Part shown: piece by piece, positions 1 to 64,000 of the stretch
How positions within the stretch are numbered: the stretch's first letter is position 1
How the letters are laid out: each line of letters starts with the position of its first letter
Made by a program: the position numbers and the translations under genes
The notes under the pieces: generated by a model
Databases searched by the model: none
The model's input: only the letters and a program-made list of their open reading frames with translations
What the model was told of the DNA's origin: nothing
Origin: Candidatus Dormiibacterota bacterium
Lineage (GTDB): Bacteria > Acidobacteriota > Polarisedimenticolia > Gp22-AA2
DNA: 64,000 bases
Direction: 5' to 3'
Assembly (NCBI GenBank): GCA_035635555.1
Contig: DASQAT010000039.1
Location: 1 to 64,000 of the forward strand

Positions 1-1
1 G

Positions 2-136
2 AAGCGGCTGCTGTCACACCGCCTGTTCTTTCACCGACTGAAGCTCCCCGGCGTCTGGTCCTCCCTCTACCGCCGCCTCTGGACCACACCCCTCCTTCCT
101 TCCAATACCCGCCACAACCTCGCCCGGGCGTTCTAA
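2..136 (+). CDS. C-terminal fragment of an unidentified protein (gene cut by window start)
   Basis: An open frame runs from the first bases of the window to a TAA at 134-136 and encodes 44 residues ending in RHNLARAF. The fragment is rich in Arg, Leu, His and aromatic residues and reads like an ordinary protein tail, but it is too short to place in a family. The start lies outside the window. No other frame here looks better, and the next gene begins 206 bases later with its own ribosome binding site and promoter-like sequence. Confidence is limited because the evidence is only an open frame with plausible composition. Confidence 0.4.
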   Translation, partial: KRLLSHRLFFHRLKLPGVWSSLYRRLWTTPLLPSNTRHNLARAF

Positions 137-251
137 TCGACCTGCCAATCACTGAGCCTTGGAACCTGACCCCGGAGAGATTGCCCTGTCAATCGGGTCG
201 CGGACACTTCCAGACATCAAGAACCACACTCTCGGCACCACATTGCGCGGC

Positions 252-280
252 TTGATTCAACCCCCGCCGGAACCTAGGTT
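252..280 (+). promoter_or_regulatory. Putative sigma-70-type promoter of the TonB receptor operon
   Basis: TTGATT (252-257) and TAGGTT (275-280) are separated by 17 bases, the ideal spacing for a housekeeping promoter, and lie about 60 bases before the receptor ATG. The -35 matches 4 of 6 consensus bases and the -10 matches 3 of 6. It is the only such pair seen in the 206-base gap between the preceding gene end and the receptor. Inference from sequence only. Confidence 0.35.
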
Positions 281-342
281 TCAGCAGTTGGGGGGAGGTG
301 TGCCCGCGACGAATCGACGGGTCCTCCCGGGGAGGGCGTTGG

Positions 343-2343
343 ATGAGCCATTACAAATCTGTTCTCGCGGCGGTCCTCGGCCTCGCCCTGGGAGCGCCGC
401 CCTCGCTGGGGGCGGACCAGACGCAGGCGGCCTCGGTCCGCAAGACGGCCGGCGGGGAGGAGATGATCCTGTTCGAGGACCTGCCCTCGATCTTCGGCGC
501 CTCGAAGTACGAGCAGAAGCCGAGCGAGGCCCCCGCGTCGGTCAGCATCATCACGAGCGAGGAGATCCAGAAGTACGGCTATCGCACCCTCTCCGAGATC
601 CTGCGCAGCGTGCGGGGGTTCTTCGCGACCTACGATCGCAACTACAGCTACACCGGAGTGCGCGGCTTCGACCGGCCCGGGGACTACGACACTCGCGTCC
701 TGCTGCTTCTCGACGGGCACCGGATCAACGACAACATCTACGACCAGGCGTCGGTCGGGACCGAGACGATCATCGAGGTCGACGCGATTGAGCGCATCGA
801 GATCATCCGGGGACCGAGCTCCTCCCTTTACGGCACCAACGCCTTCCTGGCGGTCATCAACGTCATCTCCAAGTCCGGGCGCAGCCTGAAGGGGACGGAG
901 ATCGCGGCCACGGGCGGCAGCTTCTCGACCGGCGAGCTGCGCATGTCGTACGGCGGCCGCACCGACAGCGGGGTGGAGACCTTCATCAGCGGCAGCTATG
1001 CCGACAGCGGCGGTCAGAACCTGTTCTATCCCGAGTTCAACAGTCCGGCCACCAACAACGGATGGGCCAGGGGGGCCGACGGCGACAGGTATGCGCGGCT
1101 GTTCGGCAAGATGTCCGTCGGCAACGTCCGCGTGGAAGGGGGCTACTCGTCGCGGGACAAGAAGATTCCCACGGCCTCCTTCGGGACCGATTTCAACGAT
1201 TCCCGGGAGAAGACCCTCGATGAGCGCGGCTTTCTGGATCTGCGCTACGACCGCGAGATCGGTCTGAAGTCGCGCTTCGTGGGCACCGCCTCCTACGACG
1301 GCTACTGGTACAAGGGGAACTATCCCTATTCGGGGGCGGTGTCCAAGGACTACGGCTACGGCCAGTGGTGGACCGTGGAGGCGCAGACCATCACGACGCT
1401 GGCCGACAGGCACAAGGTGATCGGCGGCGTCGAAGCGCGCTACAACGCGCAGCAGGACCAGGGGTACTACGACACCAACCCCTCCTTCGTCTACCTCGAC
1501 GACCGGAGACAGACTTCCTTCTGGGGGGCCTACGTCCAGGACGAATACCGCGTGCGCGACAACCTCATCCTGAACTTCGGGGTGAGGCACGACAACTACG
1601 AGACCTTCGGCGGCACCACCAACCCCCGTCTCGCGGTGATCTGCTCCGTACGCGAGGCGACCACCATGAAGTTCCTGTACGGCCGGGCGTTCCGCGCGCC
1701 CAACGACTACGAGCTGTACTACGACGACGGCGGATTCTCGCAGAAGGCGAATCCGGGCCTGCGGCCGGAGACGATCAACACGTACGAGGCCGTCCTCGAG
1801 CACACCTTCCACAACCGCATGCGGGGCGCCGCCTCCGTGTACCGCTACGGGATCGACAATCTGATCACGGCGATGATCGACCCGTCGGACCTGCTCGAAG
1901 TGTTCAGGAACGTGGACCGGGTCAAGGCCGAGGGCGTGGAGCTCGAGGTCGAAGGGTCCTTCGCCCGCTTTCTCGAGGGGCGCCTCAGCTACGCGCTGCA
2001 GAAGAGCGAGGACCTGACGACGGGCTCGATCCTGACCAATTCGCCGCGGCATCTGGCGAAGGCGAACCTGAGCGTTCCGTTCAAGCACGACAGGCTTCTG
2101 GCGAGTCTGGAGGCGCAGTACACCTCGGCGCGCGAGACCCTCGCCGGCGATTCCGCCGGGGGATTCTCGGTGGTCAACCTGACGCTTCTCAGCCGTAACT
2201 GGAAGAGCGGGCCGGGCGTGTCGTTGAGCGTATTCAACCTGTTCGACAAGAGGTACGGCGATCCCGGCGGGACGGAGCACGTGCAGGACGTGATCCCGCA
2301 GGACGGCCGGAGCGTCCGCGTCCAGATCCGCTACGAGTTCTAG
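343..2343 (+). CDS. TonB-dependent outer-membrane receptor
   Basis: The protein (666 aa) is an outer-membrane gated barrel of the TonB-dependent receptor family, which imports scarce ligands such as metal chelates, cofactors or sugars using energy from TonB-ExbBD. A signal peptide occupies about residues 1-24. The plug domain spans roughly 62-175 and includes the typical PASVSIITSEEI start, VRGF, LLLLDGHRIND and the EIIRGPSSSLYG motif. The remainder is alternating-hydrophobicity barrel strand ending in aromatic Phe (VQIRYEF), as expected for Bam-dependent insertion. The start at ATG 343 is chosen over the upstream GTG at 298 because GGAGG lies 7 bases before it and the signal peptide begins there. 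It heads an operon with a substrate-binding protein 16 bases downstream and a phosphorelay, suggesting that the ligand it takes up is also sensed. The ligand cannot be read from sequence. Confidence 0.93.
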   Translation: MSHYKSVLAAVLGLALGAPPSLGADQTQAASVRKTAGGEEMILFEDLPSIFGASKYEQKPSEAPASVSIITSEEIQKYGYRTLSEILRSVRGFFATYDRNYSYTGVRGFDRPGDYDTRVLLLLDGHRINDNIYDQASVGTETIIEVDAIERIEIIRGPSSSLYGTNAFLAVINVISKSGRSLKGTEIAATGGSFSTGELRMSYGGRTDSGVETFISGSYADSGGQNLFYPEFNSPATNNGWARGADGDRYARLFGKMSVGNVRVEGGYSSRDKKIPTASFGTDFNDSREKTLDERGFLDLRYDREIGLKSRFVGTASYDGYWYKGNYPYSGAVSKDYGYGQWWTVEAQTITTLADRHKVIGGVEARYNAQQDQGYYDTNPSFVYLDDRRQTSFWGAYVQDEYRVRDNLILNFGVRHDNYETFGGTTNPRLAVICSVREATTMKFLYGRAFRAPNDYELYYDDGGFSQKANPGLRPETINTYEAVLEHTFHNRMRGAASVYRYGIDNLITAMIDPSDLLEVFRNVDRVKAEGVELEVEGSFARFLEGRLSYALQKSEDLTTGSILTNSPRHLAKANLSVPFKHDRLLASLEAQYTSARETLAGDSAGGFSVVNLTLLSRNWKSGPGVSLSVFNLFDKRYGDPGGTEHVQDVIPQDGRSVRVQIRYEF

Positions 2344-2359
2344 GAGCGTCGCCGCCTCG

Positions 2360-3310
2360 ATGAAGATCGCTCCTGTGCGTGCGTCCCTGCTGGCGCTGGG
2401 TGCTTTCGGCCTGGCCGTCTCCGCCCCGGCCGGCGCCGCGGCGGTGAAGGAGGACGCGCGTGTCGCGGTCCTCGTCAGCCAGGACGCCCCCCCCTACCAG
2501 GAGGCGCTCGACGGCTTCCGGGACTACCTGGAGCAGCAGGGTGTGCGCCTCGCGATCGACGTTCAGTCGCTGCACGGCGACTCCGCGGCCGCAGCCGCGG
2601 CGCTGCAGCGGTCGCGTCAGGACCGCGCGAGCCTCGTCCTGACCCTCGGATCGCTCGGGACGCAGGCCGCCGTAAGGGACGTGCGCGACCTGCCGATCGT
2701 CGCGGGGCTGGTGCTGAACGCGGACGACGTCGCGAAGACGCCGAACGCCACCGCCGTGGTGCTGGAGTTCCCGGTCGAGACCCAGCTGCGCTACCTGCAG
2801 CGACTCCTCCCCGGCCAGCGCAACGTCGGAGTCCTGTTCAATCCCTCCGAGAACCAGGCGCGCATCGACGCGGCGACGCGCGTGGCGGCGGCCCTGGGGC
2901 TCACGCTGTTCGCGCGCAAGGTCGAGTCCCCCAAGGAGCTGCCGGACGCCCTCGACAGCCTGAACAAGCGGGCCGACGTCCTGTGGGGCGTCGCGGACCA
3001 GATCGTCCTGAACCCTCAGACCGTCAAGCCGATCCTGCTGTTCTCCCTGCGCAACCGGATCCCGTTCGTCGGGCTGTCGGCGACCTGGGTCAAGGCCGGA
3101 GCGCTGTACGCGCTCGACCGCGACTACAAGGACATCGGGCGTCAGTGCGGCGAGCTGGCGCTGAAGATCCTGCAGGGGACGGCGCCTTCGGCGCTGCCGC
3201 CCGTGCCGCCGCGCAAGGTCGTGTACTCGGTGAATCTCAAGACGGCGCGCCTCCTGAAGCTCGACCTCGGCGGACAGGTGCTGCAGGCCGCGCAGACAGT
3301 GATCGAGTGA
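2360..3310 (+). CDS. Periplasmic ABC-type substrate-binding protein (PF04392-like)
   Basis: A 316-aa exported protein with a signal peptide (about residues 1-28, cut near APAGAAA). The mature part resembles the PF04392 family of ABC substrate-binding proteins with a periplasmic-binding-protein type I fold: [16 protein letters not shown] at the start, a [13 protein letters not shown] strand-turn and a FNPSENQAR segment in the second lobe. It lies 16 bases after the TonB receptor and 4 bases before a hybrid histidine kinase. No ABC permease or ATPase gene is adjacent, so it may serve as a ligand-presenting co-sensor for the kinase rather than as a transport component. This last point is inference; proteins of this family are often found beside two-component genes. 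Confidence 0.85.
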
Positions 3311-3314
3311 GCCG

Positions 3315-6254
3315 ATGAGACCGCGACTGCCGCAGAAATTCGGGCTGGCCACGAAGTTCAACGCGTTGATCGTCGCCTCCATCCTGGCGACGACGCTGGG
3401 CATGGGCGCCCTGATCGTGCGCGAGGAGATCGCGGCCAACGTCCAGCAGCTCCAGTCCGACGGCGCCGCCCTGGCCGCGATGGTGTCGCAGAACAGCGAG
3501 TACGCCCTGTACACCCAGAACCGCGAGGCCCTGCAGCAGGTCGCCGCCGGGGTGAACGCCTACCCCGCGGTCGCCTACGTCCGCTTCGCCGACCGGGACG
3601 GACACGGCCTCCTGGAGCGCGCCTTCCGCTCCATCGGTCTGCCGGGATTCCAGCGTCATGCGCGCAGGGTGGAGGGGACCGAGGCGGCGGTCGGCGAGTT
3701 CCGGGACCGCATGGACGGGAGCGCCTATCTCGACGTCCTGGTGCCCGTGCACGGCGCCGCCGATGCGGGCGAGGCGTCCCTCTTCCCCGATGCCCCGCCC
3801 CGGCCCGCGGCGGGAGAGGTGATCGGCTACGTCCAGCTCGGTCTCAGCCAGGAGCCGATGCGCCAGAGGCTGCGAGCGCTCCTGATGCACGCTGCGGCGT
3901 CGGCGGCGATCTGCGTCCTGTTCGGGGTCACCGCGACGATCCTCCTGACGCGCAAGATCACCGCACCGATCAACCAGTTGGTCGAGGCGACCCGCGCCGT
4001 GGCGGAGGGGCGTCTGGACCACACCATCCGTGTCGACACCCGGGACGAGCTGCGGGAGCTGGGGACGGCGTTCTCGGCCATGCTCGGCAGGCTGCGCCAG
4101 TACCGCGAGCAGGTGGAGAGCTCGCAGCACGATCTCGAGCGCAAGGTGGAGCAGCGCACCCACGAGCTCGAGCAGGCTACGAGGAAGGCCTACGACCTGG
4201 CCCACCAGGCCGAGGCGGCGAGCCGCGCCAAGTCGCAGTTCCTGGCGAACATGAGCCACGAGATCCGCACTCCGATGAACGGCGTCATCGGCATGACCGA
4301 TCTCCTGCTCGACACCGATCTGACCGCCAAGCAGAAGAGGTTCGCCGAGACGGTGCGCAGCTCGGCCGAGTCCCTCCTCGGCGTGATCAACGACATTCTG
4401 GACTTCTCGAAGATCGAGGCCGGCCGTCTCGAGCTCGAGGCGGTGGACTTCGATCTCCGCCAGACCATCGAGGACGTCTGCGATCTCCTGGCCGAGCGGG
4501 CCCAGCGCAAGGGTCTGGAGCTGGCCTGCGTCATTCACGACGGCGTCGCCACTCAGGTCCACGGCGATCCAGGGCGGCTGCGCCAGGTCCTGATCAACCT
4601 GGTCGGGAACGCGGTCAAGTTCACCGAGAAAGGTGAGGTCGTGGTGCGCGTCACGTCGGAGGAGCAGGGACGCGATTCGTCGCTTCTGCGCTTCGAGGTG
4701 AGCGACACGGGAATCGGCGTGGCCGCGGATGCGAAGGACAGGATCTTCGGCGCCTTCACCCAGGCGGACGGGTCGACCACGAGACGCTTCGGGGGGACCG
4801 GGCTGGGCCTGGCGATCGCCAAGCAGCTCGCGGGGATGATGTCCGGCAGCATCGGTGTCGTGAGCGATCCCGGGAAGGGATCGACCTTCTGGTTCACCGC
4901 CCGGCTCGGCCGGCAGCGCCTGGCCACGCGGCGCGTGGCACCGCGGCGCAACCTGCAGGGGCTGCGCGTCCTGATCGTGGACGACAACGCCACGAACCGG
5001 GAGCTGCTGCAGCACCAGGTCGCCTCCTGGGGGATGAAGGAGGGGAGCGCGGACAGCGGGCCCAAGGCGCTCGACATGCTGCGCGAGGCGGCGGGAGCAG
5101 GCCACCCCTACGACGTCGGCCTGCTCGACATGATGATGCCCGGGATGAACGGGATCGAGCTGGCCCGCCGGATCAAGTCGGAGGGGTCGATCTCGGGAGT
5201 GCGGCTGGTCCTTTTGACCTCGGTCGGATTGCGCGGCGACGCCGCGGAGGCGCGGCGCGCGAAGATCGAGGGCTACTTGAGCAAGCCGGTGCGCCAGTCG
5301 GATCTCTACAACTGCCTCGCGGCGGTGCTGGGCCGGCCCGCGGAGGACTACATGCTGGTGACGCGCCACAGCCTCTCTGAGAAGGCGCCGCCGCTGCAGG
5401 GACGCATCCTGCTCGCCGAGGACAACCCGGTGAACCAGGAAGTGATCCTGGCCATGGTCGAATCTCTGGGCTGCAGCGTCGAGATCGCCGGGGACGGCGA
5501 GGAAGCGATCGAGAAGATGGCGAAGGGCGGTTACTCCCTCGTGCTGATGGACTGCCAGATGCCCCGCAAGGACGGATATGAAGCGACCACGGAGATCCGC
5601 CGACTGGAGGACGCGGCCGGGGAGAAACGGCACATCCCGATCGTCGCCCTGACCGCCAACGCGATGGAGGGGGACCGCGAGCGCTGCCTCACTTCCGGTA
5701 TGGACGACTATCTGAGCAAGCCGCTGGGAAGGGAGGCCCTGCGCACCGTGCTCGAGCGCTGGATCGGCGAGGACCCGCAGGCAGGAGCCCAGGTCGCGGC
5801 CGAGCCCGCGCCCGCCGGGCCGCAGGCCGAGGCGGTCGCCGCACCGAAGGCTGCAGCCAGTGCGGCCGCGGTCCCGGACGTCCCTCCGGACGGCGGCGCC
5901 CCCATCGACATGAAGACGCTCGAGAGCATGCGGCCGCTACAGCGGGCGGGCCAGCCGGATGTCATCCCCCGCGTGATCGGTCTGTATCTCTCCAACGCGC
6001 CGTCCATGATGGAGGAGCTGCAGATCGCCGTGGAGCGGGGCGATACGGCGACCGTGTACCGCCTGGCCCACAGTCTCAAGTCGAGCAGCGCCATGGTCGG
6101 CGCCCTCCGGCTGTCGGCCCTGTGCAAGACGCTCGAGGCCAGGGCCCGCGAGACCAAGGACGGAGCGGTCCCGGACAGTCTTCCCGAGATTGAAGCGGAG
6201 TACGCGAGGGTGGTCGAGGCCCTCCGGAAGCTGGGAGCGGGGGGGGGATCGTGA
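3315..6254 (+). CDS. Hybrid sensor histidine kinase with two receiver domains and Hpt
   Basis: A 979-aa inner-membrane phosphorelay protein. Membrane segment 1 is at about 14-36, a periplasmic sensor at 37-190 (CHASE8-like by layout, not certain), membrane segment 2 near 192-212, HAMP at 212-265, and a coiled coil to 300. The HisKA domain has [12 protein letters not shown] with phospho-acceptor His315. The ATPase domain (about 415-530) shows [17 protein letters not shown] and GGTGLGLAI. Receiver 1 carries Asp605 in LLDMMMPG and receiver 2 carries Asp746 in LMDCQMP, followed by an Ala/Pro linker and a C-terminal Hpt with LAHSLKSSS (His919). The complete His-Asp-His-Asp chain implies transfer to a separate receiver, most simply the REC of the downstream gene, whose GTG start overlaps this stop by 4 bases. 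The immediate upstream substrate-binding protein is a plausible ligand partner. Confidence 0.93.
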
Positions 6255-8425
6255 GCGCCGGAGCCCAGGCCGAGACGAAGACCCTGATCCTCGTGGTCGA
6301 CGACGACACGGCGATCCGCGAGCTGGTGAAGGAGGCGCTCGAGCTCTTCCAGTTCAATGTCGTCGAGGCGCGCAACGGCGCGGAAGGGGTCAAGGCGTTC
6401 ACGCGGCACAAGCCCGAGCTCGTCGTCATGGACGTGCGCATGCCGGAGATGGACGGCTTCCAGGCGTGCGCCGCGATGCGCCAGGTCCCGGGCGGGGCCG
6501 GGACCCCGATCCTGATCCTGACCGGCCTCGACGACACCGACTCGATCAAGACTGCCTACGAGGCCGGGGCCACCGATTTCGCGTCCAAGCCGATCAACCT
6601 GTTCGTCCTGGGGCACCGCCTGCGCTATATGCTGCGCGCCAAGCGCACCGTCGACGACCTGCGCGACAGCGAGGCCCGCCTGGCGAGCGCGCAACGCATC
6701 GCGCATCTCGGCAACTGGGAGCGCGAGCTGAAGTCGGGGCGGATGCGCTGGTCGGAGGAGACCTACCGGATCTTCGGCGTCGACCCGAAGACCTTCACGC
6801 CCGACCTGGCGTCGTACCTCGAGCGCGTGCATCCTCAGGACAGGGAGCTGGTCGCGCGCGCCACAGGCGAGGCGGTACGGAAGGAGGGTCCGTACAGCTT
6901 CGACGCGCGGCTCCTGATGCCGGACGGCTCCGTCCGCTTCGTGCACGAGCAGGCGGAGGTGGTCTTCGACGACGACGGCACGCCGCTGCGGCTCGCCGGC
7001 ACGACGCAGGACATCACCGAGCGCAAGCAGATCGAGGAGCAGATCAGCTTCCTGGCGTACTACGACGGGCTGACCCGGCTGCCGAACCGGGTCCTGTTCA
7101 TGGAGCGGCTCAACCAGGCGCTGTCGAACGCGCAGCGGCAGGGGCACACGCTCGCCATGCTGTTCCTGGACCTGGACCGGTTCAAGAGGATCAACGACAC
7201 CCTGGGGCATACCGTGGGCGACCGACTGCTGCAGGCGGTCTCGGAGCGCCTGAAGAAGTGCCTGCGCTCGACCGACACGATCGCCCGCGGCGACCCGCTC
7301 GCCTCGAGCGACACGGTGGCCCGCCTCGGGGGGGACGAGTTCATCGTGACCGTCACCGACATCGCACGCGGGGAGGATGCCGCCAAGATCGCCCGCCGTG
7401 TCATGGAGGCGCTGAACGAGCCGTTCAAGCTGGAGGAGCACGAGGTCTTCGTGACCGGCAGCATCGGCATCAGCCTGTTCCCGCACGACGGCAAGGACGC
7501 GGACACGCTTTTGAAGAACGCCGACTCGGCGATGTACCACGCCAAGGACGCGGGGCGCGGGACCTACCAGTTCTACAACGCCTCGATGAACGCCGCCGCC
7601 CTGCAGCGCCTCGCGATGGAGAACAGCCTGCGCAAGGCGCTCGAGCGCCAGGAGTTCCTGCTGCACTTCCAGCCGCAGATCGACGTGGCGACCGGCCGGA
7701 TCATCGGGGCCGAGGCGCTGGTCCGCTGGCGTCATCCCGAGCTCGGGATGGTCCCACCGGGCGACTTCATCCCGCTGGCCGAGGAGACCGGTCTGATCAT
7801 GCCGATCGGCGAGTGGGTGCTGCGCGCCGCATGCGCGCAGGGGAAGGCGTGGCGCGACGAGGGTCTCGGCGAGATGATCATCGCGGTGAACCTGTCGGGG
7901 CGGCAGTTCCGCCAGCAGCCCCTCGTGCACACCGTCGACGAGATCGTGAAATCCACGGGGTTCGATCCGCGCTGCCTGGAGCTGGAGATCACCGAGAGCA
8001 TCCTGGTCCAGAGCGTCGAGGAGACGATCACCGCGCTGAAGCGGCTCAAGGACATGGGCCTGCGCGTCTCGGTGGACGATTTCGGCACCGGGTACTCGTC
8101 GCTGACCTACCTGAGACGATTCCCGATCGACACGCTGAAGATCGACCAGTCGTTCACGCGGGACATCGCGACCGATCCGGGCGACGCGGCGATCACCGCG
8201 GCCATCATCGCCATGGCGGAAGGGCTGAAGATGGCCGTCATCGCCGAGGGCGTCGAGACCCCGGAGCAGCGCGACTGCCTGCGCGAGAGGGGCTGCCGGC
8301 TCATGCAGGGCTACCTGTTCAGCCGGCCGCTGCCGGCGGACCAGTTCCGGCTCCTGCTACAGAAACAGGCCGCCGGTGAACTGCCCGGAGGCGAGATGAC
8401 GTCCCCTCGCCGAGCCGCCAGGTGA
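6251..8425 (+). CDS. Response regulator with PAS, GGDEF and EAL domains (c-di-GMP turnover)
   Basis: A 724-aa cytoplasmic protein starting at GTG 6251, overlapping the kinase stop (GTGA), so translation is coupled. Domains in order: receiver (1-130; [13 protein letters not shown] with Asp61), PAS (about 150-265; [11 protein letters not shown] end), GGDEF (about 270-450) and EAL (about 455-705). The GGDEF signature is intact at residues 360-364 (ARLGGDEF) and the EAL triad is intact at 488-490 (GAEALVRW), with ELEITES and the [10 protein letters not shown] loop also present, so both c-di-GMP synthesis and hydrolysis look possible. A segment before GGDEF repeats the sense of DTIAR/DTVAR about 12 residues apart; similar insertions occur in other GGDEF proteins. 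Likely output of the upstream phosphorelay. Confidence 0.93.
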
Positions 8426-8426
8426 C

Positions 8427-9812
8427 TCAGGCGAGAAGGACAGCCACTTCGCGGAAGGCCCGCAGGGTCGCCTCGACGTCCTCGTCGGTGTGCTGCACCG
8501 AGACCGTCCAGATGTCCTCCGGGCCGTGGGCCTGCGGGAGGATTCCGCGATTCGCCATGCCGAGCCAGAAGATCGGCCACTTGTCCATCCGAGTCGTCTT
8601 GAAGTCGGCGACGCTTTTCACCGGGGCGCGTCTGAAGAACAGCGAGCCGGACGCCCCCGCCGTGACGACGTGCGCCTCGAGACCGGTGCGCGCGATGATC
8701 TCGCGGTAGCCGTCGGCCAGCGCCTGGTTGACCGCGAACAGCCGGTCGTATGCCTTCGGCGTCAGCACCTCGGTCAGCGTCGCGTAGGCGGCCGCGAGTC
8801 CGACCATGTTGGCCGCGTAGGTCCCGACGTGCTTGACGTTGCGCGTCTCGATCCCCTCCATGAGGTCGCGCCGGCCGCCGAACAGGCCGATCGGGAAGCC
8901 GCCGCCGATCGATTTGGCCATGGCCACGAGGTCGGGCGGCACGCCGAAATACTCGCCGGCGCCCCGCAGCCCCAGCTTGCACCCCATCTTCACCTCGTCG
9001 TAGATGAGGACCGCCCCCTCGGCGTCGCACAGATCGCGCAGCCCCTGCAGGAACCCCTCCCGCGGCAAAAGGATCCCCAGGTTGAACGAGATCGGCTCGA
9101 GGATGACCGCCGCGATCTCCCGCGGATGCTCGCGGAAGGCGGCGCGCACGCTCTCCAGATCGTTGTAATCGGCCAGGAACGTCTTCGAGACCATGGCGTG
9201 CGGGATGCCGGCGCTGTACATCTCCTGGCCCATCCACTCGGGGGCGCCCGGGGGGAGGTCCGTCTCGGCCTTGCCCAGCCAGAACTCCGGCGCCCCGCCG
9301 TGATAGCAGGCGTCGAACTTCAGGATCCCGTCGCGGCCCGTGGCGCCGCGGGCCACGCGCAGGGCGAACTGCGTGGCCTCGCTCCCGGTGTTGACGAAGC
9401 GCACCAGGTCCAGCCGGAAGCGATCGCAGACGATCGCCGCCAGGTCCGCGGTGCGCGGGTTCGGGTAGCAGGTCATCGTGCCGTTCTCGGCCTGCCGCCG
9501 CACCGCGTCGAGGACGGCGGGGTGCGCGTGACCCGCGAGCAGCGTCGACTGCGCCATTCCCAGATCGACGTACTCGTTGCCGTCGACGTCCTGCACGCGC
9601 GACCCGCGCGCCGAGCGCAGGAAGATCGGGTGCGGCTCCATCAGGCGGAAATTGCTGCACACGCCCGCCGGCAGGAAGCGGCGGGCGCGCTCCCACTCGT
9701 CGAGCGAGCCCGGGGTGCGGCCGCGGAAGCGGCGGACCTCCGCGGCGAGGGGGTCGGAGGCCGGGCGGGGGACTGACGGCGACGCAGGTTCCTGGATTCT
9801 CTCGATGCTCAT
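8427..9812 (-). CDS. Class III PLP aminotransferase, glutamate-1-semialdehyde aminomutase-like
   Basis: A 461-aa fold-type I PLP enzyme of class III. Recognisable features are LPAGVCSNFRL, DVDGNEYVDLGMAQS, FVNTGSEATQFALR (phosphate/cofactor contacts), LIYDEVKMG with Asp272, and the Schiff-base lysine Lys300 in VAMAKSIGGGFPIG. The overall pattern follows glutamate-1-semialdehyde 2,1-aminomutase, but residues around the entry (DEVKMGCKLG rather than DEVMTGFR) and the lack of other heme-pathway genes nearby make a different amino-acid or amine substrate likely. The start is the ATG whose complement lies at 9810-9812; the open frame extends far upstream but without coding character. Its stop is one base from the stop of the converging GGDEF-EAL gene. 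Confidence 0.88.
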   Translation of the reverse strand: MSIERIQEPASPSVPRPASDPLAAEVRRFRGRTPGSLDEWERARRFLPAGVCSNFRLMEPHPIFLRSARGSRVQDVDGNEYVDLGMAQSTLLAGHAHPAVLDAVRRQAENGTMTCYPNPRTADLAAIVCDRFRLDLVRFVNTGSEATQFALRVARGATGRDGILKFDACYHGGAPEFWLGKAETDLPPGAPEWMGQEMYSAGIPHAMVSKTFLADYNDLESVRAAFREHPREIAAVILEPISFNLGILLPREGFLQGLRDLCDAEGAVLIYDEVKMGCKLGLRGAGEYFGVPPDLVAMAKSIGGGFPIGLFGGRRDLMEGIETRNVKHVGTYAANMVGLAAAYATLTEVLTPKAYDRLFAVNQALADGYREIIARTGLEAHVVTAGASGSLFFRRAPVKSVADFKTTRMDKWPIFWLGMANRGILPQAHGPEDIWTVSVQHTDEDVEATLRAFREVAVLLA

Positions 9813-9923
9813 GGCGGATGCTAGCAAAGCCGCGGCGAACGGGTCAACGCGGCGATCCGCATCCTGAAACGCTGCGAACGGGCCCGAGGTATGCGACAAT
9901 CTCCGGCTTCCGGAGGGGACCGC

Positions 9924-11186
9924 ATGCGACGCTTGTTCCTGCCCGCCGTTGTCGTTGTGGGGATCACGATCCTGCCGGCCGCCGCCGGCGACGCCGAGAC
10001 CAGGGCGCAGCGCCTGCAGGCGCGCGCCATCGTGGTCGACACGCACGTGGACGCGCCGTACACGCTCGAGAAGAAATGGGCCGACGTGGGCGAGCGCGGG
10101 GCGACGCCGCACTTCGACATCCCACGCGCCCAGGAAGGTGGGCTGACGGCACCGTTCTTCGCGATCTACGTGCCGGCGAGCTACGCCGAGAGCGGCGGCG
10201 CGGCGCGGGAGACGCTCGATCTCATCGACCTGGTCGATCGCGTCGTGCGGGCCCATCCGAAGGATCTCTCCCGGGCCGCCTCGGTGGCGGAGATCCGCCA
10301 GGCGAAGCGCGACCGCAAGATGGCGGTGCTGATGGGGATCGAGGGGGGGCACGCGATCGAGGACTCGCTCGGCGCGCTGCGCGAGTTCTACCGCCTCGGC
10401 GTGCGCTACATGACTCTGACCCACACGAACACCAACCACTGGGCCGACTCGTCGGGGAAGTTCTACCTGCCCGACTTCAATGGCGCCGATTACCAGACGC
10501 ACCACGGGCTGAGCGATTTCGGTCGCGTCGTCGTGCGCGAGATGAACCGGATCGGCATGATGGTGGACGTGTCGCACGTCTCGGACGAGACGATCGACGA
10601 CGTGCTGGAGACGTCGCGCGCCCCGGTGTTCGCCTCGCACTCCTCCTGCCGCGCCCTGTGCGACATCCCGCGCAACCTGACCGACGACCAGATCAGGAGG
10701 ATCGCCGCCAAGGGGGGCGTCGTGATGATCAACGTCTCGTCCTACTTCGTCGACCCGGAGGTCGTGGCCGCCATGAAGACCGAGCGGGAGAAGGTCGCGC
10801 CCGAGTACCTGAGGATCAAGCAGGACATGGCCTCCGATCCCAGGAAGCGCGACGAGGCGATCAGCAAGCTGTTCGACACCCTCCCGCGACGCCGCACCAC
10901 GTGGAGCAGGGTCGTCGACCACATCGAGCACGTCATCCAGATCGCCGGGCCCGAGGCGGTCGGCCTGGGGACCGATTTCGACGGCATCGAGGACCCGCCG
11001 GAAGGGCTCGACGACGTCTCGAAGCTGCCGGTGATCACCGCGGAGCTCCTGCGCCGGGGCCATTCCGAGAGGGAGGTCGAAGGGGTCCTCGGCGAGAACT
11101 TCCTGCGCTTCTTCCGGCGCGTGGAGGAGACGGCGCGCGGCCTTGCGGGCGAATCCCCCTCGACCGCGACGCTGCCCGCCGAGTAG
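9924..11186 (+). CDS. Exported membrane dipeptidase (peptidase family M19)
   Basis: A 420-aa exported zinc dipeptidase of the renal dipeptidase family, which hydrolyses dipeptides including those with D-residues at the C-terminal side. It has a signal peptide (about 1-21) and the metal motif VVDTHVDAPY (His41, Asp43), LMGIEGGHAIEDS supplying the bridging Glu, MTLTHTNTN, VDVSHVSDET, FASHSSCRAL and GLGTDFDGIEDPP, all family hallmarks. ATG 9924 is preferred over the GTG-type start at 9891 because GGAGGGG lies 6 bases upstream and the signal peptide starts there. The next gene (DUF5916 barrel) begins 3 bases after the stop, so the two are co-transcribed; a role in peptide scavenging or peptidoglycan-peptide turnover is likely. 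Confidence 0.92.
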   Translation: MRRLFLPAVVVVGITILPAAAGDAETRAQRLQARAIVVDTHVDAPYTLEKKWADVGERGATPHFDIPRAQEGGLTAPFFAIYVPASYAESGGAARETLDLIDLVDRVVRAHPKDLSRAASVAEIRQAKRDRKMAVLMGIEGGHAIEDSLGALREFYRLGVRYMTLTHTNTNHWADSSGKFYLPDFNGADYQTHHGLSDFGRVVVREMNRIGMMVDVSHVSDETIDDVLETSRAPVFASHSSCRALCDIPRNLTDDQIRRIAAKGGVVMINVSSYFVDPEVVAAMKTEREKVAPEYLRIKQDMASDPRKRDEAISKLFDTLPRRRTTWSRVVDHIEHVIQIAGPEAVGLGTDFDGIEDPPEGLDDVSKLPVITAELLRRGHSEREVEGVLGENFLRFFRRVEETARGLAGESPSTATLPAE

Positions 11187-11188
11187 GA

Positions 11189-13420
11189 GTGCGCGCGGCA
11201 CCGCTCCTCCTGTGGGTCCTCGCGGGAGGTGTCGCCGCCGGCGGGCGGGACGCACTCGCCGCCCGTGCCGCCGCGGACACGCCCGCGGCCGCGGGCCCGT
11301 CGCGCGTCGCGGCCGTCCGCACCGAGAGCGCCGTCACCGTGGACGGCCGGCTGGATGAGCCGGCCTGGGAGAGGGCCGGCGTCATCCCCGACCTCACGCA
11401 GCACGCGCCCAACCCGGGCGCGCCCACGCCCTACAGGACGGAAATCCGCCTTCTCGTCGACCGGGACAACCTCTACGTCGGGATCCACTGCTTCGACCCC
11501 GAGCCGGCGAAGATCTCGCTGCACTCGATGCAGCGCGATATCGAGGATCCGTTCGGGGACGATTTCATTACACTCGTGTTCGACACCTTCGGCGACAAGC
11601 GCACGGGATACATGTTCGAAGTCCACGCCACGGGGGCCGTGAGCGACGGTCTGATTCCGGGCCCCGGCATCCTCACGACGGACTGGGACGGCATCTGGGA
11701 CGCAAGGACCAGCATCGACGCGCAAGGCTGGACGGTCGAGATGCGCATCCCCTCGCGCACGCTGCATTTCAAGAGAGGGTTGTCGGAGTGGGGATTCAAC
11801 GTCCTGCGCTGGGTCGCGCGTGACCGCCTCAACTTCCACTGGTCGGGAGTGACGATCGACTCCGACGTGATCGATCTCAGCAGCGCCGGCCTGCTCTCGG
11901 GGATCGCCGGGCTCGACCAGGGGAAGGGCCTGACGGTCGCGCCCTACGCCCTGGGCCGATACGAGAGAGCGCCCGCCGAGCAGACGGAGCGGACGATCGG
12001 ACGGGGCGGCCTGGATCTGACCTGCAGCCCGACCCCGGGACTGACGGGCGTCCTGACGGCCAACACCGATTTTGCCGAGACGGAGGTCGACACGCGCCAG
12101 ATCAACCTGACGCGCTTCGACCTGTACTTTCCCGAAAAGCGGCCGTTCTTCCTGGATGGGTCGAGCCTGTTCAATTTCGGGCTCGGTCTGGAGCAGGACT
12201 TCGTGCCGTTCTACTCGCGCCGGATAGGGCTGGTCGAGCTCCCGACGGAGTTCGAGACCGTCCCGATCGACTGGGGCGGCAAGATCCTCGGCCACGCGGG
12301 CCCCCTGAGCGTGGGGGCGCTCGACATCCAGACCGGGGAATCGACGGCGGCGCCGCGCACCAACCTTTCGGCGGGCCGGGTCACCTACGACCTCACCGAC
12401 AGCTTCCACGTGGGGGCGATCGGCACGCACGGCGACCCCCGAGGACTGACCTCCAACTCGCTGGCGGGGATCGACGCCGTCTGGCACAGCTCGCAGATCG
12501 CGGGCGACAAGAAGCTCTCGATCGGCGGCTGGGCGGCGCGCTCGAGCGGCGAGCTTCCCCGCGGAAACCGGGGCGGCTGGGGCTTCAAGGTGGACCTTCC
12601 GAACGATTTCTGGGAGGCCTACGCGCGTGTCATGGAGTTCGGCGACGCTCTCGATCCCGCGCTCGGATTCCTGCCGCGCCCGGGGACGCGCTGGTACGAC
12701 TTCTGGAACGCCGTGAAGCCGCGGCCGAGGCCGGACGGCGCCTTTCGCTGGATCCGCCAGGCGTTCTTCGAGACCGGCTACAAGCGGATCGATGACCTCG
12801 ACGGGCGGCCCGAATCGCGTCGTCTGTACACGGCGCCTCTGAACATCGAGACCGAATCAGGGGAGCACTTCGAGGCCAACTGGGTGCCGACATACGAGCG
12901 CGTCGACCCGGCGGGGCCGCCGTTCGAGATCGTGCCCGGAATCGTGATCACGCCCGGCGCCTACCGCTTCACGCGCTACCGCGTCGAGGCCCAGTCGGCC
13001 CAGACGCGCGGCTGGAGGATCGGCTCGACCGTCTGGTTCGGCGATTTCTACGGAGGCCGGCTGACCCAGACGGAAGCCTTCGTGAACTGGGACGTCCTCA
13101 AGGGGCACCTGCACCAGAAGCTCGATCTCGAGAACGATTTCGGCCACCTGCCCGAGGGGGACTTCATCCAGCGCCTGTTCCAGCTCCAGAACGTCTTCGC
13201 CTTCTCGCCGCGCCTCCTGTTGTTCGGCTACTTCCAGTACGACACCGAGACGAGGAGCATGGGGATGAACACGCGCCTGCGCTTCACCTTCCGCCCCGGC
13301 AACGACCTGTTCGTCGTTTGGAACCGGAACTGGGTCCATCCGGCCGGCGAAGGGGCGTTCAATCTCGAGCCCCAGAGCGACCAGGTCGCGGTCAAGGTCC
13401 GGTTCGCCTGGACCGGATGA
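11189..13420 (+). CDS. CBM9-like/DUF5916 exported outer-membrane barrel protein
   Basis: A 743-aa protein starting at GTG 11189, directly behind the dipeptidase stop. After a signal peptide comes a carbohydrate-binding module 9-like beta-sandwich (about 40-230) with TVDGRLDEPAWERA, VGIHCFDPEP and WTVEMRIPSRTL, followed by a DUF5916 region of barrel-like strands containing LYFPEKRPFFLDGSSLF. This architecture is common in Bacteroidota and Acidobacteriota, often beside TonB receptors and peptidases, but has no experimentally settled role that I know of. The open frame continues far upstream of 11189 in a frame overlapping the dipeptidase; that part is a shadow. Upstream TAGGAG gives weak ribosome binding, consistent with coupled translation. 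Confidence 0.85.
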   Translation: MRAAPLLLWVLAGGVAAGGRDALAARAAADTPAAAGPSRVAAVRTESAVTVDGRLDEPAWERAGVIPDLTQHAPNPGAPTPYRTEIRLLVDRDNLYVGIHCFDPEPAKISLHSMQRDIEDPFGDDFITLVFDTFGDKRTGYMFEVHATGAVSDGLIPGPGILTTDWDGIWDARTSIDAQGWTVEMRIPSRTLHFKRGLSEWGFNVLRWVARDRLNFHWSGVTIDSDVIDLSSAGLLSGIAGLDQGKGLTVAPYALGRYERAPAEQTERTIGRGGLDLTCSPTPGLTGVLTANTDFAETEVDTRQINLTRFDLYFPEKRPFFLDGSSLFNFGLGLEQDFVPFYSRRIGLVELPTEFETVPIDWGGKILGHAGPLSVGALDIQTGESTAAPRTNLSAGRVTYDLTDSFHVGAIGTHGDPRGLTSNSLAGIDAVWHSSQIAGDKKLSIGGWAARSSGELPRGNRGGWGFKVDLPNDFWEAYARVMEFGDALDPALGFLPRPGTRWYDFWNAVKPRPRPDGAFRWIRQAFFETGYKRIDDLDGRPESRRLYTAPLNIETESGEHFEANWVPTYERVDPAGPPFEIVPGIVITPGAYRFTRYRVEAQSAQTRGWRIGSTVWFGDFYGGRLTQTEAFVNWDVLKGHLHQKLDLENDFGHLPEGDFIQRLFQLQNVFAFSPRLLLFGYFQYDTETRSMGMNTRLRFTFRPGNDLFVVWNRNWVHPAGEGAFNLEPQSDQVAVKVRFAWTG

Positions 13421-13463
13421 CCGGGCGCGCGCGCCCCGGACCGTTCGGCCGCTTCGAGCCTTC

Positions 13464-14405
13464 TCAGCCTGGCAGCCGGCCAAGCCTCTCCGCGATCGCC
13501 GCGATGTGATCGGGTGTCGTGCCGCAGCAGCCGCCGACGAAGCGCGCCCCCTCCTCGATCCGCTTCTCCATCCAGACGGCGTAGGCTCTGGGCTCGTGGC
13601 GATCCGGCATGCGCCAGCCGGTCACGTCGTCCGGCTCTCCGAGGTGCGCGTACAGCCCGTGCGGCAAGGCCGGGGCCAGGGACGCGAAGCGCGGAAAAAT
13701 CTGCTCCAGCGCCTCCGGTGTCGCGCAGTTCATGAGGACGCCGCGGAGCGCGTCGCCGCCCGCTCCGGCCAGACGGGGCAGCGCCGCTTCGAGCGGCTCC
13801 CCGGAAAGAAGGTGGTGCGACGGGCGCGGGCAGAGACTCAGCAGGACCGGGAGTCCGGTCTCGCGCGCCGCCTGGAGCGCGGCCTCGGCCTCGCGCAGGC
13901 TGTTCATCGTCTCGATGATGATCAGGTCGACGCCGAGCGAGGCGAGAAGCTCCGATTGCGGCCGGTGCTCGCGCAGGCACTCGTCCCGCGTCGGCACCAG
14001 GTCGGGACGGTAGCAGTCCTCCAGGGGGGCGAGTCCGCCCGCGACCAGGCAGACGCGGCCGGCGCTCGCCTGGGAGCCGGCCCGCGCGCACTCGACCGCC
14101 CGTCGGTTCGCCTCGCGCCAGGAGCCGGACCGGCCCGCCCGCTCCAGGATGCGCGCCGTCGTCCGGAAGGTATTCGTGACCAGGATCTCGGCGCCGGCGC
14201 GCGCGTAGTCTTCGTGGATCTTCATCAGCGTCTCGAGCCCCCGGTCGTCGAACAGCGCCCGCCCCGACCACAACGGCAGCGTCGTGTCGACGCCCCGGCG
14301 CGCCAGCTCGGTCCCGGTGGCGCCGTCGAGCAGGACCGGCCGTCGCCGGGCGAGGAGGGAGTCCAGCGAGGCGCCCGAGAGAGGCGAGGTCACGCTGTCC
14401 CCCAT
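13464..14405 (-). CDS. Homocysteine S-methyltransferase family protein
   Basis: A 313-aa cytoplasmic zinc enzyme that moves a methyl group to homocysteine or a related thiol. The barrel starts with VLLDGATGTELARRG, and the zinc ligands are the Cys of LMNCATPEAL and the paired Cys of GGCCGTTPDHI, all intact. IETMNSLREAEAA is also typical. Without cobalamin- or folate-binding modules it resembles the S-methylmethionine/betaine-type stand-alone enzymes (MmuM-like), although the donor cannot be told from sequence. AGGAGG sits 6 bases before the ATG. It is the third gene of a minus-strand run with a zinc-ribbon microprotein and a small holin-like membrane protein. Confidence 0.88.
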   Translation of the reverse strand: MGDSVTSPLSGASLDSLLARRRPVLLDGATGTELARRGVDTTLPLWSGRALFDDRGLETLMKIHEDYARAGAEILVTNTFRTTARILERAGRSGSWREANRRAVECARAGSQASAGRVCLVAGGLAPLEDCYRPDLVPTRDECLREHRPQSELLASLGVDLIIIETMNSLREAEAALQAARETGLPVLLSLCPRPSHHLLSGEPLEAALPRLAGAGGDALRGVLMNCATPEALEQIFPRFASLAPALPHGLYAHLGEPDDVTGWRMPDRHEPRAYAVWMEKRIEEGARFVGGCCGTTPDHIAAIAERLGRLPG

Positions 14406-14432
14406 GCGGTCCTCCTGTCGGAGGGATCGTCT

Positions 14433-14795
14433 TCAGCGATACGGAGACGGCTGCGGCGGCCGGCCGAAGCAGCCGAGAAACCACGACACCAGGCTGACCA
14501 CGAATGAACCGACGATGGCCCAGCCGATGGAGTCGACGTCGAACCCCGGCACGATCCAGGCCGCCATCGCGAACGCCAGCCCGTTCACCACGAAATAGAA
14601 CAGACCGAGCGTCAGAAGGGTGATCGGCAGCGTGAGGAACAGCAGGATCGGCCGGATGATGGCGTTGATGAACCCCAGGACCAGGGACGCCACAGCCAGC
14701 GTCGCGTACGAATCGACGTGCACGCCGGGCACGATGTGCGAGCAGACGAAGAGCGCCACGGCCGTGCTCAGCCAGTGCACCAGGAATCGGGCCAT
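14433..14795 (-). CDS. Four-helix phage-holin-family membrane protein (DUF360/PF04020)
   Basis: A 120-aa integral membrane protein with four hydrophobic helices and the family's conserved GFINAIIRPILLFLTLPIT segment, which identifies the PF04020 (YvlD/holin IV-like) family. Members are widespread chromosomal proteins linked by name to phage holins but not shown to lyse cells. AAGGAG overlaps the stop codon of the upstream 46-residue gene (TAAAGGAG), so the two are translationally linked. The C-terminus is a short Pro-rich cytoplasmic tail. Confidence 0.85.
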   Translation of the reverse strand: MARFLVHWLSTAVALFVCSHIVPGVHVDSYATLAVASLVLGFINAIIRPILLFLTLPITLLTLGLFYFVVNGLAFAMAAWIVPGFDVDSIGWAIVGSFVVSLVSWFLGCFGRPPQPSPYR

Positions 14796-14807
14796 CGCCT
14801 GTCTCCT

Positions 14808-14948
14808 TTAATCCCCGCTGCAGTTCTGCACGATGACGCGGCAGCGCGCGCAGATCTCCTTGCACTTGCGGTATTCGGTGGGTCCGCCGCAGGCGGGGCA
14901 GGGGAGCCGGGCCTCGACGCGCCCGAGCTGTTCCGGCTGTGAATTCAC
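14808..14948 (-). CDS. 46-residue zinc-ribbon microprotein
   Basis: A small gene starting at GTG (complement of 14946-14948) with GGAGGG 6 bases upstream and ending with TAA at 14808-14810. The product has two cysteine pairs, RLPCPACGG and CKEICARCR, spaced like a zinc ribbon, plus a further Cys near the end. The TAA is immediately followed by the ribosome binding site of the next gene, as in a compact operon. The good start signal, the ordered Cys-x2-Cys pairs and the operon packing support it as real. Function unknown; small ribbons of this kind often bind nucleic acid or a protein partner. Confidence 0.68.
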   Translation of the reverse strand: MNSQPEQLGRVEARLPCPACGGPTEYRKCKEICARCRVIVQNCSGD

Positions 14949-15030
14949 GCAAGGCCCTCCGCCTGGAAGTATACGCGAGTCCATTCCCGGCGGACTGCGG
15001 AGGGGCCGGGCGCGGGGCGGCCGGAGAGTC

Positions 15031-16146
15031 CTACCTCGGCCGCTCGAACCAGGAGTTGACGTTGAAGCTGTAGGAGAGCTGGGCGGAGAGGGCGTAGCCG
15101 TCGGGGAAGAAGGTCTTGAGGGAGTCGTCCACCATCCAGCGGTCGCGGCGGTAGGCCACCTTGAGGAGAGCGCCTGGCCCGAGCCGGTACCCGGCCGCGA
15201 CCTCGGCGTCGTAGAAATCGGCGGTGGTCGAAAGCCACACGCCGGGCGCCAGCGGGGCGATGTAGGGGTAGTCGTTGCGCTCGAGGCGCAGCGCCGTGAA
15301 GAAACGGGGGGACCAAGTGTACTTCGGCTCGATGAAGTAGGCGAAGCCGTGGACGTCCGGAGCGCCGCTGGGGACCTCGTAGGACGAATGGGCGTAATCG
15401 CCGTTCAGCTCGAAGTAGCCGTGGCTGAACTGCACGTCGAGACCGTAGACGGTCTGGTTGAAGTCCTTCCAGTTCTCCCCGGAGGACAGCATCGGCGCGA
15501 CACGCGGCCCCAGGTACGGACCGAGCGCGGCGTAGACGCCCAGCCGGGTTCCGACGACAGGCGTCAGCCCCGCGGCCAGAGCCGGCCGCAGCGCCCGGCC
15601 GGTTTCGGGGACGTAGCGATCGTTGACGAACGGACGGTCCACGAGCGCGGCCCGGTAATCGAACCGTCCCACCTGCCCGGTGGCCTGCGCACCAAGTGGA
15701 TAGTCGAGGCTGTACCCGTCGGGCGAGCCGATCAGAGGATTGACGCTCGACAGGTAGCGCCGGGAGAAGTTGCCGATCGGGGAGAGGAGCTGTCCCGCTT
15801 CGATCACGAGATGCCTCGGCTCGCTGAAGGAGTAGCGCACGAACGCCTGCTCGAGCTTCGTCTCCGTTCCGTATTCGCTGTTCGCCCTGCCGCCATAGGC
15901 CTCGCCGCGGACGAACCCCTGCAGGCGGGGGCGGAATTCGGAGGCCGCCCACAGACGCAGGCGGCCGCCCGGGGCGGCGTCGCCGTCGTTCCGGCTCAGC
16001 AGGCGGGAGCCGTCGTCCGTCTGCCAGTACTCGGCGTCAAAGAGCCCCCCGACGAGGACGTGTTCATCGCACGGGGCCGGCGCGATGGCGAACAGGGCGC
16101 AGGCGAGAAGAGACAGCGCGCGGCGTCGTGCGCGCGCCCGGATCAT
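15031..16146 (-). CDS. Exported beta-barrel porin-like outer-membrane protein
   Basis: A 371-aa exported protein with a signal peptide (RRRALSLLACALFAIAPAPC). The mature sequence is made of short alternating strands with turn-rich loops and aromatic girdles (FVRYSFSEPRHLVIEAGQ, GYFELNGDYAHSSYEV, YFIEPKYTWSPRFF) and ends LSYSFNVNSWFERPR, which fits a 14-16-strand porin-like barrel. The start at ATG 16146 lies 7 bases downstream of the kinase stop; an ATG at 16176 would overlap that gene and precede the signal peptide with ten odd residues. It is the third gene of a cupredoxin, sensor kinase, barrel operon. Substrate unknown. Confidence 0.78.
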   Translation of the reverse strand: MIRARARRRALSLLACALFAIAPAPCDEHVLVGGLFDAEYWQTDDGSRLLSRNDGDAAPGGRLRLWAASEFRPRLQGFVRGEAYGGRANSEYGTETKLEQAFVRYSFSEPRHLVIEAGQLLSPIGNFSRRYLSSVNPLIGSPDGYSLDYPLGAQATGQVGRFDYRAALVDRPFVNDRYVPETGRALRPALAAGLTPVVGTRLGVYAALGPYLGPRVAPMLSSGENWKDFNQTVYGLDVQFSHGYFELNGDYAHSSYEVPSGAPDVHGFAYFIEPKYTWSPRFFTALRLERNDYPYIAPLAPGVWLSTTADFYDAEVAAGYRLGPGALLKVAYRRDRWMVDDSLKTFFPDGYALSAQLSYSFNVNSWFERPR

Positions 16147-16153
16147 CGGCGGC

Positions 16154-18466
16154 TCAAGCCGCGCTCTGCAAGCCATTCCAGGTCTCCCGCAGGGCGGACA
16201 CGTATTCCTCCATCGTGAACGGCTTCAGCACGCAGCGCGACTTCACCTGCTGCAGGAACGCGGCCTCGCCGACCGTGTCCCCGGTCACGAACAGGAACCC
16301 CCGCGTTCCCGACCGACGGTGGACCCCGACCCAGGTGTACAGGTCCTTCCCCGACACGTCCCCCGGCATGAGGAGATCGGAGACGATCAGGTCGAAGTCC
16401 CGCGTCCGCAACAGTGCTATCGCCTCGTCGCCGGAGCGTGCGCCGACGGCCTTCGCCCCGAGCGAGCCCAGGATCGCCATCTGCAGCTCCAGGACGACCG
16501 GCTCGTCGTCCACCACCAGGACCGAGACCGGCAGGAGGCGGTGCTTGGCCGGGATCGTCTCGGTCGCAGGACGGGCCGGGGCCGGCTCGACCGCCGCCGA
16601 ACCGGCGCGCGGCAGGACCACGGTGAAGCGCGCCCCGCCCTCGGGAGAGTTCTCGGCCGCGATCCGCCCGCCGTGGCTCTGCACGATGGCCTGGGAGATG
16701 CTGAGGCCGAGCCCCGTCCCCTGGCCGACAGGTTTGGTCGTGTAGAAATGCTCGAACACCTGCGTGGGATCCTCGATGCCGGGGCCGTTGTCGGTGAACA
16801 CCACCGTCGCCTCGTCGTCCAGCGCCGAGGTGCGGACGGTGAGCGCCGGACGCCCCTGGGTCGTCTTGAGGACGTCGTAGGCGTTGTTGATGATGTTCAG
16901 GAAGACTTGCTGGAGCTCGAGCTCGCTGGCCGGCAGACGGAGAGGCTGGGGCGCGAGATCGAGGATGATGCGCATCCCGGCCCTTTCGAAGTCGTGCCGC
17001 CGCAGCGCCGCGGTGTCGCGGATCACCTGGTTGAGGTCGACGATCGCCCGCTGACCGGAGTCACGGTGCGCGACCTTCAGGAGATTCCTCACCAGGGCGA
17101 CGATCCTCTGCCCCTCCTTGCGGATCGTCTCGAGCTTCTCCTCGAGATCCGGGGCGAGCCCCGGGCGCGCCAGAAGCATCTCGATGTTGCCGACGACGCC
17201 GGTGAGCGGATTGTTGATCTCGTGCGCCGCGCCCGAAAGGAGACGCCCGAGGGCCGCGAGCTTCTCCGACTCCTTCAACCTTTCGAGACGGACCAGGTCC
17301 TCCCGGGCGGTCGTCAGGAGGCGATCCTCGTGCTGGCGCAGCGAGTCCATCAGGCCGCTGAACGTGTCGCTCAGGAGGCGAACCTCGGCGCCGGCATCCG
17401 AGGCGTCGAAGCGCCGCGACCGGTCCCCGCTGTCCGTGGCCGAACGCATGAACTTCACGAAGCTCTCGAGAGGCCTGAGGACCGAGCGGGCCACGACCGA
17501 GGCGCACAGCCCCGCGATCATCACGACCAGGGAGCCGTATCCGACGAGGGTCTTCAAGAGGGAGCGGCTCGCTTCGTCGAGGGCCAGGGTCAGCGAGTGC
17601 AGGAGATGCAGGGTGACCGGACGGCCGTCCTCGTCGAGCCCCAGCGTCAGGGGGGCCGTGACGTACTCATCCCCCGCGATGGACACGACCCGTGCGTCGT
17701 CGGGTGGCACACCGCCTGCCTGCCCGGGCGCGGCCGCCACGCCGACGGGCCACGGCGTCCCCTCCAGTGTCGAGCCGAGGACGCCTTCGCCTCCGGTGAC
17801 CACGATCTGGCTGTCGAACGACCGGCGCAGGTGCTCGACGAATCCCTGATCGATCCGGTCGCCCAGCGTCAACGTGCCGATGATGAACCCCTGCAGGACG
17901 ATCGGCACGCAGCCGATCTGGAAATAGCGTCCGCGGATGCGCAGGACCGAGAAATTTCCGGTCCCGACCGGGGCGTCCTGCTCGAGAGCGTGACGGATGA
18001 TCGGGCGGGTCGAGAGATTCTCGCCGATGCCGGGGCGGTCCTCGGGCCGCCCGCCGACCGCCAGGACGCGACCGTCGCGATCGGTCACGATCAGGAGGTC
18101 GCGCCCGAGGCCGCCGGCGATCTTCTCAGCCTCGGTCTGGATGGTCGCGAGCAGGTCCGCCCGGGGGCCCGCCCGCTGGCTCGTCTCCGAGCGGTAGGTC
18201 TCCATGGCGGCGCGCAGCGTGGGGCTGTCGGACATGAGGGTCGAGGCGCGCAGCAGCTGTTCGAGCCCCCGTCGCTGCACCTCGAGCAGCATCTTCTGGT
18301 GCTGGGCGAGGGTGTCGGCCAGGAGACGCCGGGTCTGCTTGCGCAGCTCGAGACTGAGGGCCAGAAACGCCACTCCGACCGCGAGCGCCGTCAGCAGGGC
18401 GCTGAACAGGATGAGCTTCGCCGACAGGCTGGCCGAGCGGATCCGCGACCAGGGGGACTCACTCAC
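16154..18466 (-). CDS. Double-membrane-span sensor histidine kinase with C-terminal receiver
   Basis: A 770-aa hybrid kinase. Membrane helices lie at about 17-38 and 306-328 and enclose a large periplasmic sensor (39-305; dCache-like, with LLIVTDRDGRVLAVGG and YFQIGCVPIV). HAMP follows, then HisKA with AAHEINNPLTG (His415), an ATPase with VFLNIINNAYDVL, DNGPGIEDP and GQGTGLGLSI, and a terminal receiver with LVVDDEP and Asp697 in IVSDLLMPG. There is no DNA-binding or Hpt domain, so the receiver probably tunes the kinase or signals to a distant partner. It overlaps the upstream cupredoxin gene by 8 bases and is followed at once by a porin-like gene, hinting that it senses something related to the cupredoxin. 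Confidence 0.9.
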   Translation of the reverse strand: MSESPWSRIRSASLSAKLILFSALLTALAVGVAFLALSLELRKQTRRLLADTLAQHQKMLLEVQRRGLEQLLRASTLMSDSPTLRAAMETYRSETSQRAGPRADLLATIQTEAEKIAGGLGRDLLIVTDRDGRVLAVGGRPEDRPGIGENLSTRPIIRHALEQDAPVGTGNFSVLRIRGRYFQIGCVPIVLQGFIIGTLTLGDRIDQGFVEHLRRSFDSQIVVTGGEGVLGSTLEGTPWPVGVAAAPGQAGGVPPDDARVVSIAGDEYVTAPLTLGLDEDGRPVTLHLLHSLTLALDEASRSLLKTLVGYGSLVVMIAGLCASVVARSVLRPLESFVKFMRSATDSGDRSRRFDASDAGAEVRLLSDTFSGLMDSLRQHEDRLLTTAREDLVRLERLKESEKLAALGRLLSGAAHEINNPLTGVVGNIEMLLARPGLAPDLEEKLETIRKEGQRIVALVRNLLKVAHRDSGQRAIVDLNQVIRDTAALRRHDFERAGMRIILDLAPQPLRLPASELELQQVFLNIINNAYDVLKTTQGRPALTVRTSALDDEATVVFTDNGPGIEDPTQVFEHFYTTKPVGQGTGLGLSISQAIVQSHGGRIAAENSPEGGARFTVVLPRAGSAAVEPAPARPATETIPAKHRLLPVSVLVVDDEPVVLELQMAILGSLGAKAVGARSGDEAIALLRTRDFDLIVSDLLMPGDVSGKDLYTWVGVHRRSGTRGFLFVTGDTVGEAAFLQQVKSRCVLKPFTMEEYVSALRETWNGLQSAA

Positions 18467-19238
18467 CGGCGGGACTCTCCTCGGTCAGCGGGATGCTGAA
18501 ATCGGCGGCGGCGGCCCGCCCCGGCTCGATCCGGACGGTCCTCTCGAGGGGATGCGCCCGCTCGTGCCAGGCGATCACCCGGTACTCTCCGGGAGGGACG
18601 CCGTCGATCACGTAATGGCCCCGGGCGTCCGGAATCGCGAAGAACGGGTTGTCCAGGACGACGATGACGCCGCTCATGTCCGAGTGGATGTGGCAGAAGA
18701 CCTTGACGATCCCGGGCCTGTCGAAGCGCACCGACTTCGACGACCCCTTCGGGAACCTGCCGAGATCGAACGAGGCCGCCTTCGACAGAGAGAACACATT
18801 GTGGAAGATCGAATCTCCGTTCGGGAATTCGACCTGGGATCCCCTCGCGATCGCCAGGACGTGCGGGACGAAGGTCAACCCTTCCTGACGCATCACCGGA
18901 CGCGTCGTCCGCGACGGTGCGCTCGCGAGCGCCGGTGACGCCTCGAAGGAGACGATGACGTTCGCCAGCTCGCTGACCGTCGACTCCGGCTGGGGGGCGG
19001 CCGCGGGCTGTGCAAGATCGGGATAGAGGTTGAAGCGGATCTTTCTCGCGGACAGCTGTGGACCGACGACGATCGATCCCTCCAGGCGGCCGGTGGCCGC
19101 GCGCACCGCCTGCGCGGCCGCGCGCGGCACGACGAGAGGGATCGCGGCGAACGCGGTGGCGGTCAGCCAGGCGAGGACCGTCCGGCGCCGCCGCCGGAGG
19201 TCGGTGCAGTCTGGTAGCCGGTGACGGTCCTTGGGCAT
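18459..19238 (-). CDS. Exported cupredoxin-like protein with C-terminal carboxypeptidase-regulatory-like fold
   Basis: A 259-aa exported protein. Residues 1-43 hold an Arg-rich start and a hydrophobic signal. The middle (about 115-197) is a plastocyanin-type domain with the four type-1 copper ligands in order: His146 (SIFHNVF), Cys182, His185 and Met188 (FCHIHSDM). The end (about 200-259) looks like a small beta-sandwich of the carboxypeptidase-regulatory type (DARGHYVIDGVPPGEYRVI). Similar proteins are labelled methylamine-utilisation or plastocyanin-like. ATG 19238 is chosen because GGAGG lies just upstream and longer starts add only Gly-rich residues. Likely a periplasmic electron carrier or copper sensor working with the kinase it overlaps. 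Confidence 0.82.
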   Translation of the reverse strand: MPKDRHRLPDCTDLRRRRRTVLAWLTATAFAAIPLVVPRAAAQAVRAATGRLEGSIVVGPQLSARKIRFNLYPDLAQPAAAPQPESTVSELANVIVSFEASPALASAPSRTTRPVMRQEGLTFVPHVLAIARGSQVEFPNGDSIFHNVFSLSKAASFDLGRFPKGSSKSVRFDRPGIVKVFCHIHSDMSGVIVVLDNPFFAIPDARGHYVIDGVPPGEYRVIAWHERAHPLERTVRIEPGRAAAADFSIPLTEESPAGE

Positions 19239-19293
19239 CCCCCCTCCACCTTCTCGAGGTCCACCGGTCAATATAGGCGGGGGAGCGCTTTCT

Positions 19294-19929
19294 TCAATAT
19301 TGGTGACGGATTGATCGCGCCGAGGGGGATGACGAATTCGTGATCATCTGCGACACCGGGACCCCGCGGGCCGCGGCGGTCACGACGTACCTCAGAGAAG
19401 AGCGCCATAAGCCGCCGAAGGGGTAGCACGTGACGAGCGTCAGGCGGTCCCCTGCCGTCGGTTGCAGGGCGGTCCCGTCGTCTCGCGGCACCACACCCGC
19501 GCCATCGACCAGATACTCGCGCACGGCACCCGGCGTCCGCAGACGCAGGACGTCCCCCGGCGCGAGGTCGCGCAGGAATTCGAACTCGCGATCGCGGTGT
19601 CCCGCCAGGACGGAATGCCCCGGAGCGTTCGGCGGCGCTGTCCCGTCGATGTGGCCGGCGCCGAACGCCAGGGATGTCCCCGAGGCCCCCGCCAGCACCG
19701 GGCATCTCACGCGCAGCCGGTCGACCGTGAGGACCGCGATCGGGTAGGTGTCGGCCCACGCCCAGGGAGGGTGCGAGGCGCCGTCCCGGAGGTGCAGAGC
19801 GAGCGCGCGCTCGATGAGCAGGTGCGCCAGGAGAGCCTTCCCCTCGACGTAGAGCCGCCGCCCGAGGAGACCCCCGCCCGAGGACAGGAGCAGCAGCGCG
19901 ACGACGCAGAGGATCCGCCGGGCCCGCAT
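19294..19929 (-). CDS. Class GN sortase
   Basis: A 211-aa membrane-anchored cysteine transpeptidase of the Gram-negative sortase class. An N-terminal helix (about 5-24) anchors it. The catalytic residues are His111 (SVLAGHRDREFEFL), Cys168 (RLTLVTCYPFGG) and Arg180 (SSLRYVV), in the family's order. It begins one base after the stop of the gene for a VIT/VWA protein with a C-terminal sorting signal, the usual one-substrate arrangement for this class (TIGR03784 with TIGR03788). The cupredoxin operon follows 55 bases downstream on the same strand. Confidence 0.9.
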   Translation of the reverse strand: MRARRILCVVALLLLSSGGGLLGRRLYVEGKALLAHLLIERALALHLRDGASHPPWAWADTYPIAVLTVDRLRVRCPVLAGASGTSLAFGAGHIDGTAPPNAPGHSVLAGHRDREFEFLRDLAPGDVLRLRTPGAVREYLVDGAGVVPRDDGTALQPTAGDRLTLVTCYPFGGLWRSSLRYVVTAAARGVPVSQMITNSSSPSARSIRHQY

Positions 19930-19930
19930 C

Positions 19931-21976
19931 TCAGGCCTTTCCCGGCAGCCGGAGCGCCCCCGCCATGAGGACGGTGCCGGCGAGCACCAGGAGTGCGCCG
20001 AGGAGGACCAGGACCGGCTCGTCGGTCCCTCCCTGCGGCAGGTCGCCGGGCAGGCCCGAGCCCGCGGGCAACCCGTTCGCCACCCTCACCCGGGAGGAGG
20101 CCCCGGTCGCCGTGGGGAATTCCTCCTCCGCCACGAGGCTGGTGTAGGGGGTGACGATGCCGAACGTCCTCGAGACGTCGATGACGGCGGCCCGCACCGT
20201 GTCGGGGGACGCTCCATCGTCCAGGGTGTCGAGCAGGGCCTCGACCTTGGCGCGGCCCCACCGCACCGCGACGCCGGAGTCCGTGGCCGCGGGACCCTCC
20301 TCGGCCGCCTCCAGGTGTTGCGCCCCGTCGAGCGTGCTGCCGCCCAGGACCAGGCGCGGCAGCGATCGGCCGGGGGCCAGCCGGGCGGAGAGGAACAATG
20401 GCTCCCCCTCGTGCAGGTCGGGCAGAAGGGCGGGGTACGACTCGATCGGCTCCCCACCCTTCCAGGCGAGGGAAAGACCGGTCATCACGGGCCGGCTGAG
20501 ACGGGAGAAGAACGCGTCCACGCGATTCCCGGCGCCGTCCGTGGTGGAGATGAAATCGCACAGGCCCCGCCCCGCAGAGGCCATCGCGCGCATCAGGTAG
20601 CGGTTCGGCGCCGCGCCGATGCCCAGCGTGTGCAGGCGCGCCCCTGCGAGCCCCGACCGGACCTCGCTCAGGACGGCCTCCTCGTTGTCGACGGCCCCGT
20701 CGGTCAGGAAGATGATCCTCCGCGACTCCGCTGTTCGCGAGGCTCCGACCAGCGCCAGTCCCCGCGCCAGCGCCAGGTCGATGCGCGTCCCGCCGGATGC
20801 CGCGAGGGATCGGGTCCAGGCGCGCGCCTCCTCGAGATCCGGCCCCGAGGCTGGAACGAACCCGCCCCGGAATTCCCGCACCTCCTCGTTGAAGGAGAGG
20901 ATGTCGAAGGTGTCATCCGGTCGCAGCCGATCGAGCGCCAGGAGGAGCGCACCGCGCGCCTGCTCGATCGACGGGCCGGCCATCGACCCCGACACGTCGA
21001 TGATGAACAGCGTCTCCGCAGGAAGACCGCGCCCGGCCCCCACGTCGCGGAGCGGAGGCAGGATCATGGCCAGGACGTACCGCCCCTCCGGACGGTCCTC
21101 GAAGAACAGCGCCGGTCTCGGTTCGGCCGTCAGGACCGGCCTCCAGCGCAGGCGGAAGTCGCGATCGGCGGGCACCGTCTTCCCGCGCGGCTCGACCACG
21201 AGGACGCCGCCGTCATGGAAGGTCCCGATGGCGTGCGTGTCGCTCTCGACCGTGTCGACTGGAACGCCGGCGTCGATCCGGACGACCAGGCTCGCCCGCG
21301 GGAACGCCGCGCTCCCCGGGCTCGCGAGCGGCGGGCTGATCCGGGCGCTGTCCTCCCGGGGACCGGTCGTGAACCGGGGGGTGAGCGTGAGCGGGAAGGT
21401 GAGACTGAACGCATCGCCGTCGAAGGCGATCTCCTGCAGGTACTCCAGGACGATCTCGATCGATTCGCCGGGGTTGATGGCCGCGGCGGACGTCGTGAAC
21501 AGGTTCGGCCTCTCCTGCTCCACGAGCGCCGCCTTCCGCCCCTCCTGGCGCGCCTTTTCGTACACGCGCTTCGCCTCCGCCTTCTCCTCGATCACCGAGA
21601 CGATGCGGCGCCCGCCGACGCGTATCTCCATGCGGTGCAAGGCCGCGCGCTCCGGGAGCGGGAAGACGTAGACGCAGTCGATCACCTCGCCGGTCGGATT
21701 GCGGAAGGTCTGGGCGACGGTCCCGTGCACCAGGATCCCTGTCACCTCGAGCCTCACGTCGATATCGAGAACGGGGAGGGGGACGAGACCGTCCGGTGTT
21801 CTCCTCAAGAGAGAGCCCGTTCCCGCCTCCGAGGCCCTGACCGGACCGGCCGCGGCGTCGCCGCCATCGTCCCGGGCGAGGAGCGGGACGACGATGTTCC
21901 AGATGAGCGCGAGGATCACCAGAGTCCTTCCAAATGGTGTGTGCGGTCCGCCGGGGCGTGCCGCCTGGGGTGTCAT
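19931..21976 (-). CDS. VIT and von Willebrand A domain protein, dedicated sortase substrate
   Basis: A 681-aa exported protein. An N-terminal hydrophobic segment (about 17-34) is followed by a VIT domain (about 65-195; ETFRNP-like turn, CVYVFPLPERAALH) and a VWA domain (about 322-490) with a complete metal-ion adhesion motif start, IIDVSGSMAG (Asp327-x-Ser-x-Ser). The C-terminus carries a short motif LPQGG (646-650), a hydrophobic helix and a basic tail ending RLPGKA, the layout of a sortase recognition signal although LPQGG departs from LPxTG. AAGGAGG is 8 bases before the ATG. It pairs with the class GN sortase one base downstream; this pair is recurrent in Gram-negative bacteria. Confidence 0.88.
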   Translation of the reverse strand: MTPQAARPGGPHTPFGRTLVILALIWNIVVPLLARDDGGDAAAGPVRASEAGTGSLLRRTPDGLVPLPVLDIDVRLEVTGILVHGTVAQTFRNPTGEVIDCVYVFPLPERAALHRMEIRVGGRRIVSVIEEKAEAKRVYEKARQEGRKAALVEQERPNLFTTSAAAINPGESIEIVLEYLQEIAFDGDAFSLTFPLTLTPRFTTGPREDSARISPPLASPGSAAFPRASLVVRIDAGVPVDTVESDTHAIGTFHDGGVLVVEPRGKTVPADRDFRLRWRPVLTAEPRPALFFEDRPEGRYVLAMILPPLRDVGAGRGLPAETLFIIDVSGSMAGPSIEQARGALLLALDRLRPDDTFDILSFNEEVREFRGGFVPASGPDLEEARAWTRSLAASGGTRIDLALARGLALVGASRTAESRRIIFLTDGAVDNEEAVLSEVRSGLAGARLHTLGIGAAPNRYLMRAMASAGRGLCDFISTTDGAGNRVDAFFSRLSRPVMTGLSLAWKGGEPIESYPALLPDLHEGEPLFLSARLAPGRSLPRLVLGGSTLDGAQHLEAAEEGPAATDSGVAVRWGRAKVEALLDTLDDGASPDTVRAAVIDVSRTFGIVTPYTSLVAEEEFPTATGASSRVRVANGLPAGSGLPGDLPQGGTDEPVLVLLGALLVLAGTVLMAGALRLPGKA

Positions 21977-22103
21977 GCGCGAGTCCTCCTTGGGTCGTCG
22001 CGGGAAGGAATCGCAATCCGGGTGCCAGGAACGGGACGCCCGGTTCAGGCGGATCGAGGCGGGGTCGGGGATGGCGGCCGTGTCCGGGCCGGCACGCTCC
22101 GTG

Positions 22104-23846
22104 TCAGGGAGTCAACGCCGTGTGGTCGCAGGAGGGCCAGCAGCCCCTCTCGATGGCGCGGGCCCAGACCAGCGCGTGCCGGGACTCCGGCGCGGCCGGC
22201 GTGAAGGCGTGCCGCCCGGCTTCCAGGAAGCGCGGGCCGACGTAAGGCTCGCCATCGAGCAGTCCGGCGGCCGGTCCCTTCCGGGTCATGACGGCGTACT
22301 CGGCCGGAATCTCGATGTCGAACCCGATCCGGCCCCTCGCGTCGGCGCTCCTGGGCAGGTTCCGGCCCGCGACGCGCACTTCCCCCACGAGCAGGTAATT
22401 TCTCTCGATGAACCGGCGCGTCGGCTCCGGGAATCGATCGATCTTCGCGGCCGCCAGGCAGGTGCGCGTCGCGATGACCCGCTCTTCGATCGGCTCGACG
22501 ATCGATCCCTCCTGCATGCGGGCCCGCGTGATCCCCTCGAGGACGGAGTAGATGGGACGCGGGCGGAAGACCGACTCCCCCTTCATGTCGAGTACGGAAT
22601 CGCCGGGGTCGGTCAGGCGCAGGACCTGGGTCAGGAGCTCGACCTCGCGCCGGGTGCCGTCGTGTCCGGGAGGCTCGCGCCACATCACCCAGCCGATCTC
22701 GATCAATCCCGTCAACGACAGCAGGACCGCCGCCGGGACCGCCCGGCGCCACGGCGAAGGGCCCGGGAAAGGGACGGCCCGCGTCCGCGGGAAACGGGAC
22801 GCCGTGCCGACGACCAGGAGGGCCAGCAGCGGGTAGAACGGCAGCAGGTCGTACGTCGTGAACAGAGGCCACAGGAGGTGCAGGGCCGCGAAGAAGCTCC
22901 CCGCCACGAGCGCCAGGAAGACGAAACGCGTGCCGTCTTCCGGCCGGCGGGCGGTCCGGGCCAGCCATCGGGCGAAGACGATCACCAGGACGAGCGCGGG
23001 GACGAACAGGAGCGCGCGCAGGGGCCGGCTCCAGGTCCCCAGATGCGGCACGTAATTGTGCAGGACCGTGCCGTAGAGAAAGTGCCGGAGCGCCCCGTGT
23101 ATGTGGAAGTGGAGGGCCAGGGCGACAGGGGGAATCACGAGGCCGGCGAGGCCCGCCGAGATGCACGCGATCTTTCGAAGTGGCGGGACCGGGGCCGGGC
23201 GGCGACCGATGGCCAACGGCAGCGCCAGCGCGGCGATGCCGAGGGCGGCGAGCAGGAGGATGGACTTGAGCGACGAGCCGGCCGCCAGTCCGAGGAGCAG
23301 CCCGGACGCGAGACACCGGCGCCAGTGAATCCGGCCGCCGAGGAGGACCGAGAGCGCCAGGATCCAGAACATCGTCTGGAGGATGTCGGGCCGGTACTCG
23401 ATCGATCGACCGAGGAAATTGGGGATCAATCCCAGGAGCGCGGCGGCGCGCAGACCGGCGCGCCGTCCGAGAAGCCGGCGTCCGATCAGGTAGGTCCCCC
23501 ACACGATGACCAGGACGAACGGTATCATCGCCAGACGCATGTCGTAGAGAATCGCGGGCGTCTCGCCGATGCGGGCCAGGAGGGGCGCGCTCAGCATGTG
23601 GAAGAGCGGCATGTGGTTGTCGAACACGTCGCGGTACTGCAGAAGCCCGCGGGTCCAGGCCCAGACCACGTGCAGGTGCTGCCACTCGTCCGAATCGAAG
23701 TCGTGGTGGAAGACGTAGTAGAGGCGGAGCGCGAGCGCGACGGCGAACAGGGCCGCGAGAACGAGGCGTTCAGCGAGGTCCGGCCATGGGTCCGCGGCAT
23801 CGTCCGCGTTCCCGGCAGGAGTCCAGTCTGGCGACGAGCGGCTCAT
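22104..23846 (-). CDS. GT-C family membrane glycosyltransferase (ArnT/PMT-like)
   Basis: A 580-aa polytopic protein with roughly ten hydrophobic helices. The first external loop carries FDSDEWQHLHVVWAW with the Asp-Glu pair expected of GT-C enzymes that use lipid-phosphate-linked sugars, and DNHMPLFHMLSAPL resembles the ArnT/GT83 and GT39 families. The C-terminal 150 residues are soluble and probably periplasmic (EYAVMTRKGPAAGLLDGEPY), as in similar proteins. Substrates cannot be inferred; a lipid or protein glycosylation role in the envelope is likely. A lipase maturation factor gene follows upstream on the same strand with 100 bases between. Confidence 0.82.
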   Translation of the reverse strand: MSRSSPDWTPAGNADDAADPWPDLAERLVLAALFAVALALRLYYVFHHDFDSDEWQHLHVVWAWTRGLLQYRDVFDNHMPLFHMLSAPLLARIGETPAILYDMRLAMIPFVLVIVWGTYLIGRRLLGRRAGLRAAALLGLIPNFLGRSIEYRPDILQTMFWILALSVLLGGRIHWRRCLASGLLLGLAAGSSLKSILLLAALGIAALALPLAIGRRPAPVPPLRKIACISAGLAGLVIPPVALALHFHIHGALRHFLYGTVLHNYVPHLGTWSRPLRALLFVPALVLVIVFARWLARTARRPEDGTRFVFLALVAGSFFAALHLLWPLFTTYDLLPFYPLLALLVVGTASRFPRTRAVPFPGPSPWRRAVPAAVLLSLTGLIEIGWVMWREPPGHDGTRREVELLTQVLRLTDPGDSVLDMKGESVFRPRPIYSVLEGITRARMQEGSIVEPIEERVIATRTCLAAAKIDRFPEPTRRFIERNYLLVGEVRVAGRNLPRSADARGRIGFDIEIPAEYAVMTRKGPAAGLLDGEPYVGPRFLEAGRHAFTPAAPESRHALVWARAIERGCWPSCDHTALTP

Positions 23847-23906
23847 CAGCGGACCCCGTGTCTCGGAGGGATCGATGCAGCGATCCTGGGGAAGAAGGCG
23901 ACGGCG

Positions 23907-23912
23907 ATTATA
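23907..23912 (-). promoter_or_regulatory. Perfect TATAAT -10-like element upstream of the glycosyltransferase
   Basis: On the minus strand the hexamer TATAAT occurs about 60 bases before the glycosyltransferase ATG, in a GC-rich stretch where such a word is rare by chance. No convincing -35 lies 16-18 bases upstream, so an extended or activator-dependent promoter would have to be assumed. Confidence 0.3.
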
Positions 23913-23946
23913 CTCAAGGATCGACCCCGCGGCGGCCGCGGCTGTC

Positions 23947-25554
23947 CTAGGGCGAGCCGCCGTCCGGCAGCCAGCCGTGGGCCGCCAGGAAACGCCGCAG
24001 GCGCGGGTCGTCCGCCGACAGCGGCGGGATCCAGGTGCCGAGGAGCGTGCGTCGCCAGTACACCCCCTCGGGGTTGCCGGGCGGCGCGAACTCGTAGCGG
24101 TAGTACTGGGCCCGGATGGTGCGCGGCGGATGATCGGGGAACGGGTCGTTCGCGAGCAGCCCCAGGACCCCCCGGTCGTTGTGCAGGAGCTTCCAGATCA
24201 GATGGACCGTCCACGGATAGCGCTCGGGCACCGACATGGCGGCGAACCAGATCTGCCAGTCGAGACGCGGCTGGTAGGGGGCTACGAGCGCCGGCCGCCT
24301 CGCCGGGTCGCCCGGCTTGGCCTCGAACTCGTACTCCTTCCACTGCGTCGCGCCGGTGATCGTCTCATCGTCCGTTCCCTCGAACACGATTTCGCGGCGC
24401 TCCTTGCCGACGCTGCCGAAGGCGCCGTAGGTGTTCACCAGGGATAGTCTGTTGAAAGAGGTGTTCATCGCCTGGTGGCTCGACAGGAGGTTCTTCACCG
24501 GATAGTAGCTGAGAAGCGCCACCATCACGACGAGGACGGCCGAGGCGATCGACTGCGCGGCCGAGGCGCCGGCGCGCGCGGCCGCCTGCTCGGAGCGGCG
24601 CACGATCGCCTTGGGAAGGACGCGGCGCAGGAGCGAGTCATCGAAGCAGGCGAGCATCGGCACGATCGTGAGATAGTTCAGGAACGACAGGTTGCCGCTC
24701 AGGATCAGGATGATCTGAAAGGTGACCATGAGGAAGCCGCCCACGTGCCGGAGACGTCTCGGACCAAAGGACAGCCACGGCGCCGCGAGCTCGCAGACAT
24801 GGTTCCACACGACCCCGCCGCGATGGAACCACTTCGGCATGAAATGCAGCCAGCGGCTCAACGGGTTCGGGATCGGCTGCGTCTCGTAGTGGTAGTAGAG
24901 ACAGGTCAGGTCGCGCCAGCAGGCGTCGCCGCGGATCTTGATCAGACCCGCCCCCAGCATGATCCGGAAGGCCAGCCAGCGGAACAGCCAGATGACCGGC
25001 GTCGGCGGCGGCAGACGCGGGAACGGACGCGGGTCGACGAGCGGACAGAGGAAGGCGGCCAGAAAGCCGGTCTCCAGGAGCTGGATCTCCCACCCGTATC
25101 CGTACCAGTCCTGGCCGATGTGGACGTACGACATGTAGATCGCCCACATCAGGAGAAGCAGGATTGAGTTGGCGAAGCCGAGGACGACGAGGATCGAAAG
25201 CCCGACGCCGGCCCACGCCAGGGTCACGAGGAGACCGTCCGACGCGTCGATCCAGAACAGGCTCGGGAACTGCAGAAATCCATCGAGATGTGAGCCGAAG
25301 TACTCGGTGGCCCGCTCAAGGAAGGAGCGGGCCGGCAGGAGGCCGTGCGAGCCGATGAGGGGAAGGACCTGAGTGGCGAGAGACAGGAAGGCGAAGAAGT
25401 ACACGACTCCGAGCAGGCGCAGGATGACGAAGCGGGTGAGCCAGAAGGACGGAGGCGGTCCGAGACGGGAGCGGAGCCTCGCGAGACGGTCGCCGAGGTC
25501 GCGGGGCGCGCCCTCTTTCCCCGCCGCCGGGGATAATCTATCCTCTGTCGACAC
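23947..25554 (-). CDS. Lipase maturation factor family membrane protein
   Basis: A multi-helix membrane protein of about 535 aa, related to lipase maturation factor LMF1 (PF06762), which in animals assists lipase folding in the ER; bacterial members are of unknown role. Family-like segments include FWLTRFVILRLLGVVYF, IGQDWYGYGWEIQLLETGF, GAGLIKIRGDACWRDLTCL and YHYETQPIPNPLSRWLH, and the soluble tail has TQWKEYEFEAKPGDP and YQPRLDWQIWFAAM. No ATG precedes the first helix; the GTG at 25554 (with another GTG at 25572) is the likely start, 28 bases from the divergent ceramidase-like gene. Exact start uncertain. Cys residues in the CWRDLTC loop could form a disulfide. Confidence 0.83.
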   Translation of the reverse strand: MSTEDRLSPAAGKEGAPRDLGDRLARLRSRLGPPPSFWLTRFVILRLLGVVYFFAFLSLATQVLPLIGSHGLLPARSFLERATEYFGSHLDGFLQFPSLFWIDASDGLLVTLAWAGVGLSILVVLGFANSILLLLMWAIYMSYVHIGQDWYGYGWEIQLLETGFLAAFLCPLVDPRPFPRLPPPTPVIWLFRWLAFRIMLGAGLIKIRGDACWRDLTCLYYHYETQPIPNPLSRWLHFMPKWFHRGGVVWNHVCELAAPWLSFGPRRLRHVGGFLMVTFQIILILSGNLSFLNYLTIVPMLACFDDSLLRRVLPKAIVRRSEQAAARAGASAAQSIASAVLVVMVALLSYYPVKNLLSSHQAMNTSFNRLSLVNTYGAFGSVGKERREIVFEGTDDETITGATQWKEYEFEAKPGDPARRPALVAPYQPRLDWQIWFAAMSVPERYPWTVHLIWKLLHNDRGVLGLLANDPFPDHPPRTIRAQYYRYEFAPPGNPEGVYWRRTLLGTWIPPLSADDPRLRRFLAAHGWLPDGGSP

Positions 25555-25582
25555 CTCGGGGGACTCGCCCACGTCGTCGAAG

Positions 25583-27124
25583 ATGTTAGGGGGCCTCGCC
25601 GGCCCGGTCAACCTCGCGCCACTCCTCCTCGTGCTGCTGGCGCTCTCCGCCCTCGCTTCGTCCGGCTGCGCAGCGCACGGCGGGCCTCGCCCGGGACCAA
25701 CGGCTCCCGGGACGAACGCCACGGCCGGGAGGCCCGCCGCCGCGCGCGCCTCCACGGCGGGCGTGAGCCTCACGGGTCAAGGCCCGATCCGGGCCGGGGC
25801 CGCGTGGCGGGTCATCACTCCCGACCTCTCCTCGGGGACACCCCCCCGCATGGCCGGCTTCGGGCAGGGGAGGGACGCGACCGGGGTCCACGACGACCTG
25901 TACGCGCGCGCCCTCGTGATCGAGGTCGGGGAGGCCTCGATCGCCCTCGTGGCGCTCGACCTCATCGGGTTCTTCCACGATGACGTCGTCCGGATCAGGG
26001 AGGAGATCAAGGCGCGTCATCCCGAAGTGGGCGCGGGGTACGTCATGGTGTGCAGCACGCACACGCACGCAGGACCCGATCTCATCGGCCTGTGGACGCC
26101 TGCCGGCGTCCCGCTCGACCCGGACTACGTCGCGCACGTCCGCTCGGAGGCGGCGGATGCCGTCGCCGAGGCGTGGCGCGCCAGGCGGCCGGCGCGTCTG
26201 TCGTTCGTCTCCGCCCGCCTGCCCGAGCTCGTGCACGACTCCCGCCTGCCCGAGGTCATCGATCCCACCGCCGTCCTGATGAAGGCGGATTCGGCCGACG
26301 GCCGGGACACGATCGCCACCCTGGTCAACTTCGCCAGCCATCCGGAGTCGCTGGGACGCGGCAACACGCTCCTTTCGTCCGATTACCCGGGGTGGACGCG
26401 GCACGTCCTGGAGGAGGAGTTCGGCGGCGTGGCGATCTTCACCAGCGGCGCCATCGGCGGTCTGCTCACCCCGCTGGGGGTCGGCCTCACCGATCCCGTG
26501 AATGGGGAGGCGATCCCGGAGAAGAGCTTCAGTTTGATGCAGGCGTATGGAGACCGCCTGGCGCGGGCGCTCATCGCCGTCTGGCGGGCGTCCGCCGAGG
26601 AGAACGGGAAGGGGTCGTCGTTCGTCGATCGGGGGACCCTCGACGTCCGCTCGAGTGCCCTGCGCGTGCCGCTCGATAATCCGCGCTTCATCCGGGGTCT
26701 GACCGAAGGCCGGATCCGGCCACGCGAGGTCGGAGACGACGGCACGCTCAAGAGCGAGGAGGCGGTGGTGACCCTGCGCGCGGCCGGGAGCAAGGAGCCG
26801 CTGGCCCGTCTCGCCTGCGTCCCGGGAGAGATCTATCCGGAGCTCGTTCTGGGCGGCATCCAGGATCCGCAGGATCCGGGGGCCGACTTCCCCGGCACGC
26901 CCGCCGAACGCCCGCTCGGACCGATGCTCGGCTCGCGGCACCGGCTCGTCGTCAGCCTGTGCAATGACGAGCTGGGGTACATCATCCCGATGTCGGAGTG
27001 GGACGAAAAGCCGCCGTTCGCCTACGGCCGGGACTCGCCGCAGTACGGTGAGATGAACTCGGTCGGCCCCAGGGTCGCGCCGCTGGTGCTCCGGACCTTC
27101 GAGGATCTCCTCAGCCGGCCGTGA
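25583..27124 (+). CDS. Neutral/alkaline ceramidase-family lipoprotein
   Basis: A 513-aa exported protein. A lipoprotein signal ends at LASSGC (lipidated Cys near residue 23) and is followed by a Gly/Pro/Ala-rich linker. The rest matches the neutral/alkaline non-lysosomal ceramidase N-terminal family (PF04734): ITPDLSSGTPPRMAGFGQG, VHDDLYARALVIE, ALDLIGF and the zinc-site motif CSTHTHAGPDLIG, later NFASHPESLG. Members hydrolyse N-acyl sphingolipids or, in many bacteria, unknown amides. It lacks the separate C-terminal domain of longer ceramidases. Start ATG 25583 is the codon that opens the signal peptide. It is divergent from the lipase maturation factor gene with only 28 bases between, so both probably share control signals. 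Confidence 0.85.
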   Translation: MLGGLAGPVNLAPLLLVLLALSALASSGCAAHGGPRPGPTAPGTNATAGRPAAARASTAGVSLTGQGPIRAGAAWRVITPDLSSGTPPRMAGFGQGRDATGVHDDLYARALVIEVGEASIALVALDLIGFFHDDVVRIREEIKARHPEVGAGYVMVCSTHTHAGPDLIGLWTPAGVPLDPDYVAHVRSEAADAVAEAWRARRPARLSFVSARLPELVHDSRLPEVIDPTAVLMKADSADGRDTIATLVNFASHPESLGRGNTLLSSDYPGWTRHVLEEEFGGVAIFTSGAIGGLLTPLGVGLTDPVNGEAIPEKSFSLMQAYGDRLARALIAVWRASAEENGKGSSFVDRGTLDVRSSALRVPLDNPRFIRGLTEGRIRPREVGDDGTLKSEEAVVTLRAAGSKEPLARLACVPGEIYPELVLGGIQDPQDPGADFPGTPAERPLGPMLGSRHRLVVSLCNDELGYIIPMSEWDEKPPFAYGRDSPQYGEMNSVGPRVAPLVLRTFEDLLSRP

Positions 27125-27131
27125 CGGGCGC

Positions 27132-28727
<1,596 letters not shown>

Positions 28728-28784
28728 CCGGCCCCTAAGATAGCATCGGAGGGCTCATGCTAGTCTTCGTCGAGGAGAAACTTC

Positions 28785-29672
28785 ATGAGTCGTCGTCGGA
28801 GCATCTCATTCGTGTGGGTCGTGTGCGGCGTCGCCTGGCTCGCGGCGGCGCCGCCGGTGCGCGCGCAGGACAAGCCGGCCGGAGGAGCCGGCGCCTGGTC
28901 CGACGCCGCGGAGTTCGGCTACGTCGCGACGGCGGGGAACGCACAATCCACGACCCTCGGATTCAAGAACACGCTGGGACGCAAATGGGAACGTTCGTCC
29001 ATCGAGCTGAAGGCGGGCGGCGTGCGCGCCTCGGCCACGACGACCACGCGCACCGCCGTCGGCCCCGGACCGGCCGGCTTCGTCGTGATCGAGGAGAAGG
29101 ACACGGCCCTGAGCGCCGAGAACTACTTCCTGAACGGACGCTACGATCGGACGATCTCCGGGCGCGCCTTCTGGTTCGGCGGGGGAGGCTGGACCCGGAA
29201 CCGGTTCGCCGGCGTGCAGAACCGCTACGAGGCGGCCGGCGGGATCGGCACCGTCTGGCGGGACACCGACCGCACCAAGTTCCGCACGGACTACGCGCTG
29301 TCGTACACCCGGGAGAACGACGTCATCCAGGCCCCCGGCGTCAAGGACAGCTTCGCCGGCTTGCGGTTCTCGTGGAAATACGAGCACAAGTTCGGCGACA
29401 CGACGACGTTCGGCAACGAGCTCATCATCGACGAGAACCTCGACGACACCTCGGACCTGCGGGGCAACCTGGTGAACTCGGTGGCCGTGTCGACGAGCCG
29501 GCGGCTGGCGCTCAAGGTCAGCCTGCAATCGCTCTACGACCACCAGCCGGCGTTCAAGGAGATCCCTCTCCTCGATGCCCCGCCCCCCGGCGGCGTGAAG
29601 ACCGGCACCGTCCTCGACCAGCTGGACACGCTCGACACGATCTTCACGGCGTCGCTGGTGGTCAGCTTCTGA
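28785..29672 (+). CDS. DUF481 family outer-membrane barrel protein (YdiY-like)
   Basis: A 295-aa exported protein with a signal peptide cut after PPVRAQ. The mature part follows the DUF481 pattern: WSDAAEFGYVATAGNAQSTT at the start, repeated amphipathic strands, FLNGRYDRTISGRAFWF and a terminal Phe (TIFTASLVVSF). Such proteins resemble E. coli YdiY and are inferred to be small outer-membrane barrels of unknown job. GAGGAG lies 8 bases before the ATG. Its 3' end overlaps the converging thiol-redox fusion gene by 11 bases. Confidence 0.83.
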   Translation: MSRRRSISFVWVVCGVAWLAAAPPVRAQDKPAGGAGAWSDAAEFGYVATAGNAQSTTLGFKNTLGRKWERSSIELKAGGVRASATTTTRTAVGPGPAGFVVIEEKDTALSAENYFLNGRYDRTISGRAFWFGGGGWTRNRFAGVQNRYEAAGGIGTVWRDTDRTKFRTDYALSYTRENDVIQAPGVKDSFAGLRFSWKYEHKFGDTTTFGNELIIDENLDDTSDLRGNLVNSVAVSTSRRLALKVSLQSLYDHQPAFKEIPLLDAPPPGGVKTGTVLDQLDTLDTIFTASLVVSF

Positions 29673-32004
29673 GCCGACCGGGAAGCTGCAGGAGGGCGCG
29701 GACCCTCTCCTGGAACGAGGGGTCGTCCCACGGCTGGGCGCCGTAGAACGTCTTCAGCACCTCGCCGTCCCGGGCGACGACGAAGGTGCGCGGCACGGAA
29801 TAGCTGAGGTCCAGGAGATCGGCCAGCCCCCCCTTCGGGGCGCGGTAGCTCGCAAAACCGGGCTCGAGCTTCGAGCCGTACGCCCGGATGCGGTCGCCGG
29901 CCGCCGAGTCCTCGACCGAGACGAGGACCAGTTTCCCGCCCGATCCCTCGAGGGACCGCCGGTACTTCAGGAGACCCGGAAGCTCGCTCTGGCACGGGAC
30001 GCACCAAGTGGCCCACAGGTGGATGAGCGACGGGCGGTCGGTCAGGGACTGCAGCGGCACGCTCGACCCGTCGGGTGCCGTGACCGAGAACGCCGCGCGC
30101 GACGGCACCTGCGGCCCCGCGGGGCGGCACTGGCCGGTCGCGGCCGCGAGTCGGGGAATCGTCGAGTCCAGCGCGGCCGCGAGGTTCGGGTGCGTGTAGT
30201 ACCACGCTTCCAGGATCTGCCCGCCGGGGGACAAAAGGAACGTGGTCGGGGTCGACACGACCCGGTACAGGTCGTCGGCGTAGCCGCTCGAGTCGTCGAG
30301 CACGGGCCAGGTGATGCCGTTCGTCCTGATGTAGGCCTCGGTGATCTTCCGGTGGGAGAACCCGTCCGGGCGGTCGGGCTTGATGAACGACACGGAGACC
30401 ACGTTGACGGCGCCCGGGTGGCTCCTGACGTAGGCGGCGAGCTGCGGGATCTCCTTCTGGCAGTGCTTGCAGGTGGACGACCAGAAGACCAGGAACGTCG
30501 GCCGCCCGTTCGGGGAGCGGCCGGTGAAGGTCACGTCCCGGTGGCTCATCACATCGACGAGGGTGAACTCCGGCGCGCAGCGGCCGATCATCTCGTTCGC
30601 GGGATAGTACGGCGGGACCCCCTTGATCGGCGCCGCCGGCGTTCCCTGCGCGACCCGCTCGATCATCTGCTCCGAGGTCAGCCTCTCGGGCGACATGGTC
30701 ACGAGCTGCGCCAGGCCCTTGATCTTCGTGATCACGAGATGCCCCGCGGCGTCGATCAGCGCCAGGTCCGGGACATCCGTCACGTCGAGCTGCTTCGACA
30801 GGGTGAACCCGTCGTCCATCAGCAGCGGCAGGTCGGTCGGCCGATCGAGCATGCAGAACCTTTCCCACAGCATCTCGGCGCGCTGATCCTCCCGCCTGCC
30901 CGCGACGGCGAACACCTCGTACTTCGGCGCCTTGTCTCGAAGATAGCGTGACAGATCGACCAGGGCCGTCTCGGACACGGCGTACCCCGGCGCCCAGAAC
31001 AGGAGAGCGACCGGCCGGCCCTTGCCGATGCGCGCCTGCAGATCGAACCCCTTCACGTCGACGCCACCCGGATGGCCCTGGATCTGCTTGAGCGGCGCCG
31101 GGAGGACGAATGCGGCGCCGGGTGCCGGCAAGCCGATGGAAACCGGAGTGCCGGCCGCGGCCTCCGGTGCGATGGCGGGGCTCGCCGTGGCGGCGCCCTC
31201 GACCTCGGGGGCCTGCGGCACCACCACCGGCGCCTGGGCCGGCGCAGGAGCCGGCTTCGTCTGGGGCCTGGCGGCTGCCGGGGCGGATGGCCGCTGTGCG
31301 GTCGCGGTCGGCGGGGACTGCTGGACCGGCGTCTCCTCGCTGGCGGGCGGCGCTGCGACGGACGGCTCCGCGGCACGCGTCTGCGCCGTCACTCGCGTCA
31401 GCCCGGCGCGGTAGCCGAGGTCCGCGAGGATCGTGAGGACGAGCAGAGCGCCGAAGGCCGCGGCGCTCCATCTCACCTCGGGCACGAAGCGGCGCAGGTC
31501 GTCGAGCGCATCGCGCAGAAGATGCGCGGGATTGCGCCACGCCGCGAGCCCCGCGAGGATCGGGACACCGGCGTTGATGCAGTACAGCCGGAAGCACCAG
31601 ACGCACAGGAAGCCGATCTTGACCGTCGAGACGTAATAGAGATATCCGGAGTAGACGACGGTCAGGAGTCCGATGGCGAAGACGTAGGAGAGGACACGCG
31701 GCCGCTTCCGCGCCGCGGCCACGAGCCCGAGCAGGAGAAGGTAGGTCGGGATGCCGAGGGCGGAGATCGGGATCCCCGCGATGTCGGAGTAGGCGCTGGT
31801 GTTGACCGCCTCGCAGTTGGTCGTCTCATCCTGCGGGCAGTTGGCGAGCTCGACGGACTCATCGCCGTACAGGGCGTTCTCGTGGAAGCGGGTCAGGTAC
31901 AGGCCGATCGCAGCGCCCGCCATAAGCAGGGCGGCCAGGAGCGCCAGCGGCCAAGCGCGCAGCGGGGCGGCGGGCCGCTCGGAAATCGTGGTCTGTCCAA
32001 TCAT
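29662..32004 (-). CDS. Vitamin K epoxide reductase domain fused to three thioredoxin-like domains
   Basis: A 780-aa membrane protein joining a VKOR-type disulfide generator to thioredoxin folds. VKOR part (about 15-200, four to five helices): loop cysteines Cys56 and Cys64 (ANCPQDETTNCEAVN) and the quinone-reducing pair Cys134/Cys137 (FLCVWCF). A Pro/Ala/Gln linker (205-300) leads to thioredoxin-like domain 1 (about 315-450), which has lost both active-site cysteines (LLFWAPGYAVSE, around 335-345). Domain 2 (about 475-620) keeps CKHC (Cys512, Cys515) and domain 3 (about 635-775) keeps CVPC (Cys668, Cys671); both look TlpA-like. It probably drives periplasmic disulfide chemistry using quinones. 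Start ATG 32004 opens the first helix; longer frames lack coding sense. Divergent from a porin remnant and the selenocysteine thioredoxin-like gene. Confidence 0.87.
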   Translation of the reverse strand: MIGQTTISERPAAPLRAWPLALLAALLMAGAAIGLYLTRFHENALYGDESVELANCPQDETTNCEAVNTSAYSDIAGIPISALGIPTYLLLLGLVAAARKRPRVLSYVFAIGLLTVVYSGYLYYVSTVKIGFLCVWCFRLYCINAGVPILAGLAAWRNPAHLLRDALDDLRRFVPEVRWSAAAFGALLVLTILADLGYRAGLTRVTAQTRAAEPSVAAPPASEETPVQQSPPTATAQRPSAPAAARPQTKPAPAPAQAPVVVPQAPEVEGAATASPAIAPEAAAGTPVSIGLPAPGAAFVLPAPLKQIQGHPGGVDVKGFDLQARIGKGRPVALLFWAPGYAVSETALVDLSRYLRDKAPKYEVFAVAGRREDQRAEMLWERFCMLDRPTDLPLLMDDGFTLSKQLDVTDVPDLALIDAAGHLVITKIKGLAQLVTMSPERLTSEQMIERVAQGTPAAPIKGVPPYYPANEMIGRCAPEFTLVDVMSHRDVTFTGRSPNGRPTFLVFWSSTCKHCQKEIPQLAAYVRSHPGAVNVVSVSFIKPDRPDGFSHRKITEAYIRTNGITWPVLDDSSGYADDLYRVVSTPTTFLLSPGGQILEAWYYTHPNLAAALDSTIPRLAAATGQCRPAGPQVPSRAAFSVTAPDGSSVPLQSLTDRPSLIHLWATWCVPCQSELPGLLKYRRSLEGSGGKLVLVSVEDSAAGDRIRAYGSKLEPGFASYRAPKGGLADLLDLSYSVPRTFVVARDGEVLKTFYGAQPWDDPSFQERVRALLQLPGRLRS

Positions 32005-32079
32005 CGTGACCCCGGGCACGGATGATATCCCCACTTCCCGGTGGAGGCAAAAGTGCAGGCGCGAGGACTTATACTGTGA

Positions 32080-32757
32080 GCATGGAGCGGTCTTCATGCT
32101 GATCCGGAAGTCGTCCTGTGGCGCCCGAACGGCTCCCTGTCGATCCTCTCCAACAACTACTGGGGCAAGGACACGCTCGGCAATCCCGATCGAGCGCGCA
32201 TGCACACCGACGACAGCATCCAGGTCAAGTATTTCGACCGGCCGGGAAGGTTCCTCGACAAGGCCGCGTTCTCGCTCACGATCGACGCCGGTTGTGAGAG
32301 CGGCGGCGGGGTCGCCTGTTCCGGCGGCACCCCAGGAACACCGTCGCAATACTTCATCGGTTACATGGTCTACAACCGCCTCTGGTTCGACCGGGACCGT
32401 GTCGGGCTGACCCTGGGGGGCGGGCAGATTGTGAACCCGGGCCGGTACTTGGTCCTCCTGCCGCCCATCAACGGCGCGACGGCGTCATCGGGGACGCCTT
32501 ATTTCACCGAGAACCCTGGCGATCCGTTCCGCGCCTGGGACGCCTCGATGACGCTCGATTTCATGCCGAAGCAGTTCGTGACTTTCCGGGGGGAATTTGA
32601 TCACCGGGCGGCGAGCGTGCCATACTTCGCCGGACCCGGGGGCGTGACCCCGCCCGGCGGCAATATGGGTCGGGCCGGCTCGTCGGTGCCCGGCTTCACC
32701 CCGGACCTGGTCCGGACCGAAAACCGTATCAACCTGGCCATGCTCGTAAAGTTCTGA
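32080..32757 (+). pseudogene. 5'-truncated BBP2-type porin remnant
   Basis: The frame from just after a TGA at 32077-32079 encodes about 225 residues matching the C-terminal half of putative beta-barrel porin-2 (OmpL-like, PF07642) proteins: GGGQIVNPGRYLVLLPPING, YFTENPGDPFRAWDAS and DFMPKQFVTFRGEFDHR, ending in Phe (LAMLVKF). Family-like sequence begins upstream of the first ATG in frame (32200), at DPEVVLWRPNGSLSILSNNY, and there is no start codon, signal peptide or N-terminal half in front. The gene is therefore broken, its 5' portion replaced by the upstream region of the divergent redox gene. It ends 15 bases before the thioredoxin-like gene, so it may still be transcribed with it. Confidence 0.72.
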
Positions 32758-32772
32758 CGAGAGGAGGACCCC

Positions 32773-33339
32773 ATGAGCGAGATACGCTGGACGAAGGACG
32801 TGGACGCCGTGCTGAAGGAGGCGAAAGCGACGCGGAAGCCGGTTCTCCTGGACTTCAGCGCCGCGCCGATGTGAGGGGGATGCGCTCGGCTGGAAGCCGA
32901 GGTCTATCCGGATCCCCGCGTCGTCAAGGCCGTCTCCGAGAACTTCCTGCCAGTCAAGGTTCACATCAAGGAACAGAAGAAGACCTTCGAGCGATTCAAC
33001 GCCCAGTGGACGCCGACGTTGATCGTGCTCGACCCCGACGGCGTGGAGAGGCACCGCGTCGAAGGATTCCTGCCGGTGGATGATTTCCTGGCGCAGCTGG
33101 AGCTGGGACTGGCCAAGCTCGCGTTCCAGCAGGCGTCGTACGCCGACGCCGAAAAGCGCTTCCGTTCGGTCTGCGAGGGGCACGCCAGGAGCGGCGCCGC
33201 GCCCGAGGCGTGCTACTGGGCCGGCGTTGCCGCCTACAAGGCGAGCAACGACCCGGCGCCGCTGAAGGCGACGGCCCAGAGGCTGCAGAAGGGGTATCCC
33301 GAGAGCGAGTGGGCCCGGAAGGCTTCGGTCTGGCTCTGA
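32773..33339 (+). CDS. Thioredoxin-like protein with in-frame TGA: candidate selenoprotein (UxxC)
   Basis: Read through one TGA (32872-32874), this frame gives 188 residues. GGAGG stands 6 bases before ATG 32773. Residues 1-33 form the first strand and helix of a thioredoxin-like fold (RKPVLLDFSAAPM), residue 34 is the TGA, and residues 35-37 are Gly-Gly-Cys followed by ARLEAEVYPDPRVVKAV, matching families with an xWCxxC(K/R)xLexeVf-type active site. TGA thus replaces the first active-site Cys, giving Sec34-x-x-Cys37. WTPTLIVLDPDG supplies the cis-Pro loop. The tail (about 105-188) is helical and TPR-like (ASYADAEKRFRSVCEG). No signal peptide is seen, so it is probably cytoplasmic. A hairpin follows the TGA. 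The alternative, a nonsense-mutated gene, is less likely because the downstream frame is intact and a second case with the same geometry is in this window. Confidence 0.85.
32885..32901 (+). promoter_or_regulatory. Candidate bacterial SECIS hairpin of the thioredoxin-like gene
   Basis: CTCGGCT (32885-32891) pairs perfectly with AGCCGAG (32895-32901) around a GGA loop; counted as a 6-bp stem the loop is TGGAA. It starts 11 bases after the TGA, inside the coding frame, and the first loop G lies 18 bases after the A of TGA. Bacterial selenocysteine insertion elements lie just 3' of the UGA and carry a loop G recognised by SelB, which this fits. Confidence 0.72.
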
Positions 33340-33417
33340 TCGATCGACCCGAGTAGGCCGTTCAAGGTGGCCCGCACGGGTGACAGCCGTCGCCCGGTGC
33401 TGTACTCTGTGCGGCCC

Positions 33418-35727
33418 ATGAACGGGAGCGCGTCCCCGAGTCTCCAGGCTGTATTCCGCTTCATCGTCGCCCGGCGCTTCTGGATCCTCCTTCTGTACGC
33501 GCTGCTCGTCCCCATGGCCGTTCTCCAGGCGCTGCGGGTCGAGAGCGACAACTCCATCGCCCGGCTGATCGTGGAGAGCGACCCGGACTATCGGAACAAC
33601 CGGGAGTTCCAGCGCCTCTTCCCTGAAGGGGAGCAGGTGATTCTCCTGGTCGAGGCGGCGGATCCGTTCGCGCCCGGGTCACTCGCGAGGGTCGGCACGA
33701 TCGAACGCAGCCTCGGCGCGATCCCGCGCGTCAGCGCGTTCTCGGCCCTGGCGTTCTACGACCGTGTCCATCCCGGATCCCGGGATTCGGCCGGCTGGAC
33801 GGACGAGTTCCGCCGCTTCGCAACCGGCACCGACCTCCTCCGCAAGCAGGGGCTCGTAAGGGACGACTTCCTCGGGATCCTCCTCGACCTGGGGGTTGAT
33901 GGAGCGCGCCAGCGGGACGAAACTCTGGGTGCTATCGACCGCGCCCTCCTGCCCTTTGAATCCGGAGCCCCGGCACCCGGCGGGATCCGCAGGGTCGGCG
34001 GACCGTACGTCGACGCCTACCTGGAAGGGGAGACGGCGCGCGCCAGTCTGAGGTACTTCCCGCTGTTCGGACTGTTCATCGTGGCGATGAACCTCATCCT
34101 CTATCGCTCGGCCAGGACGCTGGCCGCCTTTCTCATGACCCTCGCGGTCAGCGTGGCGCTGACCGTCGGGGCCGGCCGCGCCCTCGGTTTTGTGTTCACC
34201 ATCGTCTCCTCCCTCGTGCCCCTGACGATCCTGGTGACCTGCACGGCGGCGCTGGTCTACATCCAGTCGCGCTTCGCCGAGTGTCCCGAGGGCACGCCGG
34301 TCGACCAGCACCAGGTGTTCGCTCTGGCCGACAAGTTCGTCGCCACGACCGCGTCGATCGTCGCCGCGTCGATCGGCTTCGCGGCTCTGGCCGTATCCGG
34401 CATCCGGCCGATCCGCGAGATGGGGCTGTGGGTCGCCGCGGGGCTTCTGCTCACGTGGATCGTGATCTTCACGCTGTTTCCGGCGCTGCAGAAAATTCTC
34501 GCGACGCCCGTCCTGCGCCGACGCACGACCGCAGGTCGACGGCTCCTTCGACTGATCGATGCGCTGCCGGCATTTTCCTACCGCTGGAGGTGGGTCATGC
34601 TCCCGGTCGCCGCGCTGCTGATGGTTGCGGGTGTCCTGGCCGTCAGCGGCGTCCCCGGCCTCGTGCGGCCTCTGCACCTCGAGACCGACGCCCTCGCTTA
34701 TATCGATCCGGATCTGCCGCTGTACAAGGACACGCGCCGCTTCGAGCAGGCGATCTCCGGGCTGTCCCAGATCCAGGTCTGGATCACGACGACCGACGGG
34801 GGCATCGTCCGCCCCGACGTCCTGCGCGGCCTCGACCTGTTCGCGCGCGCCCTGGAGCAGGACCGGCGCGTCGGCTCGGTGACCGGGCCCACGACTCTCC
34901 TGCGTGTCCTCCGCTACGTGTCGGGCCAGGGGGATCGCCTGCCCGATGACCCCGCCGCCTGGCCCGCGCTCGCGGCCCGCCTCGAACAACTCCTCCTGCA
35001 GGAGCCGGGGGCGCGCGCCTTCGTCGACGTCGGCACGCTGGGCAGCGCGCGACTCTCGATGGTGTACCGCGGAAGCGATTTCAAAGGCGTGGAGGACCTG
35101 AAGCGGTTCGTGCAGCGCGCCTGGGAGGCCGCGGCGTCGGGGAACGCGGCGCTGCGCGACTGCCGCCTCCGGGTCGTGGGCCAGGGGCTGCTGCAGGCGA
35201 AGATCGGCGAGTACCTCGTCCCCACGCTGACCGAGAGCTTCGGCCTCACCGTGGCGATCATCTTCGTCGCCTTCCTCGTGGTCTTCCGCAGCGGAGCGGC
35301 CCGGGTCCTGGCGATGATTCCGTCGCTGTTCGCGATCCTGGTGATGTTCCTGGTCATGCGCCTGACCTCCATACCGCTCAACGTGGCGACGATTCTGATC
35401 GCCTCGACCGTCCTGGGCGCGTCGGAAAACGATCAGATCCACTTCTTCTATCACTTCCAGGCGTCGCGCGGCGGCGCGAGCACCGAGCAGGCCCTGCGCA
35501 ACGCCCTGCTCATCGCCGGGCGCGCCATCCTGTTCGCGACGCTCATCAACGCCGTCGGGTTCCTGGCCCTGGCGCTCTCCGGTCTCCCGCCGATGCGCCA
35601 GTTCGGCATCGTCTCCGCGAGCGCCTTCGTCCTGTCGATGCTGGCCAGCCTGACCGTTCTGCCGTCGGCCCTCTGGCTGGTCTATCGCGACAGACCGGAT
35701 GGTTTTTCGGCGACGATCAGGAGGTAG
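33418..35727 (+). CDS. MMPL/RND-type exporter
   Basis: A 769-aa inner-membrane protein of the MMPL branch of RND permeases. Each half has one leading helix (about 17-36 and 395-415), a large periplasmic domain and a bundle of five helices. First-half bundle: FGLFIVAMNLILYRSART, VALTVGAGRALGFVFTIVSS and SIVAASIGFAALAVSGIRPI; second half: VAIIFVAFLVVFRSGAARVL and LNVATILIASTVLGASENDQIHF (split by families as the proton-relay helix), then FATLINAVGFLALALSG. Such proteins export lipids, hopanoids or pigments. ATG 33418 opens the conserved part; an ATG 17 codons earlier adds unrelated residues. It lies 78 bases after the selenoprotein gene with no terminator between. Confidence 0.88.
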   Translation: MNGSASPSLQAVFRFIVARRFWILLLYALLVPMAVLQALRVESDNSIARLIVESDPDYRNNREFQRLFPEGEQVILLVEAADPFAPGSLARVGTIERSLGAIPRVSAFSALAFYDRVHPGSRDSAGWTDEFRRFATGTDLLRKQGLVRDDFLGILLDLGVDGARQRDETLGAIDRALLPFESGAPAPGGIRRVGGPYVDAYLEGETARASLRYFPLFGLFIVAMNLILYRSARTLAAFLMTLAVSVALTVGAGRALGFVFTIVSSLVPLTILVTCTAALVYIQSRFAECPEGTPVDQHQVFALADKFVATTASIVAASIGFAALAVSGIRPIREMGLWVAAGLLLTWIVIFTLFPALQKILATPVLRRRTTAGRRLLRLIDALPAFSYRWRWVMLPVAALLMVAGVLAVSGVPGLVRPLHLETDALAYIDPDLPLYKDTRRFEQAISGLSQIQVWITTTDGGIVRPDVLRGLDLFARALEQDRRVGSVTGPTTLLRVLRYVSGQGDRLPDDPAAWPALAARLEQLLLQEPGARAFVDVGTLGSARLSMVYRGSDFKGVEDLKRFVQRAWEAAASGNAALRDCRLRVVGQGLLQAKIGEYLVPTLTESFGLTVAIIFVAFLVVFRSGAARVLAMIPSLFAILVMFLVMRLTSIPLNVATILIASTVLGASENDQIHFFYHFQASRGGASTEQALRNALLIAGRAILFATLINAVGFLALALSGLPPMRQFGIVSASAFVLSMLASLTVLPSALWLVYRDRPDGFSATIRR

Positions 35728-35736
35728 GGCGGACGT

Positions 35737-36516
35737 TCACGCGCGCTCTCCTTGGATTCGGGGCTCCAGCCAGAGCGATCGGCCGGTCAGCTCGCGGTGG
35801 TCCAGCCGGGCGGCGCGGTCGAACAGACGCAGACGCTCGGGCAGATCGACGGGAAATCTCCAGGAATCGTCGCGCCCGCCCACCTCGCGGAAGGCCTGGA
35901 GCCAGGAGTCCCACCAGGGGAAAGGCCGCCGCGCGATCGGCTCGACGACGAGCACCCGCGCGCCGCGCCGGCCCGCATCGAGCAGGCGCTGCAGGAGGAC
36001 CGCCCGGGCCGCGTCGTCCAGCTCGTTCACGGTGTAGGCGGCGAGGATTCCGCTGCCGCGCCCGGGCAGCGGTGTCGTGGTCACGTCGCCGCGGGTCGAT
36101 CGGCCGCGCACGCCCAGGGCGCGATAGTTCCAGCGCGCCTCCTGCACGGCCCAGTCGCTGCGATCCACGCCCGAGACCTCGCAGCGGGCCCCGGCCATGG
36201 TCGCCCAGGCTGCCCCGGCGCTGCCGGTCCCGCAGCCGAGGTCCATGAGACGCCGCGGACCCGGCTCGGCGGCCCCGAGCGCGCGCACCACCTCGCGCAC
36301 CAGCAGGAAATGGAGCGGAGCGTAGAACAGCGCGAACGCCGCCCGCTTGCCGGCCCCTTCGAGAGCCGCTCCGTCCTCGAGGCGGTTCCCCCGATCCACG
36401 TACAGGGCGGACAGCGCCTGCAGGCCCCGCCGCACCTCGGAGAAGGTCAGACGCGACAGGTGCCTCGACTCGAGGGCATCGAACCAGGCAGGGAAGGGCT
36501 CGCCGGCCTGCTGCAT
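35737..36516 (-). CDS. Class I SAM-dependent methyltransferase, Rsm22-like
   Basis: A 259-aa methyltransferase with the SAM-binding glycine loop LMDLGCGTGSAGAAW and motif II GVDRSDWAVQEARWNY. The N-terminal helix-rich region (LTFSEVRRGLQALSALYVD) and overall order resemble Rsm22-type small-subunit methyltransferase-like proteins, but the cysteine cluster of mitochondrial Rsm22 is not present, so substrate assignment is tentative. The C-terminal region (WWDSWLQAFREVGGRDD) is family-typical. Its stop is 9 bases from the converging exporter gene. Confidence 0.75.
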   Translation of the reverse strand: MQQAGEPFPAWFDALESRHLSRLTFSEVRRGLQALSALYVDRGNRLEDGAALEGAGKRAAFALFYAPLHFLLVREVVRALGAAEPGPRRLMDLGCGTGSAGAAWATMAGARCEVSGVDRSDWAVQEARWNYRALGVRGRSTRGDVTTTPLPGRGSGILAAYTVNELDDAARAVLLQRLLDAGRRGARVLVVEPIARRPFPWWDSWLQAFREVGGRDDSWRFPVDLPERLRLFDRAARLDHRELTGRSLWLEPRIQGERA

Positions 36517-36594
36517 GCGCTCATGGTACCGCGTCCGGAGAGCGGATGTAGACCGGGGAGTCGGGTGGACGGCCCCTGCCGATCGAGGGTCGTC

Positions 36595-37641
36595 CTAGTA
36601 GATATTGCCGCCCGCCTGTGTCGAGGTCAGCGATCCCGCGTCCACGTCGAGTGTGTAGGCCACCCCTCCCGAGCCGTTCCAGGTCGACAGGTTGAACGTC
36701 CCGCCCTGCGGGACCTTGTACACGCCGATGTTGTGATACGTCAGCGGAGTCTTCGGAGCGAGCACCTCCGCCGGGCCGGGCGCCTGCAGGAAGTAGGCCG
36801 CCCCCGTGCCGACCATCGTTCCCGCGCCGTTCGGGGTCACCAGGATCGCGGTGTGCTCGTCTATGCCGATGTCCCGGGGCTGCGCCGCCCAGCCGTTGTC
36901 CACGATGCGCGCCAGGAAGACGATCGTCCGTCCCATGCGATCGCGCGTCACGAAATGCGAGTCGTAGATCTTGCCGGCCCCGAGCGAGGAATCGAACAGG
37001 TCGCGGACGAGCGTCACGTAGCGGTGGAACGGGTTGGCCAGCGCCTGGCTCGAGGTCACCGAGCCCAGGGCGCCGGTGTAGATGAACTGGCTCAGCACCG
37101 CGAGTCCCGCGCTGGTCCCGCCGACCGGCACCGCCTTGGTGTTGAGAAGGTAATTCACCTCCGACTGCACGGCGGTCCCGCTCCACAGGTTCACGTAGGT
37201 CGACTGGTCACCGCCCGCGATCCAGAGGACCTCGGCATTGTGAATCTGGTCGCGGACGTAGGTCGAGTTCGCGCCCGTGGTCGTCGTGATGATGATCGTC
37301 TCCACCGAGTCCATCTGCGGGCACAGCTGCTGGATGTAGGGATTGTAGGCATCCGTGCCGCTGGTGCGGATCACGACGAAGTCGCCCCCGCCCGCGCGCT
37401 GGCACATCCACTGGTACGCTTCGTCCACGTCGAGACCCCCTCCCATCAGCACCAGCCCGGCGCTCATGCCCGGCGCCTGCGGGGCGTCCGCGGGATTGCC
37501 GACGATGAACGACTGGTATCCCGGCTTGGGCGCCGGGGCGGCCTGGAGCGGCAGGGCGGAGTGGTACAGAGCCGCCGAGACCGTGCCGCATAGGATGAGT
37601 GCGCGGAAAGCGCCCGAACTCGAGCCGCGTGTCTTGAGCAT
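36595..37641 (-). CDS. Exported cyanophycinase-like serine peptidase (family S51)
   Basis: A 348-aa protein with a signal peptide (about 1-34). The S51/cyanophycinase fold is shown by VLMGGGLDVDEAYQWM, VLWIAGGDQSTYVNLW, the nucleophile elbow VGGTSAGLAVLSQ and YDSHFVTRDRMGRTI. Cyanophycinases hydrolyse the beta-Asp-Arg storage polymer; exported homologs let cells use polymer from others. A C-terminal beta-rich tail (after about 290) is an addition to the core. AAGGAGG lies 7 bases before the ATG and a good promoter is just upstream. Substrate could differ from cyanophycin. Confidence 0.86.
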   Translation of the reverse strand: MLKTRGSSSGAFRALILCGTVSAALYHSALPLQAAPAPKPGYQSFIVGNPADAPQAPGMSAGLVLMGGGLDVDEAYQWMCQRAGGGDFVVIRTSGTDAYNPYIQQLCPQMDSVETIIITTTTGANSTYVRDQIHNAEVLWIAGGDQSTYVNLWSGTAVQSEVNYLLNTKAVPVGGTSAGLAVLSQFIYTGALGSVTSSQALANPFHRYVTLVRDLFDSSLGAGKIYDSHFVTRDRMGRTIVFLARIVDNGWAAQPRDIGIDEHTAILVTPNGAGTMVGTGAAYFLQAPGPAEVLAPKTPLTYHNIGVYKVPQGGTFNLSTWNGSGGVAYTLDVDAGSLTSTQAGGNIY

Positions 37642-37666
37642 GGGGGGGCCTCCTTGAGTGCCGGCG

Positions 37667-37696
37667 AGTAAAGCAGAAAAAGCCGCGACTCGTCAA
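37667..37696 (-). promoter_or_regulatory. Putative promoter of the cyanophycinase-like gene
   Basis: On the minus strand TTGACG is followed after 18 bases by TTTACT, about 26 bases before the ATG at 37641. The -35 matches 5 of 6 consensus bases and the -10 4 of 6. The surrounding stretch is locally AT-richer than the rest of the window. Confidence 0.5.
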
Positions 37697-37761
37697 CACA
37701 AATTGACCGGACCGCGGGGGCTCGCACGTCGCCTGCGCCGGGGGAGGGCTCGGACTCTCTG

Positions 37762-39489
37762 CTAGTCCCGTTCCGCCACACCCGGCCTGAACACGGACCG
37801 GAAGGAGGGGACGCCGGGTCCGGCGGCGGGCGCGAGCCCCGCTGCGTCCATCCCGACCGGTTTCGCCCCTTTCCGTTTCACCGCGTGGGCGGTCTTGATC
37901 ATGCCGTAGCGGCTCAGAAGGTAGTTGCGGGCGAAGTGCGCCGCGGCGCCGGGCAGATCGTGCGCCGGTCCGCGGAAGCGGCGGAGGATGCCGGTCAGGG
38001 AATAGGCTTCCCGCAGGAAGTAGTAGTACCCCTCCTGAAGCTGGTCGATCGTCATCCCCTTCGGGCGGACCAGGACGTGCGCCCCGTCGAACAGGGGCCA
38101 GTTGTAGTCCATGGCGGTGTCGGACCGGGTCGGGCAGAGAGCCCACGGCAGGAAATCGTCCCCGGCGACCGCGTCCTTGAAGGTGCCGGTGCCGGGATAG
38201 GGCTGGATGATGTTGGCGACGATGAAGTCGATCCCCGTGCGGTAGATGAACTCGAGCGTCCGGTCGAAGCTCGTGGCATCGTCTCCGTCCAGCCCGAAGA
38301 CGAACGCCCCCATGATGTTGATCCCGGCATCGTGCACGCGCCGCACCATCTCGCGCATGGACGCCGTGTCGTTGGACCACTTGTCGAGGCCGTCGATCGC
38401 CGTCTGGCTGACCGACTCGATACCCAGGAAGAGATCGCGGCAGCCGCTGTCGTAGGCCGCCTTCAGGAGCTCGGGCTTCTCGGCGAGGTCGATGGTCAGC
38501 TCGGCGGCCCAGGGACGGCCGAGAGGACGGATCGCATCGCACAGCGCCTGGAAGGACCCGGCGGCGTTGTACAGGTTGTCGTCCCAGAAGAAGAACTGGC
38601 GGCTGAATCCGGGCCCCATGCGGGCGATCAGGCGGTCGCCGTACACCGAGCCGAGAACGGGCAGCTTGACGAGGGTCTTGAGCAGGGTGTTGTACAGGCC
38701 CGGTGGCAGCGTGTCGATCGTGTCCCTGGTGCAGACCGGACCCTGGCTCTGAATCTCGTCCGCGACGTCCGCCACGTCGCGGTTCCTGACGGTCGGTCCG
38801 TTGGTCAGGAAGACGGCGCAGAAATGACAGTCGAGCTTGCAGCCGCGCGCGAAGGTCGTGGAAGCGACGATCTGCTGCGGGCGGCGTCTCAATCCCTCCC
38901 AGATTCCCATGTCGAGGGCGAGCGTGCCGCGATCACGGATCCGGTCGAAGGTCGCCCGGTAGAGCGGCCGCACGGGCCGCCCCGCCTTGATGTCCCCGAG
39001 AAGGGCCGCGGCCGCCCACTCCCCCTCACCGGCGACCACGGCGTCGACGTGCCCGCGTCGCGTCCCTTCCTCCGGGACCGCCGAGGCGTGCGGTCCGCCG
39101 AAGACGACGGTGAGAGGCCTGCCGGCGGCCGCCCACGCGGCGCGCGCCTCGCGAGCCCGTCGGTAGGCCTCGCGCGCCGAGTTGGTGTAGGCCGTGACGA
39201 ACAGGACGTCGTGATCTCCTCGATCCAGATCGACCTTGTCGCGCAGGATCTCCTCGAACGAGATCGGTCCCTCGATCTTGTCGTGCTGCACCGCGACGCG
39301 CGTGGCCGTGGTCAGGACGCCGTTTTTTCGAAGGAACCCGATCAGGTAGGGAAAGCCGATCCCCGGGCTCCGCACGAAGGGCCCGATCGAGCGCTCCAGA
39401 TGTCCGAGGAGACCCCTGCGGCGAAGCGGCTCGTCGACGACGTAGGAGTCGCGCGGGGTCATGCAGATCAGATTGCCGATCGTCGGCAT
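37762..39489 (-). CDS. B12-binding radical SAM protein
   Basis: A 575-aa cytoplasmic enzyme. The N-terminal part (about 45-170) is a cobalamin-binding Rossmann domain (VLFVTAYTNSA, VVFGGPHASAVPEEG, AVVAGEGEW). The radical SAM core follows with the iron-sulfur triad Cys217, Cys221 and Cys224 (FARGCKLDCHFCAVF) and later FFWDDNLYN, LFLGIESVSQ and GAFVFGLDGDD. Such proteins methylate or rearrange unactivated carbons in lipids, pigments or natural products; similar ones modify hopanoids and chlorins. Near the end NYLLSRYGMIK and a basic, Pro-rich tail are found. ATG 39489 is chosen as the first codon of the conserved part; the longer frame is not coding. No biosynthetic partner is adjacent, so the substrate is open. 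Confidence 0.88.
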   Translation of the reverse strand: MPTIGNLICMTPRDSYVVDEPLRRRGLLGHLERSIGPFVRSPGIGFPYLIGFLRKNGVLTTATRVAVQHDKIEGPISFEEILRDKVDLDRGDHDVLFVTAYTNSAREAYRRAREARAAWAAAGRPLTVVFGGPHASAVPEEGTRRGHVDAVVAGEGEWAAAALLGDIKAGRPVRPLYRATFDRIRDRGTLALDMGIWEGLRRRPQQIVASTTFARGCKLDCHFCAVFLTNGPTVRNRDVADVADEIQSQGPVCTRDTIDTLPPGLYNTLLKTLVKLPVLGSVYGDRLIARMGPGFSRQFFFWDDNLYNAAGSFQALCDAIRPLGRPWAAELTIDLAEKPELLKAAYDSGCRDLFLGIESVSQTAIDGLDKWSNDTASMREMVRRVHDAGINIMGAFVFGLDGDDATSFDRTLEFIYRTGIDFIVANIIQPYPGTGTFKDAVAGDDFLPWALCPTRSDTAMDYNWPLFDGAHVLVRPKGMTIDQLQEGYYYFLREAYSLTGILRRFRGPAHDLPGAAAHFARNYLLSRYGMIKTAHAVKRKGAKPVGMDAAGLAPAAGPGVPSFRSVFRPGVAERD

Positions 39490-39780
39490 ACGTATTTCCC
39501 CCGGGATGCGCAGACCCGCGCGCCGGCGAAACTTTATCCCGGTGGGAATCGGAATGCAACACGGGAGATGCTCCGGACCCTTTTTCATTGACTGGGAGAC
39601 CCAGGTCCGGTAGGATGCTTGGCGCACGCCTCGGATTGACTTCCGCACAGGTTGACCACGACGTGCCGCAGGGAGTTCCACTTTAATATTTCCGTGCACC
39701 CGATGTCGGGTTGAGGAAGAAGGATGGAGAGGACGGGCAATCATGCCCGCGCCTCGCTCGCGCGATACAGGAGAAGCAAC

Positions 39781-39984
39781 ATGGCCAGAGGCAAGGTGAA
39801 GTGGTTCAACGACGCGAAGGGTTTCGGGTTCATCAGTCCGGACGACGGTTCGAAGGACGTCTTCGTCCATCACTCCGCCATCAGCATGCCGGGGTTCAAG
39901 AGTCTCGCCGAGGGACAGGCGGTGGACTTCGACATCGTGCAGGGGCAGAAAGGCCCGGCCGCCGCGAACGTCCGCCCGGTCTGA
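39781..39984 (+). CDS. CspA-family cold-shock protein
   Basis: A 67-aa single OB-fold RNA chaperone. Both nucleic-acid-binding motifs are present: [10 protein letters not shown] (RNP1) and VFVHHSAI (RNP2), with the usual start [17 protein letters not shown] precedes the ATG by 8 bases; longer in-frame starts lack conservation. About 290 bases separate it from the divergent radical SAM gene, room for the long structured leader typical of cold-shock genes, and the AT-rich word TTTAATATTT at 39682-39691 may hold a -10 element, but I cannot define a full promoter. The RRM protein gene follows 7 bases later. Confidence 0.93.
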
Positions 39985-39991
39985 CGCCACC

Positions 39992-40378
39992 ATGGGACGG
40001 AAACTGTTCGTAGGCAATCTTTCTTTCGAGACGTCGGACGACGATCTGAAGGAGGCGTTCTCGAGAGTGGGGGCGTGCGAGATGGCCGCGGTCATCAAGG
40101 ACCGGATCAGCGGCCGATCGCGCGGCTTCGGCTTCGTCGAGATGGGCACGGACGAAGAGGCGCAGCGCGCCATCACCGAGCTGAACGGGAAGGATCTCCG
40201 GGGAAGGAACATCAGCGTCAGCGAGGCACGGGAGCGTTCCGAGAGCAGGGGACCGCGCCCCGCGATGGGTGGGTCGGGTGGCTCGCGCTTCGGGGACAAC
40301 CGGCCTCCCGCCGGCCCCCGCTTCCGGAAGGACGGCGGCAGCCGCCGCGGCGTCCGGGCGAGGAAGCGCAGCCTCTGA
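39992..40378 (+). CDS. RRM-domain RNA-binding protein
   Basis: A 128-aa protein with one RNA recognition motif (about 3-80): RNP2 KLFVGNLSF and RNP1 GRSRGFGFVEM, both with the aromatic RNA-stacking residues. The remaining 45 residues are Gly-, Arg- and Pro-rich and end in a basic RRGVRARKRSL, a disordered RNA-contact tail. Bacterial RRM proteins of this kind are usually cold- or stress-linked. It sits 7 bases after a cold-shock gene and is followed by another short basic protein, so the three look like a small RNA-binding operon. Confidence 0.9.
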   Translation: MGRKLFVGNLSFETSDDDLKEAFSRVGACEMAAVIKDRISGRSRGFGFVEMGTDEEAQRAITELNGKDLRGRNISVSEARERSESRGPRPAMGGSGGSRFGDNRPPAGPRFRKDGGSRRGVRARKRSL

Positions 40379-40453
40379 TCGGCCGGGTCAAACGGTGGTT
40401 TCTGAGGCCCGGGTGCTCTCGCGGGGCCGGAACGAGCGCGAGGTGAGTCCGCC

Positions 40454-40666
40454 GTGGCAAGACGATCGGGTTCGACCTTCAAGAAGCGCCAGAAGGAAAT
40501 GGCGAGGCAGCAGCGCCAGCAGGACAAGCTGGCCCGCCGTCTGCAGAAGAAGAAGGAGCAGAAGGACCTGCCCCCCGGAGAGTTCCCCGGAGAGGCTCCC
40601 GGGGAGGATCCGGACATCGCCGGCATCCGTCCCGGACCGCAGCCGCCGCTCGAAGACGAACTGTAA
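40454..40666 (+). CDS. Small highly charged protein of unknown function
   Basis: A 70-aa protein starting at GTG 40454 with GAGGTGAG 6-13 bases upstream. The first 40 residues are Lys/Arg/Gln-rich and helical (KKRQKEMARQQRQQDKLARR), the rest is acidic and Pro/Gly-rich (PPGEFPGEAPGEDPDIAG). No domain is recognised. Short proteins of the same composition (KRQKE start, charged middle) are found next to RNA-binding genes in several phyla. It may bind RNA or ribosomes, an inference from composition and from the cold-shock and RRM genes before it. Confidence 0.65.
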   Translation: MARRSGSTFKKRQKEMARQQRQQDKLARRLQKKKEQKDLPPGEFPGEAPGEDPDIAGIRPGPQPPLEDEL

Positions 40667-40725
40667 TCTACGCCGACGTACCCGCCCCCCCGCCCGAGTG
40701 CGGAGCCCGGTTTTTCGTTAGCGCG

Positions 40726-40759
40726 AAAAAAAGGCCCCGATCGCGCGGCGACCGGGGCC
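40726..40759 (-). terminator. Rho-independent terminator for the outer-membrane barrel gene
   Basis: On the minus strand GGCCCCG (40759-40753) and CGGGGCC (40739-40733) form a GC-rich hairpin followed directly by seven T (40732-40726). It lies about 45 bases after the stop of the gene ending at 40805. The TTTTTCG at 40711-40717 can pair with the A-rich strand, so the element may also stop transcripts coming from the converging small basic protein gene. Confidence 0.75.
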
Positions 40760-40804
40760 CAACGTGACAGGTCTTTTTCCGGACTGACTTGCCTGCGGCG
40801 CGGC

Positions 40805-41386
40805 TTAGCGTCCCCCGAGCTTCCAGGTGATGCCGGCCGAGACGGTGGTGAAGGTGGTGCTGTCGGAGAAGGTGTTCTCCTTCATGAGCGCCAGATCGGC
40901 GCGGAACGCCATCGTCTTGGTCTTGCCGAAGAAGATCCGCGTCCCGCCGCCGACCTGATAGGCAACACCGTTGTCGCTGACCGAGGACCCGGTGCTGGGG
41001 TCGACCGAGATGTCGGCGCGGCCGATGCCGGCCATCACGTACGGCATGTACTCCTTGTTGCGCGGATGGAAGTTCATGACGCCGTTGACCATGTACAGCC
41101 GCATCGTCGAGTTCACGCTCGTCCCGGCAACATCGCCGCTCTCGGAAGACGACGCGATCTGCCCTTCAATCTGCCACTGGTCGTTCAGGTGATATCCGCC
41201 GCGGACGCCGAGGAACTGGGCCGAGTCGCTGCCCGTGGCGTTCGAGTTGTTGACGTCGGCCTGGGCGACCTCGAAGCCGATCTCGCCCGTGTTGGCCGAC
41301 TTGTTGGCTGGCTTGCTGGTGGCGGCGAACGCCGGCGCCCCGAGCGCCACTACGACGAACAATGCAAAGCAAAGGATCCGCTTCAT
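40805..41386 (-). CDS. Small outer-membrane beta-barrel protein
   Basis: A 193-aa exported protein with a clean signal peptide (MKRILCFALFVVVALGAPAFA). The mature part is an eight-strand-type barrel of the OmpW/outer-membrane beta-barrel (PF13505) class: GEIGFEVAQADVN, FLGVRGGYHLNDQWQIEGQI, YMPYVMAGIGRADI, FRADLALMKE, ending ITWKLGGR. GGGAGG stands 8 bases before the ATG and a strong terminator follows. The 234-base region upstream is otherwise free of genes. Likely abundant and independently regulated; function unknown. Confidence 0.85.
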   Translation of the reverse strand: MKRILCFALFVVVALGAPAFAATSKPANKSANTGEIGFEVAQADVNNSNATGSDSAQFLGVRGGYHLNDQWQIEGQIASSSESGDVAGTSVNSTMRLYMVNGVMNFHPRNKEYMPYVMAGIGRADISVDPSTGSSVSDNGVAYQVGGGTRIFFGKTKTMAFRADLALMKENTFSDSTTFTTVSAGITWKLGGR

Positions 41387-41620
41387 CAGGTGTCCTCCCT
41401 TTCGGTGAATTGAACTGCGTCCCAGACCCGGAAGGTGTGATTTCCCGGGAATCTCAGCGAAGTCGCACCTCCCCTCCTTTCGTCCGGGGCGTAAAACTAG
41501 GTACGCGGAGGGGGCCGATCAAGCGAATGACGAAAACGTGGCGCAGTCGATCCGGGCCCGCGTTTCATTCGTGAAATCCACGTCCGGAGCGGGTTTGCCC
41601 GGAAGCGGGACGGGACCAGG

Positions 41621-43372
41621 CTACTGCGGGATCGGTGAGGCGAGGTCGGGGGAGCGGTACGCTTCCCGGCCGCCGACGAGGGTGAGAAGGACGCGCGCGT
41701 CCTTGATCCTGTCCGGCGCCAGGTCGAACAGGTTGTCCGACAGGACGATCACATCGGCGTACTTGCCTGCTTCGATGGACCCGCGGTTCCCCTCCACGAA
41801 GTTCGCGTACGCCCCCTGGATCGTGTAGGCGCGCAGGGCGCTTACGAGGTCGATCGTCTGCTCGGGGATCCACCCGCCGGGAGGCCGCCCGTCCAGCCCC
41901 TTGCGCGTGAGCGCCGTGTAGATCCCCACGAGCGGATCCATCTCCGCCACGTTCCAGTCGCTGGCGAAGGCCAGGGTCGCGCCGGAATCCCGCAGGCTGC
42001 GGAACGCCCAGGCGTACCGGGAACGCTCGGGCCCGATGTTCATCGCCCATTTTCCGGTGATGTCCGGGGCGCAGTGGCGGGGCTGCATGCACGCGACGAC
42101 GCCGAGCGCCTTGAAGCGGGGAATGTCCTCGGGAGACAGGCACTCGATGTGGACCAGCTGGTGCCGGCTGTCTCGCGGGCCGTTCTGCTCGCGGGCGTAC
42201 TGCAGGGCGTCGAGCGCCGTGCGGATCCCCCGGTCCCCGATCGCGTGGATGAACATCTGAAACTTCATCCGATCGATGCGGGCCACGACGGTCTTGAACT
42301 CGTCGGGCGGGTAGAGCGTCGCGCCCCGTTCACCGGGGCTGTCGCTGTAAGGCTCGAGCATGGCCGCCGTGTGCGGCTCGACGACGTCATCGATGTAGAG
42401 CTTGACCGCGGCGACCCGGAGGACGTCGTCGTCGAATCGCCGCCGCGCTTCGTCGAAGCGCGCGAGCTCGGACTCCGGTGTCCCTCGCGGGTGATACAGG
42501 GCGATCTGCAGGCGGGAATTCAAGATCCCGTCCTGCCGCGCCCGGCTGAAGAGCGAAAGGTCTTCCAGAAACGCCTGCGGCTCGACGATCGTGGTGATGC
42601 CGAACCGGGACGCGACCTCGAGATTCCGCTTCAGGCGCCCGAAACGGCGCCCCGCCGACCAGGACGGCAGGATCTGTCGCAGCGCCTGCTGCCCAGCGAC
42701 TGACAGCCCCATGGTCGCGAACGACCTGAGGATGCCCGTCGGCTCCCCCGTGCGCGGGTCCTTGTCGACCTCTCCGTACGGCAGGCTGGCGGTGGTGCGG
42801 GTGATCCCCAGCCTCTTCAGGGCGGCGCGATTCAGCCAGACGGTATGGACGTCGTAGGACACCAGGAAGGCCGGCCGGTCGCCGGTCGCGACCTCGAGGT
42901 CACGCCAGGTCGGCAGGGCCCCACCGGGAAAGACGGAGTAGTTCCAGCCTTCCCCCTCGATCCATCCTCCCTCCCGCTGGGTGGCGACCGCGAACCGCAC
43001 GCGCTGGTAGATTTCGCGGGGCGAGCGGACATCCGACAGCTGCAGCACGTCCGGGTCGGACCCGAAGGTGATGTGGTTGTGGCTGTCGATGAATCCCGGA
43101 AGGACGAGACGTCCCCGCACATCGAGGACCCGGGTCCGGCTCGATACGAAGCGAAGGATCTCGGCGTCGCTGCCCGTTGCCAGGATACGATCGTCCTTGA
43201 TGGCAACCGCCTCGGTCCACGGCCGCGCCGGATCCACGGTGTAGATCTTCGCGTCGTGGATGACCAGGTCGGCCGTCTCCTGGCGCGGGACGCCGCACGC
43301 CGCGCTGAGAGCGAGGAGAACCGGGGCGAGGAGCCCCGTCCGGCGGGACAATCCGCACCCGGTCCCGTTCAT
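41621..43372 (-). CDS. Exported amidohydrolase (YtcJ-like) lipoprotein
   Basis: A 583-aa metal-dependent hydrolase of the YtcJ/N-substituted formamide deformylase-like group. The signal ends at the lipobox-like LSAAC (Cys near residue 26). Metal motifs are GFIDSHNHITF near 95, KLYIDDVVEPHTAA carrying a Lys on its strand, FIHAIGDRGI, HIECLSPEDIPRF and LAFASDWNVAEMDPL. The last region (YTIQGAYANFVEGNRGSIE and GKYADVIVLSDN) is the composite beta-sandwich typical of urease-like amidohydrolases. Substrate cannot be predicted. Divergent from the zinc-ribbon protease cluster with 101 bases between. Confidence 0.88.
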   Translation of the reverse strand: MNGTGCGLSRRTGLLAPVLLALSAACGVPRQETADLVIHDAKIYTVDPARPWTEAVAIKDDRILATGSDAEILRFVSSRTRVLDVRGRLVLPGFIDSHNHITFGSDPDVLQLSDVRSPREIYQRVRFAVATQREGGWIEGEGWNYSVFPGGALPTWRDLEVATGDRPAFLVSYDVHTVWLNRAALKRLGITRTTASLPYGEVDKDPRTGEPTGILRSFATMGLSVAGQQALRQILPSWSAGRRFGRLKRNLEVASRFGITTIVEPQAFLEDLSLFSRARQDGILNSRLQIALYHPRGTPESELARFDEARRRFDDDVLRVAAVKLYIDDVVEPHTAAMLEPYSDSPGERGATLYPPDEFKTVVARIDRMKFQMFIHAIGDRGIRTALDALQYAREQNGPRDSRHQLVHIECLSPEDIPRFKALGVVACMQPRHCAPDITGKWAMNIGPERSRYAWAFRSLRDSGATLAFASDWNVAEMDPLVGIYTALTRKGLDGRPPGGWIPEQTIDLVSALRAYTIQGAYANFVEGNRGSIEAGKYADVIVLSDNLFDLAPDRIKDARVLLTLVGGREAYRSPDLASPIPQ

Positions 43373-43411
43373 GGGCGTCCCCGAGGCCGCATCCGCCCGA
43401 GCCTACCACCC

Positions 43412-43441
43412 TTGCGCCAATCCGAAGCTTCCGCCTAGAAT
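43412..43441 (+). promoter_or_regulatory. Putative promoter of the zinc-ribbon/HtrA cluster
   Basis: TTGCGC (43412-43417) and TAGAAT (43436-43441) are separated by 18 bases and lie 33 bases before the first ATG of the cluster. The -10 matches 5 of 6 consensus bases, the -35 only 3 of 6. Confidence 0.4.
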
Positions 43442-43473
43442 ATCTCACACGATCGGCCCCCTGGAGACGGGGA

Positions 43474-45060
43474 ATGCCCCGCAAACCGGTGCAACGTCGC
43501 GGCCCGAGACTGCTGACGGTCTTCCTTCTTGCCTGTACGCTCACGGCCCCGTCCCGTTCCGCCGACGATCCCTCCTTTCATTACTGCCCGGTCTGCGGAG
43601 CGCAGAACCGCGCCGAAAACCGCTTCTGCATGAAGGACGGCACCCCTCTGCCGGCGATCGACCCCGAGCGCCGGGTGCAGGGCTTCGTCCGCTCGCCGGG
43701 AACGATCTCCCCGGACGAGATCCAGCAGGTCATGCGCCGCGTCTCGGAGTCGGTGGTGCGCATCCGGGTACGGACCAAGACGACCTACAAGTACCCGATG
43801 ACCTATTGGAAGGACGAGGAGGCCGAGTACTACCACCGGGCGATGCTCGGCAAGATCGAGACGTCGGACAGTGACAGCCGCTTCGCCGGCTCCGGCTTCG
43901 TCATCAGCCCGGACGGCCAGATCGTGACCAACGCGCATGTCGCCAGCCCCGACGGCATGCAGGCCGACCTCACCGTCGAAACGCAGGACGGCAGGAGTTT
44001 CCCCGCGCGCCTGCTCGGCGTGGACGTCCCGAGCGATCTGGCGCTCCTGAAGATCGACACCAACGCGCTGGCGCCCCTCGCGTGGGGCGACTCGGGCGCG
44101 ATTCGGGTGGGGCAGGAGACCTGGGTGATTGGGAACCCGCTGAACATCGGAATCTCGATCGCCCGCGGCACGATGTCAGGGATCGCCGGGACGCGGGTCG
44201 GGATGAATCAGGTCGAGTCGTTCGTGCACTCCGACGCACACTTCACCCACGGCAACAGCGGAGGTCCCCTCGTGGACGTGCAGGGGCAGGTGATCGGGGT
44301 GAGCGACATCGTATTCTCCAGCGAGAAGGGACAGGGCTATTCGATCCCGTCCCGGATGGCGCGGCTGGTGGTCGACCGTCTGGCGAAGGACGGACGGTAC
44401 GAGAGGGGATTCATCGGCGTGCAGGTCCGCTCGGTGGACTCCGACGCCATCAAGAAATTCGCTCTTTCGAGGACCGACGGCTCGGTCGTGGAGTACGTGC
44501 TGCCGGACTCGCCGGCCGGCAGGGCCGGTCTCAAGCCGGGGGACGTGCTGTACGGCGTCAACGGCCATCAGGTGGCATCGACCTATCTCCTCCAGGAGGC
44601 GGTGTCCAGCGTGGGCGCCGGGGCCGCAGTGAGACTCGCGCTCGACCGGCAGGGCAAGACCCTTGAACTGCCGGTGACGACCACCGGGCGTCCGGCGGCG
44701 CCCCGCGTCGATCCGCTCGAGGACATGCAGAACTATCTTCGCCTGCACTTCGAGGAGGACGTGAAACGGAAACAGGTGATGATTCGCGACCCCTACCGTT
44801 CGCGCCGCGCGCCCGGTCTTTACGATGGCTTCCGGGTCAAGAGCGTGCTGCCGGCCCAGGACTGGCCCGAGGAGCCGATCACCCTGAGCTACTACAAGAC
44901 GCACGCGAGGCCGATCCCGATCGACAGCCTCGACGATCTGAGGTCGGCGCTGAAGCGTGCCTACCGCGGCGGAAAAATGGCCGCCACGTTCGAGATCGAC
45001 AACCCGTCAGCCCCCGTCGCATCGTTGGTGTTCGATGAGCTCTGGCCGATCATCCTCTAG
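43474..45060 (+). CDS. Zinc-ribbon HtrA-like serine protease with PDZ domain (intact triad)
   Basis: A 528-aa exported or membrane-anchored protein. After a hydrophobic N-terminus (about 13-30) comes a short ribbon, YCPVCGAQNRAENRFCMKDG, with Cys38, Cys41 and Cys52 but Asp where the fourth Cys is usual. A trypsin-like domain (about 85-300) has all three catalytic residues: His155 (VTNAHVASP), Asp188 (PSDLALLKID) and Ser262 (HGNSGGPLVD). A PDZ domain follows (about 310-400; LPDSPAGRAGLKPGDVLYGV), then a C-terminal domain of about 120 residues shared with the two paralogs downstream. DegP/HtrA enzymes degrade misfolded envelope proteins. GGAGA stands before the ATG. First gene of a three-gene cluster; the next ATG lies inside its last codons. 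Confidence 0.88.
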   Translation: MPRKPVQRRGPRLLTVFLLACTLTAPSRSADDPSFHYCPVCGAQNRAENRFCMKDGTPLPAIDPERRVQGFVRSPGTISPDEIQQVMRRVSESVVRIRVRTKTTYKYPMTYWKDEEAEYYHRAMLGKIETSDSDSRFAGSGFVISPDGQIVTNAHVASPDGMQADLTVETQDGRSFPARLLGVDVPSDLALLKIDTNALAPLAWGDSGAIRVGQETWVIGNPLNIGISIARGTMSGIAGTRVGMNQVESFVHSDAHFTHGNSGGPLVDVQGQVIGVSDIVFSSEKGQGYSIPSRMARLVVDRLAKDGRYERGFIGVQVRSVDSDAIKKFALSRTDGSVVEYVLPDSPAGRAGLKPGDVLYGVNGHQVASTYLLQEAVSSVGAGAAVRLALDRQGKTLELPVTTTGRPAAPRVDPLEDMQNYLRLHFEEDVKRKQVMIRDPYRSRRAPGLYDGFRVKSVLPAQDWPEEPITLSYYKTHARPIPIDSLDDLRSALKRAYRGGKMAATFEIDNPSAPVASLVFDELWPIIL

Positions 45061-46591
45061 CCGCCCTGCGCCGCGCCGGCGCCCCGGGGCGGCGGTCCTG
45101 ACCCTGGCCGCCGGTCTCGTCGGGAGCGGCCTGTTCGCCCAGAATGCTCTGCCGCCGCCGCCCGAAAGCCTCGAGGCCACTCCGACGCCGGCGCCGCTCC
45201 CGAAGCCGCCCGGTCCGAAGCTCTCGACCTGCCCGCGGTGCGGTTATCTGTGCGATCCTGCCTGGCACTACTGCGTCGCCTGTGGATGGGACATGACAAG
45301 GCTCATTGGAGAGGCGGAGGAGAGCCGCCTGCAGGCGATCGCGCGCGCCTCGATGGGCGTCATCGTGGGCGGCCGGCGGAACCGCTTCTCGACCGCGTTC
45401 CCTTTTGGAGGCCCGGGACTGTGGCTGACGAACGCGCGCTTTCTGATCGGCGCCGACGAAAGCAAGCTGAGGGTGCGCTCGTACAACAATCGGGAGTATC
45501 CCGCCTCGATCGTGGGATACGACCTGCCCTCCGGGGTGGGCGTGCTGAAGGCGGACATTCCAGCCGTGCCTTCGATTCAGGTCGCACAGACGGTTCCGGC
45601 TCCGCCCGAGTCCTCGTGGGCGGTCTGCTTCCCGGTGGTTTTCGAGGACGACGTGGTTCGATATCTCCCGGTATCCCTCCACCGCGGCCACCTGACCGCC
45701 ACCGGCCAGGCCGGCACCTTTCAGGTTTCGTTCGAAAACCTGCTGCGGACCGATCACTCGATCGAGGACGGCTGCTCGGGCGGCCCTCTGGTCGACTCGC
45801 GGGGACGAATCGCCGGGATGATCCTGGGGAGTCCGGACGACGGCATCACCTACGCGCTGCCGCTCGACGGTCTGCAGGACATCGTCGCATCCCTCGTCCG
45901 GCACGAACAGCCCGTCCGGCCGTTCTTCGGCATCGGTCTTTCTGCTCCCGATGAGCGGCGGCGCGCGAAATTCGGCCTCGACGGCGGCGCGGGCCAGCCG
46001 CTGATCTCCTATCTCATTCCGGGTTCGCCCTCGGTCCAGGCCGGGCTCCGTCCGGGGGACCTCCTCCTGCAGGTCGGAGGGGAGAAGATCACGACCATTT
46101 GGGAGGCGGGAAAGAGGCTGCTGGCGGCGCCGCCCGGCGGTGCCGGCGTGACGCTGATGGTCGCGCGCGGCAACACCGAGACCCGGGTGACCGTGACGCC
46201 GGCGAAGCGGCCGGAGCGCGTGATGCTCGACCCGATCGATGAGCTGCAGGAGACGCTCGAGGTGAATCTCAAGGAGGTCACCACCGGACCGGGCGCGCAG
46301 CAGGGACTGGTGGTCACCAACATGGTGCGAGGCGGCCGGGGGGAGAAGGGGCATTACAAGGACGGCGACATCATCACGGCGGTCGACAAGAAATCGGTCA
46401 AGACGTTCGCGACGTTCGACGAGACCATCCGGACGAAGTTCAAGGAGATCTTCGCGGACGGACCCGTGAGCGACAAGCGCTTCGCCTCCTCCTACGTCGT
46501 GACGCTGGAGGTCCGCAAGGAAGGGGACGAGAAGGTGACGCGGGATTACGTGAACCTGTTTCCCGATTTCCTGGCGCCACCCGTGTACTAG
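45035..46591 (+). CDS. Zinc-ribbon HtrA-like PDZ protein, degenerate catalytic triad (copy 2)
   Basis: A 518-aa paralog of the preceding gene, overlapping its end by 26 bases. The N-terminus is a signal/anchor (about 18-36) and a Pro-rich linker. The zinc ribbon is complete: Cys66, Cys69, Cys80, Cys83 (CPRCGY and CVACG). In the trypsin-like domain the catalytic His is Arg135 (LTNARFLIG) and the Asp position is Gly167 (PSGVGVLKAD), while Ser248 remains (GCSGGPLVDS). It therefore should not cleave peptides. The PDZ domain (LIPGSPSVQAGLRPGDLLLQV) is intact and is followed by the cluster-specific C-terminal domain (HYKDGDIITAVDKKSV). Probably a scaffold or regulator of the active copy. Confidence 0.87.
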   Translation: MSSGRSSSSRPAPRRRPGAAVLTLAAGLVGSGLFAQNALPPPPESLEATPTPAPLPKPPGPKLSTCPRCGYLCDPAWHYCVACGWDMTRLIGEAEESRLQAIARASMGVIVGGRRNRFSTAFPFGGPGLWLTNARFLIGADESKLRVRSYNNREYPASIVGYDLPSGVGVLKADIPAVPSIQVAQTVPAPPESSWAVCFPVVFEDDVVRYLPVSLHRGHLTATGQAGTFQVSFENLLRTDHSIEDGCSGGPLVDSRGRIAGMILGSPDDGITYALPLDGLQDIVASLVRHEQPVRPFFGIGLSAPDERRRAKFGLDGGAGQPLISYLIPGSPSVQAGLRPGDLLLQVGGEKITTIWEAGKRLLAAPPGGAGVTLMVARGNTETRVTVTPAKRPERVMLDPIDELQETLEVNLKEVTTGPGAQQGLVVTNMVRGGRGEKGHYKDGDIITAVDKKSVKTFATFDETIRTKFKEIFADGPVSDKRFASSYVVTLEVRKEGDEKVTRDYVNLFPDFLAPPVY

Positions 46592-46618
46592 GGGTGCGTC
46601 CGCAGGAGACAGTCCAGG

Positions 46619-48109
46619 ATGAGACGACGCGAGGTCCTGACACGCCTCCCGCTCTGGGGGCTGACCGTCGCGGCCCTGATCGCGTGCGGTCCGGCGCTCT
46701 GGGGATTCGCGGAGGACGCGACCTGCCCGAAGTGCGGAGCTCCGCTCGAACCGGGCGCCCAGTTCTGCGGACGCTGTGGCTACAGGCTCGAGAAGCCTGC
46801 CGTCCCCGCACTCGCCACTCCGGACAGGCGCAGCGCCGTGGTGCAGGTGGTGACGGTCCACGACAGTGAGCTGACCTCGACCTACAACTCGCTCGCCAGC
46901 GAGTCGAACGTGCAGGTCGGAGCGATTCTCGGGAGCGCATTCGCCATCGGGCCCGGAGAGTTCGTGACGGACAGCGGCCTGCTGGTCGGCTCGAAGGAGG
47001 TATCGTTGCGGACCTCCACGGGTCGGACGGTGATCGCGTCCATCGTCGGCACCGATTCGATGATTGGAGTCGCCCTCCTGCGGGCCGATCTCAAGGACGT
47101 GGCGCCGTTGAGCGTCCGCGAAAACGAGCCGCCGCGCACGGGGGAGAGCCTCGACGCCCTCGGGTTCTCGAGCGGCGTGGGCCCCGGCGGCACGGTGGTG
47201 GTCTCATCCGGGGTCGTCAGCGGGCTGCACCGCGGCAATGCCGGTTACCACCCGATCGAGGACTATCTCCAGACCGACGCATCGCTGCCGCGCGGGCTTG
47301 CCGGAGGGCCGATGATCGACCCCGGCGGCCGGGTCGTCGGGATGAGCACGGGACTCGTGCTGGGCTCGCGCGTCTACCTCGGACAGAGCGGCATCGGCTA
47401 CGCCGTCCCGGCGGAGTGGATCGACCGGGCGCTCGCCTGGATCCGCTCCGGCGCCCCCCCCCGCGCCTGGCTGGGGGCGTACACCATCGCGGTGGATTCC
47501 GAGGCGCGGGAGAGGTACAGGCTGCCGCCCCAGGCGAAGCTCGTCATCGAGCAGATTTTCCCGGGCAGCCCGGCGGCCGCCGCCGGTCTCAAGAGAGGCG
47601 ATGGTCTGCTGAAAGTTCAGGACGAGGAAGTCTCCACGCTGCCCCGCGTGCAGGAGAGGCTGCTGTCCATGAAGACCGGGGAGCCGGTCGCCCTCGAGAT
47701 CATGCGGGGAGCGGATGTCCAGCACGTTGCTGTGACGCTGTCGCCGCGGCCGGAGCGCCCACGGCTCGCCGGGATCGATGCGTTGCGTTTTTTCGCCGGC
47801 CTCGATCTGATCCCCCAGGGGGACGACAGGCTGGTCGTCGCCTCTGTCGTCCCGGGATCGGAGCTCGTCCATTACAAGATTGCGGCGGGGGACGTCCTGC
47901 AGAGCGTCCTGAGCAAGAAGGATTGGTTGCACGGTGCCAAGGACAACTCGCGCTGGCGCTCGGTGCACACGGTGTCCGATCTCGAGACGCGCCTCGAGAC
48001 GGCGTATTCAGACCTCGACTTTGCCCTGGGGCTGCGATTCAAGTCGAAGGACGGGACGAAGCGCGAGCTTTACCTGTGGGAAATCCTGACCCCTACTGCG
48101 GCGCTCTAG
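46619..48109 (+). CDS. Zinc-ribbon HtrA-like PDZ protein, catalytic triad lost (copy 3)
   Basis: A 496-aa third paralog, 27 bases after copy 2, with AGGAGA upstream. Signal/anchor at about 8-30. The ribbon is complete (Cys36, Cys39, Cys50, Cys53; CPKCGAPLEP, CGRCGY). In the trypsin fold the positions of the triad are Gly120 (VTDSGLLVG), Gly150 (SMIGVALLRAD) and Ala228 (RGLAGGPMID), so no serine-protease activity is possible. PDZ: IFPGSPAAAAGLKRGDGLLKV. The C-terminal domain (ELVHYKIAAGDVLQSVL) aligns in order with copy 2. The loss of the triad with retained fold suggests a binding or assembly role. Confidence 0.87.
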   Translation: MRRREVLTRLPLWGLTVAALIACGPALWGFAEDATCPKCGAPLEPGAQFCGRCGYRLEKPAVPALATPDRRSAVVQVVTVHDSELTSTYNSLASESNVQVGAILGSAFAIGPGEFVTDSGLLVGSKEVSLRTSTGRTVIASIVGTDSMIGVALLRADLKDVAPLSVRENEPPRTGESLDALGFSSGVGPGGTVVVSSGVVSGLHRGNAGYHPIEDYLQTDASLPRGLAGGPMIDPGGRVVGMSTGLVLGSRVYLGQSGIGYAVPAEWIDRALAWIRSGAPPRAWLGAYTIAVDSEARERYRLPPQAKLVIEQIFPGSPAAAAGLKRGDGLLKVQDEEVSTLPRVQERLLSMKTGEPVALEIMRGADVQHVAVTLSPRPERPRLAGIDALRFFAGLDLIPQGDDRLVVASVVPGSELVHYKIAAGDVLQSVLSKKDWLHGAKDNSRWRSVHTVSDLETRLETAYSDLDFALGLRFKSKDGTKRELYLWEILTPTAAL

Positions 48110-48131
48110 TCTCTTCCGATCTCCACCGAAA

Positions 48132-48169
48132 CGAACGGCCCCGACCGATCCATCGGCCGGGGCCGTTCG
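48132..48169. terminator. Long perfect inverted repeat between convergent genes
   Basis: CGAACGGCCCCG (48132-48143) pairs base for base with CGGGGCCGTTCG (48158-48169); the inner ACCGATCCATCGGC forms a further short stem, so the hairpin is about 17 bp. It sits 22 bases after the last protease paralog and 14 bases before the stop of the converging repeat-protein gene, so it probably stops transcription from both sides. No T-run follows on either strand. Confidence 0.6.
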
Positions 48170-48183
48170 GAGCGTGCGTTCGA

Positions 48184-48717
48184 TCAGGAATGCGCTCTGG
48201 GCCGTGGCACGCGCGCCCGCGGCTTCTTCTTGGCAGCGGCGCCCTGCTTCGTGGTCGTCCCCTCGTGCGTGATCGTGTTGCCGTCCTTGGTCCAGGTGCC
48301 GTGGCTGCTCACGGTCCCGCCGTTCGGCCCCGTGGTCGAGCCGTCGCGCGTGACGGTGTTGCCGTCCTTGGTCCAGCCGGCGCTGCTGCTCGCGGTCTTC
48401 CCGTTGGGGCCGGTCACGGTGCCCTGGCGCGTGATCGTGTTGCCGTCATTGGTCCAGGTGTTCTGCGTGGTGACCTTCTTGCCCTTCGGGCCGGTGGTGG
48501 TGCCGACGCGCGTGACGGTGTTGCCGCTCCGGGTCGTGGTCGACTCGCTGGTCGTGGTCTTGCCGTTGGGGCCGGTCACCGTGCCGTGACGGGTGACTGT
48601 GTTGCCGTCCTTGGTCGTCGTGACCTCTTTCTGCGACGTGTCGTCGGCGATGAGACGTGAGCCGCCGGTGAGAAGAGCGATCACGGCGAGAATGCCCAGA
48701 GCGCGCGCCCTGTCCAT
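48184..48717 (-). CDS. Exported protein built from 27-residue repeats
   Basis: A 177-aa secreted protein. A signal peptide (about 1-24) is followed by four full and one partial 27-residue repeats starting at residues 37, 64, 91, 118 and 145, each with the pattern (D/S)GNT(V/I)TRxGTxTGPxGK and a Thr/Ser-rich spacer. The end is a basic tail (AAAKKKPRARVPRPRAHS). Alternating polar and hydrophobic residues with Asn/Gly turns suggest a beta-solenoid or extended adhesive fold. I know no named family for it. Transcribed toward the protease cluster and separated from it by a long hairpin. Confidence 0.75.
   Translation of the reverse strand: MDRARALGILAVIALLTGGSRLIADDTSQKEVTTTKDGNTVTRHGTVTGPNGKTTTSESTTTRSGNTVTRVGTTTGPKGKKVTTQNTWTNDGNTITRQGTVTGPNGKTASSSAGWTKDGNTVTRDGSTTGPNGGTVSSHGTWTKDGNTITHEGTTTKQGAAAKKKPRARVPRPRAHS
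48247..48609 (-). repeat. 81-bp tandem coding repeats
   Basis: Four and a half copies of an 81-base unit that encode the 27-residue protein repeats. Words such as TTGCCGTCCTTGGTCC and GTTGGGGCCGGTCAC (plus strand) recur at this spacing. The copies are diverged, so they are old or under selection rather than freshly expanded. Confidence 0.7.
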
Positions 48718-48908
48718 GCTGGAATCCTCCCTGTCCCGTCACCCCGCGGGGAGGCACGGGACTCGAGGTGTCAATATGGCGGCCGCCCCGAAATCCGGCA
48801 AGCCCGCGCCGCGCAAGGTGTCGCGGGGATCACGATCGTGTGACGGGAGGAGCAGAGGACGGCGATCGGAGAGGAGCCTGGACGGGGAGGATGACGGATT
48901 CGTCCCGT

Positions 48909-50516
48909 TCAGCCCCGGCGCGGCCGCCCGCTCCGCCGGTCCTTCAGGACGACCCGGGCCGCGTTCCTGCCCGGCGCTCCCATGACCCCTCCTCCCGGGT
49001 GCGTCCCGGAGCCGCACATATAAAGGTTATCGATCGGAGTCCGGTAGCGGGCCCAACCGAGGAGCGGGCGCATCGCGAAGAGCTGGTCGAGCGCCATGTC
49101 GCCGTGGCAGATGTTTCCGCCGGTCAGGCCGTAGATCTCCTCGAAGTCGAGCGGCGTGAGGACCTGGCGGTGGAGAATGGCCCGGCGCAGGTTCGGGGCG
49201 TACGAGGCGAGAGTGTCGACGGCCAGGTCCCCGAGGGCCTCCCTGCGGGACGGCCAGTCCCCCTCGGCCAGGCGGTAGGGGACGAACTTCATCGAGATCG
49301 ACAGGACGTGGCGGCCTTCAGGCGCGAGCGTCGTGTCGACGGTCGAAGGGAGGACGATGTCCAGGTAGGGCCGGCGCGACGGGTGTCCGGCCCGGTAGTC
49401 TTCGAACGCCTCCTCCAGATATCCGGGGCTCTGCCCGCAGACCTGGATGGAGCCGCGCAGATGCGGTCCGTCGCCGGGGAGGGCCGTGAAGTCGGGAGGC
49501 TCCGAGAGGGCCAGATTGATCTTGGCCGAGTTGCCGACGCAGCGGACGTTCTCGATGCCGAGCACGAAATCGGGCGGCAGCTGGGAGCGTTCCATCAATC
49601 CCAGGAACGTGCGCTTCGGGTCGGCGTTCGAGACGACGCACCGGCCGAGGATCTCCTCGCCTCCCTCGAGGACGATCCCCCGGGCGGCGCCGTCCGCGAC
49701 CAGGATCCGCTCGACCGGCGCGCCGACCCGGATCTCCGCGCCGTGGGAGCGGGCCGCGGCGGCCAGGGCCTGGGTCACGCCCCCCATCCCCCCGCGCACG
49801 AATCCCCACGAGCCCGGTGATCCGTCCGCCTCTCCGAGGTAGTAGTGCAGGAAGACGAAGGCCGTCCCCGGCGCGCTCGGACTGCCGTACGTGCCGATCG
49901 TCCCGGTGGCGGCGAAGCCGGCCTTCAGCTCCTTCGACTCGAACCATTCATCCAGGAGCGCCGAGCAGCTCATGGTCATCGTCTTGAGAAGAAGCGTCTG
50001 GTCGGCCAGGGTGAGACGTCGAAATCGGTTCCCCAGCCTCAGCAGGCCGAGCAGGTCGACGACGCCGGGGGAGGGCAGGCTTGGAGGAAGCATCGCCAGA
50101 GTCGGGCGGACGAAGTCGGCCATGCGGGCGATGGCGGCGTTGAACCGGGGATAGGCCTCTGCGTCCTTCCTGGAGAAGCGCGCGATCCGACGCGCGTCCT
50201 CCTCCGGACCGAGCCCGAGCAGGAGCGATCGTCCGTCCGGGAACGGCGTGAACGAGGTGCGGCACGGCAGGATCTCGAGGCCGTGCTCCCGCAGCCGAAG
50301 ATCCCGGATGATCTCGGGGCGCAGGAGCGACAGGACGTAGGACGTCGTCGAGAACTTGTACCCCGGGAAGATTTCCTCCGTGACGCAGGCGCCGCCGACG
50401 ATCGGCCGGCGCTCGACGACCAGGGTCTTCATCCCGCCGCGCGCCAGGTACGCCGCCGCCACGAGGCCGTTGTGTCCGGCCCCCAGCACGATGACGTCGA
50501 ACGGCCCGCTCACCAT
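48909..50516 (-). CDS. FAD-dependent phytoene-desaturase/PYROXD2-like oxidoreductase
   Basis: A 535-aa flavoprotein. The dinucleotide fold is at the start: FDVIVLGAGHNGLVAAAYLARGGM with ERRPIVGGACVTEEIFPGYK. Middle motifs include GSWGFVRGGMGGVTQALAAA and CVVSNADPKRTFLGL, and the C-terminal FAD contact is NLYMCGSGTHPGGGVMGAPG. This order is that of the carotenoid desaturase/isomerase superfamily, closest in layout to PYROXD2/phytoene-dehydrogenase-like proteins. No carotenoid genes are near. Its ATG overlaps the stop of the upstream barrel gene (ATGGTGA), so it is the second gene of an operon. Confidence 0.87.
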   Translation of the reverse strand: MVSGPFDVIVLGAGHNGLVAAAYLARGGMKTLVVERRPIVGGACVTEEIFPGYKFSTTSYVLSLLRPEIIRDLRLREHGLEILPCRTSFTPFPDGRSLLLGLGPEEDARRIARFSRKDAEAYPRFNAAIARMADFVRPTLAMLPPSLPSPGVVDLLGLLRLGNRFRRLTLADQTLLLKTMTMSCSALLDEWFESKELKAGFAATGTIGTYGSPSAPGTAFVFLHYYLGEADGSPGSWGFVRGGMGGVTQALAAAARSHGAEIRVGAPVERILVADGAARGIVLEGGEEILGRCVVSNADPKRTFLGLMERSQLPPDFVLGIENVRCVGNSAKINLALSEPPDFTALPGDGPHLRGSIQVCGQSPGYLEEAFEDYRAGHPSRRPYLDIVLPSTVDTTLAPEGRHVLSISMKFVPYRLAEGDWPSRREALGDLAVDTLASYAPNLRRAILHRQVLTPLDFEEIYGLTGGNICHGDMALDQLFAMRPLLGWARYRTPIDNLYMCGSGTHPGGGVMGAPGRNAARVVLKDRRSGRPRRG

Positions 50517-51292
50517 CCCCACCCGAGGATGAACTTCACGGTCCAGTCGTCCGACCCCGCGGTGAGACCCCGGCCGATTCCGAAATCGACGTCCAGCTTC
50601 GGGCCGGAATAGTCGCCGACGAGGAACACCTCCTGGAAGCGCCGTCCGCCGGATTCGAAATCGTCGATGGGACCGAAGTCGGCGTAGTGCTCGATCCCGG
50701 CGGCCCAGGTGGAGGAGAACAGGTACGCCAGGCGCGCCGCGGGCGCGAAATCGACGGTATGCCGCGGTCCGCTCAGAACGACGTCCACGATCGGATTGAG
50801 GATGAATTCGAGCGGGGCGCGGCGCCAGCCGATGATCGGACGGATCTCCGAGTTCCAATGGCTTTTTTCGAACAGGCGCGGCTGATAGCCCAGCTCGAAG
50901 TTGACGCCGTAGAAGAAGCGCCGGTCGTGGGCGTGTGGCGAGGCGACGAGCGTGCGCAGCTTGGCCCCGCCCGCGGCGAAATCACCGCCACGCGTCACCG
51001 CATAAGGGAGGTACAGACCCACCTCCCAGAAATCGGTCAGGCCGAGCGCGAACTCCGGCGTGCCGTTCCAGGCTCCGTCCGGAACCAGGCCGCCGGGATG
51101 CTCGGGGGCGGCGCGGCCGCGGGGAACGTAGTTGCCGTGCAGCTGCAGGCTGAACCGTCCCGGAGGATTGATCTCGGCGTTGTAGACCTGGATCTCGTCG
51201 CCCGCGCGCGCGGTATCGGCGCCCAGGAGAAGACAGAGAACGGCCCCGACCAGCCCTCCGCCCCCGGGTCTCGCCACGCGCGACGTCCGCAC
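50510..51292 (-). CDS. Exported outer-membrane barrel-like protein
   Basis: A 260-aa exported protein starting at GTG 51292, with a signal peptide cut near ADTARAG. The mature part has strand patterns of an outer-membrane barrel (VYNAEINPPGRFSLQLHGNY, FWEVGLYLPYAVTR, FFYGVNFELGYQPRLFE, ending WTVKFILGWGW). It looks like transporter-type or MetA-pathway-like small barrels, but the family is not certain. The open frame upstream of 51292 overlaps the next gene and is not coding. Coupled with the oxidoreductase gene by a 7-base overlap. Confidence 0.72.
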   Translation of the reverse strand: MRTSRVARPGGGGLVGAVLCLLLGADTARAGDEIQVYNAEINPPGRFSLQLHGNYVPRGRAAPEHPGGLVPDGAWNGTPEFALGLTDFWEVGLYLPYAVTRGGDFAAGGAKLRTLVASPHAHDRRFFYGVNFELGYQPRLFEKSHWNSEIRPIIGWRRAPLEFILNPIVDVVLSGPRHTVDFAPAARLAYLFSSTWAAGIEHYADFGPIDDFESGGRRFQEVFLVGDYSGPKLDVDFGIGRGLTAGSDDWTVKFILGWGW

Positions 51293-51330
51293 GCGCGCAC
51301 CATAGCAGAAATGTCCTTCGCGCAGGGCCG

Positions 51331-51840
51331 TCAGCGCCTGCGGGTGTACCGTCCGTCGAACACCACCGTCCAGCTCGTGCCGCCGTCCGACGACTGCTCC
51401 CAGACCTGGCGGACGTCGCCGCCCACGAGCGGCTCCCAGGTGATTCGATCGTGGGTCGTGGCGCCGCGGGCCGGGCGCGTCACGCCTTCGAGGACCATCC
51501 TGCCGTCGCGGAAGGATCCCTCGAGCAGCAGGACGGAGCCGCTGCTGTCGATCCAGGTCTGGTGCCAGAGACCGCGGGTGGCGTCGTAGGTGTTGAGGCT
51601 CGTGCCGGTGGTGCCGCCCGCCCCCGTCCAGTTTTCCTGGAGTCCGCAGCCGCCCAGAATCCCGGTGATGCGATTGGTTCCAGCCCGCTTGCCGTCCGGC
51701 GTCCGCACGTCCCACTCGCCGATCCAGAAATCGAACTGGCGGTGCTGCGGCGCGCCGCAGGGAGGAGGGGGGTCCGCGGCAAGGGCCGGGGGCAGGAAGG
51801 CCAGCAGGAACGGTACGATCAACAGATGAACGGTGCGCAT
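51331..51840 (-). CDS. Exported DUF1579-like protein
   Basis: A 169-aa exported protein with a signal peptide cut after ALA (about residue 22). The core QFDFWIGEWDVRTPDG and repeated short strands with ILGGCGLQENWTG, YDATRGLWHQTWID and SVLLLEGSFRDG resemble the DUF1579/lipocalin-like group of secreted beta-barrel proteins of unknown function. It lies 38 bases upstream of the barrel gene on the same strand. Ligand unknown. Confidence 0.75.
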   Translation of the reverse strand: MRTVHLLIVPFLLAFLPPALAADPPPPCGAPQHRQFDFWIGEWDVRTPDGKRAGTNRITGILGGCGLQENWTGAGGTTGTSLNTYDATRGLWHQTWIDSSGSVLLLEGSFRDGRMVLEGVTRPARGATTHDRITWEPLVGGDVRQVWEQSSDGGTSWTVVFDGRYTRRR

Positions 51841-51950
51841 GGTGCGTTCCGCACTCTACGACAGCACGCGTCCGCGCCGGCCCGGACTCAGGATGTTCCC
51901 GCGGCTCGAGTGCAGCAGGAGATGACGCCGCCGCACTCCGGCGCGCGGAC

Positions 51951-52460
51951 TCAGCCGCCCGGGCCGGGAATGACGCCGAGGTAATGGATGAGCCAGGGCG
52001 CGAAGCCCTGGCGCTCGTAAAACCGCCGGGCGCTCTCGTTGGTCGCCACGACTCCGATGTCCAGCACCGCGACCTTCAGCCTGCGAAGTTCGTCGTACAC
52101 GGCCGACATCAACCGCCTCCCCACACCGCGGTGTCTCAATTCGGGCAGAACGGACAGGCTCTCGAGGACACCGAAGCGGCCGCGGGTGTCCCAGCTCTCG
52201 TCCGCCTCGTGCAGGTGGGTCAAGGCGTATCCGACGGGCCGTCCCCGCTGCTCCGCGATCAGGAGGAAAGCGTCCTGTTCGGCGAGCCACGCGGCGTAGA
52301 GGCGGCGACGGCCATCCCAGGCCTCCTCCTGCGATCGGATCGGGATTCCCGGCAGCCCGGGATCGACCTCCAGGTGCCGGGAGTGCAGGACCTTCCAGAG
52401 CGGCTCGAGGTGTTGAATGCGCTCGGCGCCGGCTTTCACGATGAGGATGTCCTCCGCCAT
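51951..52460 (-). CDS. GNAT-family N-acetyltransferase
   Basis: A 169-aa acyl-CoA-dependent acetyltransferase. Motif A with the pyrophosphate loop is clear, LSVLPELRHRGVGRRLMSAV, preceded by the strand GVLES and followed by IGVVATNESARRFYERQGF. AAGGAG lies 7 bases before ATG 52460, which is preferred over the longer in-frame start. The acceptor cannot be told. Divergent from the peroxiredoxin-like selenoprotein gene with 89 bases between. Confidence 0.87.
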   Translation of the reverse strand: MAEDILIVKAGAERIQHLEPLWKVLHSRHLEVDPGLPGIPIRSQEEAWDGRRRLYAAWLAEQDAFLLIAEQRGRPVGYALTHLHEADESWDTRGRFGVLESLSVLPELRHRGVGRRLMSAVYDELRRLKVAVLDIGVVATNESARRFYERQGFAPWLIHYLGVIPGPGG

Positions 52461-52549
52461 GTCACGCTCCTTCCCCGTGCGCCGGAAATCGTATCCCAGG
52501 GAGCGGCGGGCTGCGCTATACTGCATGCACCCCCTGGAGATTGCGCGGG

Positions 52550-53362
52550 ATGAAACGTCGCTGGAACGCTCTCCTGTGGGCGGGCTTCCTGGTCGTTCTT
52601 GCCGCCCCCGTCACCTACCTGACCGTCTTCGTCCGGTTCCCGGTCACGCGGGACCTCCCCTGGGCGACCCTGTTGATCTTCGGCGCGGGCCTCCTCCTCA
52701 TGGTCTTCGGGTTGAGGCGGGCCTTCCGGGAGCCGCAGATCTATCGAGGGAAGATCTCGGGCTCGATCGTCCTGACGGCCGGGGTCGCTCTGTTCGGGCT
52801 GTTCCTTGTTTCGATTTTCTACACACTGCGACAGCTTCCGCCGTCGAACGGCGCGCCGCGAGTCGGCCAGAAGGCCCCGGATTTCACGCTGCCGGACACG
52901 GACGGGAACCCGGTCAGCCTCTCGAAGCTCTTCGAGGCGGAGGCGGGGGGTGGGGCGGGGGCACGGGCCGCGCTCCTGATCTTCTACCGCGGATACTGGT
53001 GACCGCTCTGCAACTCCGAGTTACGGGGTTTCCAGGACCGGCTCGTCGATTTCGACGCCCGACGCGTGCGTCTTGTGGCCATCAGCGTCGATCCACCCGA
53101 GCGGAACCGCGAGCTTTGCGGCAAGCAGGGCTACACGTTCACCTTCCTTTCCGACGTCTCCTCGGATGCCATTCGTCTCTACGACCTCGTCCACGAGAAG
53201 GCCGGGCCGGGCGGAACGGACATCTCCCGTCCCGCCGAATTCCTGATCGATTCCCAGGGAACCGTGCGCTGGGCCAACCTGACCGATTCGATCGCGGTGC
53301 GCGCCCGGCCGGAGCAGGTGCTGAAGATCGTGGACGATCTCAAGCTCGGAGGTCCATCATGA
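52550..53362 (+). CDS. Membrane-anchored peroxiredoxin-like protein with in-frame TGA: candidate selenoprotein (UxxC)
   Basis: Read through a TGA at 53000-53002, the frame gives 270 residues. Three hydrophobic helices (about 5-28, 38-58, 68-92) anchor it. A redoxin/AhpC-TSA domain follows: APRVGQKAPDFTLPDTDGNP, then LLIFYRGYW, the TGA (residue 151), and PLCNSELRGFQDRL. The family has Cys-Pro-x-Cys here (FYRGYWCPxC), so the TGA takes the place of the peroxidatic-type cysteine, giving Sec151-x-x-Cys154. The sequence after it stays family-like (VRLVAISVDPPERNREL, FTFLSDVSSDAIRLYDLV, PAEFLIDSQGTVRW) to a stop overlapping the next ATG. TGGAGA lies 9 bases before ATG 52550. A hairpin follows the TGA. 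Likely a thiol/selenol-dependent peroxidase or reductase facing one side of the inner membrane. Confidence 0.87.
53012..53030 (+). promoter_or_regulatory. Candidate bacterial SECIS hairpin of the peroxiredoxin-like gene
   Basis: AACTCCG (53012-53018) pairs with CGGGGTT (53024-53030), all seven pairs formed with one G-U, around the loop AGTTA. The stem begins 9 bases after the TGA, and the loop G at 53020 lies 18 bases after the A of TGA and is followed by U, as in known bacterial elements with a GU in the loop. Confidence 0.72.
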
Positions 53363-54375
53363 ACTCGTTCCGGCTCTTCCGCCCCGGTCTCGCGGCGTTC
53401 GTCTTCCTGGCGTCGAGCCTGCCCGCAGCAGCCGCCAGCAGGACGATCGAAGGAGTGCCCCGGTTCGGGCATGTCTTCCTGATCGTCGGCGAAAACACCA
53501 CCTACGATCACCTGACGCCGACCAACGCCCCCTACCTCATGGGGTCGATCCGACCGCGGTCCGCCTGGCTCACGGAGTACTACGCGGCAACGCACTGGTC
53601 GCAGGCGAACTACGTCGCCCTGGTGTCGGGGCAGTTCACGCGCTGCGAGCAGCAGGATTACGGCGCCGCATGCCACCAGGACGTGGACAACCTGTTCCAC
53701 CAGCTCGATCTCAGCCGCCTCACCTGGACGACCTGGCTCGAGGGGGGAAGCGCCCGATGCGACACCGGCATGGGGGGGACCTGCGAGTCGAGCACGCCCT
53801 GTCCGCTGACCGGCTTCTACACCACGGGCAACCCCGCCATCCTGTTCGACGACATCGAGGGAGCTTACGGCGTGTGGTCGGCGACCGACCTTTCGCAGGA
53901 ATGTCTGCAGAACGACATCCCGGCGGGCGACCGGACCGACCCGATGGGTTTCTTCAACGCGGCTCTGGCCACAGGCCGCGTCGCGAATTTCAACCTCATC
54001 CTGCCGAACGGCTGTGAAGACGGCGAGGGGAATTGCGCACCGATCAACAACCGCTACACCCAGTTCGACGCGTTCCTGGCGCGGGAGGTCCCGCTGATCG
54101 AAGCCTCGCCCGCGTTCGGCCCGGACGGCGTGATCATCATCGTCTACGACGAGGACGAGAGAGCCGGCGGCCTGGCCAAGAAGAACGGGCTCGCCCAGGG
54201 GGGACACGTCGCGTGCGCGATCCTGAGCGCGCTCGCGGTCCCCGGATCCTACGACGGAGCCTTCTATCATTACAGCGTGCTGCGCATGCTCGAGGATGGA
54301 TTCGATCTGCCCGGCTATCTGGGCGACGCCGGAGCCGTGACGCCGGTCAACACCATCTGGACCGGCGGCTCCTGA
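53359..54375 (+). CDS. Exported phosphoesterase (phospholipase C/acid phosphatase family, PF04185)
   Basis: A 338-aa exported enzyme with a signal peptide (about 1-26, ALA-type AAAAS). The family start is present: FGHVFLIVGENTTYDHL, with Glu-Asn-x-Thr as the metal/nucleophile site of the PF04185 phosphoesterases; THWSQANYVALVSGQ and IIIVYDEDERAGGL provide further metal ligands. Paired cysteines (CEQQDYGAAC, CDTGMGGTCESSTPC) suggest disulfides. The ATG overlaps the stop of the selenoprotein gene (ATGA), so the two are translated together. Acts on phosphate esters in the periplasm; substrate unknown. Confidence 0.85.
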   Translation: MNSFRLFRPGLAAFVFLASSLPAAAASRTIEGVPRFGHVFLIVGENTTYDHLTPTNAPYLMGSIRPRSAWLTEYYAATHWSQANYVALVSGQFTRCEQQDYGAACHQDVDNLFHQLDLSRLTWTTWLEGGSARCDTGMGGTCESSTPCPLTGFYTTGNPAILFDDIEGAYGVWSATDLSQECLQNDIPAGDRTDPMGFFNAALATGRVANFNLILPNGCEDGEGNCAPINNRYTQFDAFLAREVPLIEASPAFGPDGVIIIVYDEDERAGGLAKKNGLAQGGHVACAILSALAVPGSYDGAFYHYSVLRMLEDGFDLPGYLGDAGAVTPVNTIWTGGS

Positions 54376-54403
54376 GAAGCCGCGCCGGTGCGCGGGCGCC
54401 ACG

Positions 54404-54432
54404 TTGACGATCGACCCGGTCGCCTGTAGGAT
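54404..54432 (+). promoter_or_regulatory. Promoter-like sequence of the superoxide dismutase gene
   Basis: TTGACG (54404-54409) and TAGGAT (54427-54432) are exactly 17 bases apart and lie 40 bases before the sodC start. The -35 matches 5 of 6 consensus bases and the -10 4 of 6. It is one of the clearest promoter matches in the window. Confidence 0.55.
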
Positions 54433-54472
54433 CGTCCGGCATCGAGACCCAGGACAACAGAGGAGAGCCAAC

Positions 54473-55036
54473 GTGAAGAAGACAGTCCGCTTTTTGATCG
54501 GTGTGGCGGTGGTCGCGGGGATGGTGGCGGGGGGGTGCTACGCGGCCGGTGACAAGGCCAAGACAGCCGCCAAGGAGCAGGACAAGAAGGCGGTCGCCGT
54601 CATCCAGTCGAAAAGCGACAGCCACGTGACCGGCGAGGCGACCTTCCGCGAAGAGGGCGGCAAGGTCAATCTCGAGGTCATGATCGTGGGGGCCGAGCCG
54701 GGGCCGCACGCGGTCCACCTGCACGAGAAGGGGGACTGCACCGCGCCGGACGGCGCATCCGCGGGCGGGCACTGGAACCCGACGCACGAGAACCACGGCA
54801 AGTGGGGGACCGCGCCGTTCCATCACGGCGACATCGGCGTCATCGACGTCGGCGCCGACGGCAAGGGGACCCTCACGCTGACGACGGACCTCTGGACGAT
54901 CGGCGGCGCGCCGGAGACCGACGTGGTCGGCAAGGCGGTCATCGTCCACGCCAAGGCGGACGACTTCACGACCCAGCCGACCGGCAATGCCGGCGGGCGT
55001 ATCGCCTGCGGTGTCGTGGAGCTGGCCAAGAAATAG
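54473..55036 (+). CDS. sodC: Cu/Zn superoxide dismutase lipoprotein
   Basis: A 187-aa exported enzyme converting superoxide to oxygen and peroxide. The signal ends in a lipobox-like VAGGC (Cys22), so it is probably lipid-anchored. Copper and zinc ligands follow the family order: PHAVHLHEKGDC (His82, His84; Cys89 for the disulfide), AGGHWNPTHENHG (His100, His108 region), HHGDIGVI with Asp120, and IVHAKADDF. GGRIACGVVEL supplies the second disulfide Cys. Start GTG 54473 has AGGAG 8 bases upstream; the in-frame ATG at 54404 lies on the promoter. Independent transcription but close to the peroxiredoxin-like selenoprotein, which could use the peroxide it makes. Confidence 0.93.
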   Translation: MKKTVRFLIGVAVVAGMVAGGCYAAGDKAKTAAKEQDKKAVAVIQSKSDSHVTGEATFREEGGKVNLEVMIVGAEPGPHAVHLHEKGDCTAPDGASAGGHWNPTHENHGKWGTAPFHHGDIGVIDVGADGKGTLTLTTDLWTIGGAPETDVVGKAVIVHAKADDFTTQPTGNAGGRIACGVVELAKK

Positions 55037-55207
55037 CCCCCGGCCCGGGCGCCATCGCCCGCCCTGATTCAATCCCCCTTCCCACGCACTCCTCGGCGCG
55101 GGGCGCCGGCAGGATCGCTGTTTGCCGTGGCGATCCCTGTCACGCCACGACGGGGCCGCGCCTATCCCTCTCGAGGTCCGACGCTTCGAGGGGAGGAGGT
55201 GATTGAG

Positions 55208-55333
55208 ATGAGACAGCTCCTGAATCGCGTGCTGCCGGCCGTCCTACTGGCGGCGATCCCCATGGCCGCCTGGGCGGCCGACAAGGTCGTCACGGCAGCC
55301 AGTCACTGTTGCTGCCCGATCTGCTGCCCCTGA
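55208..55333 (+). CDS. 41-residue exported peptide ending in a cysteine cluster
   Basis: A short gene with an excellent ribosome binding site (GGAGGTGA, 7-8 bases before ATG 55208). The product is a signal peptide (RVLPAVLLAAIPMAAWA) followed by a mature part of about 17 residues ending HCCCPICCP, i.e. five cysteines in eight positions. The cleaved peptide would be a compact metal or thiol ligand in the periplasm. No family is recognised. An ECF sigma factor gene starts 22 bases later and a Cys-rich membrane protein overlaps that gene, suggesting one unit in which the peptide could be a sensor or effector. The strong start signal makes a chance frame unlikely. Confidence 0.65.
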   Translation: MRQLLNRVLPAVLLAAIPMAAWAADKVVTAASHCCCPICCP

Positions 55334-55355
55334 AACGGAACCGACCGAAGACCGG

Positions 55356-55898
55356 ATGGACCGCGCAACGCTTTCCGAGTTGCAGACGCAGATGGAACGG
55401 CTCGCCGACGGCGACCGCTCCGCGTTCCATCCGGTCTTCGCGGTCCTCTGGCCCCTCTTGCGCCGCTTCGCGGCCCGGCACCTTGGGCCCGAGGAGGCGG
55501 AGGACGCGGCCCAGGAGGCCCTCGTGAAGATCTTCTTCAGGGCGGGCGAGTTCGATCCGTCGCGCAACGCTCTCGCCTGGGCCCTCGGAATCACCGCGTT
55601 CGAGATCAAGACTTTGCGCAGGCGCCGGCTGCGCCGCAGGGAGGACGCCGTCCGGGAAGGGTCATTCGGGAGGCTGCGGGACGGGGCGCAGACCCCGGAG
55701 ATGGAGGCCATGACCAATGACACGGAGAGGATGCTGCAGGAAGCGCTGGGCGCGCTGCGACCGGAAGACGCCGAGACGCTGCGCCTGTACGCGCGCGGCG
55801 AGCGTCCCTCCCTCGCGGCCGCGACCTTCAGGAAGAGGGTCGAGCGCGCGCTGACGCGGTTGCGCTCCGTCTGGAGGACGACCGATGGCCGACCCTGA
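55356..55898 (+). CDS. ECF-type RNA polymerase sigma factor
   Basis: A 180-aa sigma-70 family protein. Region 2 is clear: HPVFAVLWPLLRRFAARHLG then PEEAEDAAQEALVKIF (the DAEDxxQE-type helix), followed by AWALGITAFEIKTLRRRR (region 2.4). A linker and region 4 with LGALRPEDAETLRLYARGE and FRKRVERALTRLRSVW end the protein; the usual helix-turn-helix core between them is short, so recognition may be atypical. It follows the Cys-peptide gene by 22 bases and its end overlaps a membrane protein gene by 14 bases, the position where anti-sigma factors are found. Confidence 0.85.
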   Translation: MDRATLSELQTQMERLADGDRSAFHPVFAVLWPLLRRFAARHLGPEEAEDAAQEALVKIFFRAGEFDPSRNALAWALGITAFEIKTLRRRRLRRREDAVREGSFGRLRDGAQTPEMEAMTNDTERMLQEALGALRPEDAETLRLYARGERPSLAAATFRKRVERALTRLRSVWRTTDGRP

Positions 55899-56421
55899 CC
55901 GCCTCCTGCTGGAACGGGCGCGGCGCGCCTACGAGATGGGGCGTCTCGGGGCCGCCCTGCGCTGGAGCCTCCTCCTGCTGCCGGCCGTCGGGATCGCGCT
56001 CGTCTGCTGCCACAACCCCGGCCCTACCCTCATCTCCGGCGCGGGTCTCGTCCTCCTTGTCGCATTCTGCCAGTGGCGCGGCCAGGGCTACCGCCGCGGT
56101 GTCGGGCCGGGTCTCGTCGCCGGCTTCGTTCCTCTCCTGCTGCCGATCCTGGCGCAGGCGACCGGACATGTCTGCGCCTCGGGCGGCTGTCTTCTCTTCC
56201 CGACGGTGTGTGGTGTGGGTGGTCTTCTCGGGGGCATCACCCTCGGGGTGTTGGCGCCCCGCCCGCGTGACGGCCGCGCGATCCCGTTCGTCACCGCCTG
56301 CCTGATCGCCGGCGTCGCCGGCTCGGTCGGCTGCCTGCTGTACGGTCTCGTGGGGCTCGGTGTGATGATCGCCGGGCTCCTGGCGGGGGCCACCCCGGTC
56401 CTCGCCGCCCGACGAGCATGA
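55885..56421 (+). CDS. Cys-containing polytopic membrane protein, possible anti-sigma partner
   Basis: A 178-aa inner-membrane protein. A short soluble N-terminus (MADPDRLLLERARRAYEMG) is followed by about six hydrophobic helices with short loops. It contains many cysteines, including LVCCHNPGP, HVCASGGCLLFP and TVCG, mostly at membrane edges. It overlaps the sigma factor gene by 14 bases. No domain is recognised; the layout recalls membrane anti-sigma factors of the NrsF type (six helices), but sequence identity to that family cannot be claimed. A role in holding the sigma factor until a metal or redox signal arrives is inference. Confidence 0.7.
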   Translation: MADPDRLLLERARRAYEMGRLGAALRWSLLLLPAVGIALVCCHNPGPTLISGAGLVLLVAFCQWRGQGYRRGVGPGLVAGFVPLLLPILAQATGHVCASGGCLLFPTVCGVGGLLGGITLGVLAPRPRDGRAIPFVTACLIAGVAGSVGCLLYGLVGLGVMIAGLLAGATPVLAARRA

Positions 56422-56747
56422 CTGGAGGGCGTCAGCGCCCCCGCTTCCTCCGGACGGGACCTTGTCCAGGAGCCCCTGGAGCGTGGCGATGCTCTTCGCG
56501 AACCCGGCGGACACCGCCTCCTTGGCCCGCTCGAGACCGGTGACATCAGATTTACTGGAGTGCCCGTCGGTCCCGGTGTCGACTTCGGACTCCATTTCCG
56601 GTGCCGTCCGCCAGAGCCGGAAGAGCGGCGAAACCGAGTGCTATCGCCGCCTCCGAACACAACTCTTATAAGACGGAATTTTGCCCACGGCAAACCGGGA
56701 ATCGGCCCGGCCGTTCCTCCCCCGGGGGTGTGCTACGCTTCGCGGTC
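56422..56747. other. 326-base region without a supported gene
   Basis: The stretch between the membrane protein and the aminotransferase holds no frame with a start signal. On the minus strand a frame begins near 56595 with an amphipathic helical stretch (LERAKEAVSAGFAKSIATLQ) that could be a vestige of a small gene, but it has no ribosome binding site and its frame runs into the antisense of the membrane protein. The last 60 bases probably contain the aminotransferase promoter; I cannot define it. Confidence 0.4.
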
Positions 56748-57965
56748 ATGGACCCGGGTGCGATCGGAGGGAAGCGCATAGTCAGCGCCCGCACGGAGCG
56801 CTTCACGGAGTCGGTGATCCGCGAGATGACCCGGCAGGCGATGCTCCATGACGCCGTCAACCTGGCGCAGGGGTTCCCCGACTTCGCGGCCCCGGAGGAG
56901 ATCAAGCGCGCCGCGCAGCAGGCGATCGCGGCGGACATCAACCAGTACGCGATCACCTGGGGCGCGCAGAACCTCCGGGAGGCGATCGCGCGCAACGTCA
57001 AGGTGTCGCAGGGGCTCGAGATCGACCCCGAGTCCGAGATCACCGTCTGCTGCGGCTCGACCGAGGCGATGATCGCGGCGCTCCTGGCGGTGACGGACGC
57101 CGGAGACGAGATCGTCATCTTCGAGCCCTTCTACGAGAATTACGGACCCGACGCGATCCTGTCGGGCGCGCGTCCCCGGTTCGTGAGGCTGCGCCCGCCG
57201 GAGGACCCCGACGGGGAGTGGACCTTCGACGAGCGCGAGCTGCGCCGGGCGTTCGGAGCGCGCACCAAGGCGATCGTCCTCAACACGCCGAACAACCCCA
57301 CCGGCAAGGTGTTCACGCGCGCCGAGCTGGAGCTCATCCGCGACCTCTGCCACGAGCACAAAGCGCTCGCCATCACCGACGAGATCTACGAGCACATCCT
57401 CTACGACGGCGTCACGCACCTTTCCATGGCGCGGATCGAGGGGATGCGCGATCGCACCATCACCATCAACGGGATGTCGAAGACCTACAGCGTCACGGGC
57501 TGGCGGGTGGGCTGGGCCATCGCCCCCGCCCCGATCAGCGGCGCCATCCGCAAGGTGCACGACTTCCTCACCGTGGGGGCGCCGGCGCCGCTGCAGGAGG
57601 CGGGGGCCGCAGCCCTCGACCTGCCACGGACCTATTATGCCGGTCTCGCCGAGGGGTACCGCGCCCGCCGGGACCGGCTGCTGCCCGCCCTGCGGCAGGC
57701 CGGTTTCAAGGCCTACGTCCCCCGGGGCGCGTACTACGTCATGACCGACATCCGCGGGTTCGGCTTCGCGGACGACATCTCGTTCGCGTCGCACCTGGTG
57801 CGCGATATCGGCGTCGCCGTCGTCCCGGGGTCCAGCTTCTACAGCGATCCCGGCGATGGACGCGACCAGGTCCGGTTTGCGTTCTGCAAGCGCGACAGGA
57901 CTCTGGACGACGCCGCCGCCCGGCTGCTGCGGCTTCGCGCCCCCTCCCCTCCGCACCGCGCATGA
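56748..57965 (+). CDS. Class I/II PLP aminotransferase (KAT/glutamine transaminase-like)
   Basis: A 405-aa fold-type I aminotransferase. Recognisable parts: VNLAQGFPDFAAPEEIK, YAITWGAQNLREAIA, CCGSTEAMIAALLA, LNTPNNPTGKVFTR, ITDEIYEHILYDG and the Schiff-base lysine in NGMSKTYSVTGWRVGW, then PRGAYYVMTDI and VRFAFCKRDR. The pattern AQGFPDF with QY is typical of the kynurenine/glutamine aminotransferase branch (KAT-like, YbdL-like). The stop overlaps the ATG of an APC permease (ATGA), so the permease may import its amino-acid substrate. Confidence 0.9.
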   Translation: MDPGAIGGKRIVSARTERFTESVIREMTRQAMLHDAVNLAQGFPDFAAPEEIKRAAQQAIAADINQYAITWGAQNLREAIARNVKVSQGLEIDPESEITVCCGSTEAMIAALLAVTDAGDEIVIFEPFYENYGPDAILSGARPRFVRLRPPEDPDGEWTFDERELRRAFGARTKAIVLNTPNNPTGKVFTRAELELIRDLCHEHKALAITDEIYEHILYDGVTHLSMARIEGMRDRTITINGMSKTYSVTGWRVGWAIAPAPISGAIRKVHDFLTVGAPAPLQEAGAAALDLPRTYYAGLAEGYRARRDRLLPALRQAGFKAYVPRGAYYVMTDIRGFGFADDISFASHLVRDIGVAVVPGSSFYSDPGDGRDQVRFAFCKRDRTLDDAAARLLRLRAPSPPHRA

Positions 57966-59323
57966 GCCGTCTGGCGCGACGGCTGCGCACGGTCGACTAC
58001 TTCACGCTCGGGTTCGGCACCATGGTGGGGGTCGGCTGGCTCGTCCTGATGGACGACTGGCTGCAGCGGGGCGGGCCGGCGGGGGTCGTGCTCGGGTTCG
58101 CGATCGGCGGCCTGGCGCTCGTTCCGATCGGCCTGGTCTACGGGCGTCTGGTCGCTGCGATCCCCGACGCCGGCAGCGAGATCGCCTACACCGCCAGGGT
58201 CTTCAGGCCGGGGATGAGCTTCGCCACCGGTTGGATGATGATGCTCGCCTACCTCATCGTCTGTCCGTGGGAAGCGGTCGCGATCGGCCGGCTCGCGGCC
58301 TACCTCATGCCGGGCCTCGATACGTTCGAGCTCTACCGCGTGGCGGGGAACCCGGTGTTCCTGCCGCGCCTGGCGCTGGGTCTTCTGCTCACGGTGCTGA
58401 TCACTCTCGTCAACTACCGCGGCATCCGTCCGAGCGCAACGTTCCAGATGTGGATGACGTTCATCCTGCTCGCCCTGTTCGTCGTCTTCGCGGCCGCCTC
58501 GGCGGGCCGGGGGTCGCTCGGGAATCTCAAGCCCCCCTTCAGCCACGGCCCCGTCCTTTCGGTGCTTCTGGTCCTGCAGATCGTCCCGTACTTCATGACC
58601 GGCTTCGAGTCGGTCCCGAAGTGCGCCGAAGAGGCGGCGCCCGGGTTCAGCAGCCGGGGGTTCCAGCGGGCCATCCTGCTGGCGCTCGTCGTCGGGATCC
58701 TCTTCTACACGACCGTCGCCGCCCTGGTCTCCTACCTGCGCCCCTGGCAGGGGCTGGCGAAGGAGAGGTTCGCCACGGCGGTGGCCTTCGAGCAGGCGTT
58801 CGGCAGCCGATTCGTGGTCCGCCTGCTGTTCCTGGCGGCGCTCGCTTCGCTCCTGAAGATCTTCAATGGGAACCTCGTCGCCGCCAGCCGCCTGCTGTTC
58901 GCTCTTGGACGTGCGGGGCTCCTCCACGCCGGCTTCGGGCGCGTGCACGAGAGGAACCTCACGCCTTCGGTCGCCGTGCTGGCGCTGGGCGGTGTCACGG
59001 CCGTGGCCGCCTGCCTTGGGGATGCCATCCTCGTCCCGATCACGGAAGTCGGCTCGATGGCCTCGGCGCTTGGCTGGCTGGCGGCCTGCGCGGCCTTCTT
59101 CTGTCTGCGGCCGAAGGCCCGCGACCGGGCGCTCGCCGTCACCGGAATGATCGTCGCGGCCACGCTCGTCCTGATGAAGGTCCTGCCCTTCGTACCGGGC
59201 CACTTCACCGTTTACGAGTGGATCGTCCTTCTGGTCTGGGGGGGCATCGGGCTGGCGGCGCGTCGATCGGGGGTCACTTCATTTTCGGACAGTCCGCGTC
59301 TTCACCCGCGGTCCACTGCCTGA
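57962..59323 (+). CDS. APC-superfamily amino-acid permease
   Basis: A 453-aa integral membrane transporter with about twelve helices. The first helix has the family's broken signature GFGTMVGVGWLVLMDDW; further parts are PDAGSEIAYTARVFRPG, LITLVNYRGIRPSATFQ, YFMTGFESVPKCAEEA and GNLVAASRLLFALGRAG, which fit the amino acid-polyamine-organocation group. It is translationally coupled to the aminotransferase (4-base overlap). Its 3' end overlaps the converging frameshifted gene by 50 bases. Likely moves an amino acid or its keto-acid product; substrate unknown. Confidence 0.88.
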   Translation: MSRLARRLRTVDYFTLGFGTMVGVGWLVLMDDWLQRGGPAGVVLGFAIGGLALVPIGLVYGRLVAAIPDAGSEIAYTARVFRPGMSFATGWMMMLAYLIVCPWEAVAIGRLAAYLMPGLDTFELYRVAGNPVFLPRLALGLLLTVLITLVNYRGIRPSATFQMWMTFILLALFVVFAAASAGRGSLGNLKPPFSHGPVLSVLLVLQIVPYFMTGFESVPKCAEEAAPGFSSRGFQRAILLALVVGILFYTTVAALVSYLRPWQGLAKERFATAVAFEQAFGSRFVVRLLFLAALASLLKIFNGNLVAASRLLFALGRAGLLHAGFGRVHERNLTPSVAVLALGGVTAVAACLGDAILVPITEVGSMASALGWLAACAAFFCLRPKARDRALAVTGMIVAATLVLMKVLPFVPGHFTVYEWIVLLVWGGIGLAARRSGVTSFSDSPRLHPRSTA

Positions 59324-59793
59324 GGGTGCGTGTCAGGTCCTTGTAGCCCATCGTCGGACGGTACAGCGCGACCTCCGTCCGCCCCTTGCCCGTCGACCGG
59401 ACGTCGGCGGCCATGATGTAGAGACCCCCGGGCGGGATCGTCGGTCCGATGCCGCGCGGCCGGTGCACGACCTGCAGCGAGAACTCGGCCTTGTCCGCCC
59501 CGACCTTCCTCAAGGTCGGGTTGTAGTCGGACGAGCTGACCTCCATACTGGTTCCCCACGAATCCCGAACGCTTCACCTCCACGTCCAGGCACTTCATGA
59601 CTCGCTTCTGGAGGATCGCGTAGACCTCGCCGAGGCTCCGCTCGACGACGAACGTTTCCATCTTCACCGAGCGCGCCCCCCCGGCCACGGCCTCCACGAA
59701 CTCCCGGCGCGTCTGGGGAATCTGGATCGCGGGGACCGGCACGGCCAGGGCGATCAGGACGACGAGGATGAACAGCCGGACCAGGGTCTTCAC
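59274..59793 (-). pseudogene. Exported protein gene with an apparent frameshift
   Basis: Two overlapping minus-strand frames make one sensible protein of about 172 residues. The first half (from ATG 59793) has a signal peptide (LFILVVLIALAVPVPA) and runs to GFVGNQYG; there the coding sense moves into another frame near 59546-59550 and continues as MEVSSSDYNPTLRKVGADKAE to the stop at 59274. In the first frame the following residues turn Arg/Gly-rich and lose sense. A single-base difference in the sequence TATGGAGG would restore it. It may be a recent mutation or a sequencing/assembly error. Family unknown. The end overlaps the APC permease by 50 bases. Confidence 0.6.
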
Positions 59794-60088
59794 GGGGGCT
59801 CAATATTGCGCCCGGCCGGACCGGTTTCAAGCCCGCCCCTCGTCCCCCCATTCCCCCGGCTGTAAGGCTCGCCCCATGCGGCTTTCGTAGCAGGTGAAAA
59901 TCCGACGCGCCTGGTTGCGATACGCGGAACCGCCTTATCACATGAAACGGATCTTCATTGACATCCCCGCACAGCGGGCGCAAATGTCGCGGCAAGCACC
60001 CGAGGGAACTGTAAGCGTACTCGACACGCGAGCGGCGGCAAGTAATCCGCCGCCGGCGTTCTCTGTTCGGATCGGGCCGGCGACGGGT

Positions 60089-60484
60089 TCAGTTCACCGT
60101 GAAGGAACAGATGGCCAGGACGGTCATGTGCCGATCGCCCATCTGGTAGACCTTGATCTGCTTCGTCCCGATCGACAGGAACGTCGCACGATCGACACAG
60201 GAGAACGTGCCGTCGCCGAGGACCTGCGCGAACACGATTCCACCCTCGCCGACGAAAACGTCCAGGGTTATGCCGGGTTTGAAGCCCTGCCCCGCGACCG
60301 TGAACTGCGAGCCGTTCGCGACAGGGTCCGGAGTCACCCAGCACGTCTCGGATCCGGTACGGCGAGTGGGTCCTCCTCCCTTGTCCTCTTTCGGGGTGGC
60401 GGCCAGCGGCGCAATCAGCAGCGCGCCCATCACGAGCGTGGCGAAGAAGCGCCACAGAAACCTCGTGCTCTTCGCGTTTTGCAT
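60089..60484 (-). CDS. Small exported protein of unknown function
   Basis: A 131-aa exported protein with a signal peptide (LWRFFATLVMGALLIAPLAA). The mature part is a single beta-rich domain (CWVTPDPVANGSQFTVAGQGFKPG is cut here to CWVTPDPVANGSQFTVAG) resembling an IPT/TIG or immunoglobulin-like fold, with GITLDVFVGEG and TKQIKVYQMGDRHM, and a Cys near each end that could pair. GGAGG lies 10 bases before ATG 60484; the longer frame lacks a signal peptide at its start. About 300 bases on either side are without genes. Function unknown. Confidence 0.7.
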   Translation of the reverse strand: MQNAKSTRFLWRFFATLVMGALLIAPLAATPKEDKGGGPTRRTGSETCWVTPDPVANGSQFTVAGQGFKPGITLDVFVGEGGIVFAQVLGDGTFSCVDRATFLSIGTKQIKVYQMGDRHMTVLAICSFTVN

Positions 60485-60755
60485 TTGCTCACCCTCCTCC
60501 TTCGTTTCACGACGATTCCCGTCGAGGGCGAAGGCCTCGCCGGGAGATACGATGGAGGACTGCAAGTCCCGCGCCATCAGGAGGCGAGTGGGCCCTGCCC
60601 GCTAAGTGGCAGCGAGACAGTTTCTTAGGGAATCACGTCCACGGGTTGGGAAGAGCGCTTGTTGGCTGTAAGCGTAATCGGTTGCTTCGATCTTATGCGT
60701 AGTGAAGCCTGAAGTGGACAGCAATGCGGCGGCCGGCCTCTTCAATATGGAGAAC

Positions 60756-63089
60756 TCAGGGGCGGAACTCCCAAGTAAGGCCGAACACGGGTAGCCGTCG
60801 CATCCAGAATCCGTCCTGGCGCTCGACCCGCAATGTCCCATCCGGCAGAGGCAGGTAGCGGATTTCCCGGGCACAGCAGACATTGTCCCGGCCGTACAAG
60901 TTCGTGACACCGAGGAAGGCGCGCAGAGTGCCGCGGTCGAACTCGAATCGACGGCTGAGCTTCAGATCGAGACGGTGGTAAGGAGGGAAGCGCAGACCGT
61001 TCCGCGGTCCGAGGATGGGGATCGTGGTGAGCGAGCCGTCTGCGTTCTGAACGGTCTCCGTCTCGATTCCGGTCGTGGGCCAGCCGCTGTGATACTGCCC
61101 GGCCAGCGTCAGGTCCCAGGCGCCGCCGCGACGGTAGTGCACGATGAAATTGAGCGTATGCCGCTGGTCATGGTCCCGCGGCACCATCCGGCCTCCGATC
61201 TGGTCGTCCGCCCTGGCCAGCGCGTAGGCGGCCCACCAGGCCAGCGCCCGCCCGCCATCCCTCGCGAGCGTGAGCTCGATTCCCTTCGCGCTGGCGCGCT
61301 CGGGATCGACACGCGTGCGGTCGGGCTCGACCTCCGGGAAGATGAGCATCGGGTTGAACAGGTTCACGTAGCGGGGGTGCAGGCGGGTCATCTCCTTGTC
61401 GTAGACGCCGACCCCCAGACTGAGCCCTGAGGCGAAAAGGTGATCGAAGTTGAGCGTCCGGTGCTCGGCGCGCTCCGCGGCGTAAGGCTCGCGGACCCCG
61501 TCCTCCACCTGGATTTCCTCCGTTCCCTGGGGCTGGTAGAACAGGCCCCATCCGAGGCGAAGCGCGCTGCGCGGCCCCAGCGCCCAGACCGTGTTGATGC
61601 GCGGGCTGACCTCGTCCTCCGCCGTGAAGGTCTGCCGGTCCCAGCGGGCGCCGAGCTCCAGAGTGAGAGAAGGGGACAGCCGGAATCGATCGCTCACGAA
61701 CGCCCCGAGCTCGGTACCCAGGGGAGCAAGCGACGCGCTTCGATCCGTCGAGACGGGGAGACCGCCCGTGAACAGCGGATCGACGGCCACGACATGACTG
61801 GCGTAGTCGTAACCCGCTTTGACCCGCCGGGCTTCGAAGCCCCAGCCCAGCAACGTGGTTCCCGACGGGCGGTAGAGCCAGTCCTGCCGGAATCCCTCGG
61901 ACGCGCTGGAACGCTCGTCGCTGACCAGGCCGTTCCCCGTGTCCGGGTCCGCGAAACCGCCATGTCGGATGCGCTCCGAGCGACCCGTCGACAGGACCGT
62001 CCTGGAGAAAAGGCGGTCGCTCCACGGCGTCTCGAAGTTCAACCAGGCATACTGGCTGCCGTCCTCCGCCGTCACGCGTCCCTGATCGGGTGCGGCATCC
62101 GCATGGACGGCGTCCTGTGCCGCGAGGACGTGCCCGGAGAGGATCGTCCCTCCCGCGAGGGTCGTCTCGACTTTCGCGAGCAGGTCGTAGTACAGGGGGT
62201 TGAGTCCCTCTCCGCCGGGATCGACGGTGTCCACCATGGCGTCGGGCCGCCAGGCGCGCGTCGAGAGGAGCCAGCCTCCGCTGCGTTCGCGGAAGCCCCC
62301 TTCCGAGAGAACACCCGAATCGACGGAGCTCGTGGTGATCGAGACGCGAGGGGTGCCTGCGGGATGCCTGGAGGACTGGTCGACGATGGCGCTCATCCGG
62401 CCACCGTATTCGGCTGGGAAGGCGCCGCTCAAGAATTCGACGCCGCCCAGCGCCTCCGCGTCGACGACGCTGGAGAAATTGAGGAAGTCCTTGAGGTGAA
62501 AAGGATCCCGGAGGACCAGACCATCCAGGACGAACAGCGTCTCGTCGGCCTCGCCCCCTCTCACGCCGAACGCCGCCGATTTGTCGGCCGCCGCAACTCC
62601 CGGCAGAAGAGCAACGGCCCGGCTCGGGTCGTCACCGAACTGCGTCGTCGCGCTCAGCGCACCGGGACCGAGGGTCGTTATCGCACCGGGCTGATCGGAC
62701 GTCGCCCGCGGAGCGCTGGTGCTGACTTCGACTTCCTCCCTGAAGGCCGGCAGGCCGGCCGCTCCAGAGTCCTGGCCGCGGACGACGAGCACGGTGTCTC
62801 CGGGGCCGTCCTGCGATCGCAGGCCAAACGGGGCGAGGAGCCGATCGAGAACGAGGCGTGGAGGCGCGGCGTCCGGCTCGTCGGCGACGATCAGGCCGGG
62901 CCGGACCAGGTCGCTGCTGTAGATCAGTCTGAGACCCTGCGACCTCAGATCTTCCAGGGCCTCCGCGAGCGGACGCCCGGCGTACCGCCGGGAGTCGTCC
63001 GCGTCGACCCGCGCGGCGCTGCCGACCCCCACGAGCGCCGCCAGAAGGACCGGCGCCAGGTGCCGCTGCCAATTCGAGGCAAGCCTCAC
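60756..63089 (-). CDS. TonB-dependent receptor with N-terminal STN signalling domain
   Basis: A 777-aa outer-membrane receptor starting at GTG 63089. Signal peptide (1-30), then a secretin/TonB short N-terminal (STN) domain (about 35-105; AGRPLAEALEDLRSQGLRLI, VLDRLLAPFGLRS), the plug (about 125-250; FGVRGGEADETLFVLDGLVL, GGVEFLSGAFPAEYGGRMSA) and the barrel, ending in an aromatic-rich strand FGLTWEFRP. STN domains pass a ligand-bound signal to a FecR-type periplasmic protein. A FecR-like gene lies 55 bases upstream on the same strand, so a FecIR-like surface signalling system is likely. Ligand unknown. Confidence 0.9.
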   Translation of the reverse strand: MRLASNWQRHLAPVLLAALVGVGSAARVDADDSRRYAGRPLAEALEDLRSQGLRLIYSSDLVRPGLIVADEPDAAPPRLVLDRLLAPFGLRSQDGPGDTVLVVRGQDSGAAGLPAFREEVEVSTSAPRATSDQPGAITTLGPGALSATTQFGDDPSRAVALLPGVAAADKSAAFGVRGGEADETLFVLDGLVLRDPFHLKDFLNFSSVVDAEALGGVEFLSGAFPAEYGGRMSAIVDQSSRHPAGTPRVSITTSSVDSGVLSEGGFRERSGGWLLSTRAWRPDAMVDTVDPGGEGLNPLYYDLLAKVETTLAGGTILSGHVLAAQDAVHADAAPDQGRVTAEDGSQYAWLNFETPWSDRLFSRTVLSTGRSERIRHGGFADPDTGNGLVSDERSSASEGFRQDWLYRPSGTTLLGWGFEARRVKAGYDYASHVVAVDPLFTGGLPVSTDRSASLAPLGTELGAFVSDRFRLSPSLTLELGARWDRQTFTAEDEVSPRINTVWALGPRSALRLGWGLFYQPQGTEEIQVEDGVREPYAAERAEHRTLNFDHLFASGLSLGVGVYDKEMTRLHPRYVNLFNPMLIFPEVEPDRTRVDPERASAKGIELTLARDGGRALAWWAAYALARADDQIGGRMVPRDHDQRHTLNFIVHYRRGGAWDLTLAGQYHSGWPTTGIETETVQNADGSLTTIPILGPRNGLRFPPYHRLDLKLSRRFEFDRGTLRAFLGVTNLYGRDNVCCAREIRYLPLPDGTLRVERQDGFWMRRLPVFGLTWEFRP

Positions 63090-63144
63090 CGCCGAATTCT
63101 ACGGCGAACGGTCCTCGGGTCAAGCAGTCAATCGAGACTCCGCA

Positions 63145-64000
63145 TCACCGCTCGATCACCAGCGTGTCGCCGGTGAGTCGATGACGGAGCCCGCAGGGCG
63201 GCAGGACGGCCGCCGGGGTCTCATCCGGGCGAAGACCCTGAATCGAACCGTGCAGAATCTCCCGGACAGCCGTCTGCTCCAACGAGCGCTCGGTGAACTG
63301 CACGCGCCAACCGGTCTCATTCGAGACCCAGTCGAGGTACTCGCCCAACGTGCGCCCCTCGAGGTCGAACGGCGGAGCGATGGCCAGAACCCAGGCCCAG
63401 TCGGGATCTCCGGCCGCCAGCGGCTCCGTCTCGGTGGATCCCTCCGTCCTGACGCGCAGGCGCGTGCCGGCAAGGATCTCGAACGGCCTACCCCGGTGCG
63501 TGAGATGCGCGGCCCCCTGGCGCACGCTGACCTGAAGCGTGTCGTCCCCGACGCGGACCTCGAACTGCGTGCCGATGTCGCGGACCGTCCCCATCTCCGT
63601 AACGACGGCGAGGGGACTCCGTCGCGCGGACCGGGTGCCGCTGTCGATGTAGACGGCGCCGCGGTTCAGGTTCAGGACCGTTCCCGGCTCGAGGCGGACC
63701 TGCGTGTCCCAGTCCAGCCGCACCGACTCTCCGCCGGCGAGCGAGAGGGCGATGCGCCCGTCGGCTCCGGTCGTGAGCTCGATTCCCGAGGCGAGGCTGT
63801 CGCCGACCCGGAGCGGCCCGCCCCCCTCCCGGCGGACCGAGCCCTCCGCCCGCCGCACGGTCGCGATCGGCGCGGTCGTCCCCGGGGAATGTGCCTTGGG
63901 GAACCACCCTCCCGGCCTGATCGCGACGACGATCGCCGCCGCGGCGGCGAGCGAGCAGCCGGCCCAGAGCACGATCCGTCGGTGTCTGAGGACCTGATAT
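63145..64000 (-). CDS. FecR-like signalling protein (5' end beyond the window)
   Basis: The minus-strand frame is open to the window edge; about 285 residues are visible. Near the N-terminal side is one membrane helix (IVLWAGCSLAAAAAIVVAIR), so the part beyond the window should be cytoplasmic. The periplasmic part has the FecR pattern (RIALSLAGGESVRLDWDTQV, GTVRDIGTQFEVRVGDDTLQVS, VRQGAAHLTHRG) followed by an STN-like terminal domain (GRTLGEYLDWVSNETGWRV). A GTG at 63972 is only an in-frame codon, not a convincing start. It precedes the STN-type TonB receptor by 55 bases, as in FecIRA-like systems. The sigma factor expected upstream would be outside this window. Confidence 0.82.
   Translation of the reverse strand, partial: YQVLRHRRIVLWAGCSLAAAAAIVVAIRPGGWFPKAHSPGTTAPIATVRRAEGSVRREGGGPLRVGDSLASGIELTTGADGRIALSLAGGESVRLDWDTQVRLEPGTVLNLNRGAVYIDSGTRSARRSPLAVVTEMGTVRDIGTQFEVRVGDDTLQVSVRQGAAHLTHRGRPFEILAGTRLRVRTEGSTETEPLAAGDPDWAWVLAIAPPFDLEGRTLGEYLDWVSNETGWRVQFTERSLEQTAVREILHGSIQGLRPDETPAAVLPPCGLRHRLTGDTLVIER

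Follow-up and report, generated by a model that had tools for sequence, protein, structure and literature searches.

We found that the frame at positions 32773 to 33339 (plus strand) of the window, the 64,000-nt stretch of DNA analyzed here, very probably encodes a cytoplasmic thioredoxin-fold selenoprotein. Judging from the sequence, the UGA at its codon 34 would be decoded as selenocysteine (Sec) by tRNA-Sec and SelB, directed by a hairpin within the coding region. This reading, first put forward in an initial annotation of the window, is supported by the conservation of the TGA, by homologs with Cys at the same position, and by a full set of Sec machinery genes in the source genome. We regard its family as genuine selenoproteins, of a kind already known but apparently uncatalogued, in which the register of the SECIS hairpin has changed in an unusual way. 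The finding adds to bacteria common in soil a coherent selenoprotein family that standard gene finding splits wrongly.

The gene (188 residues plus stop) was delineated from the sequence, Pfam matches, alignment, and predicted structure. Its ATG at 32773 is preceded, as the initial annotation had noted, by a good ribosome binding site: AGGAGG lies at positions 32762 to 32767 (plus strand), 5 nt upstream of the start, and the purine-rich stretch ahead of the start is similar in most homologs. From this ATG the frame meets a single TGA, at residue 34 (positions 32872 to 32874, plus strand), and then stays open until the stop codon TGA at 33337 to 33339. The earlier description of the frame as open to 33339 is thus right in that there is no further internal stop, but the coding part ends at 33336. 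The in-frame TGA, which is matched by TGA in 38 homologous genes and by TGC in two full-length ones, stands at the first-Cys position of a CxxC motif and gives UGGC, as had been proposed. The second position of the pair, the resolving Cys37, is encoded by TGC at positions 32881 to 32883 (plus strand) and aligns with Cys, encoded by TGC or TGT, in every homolog among those listed. The ORF list contains only the part from 33019 to 33339 (106 aa, TTG start), which bears out the claim that ORF callers split the gene. When translated through the TGA, the protein has matches above the Pfam cut-offs to Thioredoxin_2 (5.4e-14), Thioredoxin_7 (1.4e-11), Thioredoxin, and Thioredox_DsbH, and the matched stretches span residue 34. 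Matches of the C-terminal part to TPR models of Pfam are weak.

The gene could belong to the PF13098 UxxC "thiol:disulfide interchange protein" subfamily (WP_011366075.1), which has been catalogued before, although we consider this rather unlikely. The two share a Pfam domain and a motif: the best Pfam match of our protein is PF13098 with UxxC, and it is by this domain and this motif that the entry is tabulated in the parts available of two reviews (PMC13188914, PMC9312934). Against membership, those parts give the entry by domain and motif only, so that the comparison is one of descriptions, and they mention neither a TPR-like domain nor a distribution in Acidobacteriota and Gemmatimonadota; moreover, no NCBIfam (r20) model reaches its cut-off for the present family. 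The nearest NCBIfam match is TsoB (NF045694, a rhodanese/DsbD fusion-like selenoprotein), with 59.3 bits over the DsbD-gamma-like domain against a cut-off of 805 bits. In contrast to TsoB and DsbD, the protein lacks membrane and rhodanese parts, and a signal peptide is not visible. DsbD-gamma is its nearest solved chain by sequence. The VPGUxxT thioredoxin-like selenoprotein (NF041383), which likewise carries Sec in a thioredoxin-like protein, gives a partial match over residues 3 to 153, but the score is 48.8 bits against 275, and the motif is UGGC (UxxC) here and UxxT there. One of the 149 relatives of our genome (G021) has a true NF041383 member, and it has a separate member of the present family too.

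We found no thioredoxin-TPR selenoprotein in the parts available of the 2026 review (PMC13188914) and the 2022 review (PMC9312934), and the words TPR, tetratricopeptide, and Acidobacteri are absent from the main text of the former as far as it was available. Similarly, among the open-licence articles listed for selenoproteins of Acidobacteria or Acidobacteriota, none describes this family in its title or the start of its abstract. In the excerpts available, one study gives four selenoproteins in three families for Acidobacteria (PMC1794560), and another gives three known and no new selenoprotein genes for one Acidobacteriota genome (PMC12013277).

The same TGA recurs across 37 genomes of Acidobacteriota and Gemmatimonadota, in a total of 38 distinct homologs, and none of these genes has another stop within the matched frame. 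A search for homologs with Cys or Sec at residue 34, which the initial annotation had suggested, thus returned 38 Sec (TGA) genes and two full-length members with Cys instead, L079 (CKGC) and L119 (PGCKGC). Because the TGA recurs in 38 distinct genes, it is not a read error in place of TGC or TGT, a possibility that had also been raised. In a scan of named genomes, all seven loci (six from Acidobacteria/Thermoanaerobaculia and one from a Gemmatimonas MAG) have TGA at residue 34. Of the 149 relatives of our genome, matches at 1e-10 were obtained in 39, among which 14 (our own genome counted) carry the TGA form. Across the phylum, 63 of 396 genomes matched at 1e-15, and the loci fetched from them added more TGA forms and L079. 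The phylum to which the Gemmatimonas MAG belongs gave matches in 11 of 298 genomes: ten carry TGA, and the remaining one (L119) has Cys in its place. The remaining matches among the loci read are WCxxC-type thioredoxin domains, many of them in longer open frames. Duplicates of one gene (e.g., L029, L031, L060-L066, L069, L071, L075, L076, L080-L083, and L110) were removed before counting, and the count of 38 leaves out a second copy in G472. The locus L058 gave no hit. On the tree, the 38 Sec and two Cys genes are separated from two Cys outgroup rows with support of 100/100, while for a single clade of Sec genes the test decides neither way (p-AU = 0.132). In the viral contigs searched, no relative of the selenoprotein was found.

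These data also bear on whether the TGA is a real stop, in which case the gene would be a pseudogene or a pair of short, separate ORFs. The ORF list, with nothing but the 106-aa ORF past the TGA, fits such a reading, but we reject it as highly improbable: the TGA is conserved in 38 genes of two phyla, none of them interrupted by a further stop, the sequence is family-like on both sides of it, and base changes fall mostly at third codon positions both upstream and downstream.

The genome from which the window comes (4.28 Mb, 59 contigs, 99% complete) has all the machinery whose absence, according to the initial annotation, would speak against Sec: SelA (451 bits), SelB (334 bits, above cut-off), SelD (366 bits), and a tRNA-Sec (75.9 bits) that ARAGORN reports as tRNA-SeC with anticodon TCA. 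SelD has its own in-frame TGA, within RSGGUAAK, so that another gene of this genome, independent of the first, has a Sec codon as well. This selD gene (L017, positions 1393 to 2481, minus strand; contig C46 of G000) encodes a GGUAAK selenoprotein, and ORF callers would break it in two as well; the motif agrees with the UxxK given for Sec-containing SelD in the available part of a review (PMC13188914).

Beyond this genome, SelB scores above cut-off in 110 of the 149 relatives, which suggests that Sec use is common in this phylum. Within these relatives, SelB is present in all 14 genomes with the TGA form, and none of the 39 genomes without SelB has that form (Fisher's test, P = 0.021, kinship ignored). 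In total, SelB is above cut-off in 30 of the 34 Sec-form genomes tested and in neither of the two Cys-form genomes (G325, 99% complete, and G682); L024, L025, and L026 are not part of these counts. Further Sec genomes have SelB in nine of 10 cases, the exception being G256 (950 contigs, 90% complete). The Gemmatimonas MAG has it as well (1/1), as do six of nine other Sec-form genomes of its phylum, the absences being in G398, G472, and G591. The four misses may be gaps in the genomes; they count against a perfect link. The location of the Cys members L079 and L119 in genomes without SelB above cut-off is consistent with an exchange of Sec for Cys upon loss of the machinery.

UGA is reassigned in some bacteria, and codon 34 could be read as another residue (e.g., Trp under a changed code) or passed by unprogrammed read-through. 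We reject a change of code and give this whole class of explanations very little credence, since family genes end mainly in TGA stops, so that UGA does not serve generally as a sense codon; since the aligned residue among the non-TGA homologs listed is Cys and never Trp; and since the genome has SelB and a dedicated tRNA-Sec(TCA).

A candidate for the signal that directs decoding of the UGA as Sec lies under the code a short way past the TGA. The initial annotation had pointed to a perfect 7-bp hairpin 11 bases later, and position 32885 is indeed the 11th base past the TGA. The SECIS-like hairpin (t1; positions 32885 to 32901, plus strand), which we characterized by folds, codon freezing, and pair counts, consists of CTCGGCT, the apical loop GGA, and AGCCGAG, with all 7 bp paired. 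According to the part available of one study (PMC1088965), bacterial SECIS elements are hairpins just downstream of the UGA whose small apical loop contains a G, and the site and loop of t1 agree with this. The 61-nt region folds with -30.3 kcal/mol (z = -2.73; three of 200 shuffles as good). Codons 38 to 43 are frozen: in the first 14 t1 sequences, all 533 pairs of codons for the same amino acid are identical (533/533), compared with a fraction of 0.568 for the gene as a whole and a median of 0.54 among 170 windows of codons. With 19 t1 sequences (L074 and the t2 rows described below left out), 930 of 978 pairs are identical, the highest value among 105 windows. The same codons in 20 Cys homologs, in contrast, give 174 of 349 (0.499), rank 50 of 105. 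This freezing, seen only where Sec appears to be used, is the strongest evidence for a putative RNA signal over the code.

In the second phylum, nine more t1 genes retain six or seven of the seven pairs. Among 18 distinct rows, two of the seven pairs are each broken in three rows, and no compensatory change was found, because the pairs of t1 hardly vary. Covariation being uninformative, the case for pairing in t1 is made by folding energy together with codon freezing; RNA covariation alone is not significant for either t1 or t2. A search of positions 32700 to 33400 against Rfam gave no SECIS family and one sub-threshold match, on the other strand. That the frozen nucleotides serve an overlapping antisense gene (the 232-aa ORF at 32485 to 33183, minus strand) or some other RNA element is scarcely credible, and the antisense gene we reject outright, as its frame has stops in two of five close relatives, the freezing is confined to the hairpin and absent from Cys homologs, and the lone Rfam match is sub-threshold and on the other strand.

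The hairpin is found in three registers within the family, with stems that differ and cannot be superimposed, and with the apical loop at 20 to 22 (t1), 26 to 31 (t2), and 21 to 26 (t3) nt from the U of UGA. The t2 form occurs in eight Sec genes without t1; its stems, like GGATGC/CGTGAC/GTATCC, start 7 nt further on, and L120 resembles it with five of six pairs. Codon freezing in t2 genes peaks at residues 40 to 45, a shift in step with the hairpin. All 48 of 48 cells of the t2 stem pair, while versions slid along the sequence reach at most 62.5%; covariation amounts to one double change, matched by 60 of 500 shuffles. The t3 form is an 8-bp hairpin in L074, whose nearest relatives retain t1, and its nesting among them has support of 99/94 when the hairpin columns are taken out. 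Both t1 (6/7 pairs) and t2 (6/6) can be formed by L070. As a bridge between the two it is suggestive only, because the amino acids (D-A, Y-P) already dictate some of the t2 pairing.

Three registers within one orthologous family suggest that the recoding signal was replaced in place. We put at an even chance the joint reading that the SECIS hairpin was rebuilt where it stands, giving three hairpins for one Sec codon in what is perhaps a selenium-based, chaperedoxin-like Trx-TPR protein, and that t3, at least, arose inside the t1 group. In the full tree t2 lies outside t1; with residues 33 to 47 left out the outgroup moves, and either t1 or t2 may be the older. Grouping t1 and t3 as one clade is neither shown nor rejected (p-AU = 0.291). 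If the hairpin was rebuilt in place, the family is a natural test set for the tolerance of SelB to SECIS position and displays the evolution of a recoding signal under protein constraint. Such a change would also offer a natural series on which rules of UGA recoding can be tested.

The AlphaFold2 model (pLDDT 93) has a thioredoxin-fold domain at about residues 1 to 110 and a TPR-like helical domain at about residues 111 to 188. U34 stands directly ahead of a helix (residues 35 to 44), and a WTPT loop precedes a strand (82 to 86); the helices after the thioredoxin fold span residues 102 to 119, 123 to 136, 143 to 158, 162 to 174, and 179 to 187. W79, T80, P81, and T82 are invariant in eight aligned rows, and Pro81 (positions 33013 to 33015, plus strand) is presumably the cis-proline of the thioredoxin fold. 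The fold, the U34-C37 pair at a helix start, WTPT at 79 to 82, and the Pfam matches above cut-off together identify a thioredoxin-fold oxidoreductase. By predicted structure, the N-terminal part matches DsbD-gamma (1vrs_E; Z = 13.6, 1.8 Å over 107 residues), and the C-terminal part matches the TPR of BamD/YbgF (5efr; Z = 14.4, 1.6 Å over 89 residues). Because helical repeats often give high structure-match scores, the latter match indicates a fold and not a role.

With no hydrophobic signal sequence visible in the protein sequence, the protein is probably cytoplasmic, and it is most likely a UxxC thiol-disulfide oxidoreductase with a predicted binding domain. Compared with Cys, Sec is a nucleophile that is reactive at neutral pH and resists over-oxidation. 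We propose that the UGA at codon 34 would be decoded via tRNA-Sec and SelB, with insertion probably directed, as conservation suggests, by the hairpin 10 nt past it. Sec34 would then be the exposed nucleophile of the UxxC pair and attack a substrate disulfide or another oxidized thiol, and Cys37 would resolve the mixed selenosulfide as in thioredoxins, while the TPR-like domain probably binds a partner or client protein. The architecture of a thioredoxin domain followed by TPR-like helices resembles that of the CnoX/YbbN chaperedoxins, and the top Foldseek rows include Salmonella thioredoxin-like 3qdn and E. coli YbbN (3qou). However, identity to these is about 15% (TM 0.42 to 0.43, rmsd 10 to 11.5 Å), and our protein has a Sec active site and a shorter chain. 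This poor global superposition suggests that the domains are packed differently from those of CnoX/YbbN, and YbbN is not among the best 50 rows of a second structure comparison. By analogy with CnoX, which combines holdase and redox functions (PMC8129009, in the part available), a chaperedoxin-like role of the Trx-TPR selenoprotein is possible. The family implies the use of selenium in a thioredoxin-like pathway in bacteria common in soil.

In the window and 20 compared regions, no gene neighbor is conserved beyond genus or family. A fusion of a VKOR domain with AhpC-TSA/thioredoxin-like domains (positions 29662 to 32010, minus strand) is divergent from the selenoprotein gene; apart from the window, only L089 and L090 have a related gene at this place, and an operon partner can therefore not be deduced from it. 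Between the two genes sits a 185-aa ORF (32200 to 32757, plus strand), with no Pfam match, whose sequence gives the impression of a C-terminal portion of an outer-membrane beta-barrel that lacks the signal part. At this place L089 and L090 show no more than a short gap, and the ORF is perhaps a gene remnant. Directly downstream of the selenoprotein gene lies an MMPL-type exporter (33367 to 35727, plus strand), which among the 20 regions is shared only with L089, of the same genus.

Follow-up and report, generated by a model that had tools for sequence, protein, structure and literature searches.

The usual picture of HtrA proteases is one of self-regulating homo-oligomers, with control exerted by their own PDZ domains. 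The locus described here lets one ask whether dead partners can control a DegP-type oligomer. It lies in a stretch of DNA of 64,000 nucleotides, referred to below as the window, from a soil-type Acidobacteriota bacterium (genome of 4.28 Mb in 59 contigs, 99% complete), in which three adjacent and co-directional HtrA-type genes (c1, c2 and c3, + strand, 43474-48109) encode one protein with an intact catalytic triad and two with substitutions at the catalytic positions.

Architecture of the gene block

The features of the block are as follows.

43474..45060, + strand: c1, zinc-ribbon (CCCD) HtrA/DegP-like protease, 528 aa, H155/D188/S262 intact, PDZ1 and predicted PDZ2, probably exported
45035..45060, + strand: c1/c2 overlap, 26 nt, end of c1 over start of c2
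45035..46591, + strand: c2, zinc-ribbon (CCCC) HtrA-like putative pseudoprotease, 518 aa, R135/G167/S248, PDZ1 and predicted PDZ2
46592..46618, + strand: c2-c3 gap, 27 nt
46619..48109, + strand: c3, zinc-ribbon (CCCC) HtrA-like putative pseudoprotease, 496 aa, G120/G150/A228, PDZ1 and predicted PDZ2

The mechanically called reading frame of c2 begins earlier, at 44957, and the ATG at 45035 is probably its true start. These coordinates, with the 26-nt overlap and the 27-nt gap, bear out the original prediction for this locus, as do the catalytic residues listed for each copy. An overlap of 19-29 nt marks the junction of c1 and c2 both in the window and in three related genomes (G007, G008 and G011), and the three proteins are 26-30% identical to one another.

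Each protein begins with an Arg-rich and hydrophobic segment, followed by a zinc ribbon, a Trypsin_2 domain (Pfam, E values of 4e-32, 1e-11 and 8e-18 for c1, c2 and c3) and a PDZ domain, the latter detected by Pfam in all three copies; the ribbon passed the Pfam cut-off in c3 only. This order had been anticipated, together with a C-terminal domain common to the three copies, which modelling identifies as a second PDZ domain (PDZ2). The AlphaFold models of c2 and c3 (mean pLDDT about 65, lowest around the dead active sites) matched DegP/DegQ chains in full, in alignments of more than 400 columns and with PDZ2 included, with Foldseek E values of 1e-20 to 1e-23, and both copies have the trypsin fold, PDZ1 and PDZ2 in the same fold order as DegP/DegQ. 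VIA-align placed c2 (residues 92-506) on Legionella DegQ with a Z of 22.5 over 355 residues and an rmsd of 10.7 A, which probably reflects differing domain placement. The match of c2 to the DegP-family profile TIGR02037 also extends into PDZ2; in c1, PDZ2 is predicted by alignment of the C-terminal part. All three proteins are probably exported. Lipoprotein anchoring of c1 and c3, considered for the Cys in their signal regions, was rejected since this Cys varies in orthologs.

The best PDB matches of c1 were DegP/DegQ, and c1 has the trypsin-fold domain with His-Asp-Ser and GNSGG of the HtrA/DegP (S1C) type. Its TIGR02037 score of 266.7 bits lies below the NCBIfam cut-off of 416.2, and c1 is thus best described as a divergent relative of the strict Do family, yet an HtrA-type protease as judged by fold and triad. 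As a separate observation, the window c2 (45350-45400) is shorter by about 30 residues, close to where the protease core begins, than its counterparts at four related loci (L019, L020, L021 and L022); the residues it lacks occur in c2 of G007 and of the sister family and perhaps mark the position of the DegP LA loop.

Catalytic residues, conservation and descent

The substitutions at the catalytic positions were found throughout the orthologs. All four complete c1 copies have His-Asp-Ser. In c2, Arg at the His site and Gly at the Asp site were present in 6/6 orthologs, and the nucleophile site was Ser, Ser, Thr, Leu, Leu and Gln, so that Ser is not conserved. In c3, Gly at the Asp site and Ala at the Ser site were each present in 7/7, with Gly or Ser at the His site. 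No ortholog of c2 (R/G/(S,T,L,Q)) or c3 ((G,S)/G/A) therefore carries a catalytic triad, and both are, by these residues, HtrA homologs and apparently not proteases. The control set consisted of 28 other HtrA homologs, drawn from this genome and its relatives and from two Acidobacteriota genomes at greater distance: all 28 keep His-Asp-Ser and none has the ribbon, which argues that the combination of triad and ribbon states in the triplet is not due to chance. One could imagine that c2 or c3 is a protease with a different catalytic centre, for instance with Cys247 of c2, invariant beside the former Ser, as nucleophile. This is scarcely credible, however, as c2 has Arg at the position of the base and Gly at the Asp site, and the Asn-Ser step of its oxyanion loop is changed, while c3 has Ala; in neither is an arrangement with a base apparent.

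To follow the block in related genomes, c2 was searched against 149 relatives, and profiles of c2, c3 and c1 against 31. Besides the genome of the window, six genomes of the order yielded the ordered block, two from the same genus (G003 and G004), one from the same family (G007) and three from a sister family (G008, G009 and G011), with identical gene order and strand throughout. Contig ends cut the block in three of these: in G003 and G009 the end falls in c1, whose N-terminal pieces are found on other contigs, and the G004 contig starts inside c2, with a c1 fragment at another contig end. A further genome, G002, has the end of c3 alone, at a contig edge. No uncut contig of any genome carried just one or two of the copies, which would have spoken against a unit. 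The profile search detected none of c1-c3 in G001, G005, G006 and G010 of the same order; G001 belongs to the same genus and is 100% complete, and the genes that flank the block elsewhere are spread over separate contigs in it. Profiles run against 396 genomes across the phylum found no member of the triplet beyond the order: the top out-of-order matches to the c3, c2 and c1 profiles scored like ordinary HtrAs, and the ribbon was absent from the out-of-order c1 matches examined. A scan of a genome collection with c2 returned a single extra record, the same contig as in G003.

The genes around the block vary. An amidohydrolase lies upstream in the window and downstream in G003; the flanks hold a LigB-type dioxygenase in G004, an M49 peptidase and an OPT transporter in G007, and DUF3857 and an M42 peptidase in G011. 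Presence of all three genes or none, in the same order, tightly packed and amid changing flanks, supports the idea that the triplet is one functional unit; the block is kept in six further genomes across two families, with the residue pattern in every ortholog.

Several other genes of the window were recorded in passing. On the - strand, 48184-48717 encodes a 177-aa protein with repeated 'DGNTVTR.GTTTGPNGK' units behind a signal-like N-terminus, which gave no Pfam or NCBIfam match, and 48909-50858 encodes a FAD-dependent CrtI/CrtO-like carotenoid oxidoreductase, whose match to the CrtO model is below the cut-off; relatives each have several DNA stretches that resemble it. On the + strand, 39992-40378 encodes, as judged by eye, a small RRM-type RNA-binding protein that apparently adjoins a cold-shock-like reading frame (39711-40013).

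A reading of c2 and c3 as pseudogenes in decay, or as artefacts from the assembly of a single htrA gene, was weighed against substitution rates and phylogeny. By the Nei-Gojobori method, dN/dS was 0.13-0.33 for c2 and c3 and 0.12-0.30 for c1; c2 and c3 are under purifying selection, which excludes plain decay. One genome of seven calls for caution: c2 of G003 carries an internal deletion of about 58 codons and a frameshift (contig C76, L017, 1400-1435). The parts that flank the lesion are well conserved, with the 3' part 84% identical, and the lesion could stem from faulty assembly or from a very recent loss. In the other genomes the c2 and c3 frames are open, their residue pattern is fixed and their clades are deep, and paralogs that are 26-30% identical are not assembly copies. 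Decay or artefact is thus contradicted and very improbable. With the block spread over two families, purifying selection and fixed residue changes, the view of c2 and c3 as functional pseudoproteases, already part of the original prediction, is well supported.

In a tree of 45 proteins, c1, c2 and c3 each formed a clade (support 100/100 each), c2 and c3 were sisters (100/98), and the triplet was separate from the other 28 HtrAs (100/99). Since c2 and c3 are sisters and each copy forms its own clade, the loss of catalysis is old and predates the split of the two families; since the sisters share the Asp-to-Gly change, catalysis was most simply lost once, before c2 and c3 diverged. A stepwise loss from c1 through c2 to c3, as first suggested for this locus, is not supported. 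Rooted on the other HtrAs, the tree is most simply read as follows: a ribbon-bearing HtrA was duplicated, catalysis was lost in the c2/c3 ancestor, and a second duplication was followed by specialisation.

Zinc ribbons, signalling residues and a proposed mechanism

The ribbon motif of c1 is C-x2-C-x10-C-x2-D in 4/4 c1 proteins with a complete N-terminus, and four Cys are present in c2 (6/6) and c3 (7/7). Asp is able to act as a zinc ligand, and it is invariant in c1, so that 'conserved variant' describes the c1 ribbon better than 'loss'. The Cys counts from which a trend of ribbon decay opposite to that of the triads had been drawn (three in c1, four in c2 and c3) are thus correct; the decay is not upheld. 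A search of the genome with a ribbon pattern returned c1 as the sole match, and three further c1-like proteins of another family in the phylum have no ribbon. As it directly follows the signal or anchor segment, the ribbon should sit outside the cytoplasm.

We then compared the copies with E. coli DegP at Arg187 of loop L3, Arg262 of PDZ1 and Gln200. DegP passes on substrate binding through the loop-L3 Arg and the PDZ1 Arg, and Arg187 has a special role in the sensor loop L3. The equivalent of Arg262 is kept in c1, c2 and c3. The equivalent of Arg187 is kept in c3 (7/7; R205 in the window) and is present in 28/28 other HtrAs. In c1 the L3 place is Gly in the window (44180-44200), with an alignment uncertain by a few residues, and Arg in the other three c1 proteins. 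In c2, Gln or Leu stands at the place of Arg187 and Arg in place of Gln200; having lost the L3 Arg and gained this Arg, c2 is not a plain sensor. With both Arg kept and its nucleophile fixed as Ala, c3 would be the likelier sensor subunit.

Retention of two PDZ domains with the PDZ1 Arg in both c2 and c3 would also suit stand-alone non-catalytic proteins, such as chaperones of the periplasm or scaffolds built on PDZ domains, expressed together with c1 and taking no part in its oligomers or regulation. DegP has a chaperone role without proteolysis, and the low identity of c2 and c3 to c1 (26-30%) is in keeping with such a separation. However, presence or absence together with c1, and close packing across genera, speak for a joint function, although this would fit a joint pathway too. 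We consider the stand-alone proteins a doubtful alternative, if the foremost one.

Four residues set c2 apart: C198, H216, H241 and C247 are invariant in 6/6 orthologs and absent from c1, c3 and the 28 active HtrAs. In c3, H204 and H211 are invariant. C198 and C247 of c2 align with the LD and L1 loop regions beside the former active site, for which reason a putative metal or disulfide site is possible there, and the dead cleft of this more derived copy may have been turned into one. Together with the invariant four-Cys ribbons of c2 and c3, and with MamO as a precedent for a dead HtrA domain that binds metal, these residues raise the possibility that c2, c3 or both are MamO-like repurposed metal binders and that the envelope relies on the triplet for metal handling or for folding that depends on metal. 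We regard this as unlikely: a disulfide or a plain structural role would equally conserve the residues, model confidence is low around the His and Cys of c2, and no metal genes were found at the flanks examined.

Taken together, these data suggest that the triplet is a protease complex whose dead copies steer the active c1. We propose, with moderate confidence, an HtrA operon with one active protease and two pseudoproteases that forms an envelope system of the DegP/HtrA type, in which c2 and c3 act on c1 in mixed oligomers or in trans. According to this model, c2 and c3 would stem from duplication of a ribbon-bearing HtrA, their catalysis lost long ago and their genes kept. The three genes would be transcribed together and their products exported, to reside near the membrane or in the periplasm, zinc ribbons included. 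There, c2 and c3 would enter mixed HtrA oligomers with c1, or attach to it in trans, by way of conserved surfaces of the protease fold and the PDZ domains; as the copies are only 26-30% identical, interfaces for mixed trimers are not to be taken for granted. Without cutting, the dead subunits would decide which substrates c1 takes and whether it is on or off, with c3 perhaps signalling to a neighbouring live subunit. Such hetero-oligomeric regulation is plausible. That c3 is the sensor subunit and the Cys2His2 cleft of c2 senses metal or redox state, so that envelope proteolysis would be gated by metal or redox together with substrate, is a speculative extension of the model which we hold to be improbable. 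With one live copy and two dead ones, this natural operon, stable across genera, would have its sensing and cutting parts separated.

Relation to known systems

Among known systems, the DegP/DegQ (Do) family of S1C proteases is similar in that c1 has the triad and PDZ domains and c2 and c3 share the fold order; unlike DegP/DegQ, c1 has an N-terminal zinc ribbon, scores far below the TIGR02037 cut-off and lies beside non-catalytic paralogs. ClpP/ClpR and FtsH/FtsHi are pseudoprotease-containing oligomers that are ATP-driven and have folds unrelated to HtrA. Like the triplet, they combine active and inactive paralogs, in a shared assembly that is a proposal for the triplet.

A search of the open-licence literature returned no paper describing such a triplet of HtrA, pseudoproteases and zinc ribbons. 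The original prediction had gone further in stating that no system like this had been described, and this was wrong, as MamE/MamO (PMC4794232) and plant Deg7 (PMC3473262) are precedents. MamE-dependent proteolysis requires MamO, a metal-binding protein whose own triad is dispensable, and pairs of active and inactive HtrAs arose three times in magnetotactic bacteria (PMC4794232). As in MamE/MamO (PMC4794232), an active HtrA lies next to a conserved inactive HtrA paralog in the same gene region. Unlike MamE/MamO, the triplet has two pseudoproteases, N-terminal zinc ribbons and two PDZ domains in each copy; the TauE transporter domain of MamO was not found in the triplet by Pfam, and the MamE model scored 114 and 51 bits against c1 and c2, with a cut-off of 800.

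Plant Deg7 combines two HtrA domains, one active and one inactive, in a single chain, and the inactive domain has been reported to serve trimerisation (PMC3473262). The triplet resembles it in having active and degenerate HtrA domains and PDZ tandems, which form one assembly in Deg7 (PMC3473262), and differs in that Deg7 is one polypeptide with four PDZ domains, whereas the triplet consists of three separate genes with ribbons and no fusion. The triplet is thus neither MamE/MamO nor Deg7, and is set apart by its separate genes, two dead partners, zinc ribbons and DegP-type double PDZ.

Follow-up and report, generated by a model that had tools for sequence, protein, structure and literature searches.

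A redoxin frame interrupted by TGA

A stretch of 64,000 nucleotides (hereafter the window) from contig DASQAT010000039.1 of a soil acidobacterium (assembly GCA_035635555.1, 99% complete, 59 contigs) contains a redoxin-like gene with a TGA codon in the middle of its reading frame, which raises the question whether this codon is a stop, a lesion or a codon for selenocysteine. With TGA translated as selenocysteine (Sec, U), the frame runs from 52550 to 53362 on the forward strand, as do all features described below, and encodes 270 residues followed by a TGA stop. Its single in-frame TGA at 53000-53002 specifies residue 151 in the motif FYRGYW-U-PLC. The frame, its coordinates, the lone TGA, the retained second cysteine (Cys154, 53009-53011) and an ATGA overlap with the next gene (53359-53362) were all found as originally predicted.

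Pfam AhpC-TSA (PF00578) is matched as one domain across the TGA (residues 105-241, 102.9 bits against a gathering score of 26), and the protein also matches PF08534. As PF00578 is over its gathering score and fold matches reach a Z of about 23, the gene is a member of the AhpC/TSA-Redoxin superfamily. An AlphaFold2 model (49 family members) had a mean pLDDT of 94.5 and consists of three N-terminal helices and a complete, ordered redoxin fold from residue 101. The three helices, anticipated by the original prediction, comprise residues 7-25 (52568-52624, hydropathy >1.6), 38-60 (52661-52729, with a strongly positive loop next) and 68-94 (52751-52831), and hydropathy agrees with the model for each. 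The redoxin domain with a PrxQ/AhpE-like fold covers residues 101-268 (52850-53353) according to Pfam, alignment to solved structures, AlphaFold2 and fold matches. That one redoxin-family protein extends on both sides of the TGA was thereby corroborated.

A GTG frame beginning at 53066 could suggest two coupled genes instead, a three-helix peptide that stops at the TGA, followed by a redoxin half with a start of its own. This arrangement would leave the conserved residues just after the TGA (PxCNSELR) untranslated and would split the Pfam domain as well as the predicted fold, each of which runs across the TGA, so that we regard it as very improbable. The overlapping gene downstream (53359-54375) encodes a PF04185 phosphoesterase with a signal-like N-terminus and is not a conserved neighbor. 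The overlap is local; selection on the downstream half is borne out instead by dN/dS, by invariant downstream residues and by the hairpin treated below.

Selenocysteine machinery and conservation of the TGA codon

Absence of SelB and SelC had been named as an argument against a selenoprotein. The genome encodes SelA (542 bits), SelB (333.7 bits, over the cut-off), SelD (365.8 bits) and a tRNA-Sec with the anticodon TCA (UCA). The selD gene (contig C46, 119634-120566) itself has one in-frame TGA and probably encodes a selenoprotein too, and a second redoxin of the genome (contig C35, 9251-9649), whose match (E 4.9e-8) includes one TGA, is a possible further case. Within the phylum, SelB exceeded the curated cut-off in 20 of the 21 genomes bearing the gene versus 253 of 396 overall, an enrichment with a hypergeometric P=0.0008 in which relatedness is not corrected for. 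One gene-bearing genome, which is fragmented and has 7% contamination, gave only a weak SelB match below the cut-off, and SelB matches in three small MAGs (G412, G414 and G415) were likewise under it.

Otherwise TGA is an ordinary stop here: among the 34 longest non-overlapping window frames 23 terminate with it, and in the family it is the stop codon of 33 out of 76 genes. A changed code or tRNA suppression that reads the TGA as another residue, such as Trp or Gly, would fit the open frame before and after the codon. However, the regular use of TGA as a terminator, the full Sec machinery and the presence of Cys, not Trp or Gly, in homologs at this position leave such a reading with hardly any probability.

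Relatives were collected from 84,980 named genomes by a scan which favored neither TGA nor Cys because the search pattern ended one residue before the TGA and the alignment carried X in the TGA column. Each of the 80 top-ranked loci, out of 505 confirmed, has TGA at the same codon and none has Cys; these 80 belong to Acidobacteria, Verrucomicrobia, a Binatota and Deltaproteobacteria/Myxococcota MAGs, and soil is the origin of most. Matches at E<=1e-40 were present in 21 of 396 genomes of the same phylum, with exactly one TGA in each of the 21, and in 388 genomes of Verrucomicrobia the TGA occurred in all three full-length matches (E<1e-96). Among the next-best verrucomicrobial matches (E>1e-34), those showing the motif are Cys proteins with FYRGxWCPxC, mostly without helices. 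The proposed search for Cys or TGA homologs in related genomes thus returned TGA in close relatives and Cys in distant ones only, and alignment to AhpC/TSA proteins with FYRGxWCPxC places that Cys at the same position. Hence the TGA stands where distant relatives have the Cys of this site, and an unrelated residue, the second objection foreseen, was not what homologs carried.

The ratio dN/dS is about 0.20 before and about 0.20 after the TGA, and R147, W150, U151, C154, R227 and P228 are invariant in 49 family sequences. In view of the identical codon in 80/80, 21/21 and 3/3 relatives and of the equal dN/dS on both sides, the TGA is not a product of chance. A pseudogene, or an assembly or sequencing fault, could have arisen easily, since TGA is a single base away from the Cys codons TGC and TGT. 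We consider this explanation already refuted by the conservation of the TGA, which recurs in more than 80 independent assemblies from several phyla; the dN/dS of 0.20 downstream and a hairpin with locked synonymous sites also oppose it, and the probability left to it is negligible.

A maximum-likelihood tree built on the redoxin domain gathers all 63 three-helix members in one Sec-only branch of 66 rows (support 96/91) that includes three other Sec rows, with the Cys rows outside. Verrucomicrobia and acidobacteria from the same order as the window organism share this branch, a pattern that suggests transfer of the gene between phyla. Several verrucomicrobial copies (L076, L080, L088 and others) are nested beside this acidobacterial order.

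Since every close relative found, across several phyla, has the TGA, selenium appears to be fixed in the active site among them. We give even odds to the further-reaching idea of an obligate selenoprotein subfamily, that is a three-helix membrane redoxin which occurs in Acidobacteriota, Verrucomicrobiota and a small number of further soil phyla and in which Cys never takes the place of Sec. To our knowledge, nearly all selenoproteins have Cys-containing homologs. If the idea is correct, Sec might be obligate because peroxide or disulfide chemistry at the membrane or in the periplasm needs selenium, and a Sec-fixed subfamily in abundant soil phyla would show that soil bacteria need selenium at their cell envelope. 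Exchange of Sec for Cys in the window protein would test the reason for Sec retention. The authors of one detection method note that their own homology filter may lose selenoprotein families without Cys homologs (PMC12013277). None of the NCBIfam models reached its cut-off for the window protein. The subfamily, seemingly Sec-fixed, constrained by its hairpin and lacking an NCBIfam model of its own, is thus likely truncated or missed in annotation.

Other redoxins were encountered in these searches. Many further redoxins of the phylum, nine loci among them, have a TGA in an FYRGxWU-P-x-C motif, often with SECIS-like hairpins, and form a broad set of Sec redoxins. A very distant redoxin with several helices and Cys (L158, FYRGNWCPLC) is a Cys analogue of the architecture. 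A plasmid search yielded only distant Cys or ordinary peroxiredoxin (Prx) relatives; a match on a Sinorhizobium plasmid with 96% coverage was rejected, as it is an ordinary Prx-like gene (FYPADWSPVC) and the match extends over sequence outside the gene.

A candidate SECIS hairpin behind the TGA

A candidate SECIS hairpin lies at 53012-53030, with arms AACTCCG (53012-53018) and CGGGGTT (53024-53030) and the loop AGTTA (53019-53023). The arms begin 10 nt and the loop 16 nt after the TGA. The published bSECIS model calls for a loop of 3-9 nt whose first two positions contain a G, a stem of 4-16 bp, a spacing of 16-37 nt and an MFE of <= -7.5 (PMC13188914), and the window hairpin conforms to it with its AGTTA loop, 7 bp, spacing of 16 and MFE of -14.3 (45 nt from the TGA). 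The arrangement CTCCG-AGTTR-CGGRG, with the loop AGTTR exactly 16 nt after the TGA, recurs in 69 of 77 distinct genes.

Codon choice within the hairpin departs strongly from that elsewhere in the same genes: Ser is TCC in 71/77 (21% elsewhere), Leu is TTG or TTA in 70/77 (background 20%), Arg is CGG in 70/70 (23%) and Ser is AGY in 54/54 (36%). By this comparison the synonymous codons of the hairpin are locked. Folding measured against synonymous recodings gave a mean z of -1.33, whereas the four control windows had values between -0.08 and +0.21; genes taken singly give a modest signal, as the window gene does in the hairpin scan (z -1.0, p 0.08). The core 5 bp are paired in 26 of 26 aligned sequences, and two-sided changes affect two of the pairs (in L069 and L030, which retain the AGTTA loop on stems of different sequence). 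Covariation is thin because the hairpin is nearly invariant. A side clade of six loci has a different SECIS-like hairpin, CTGCA-AGGTT-TGCAG, whose loop lies about 23-24 nt instead of 16 nt after the TGA and which represents a natural SECIS shift among orthologs; for five of these loci (L014-L016, L018 and L064) the folding z-test was near zero.

Given the Sec machinery, the TGA in all close relatives, the hairpin with its locked codons and a dN/dS of about 0.20 on both sides, we conclude that the TGA at 53000-53002 very probably encodes selenocysteine. The original interpretation as a candidate selenoprotein is supported overall, and both objections raised with it have fallen away.

Active site, membrane placement and relation to known families

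The best fold matches of the domain are PrxQ/BCP and AhpE peroxiredoxins (rmsd 1.7-2.0), and the closest sequence relatives with a solved structure are thiol peroxidases. When the protein is aligned with PrxQ proteins of solved structure, U151 coincides with the Thr/Ser of PxxxT/SxxC, C154 with the peroxidatic Cys and P228 with the catalytic Arg, residues whose roles in peroxiredoxins are textbook knowledge. The window protein reads R147xxxU151xxC154 in place of the Prx-defining PxxxT/SxxC(U), and the invariant Arg227-Pro228 (53228-53233; alignment to 2cx3) puts Pro where the conserved Prx Arg would stand, which is also the place of the thioredoxin cis-Pro. A Pro at this place together with a CxxC-type motif is the thioredoxin arrangement. 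On these alignments the protein is a Prx-like fold (PrxQ/AhpE) that carries a thioredoxin-like UxxC catalytic motif, and peroxidase activity is not implied by such a site. The earlier label 'peroxiredoxin-like' therefore holds for the fold and not for the active site.

The loops of the membrane part differ in charge, with family mean net charges of +1.9 at the N-terminus, 0 in loop 1, +4.1 in loop 2 and +1.0 after the third helix. By the positive-inside rule loop 2, which follows the second helix, would be cytoplasmic, and the loop charges thus make the outer, periplasmic side of the cytoplasmic membrane the most likely location of the redoxin domain. We read the protein as a putative periplasm-facing, membrane-tethered UxxC oxidoreductase or peroxidase. 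In the mechanism that we propose, comparative sequence evidence indicates that SelB and tRNA-Sec, aided by the SECIS hairpin, read the UGA at 53000 as selenocysteine, and the three helices would hold the protein in the cytoplasmic membrane. By analogy with UxxC chemistry, the U151 selenolate would attack an oxidized substrate, either a protein disulfide or a (lipid) hydroperoxide; resolution by Cys154 would give a selenenylsulfide, and a thiol relay would reduce the latter again. For this reading as a whole, a SelB/SECIS-decoded, three-helix, membrane-tethered redoxin on the outer face with attack by Sec and resolution by Cys154, we estimate a probability of about 85%.

The protein could also be a true peroxidase, a Sec peroxiredoxin which would reduce lipid or hydrogen peroxide at the membrane surface, with Sec as the peroxidatic and Cys154 as the resolving residue. 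The PrxQ/BCP and AhpE fold matches and the thiol peroxidase relatives are in keeping with this, as is a Cu/Zn superoxide dismutase gene (54404-55036) two genes, or about 1 kb, downstream. However, the altered PxxxT/SxxC site and the Pro228 in place of the catalytic Arg argue against it, and superoxide dismutase was not seen as a recurrent neighbor of family genes in the neighbor comparison, so that we hold a true peroxidase to be possible and lean against it.

UxxC Prx-like selenoproteins with a thioredoxin-like active site were first noted in 2005 (PMC1088965), and Prx-like thiol:disulfide oxidoreductases of this kind (PF00578, UxxC/UxxU; PMC1088965, PMC2398784, PMC13188914 Table 1) have Cys homologs in the published families, with 22 Sec and 4 Cys forms in the Sargasso set. 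PF00578 with UxxC, the pattern of such selenoproteins, is what the window protein has. It shares with them the UxxC replacing the Prx TxxU and the thioredoxin-like active site; unlike them, as far as their descriptions go, its family has three transmembrane helices in front and is apparently always Sec. The Redoxin family selenoprotein HEU0032618.1 (PMC13188914) has both PF08534 (59.8 bits in the window protein) and UxxC in common with it and, compared by description, may be the same family. All 11 members matched the SelL-related redox protein model NF040769 weakly (best E 9.5e-18), but with 33.7 bits the window protein is far under the 120-bit cut-off and lies outside that family. Compared with PrxQ/BCP and AhpE (3hjp, 2cx3, 1xxu, 5epf), the domain fold is alike at about 22-32% identity, whereas PxxxTxxC and the catalytic Arg at its place are missing and membrane helices are added. 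ResA and TlpA are membrane-tethered periplasmic CxxC redoxins of the thioredoxin-like type. They resemble the window protein in being membrane-tethered, and the ResA model gives a weak match (34 bits of 170); the window protein differs in having three helices instead of one anchor, a fold nearer to Prx, and Sec. Literature on Acidobacteriota selenoproteins yielded no description of the window protein, and no paper on the three-helix form or its Sec fixation was found. Thus, UxxC Prx-like selenoproteins are already known, and the three-helix, apparently Sec-only subfamily is, as far as we found and judged by the descriptions of published families, undescribed.

In the window the gene is accompanied by genes for a GNAT protein, the PF04185 phosphoesterase, the Cu/Zn superoxide dismutase and a sigma factor. 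The comparison of neighbors across phyla found none that is conserved and hence gave no pointer to a pathway. In Verrucomicrobia, about 13 loci (among them L085, L086, L087, L089, L093 and L131) have an oligopeptide-transporter-like gene (OPT-type, named from sequence by eye) directly upstream on the same strand, possibly in one operon with the selenoprotein gene.
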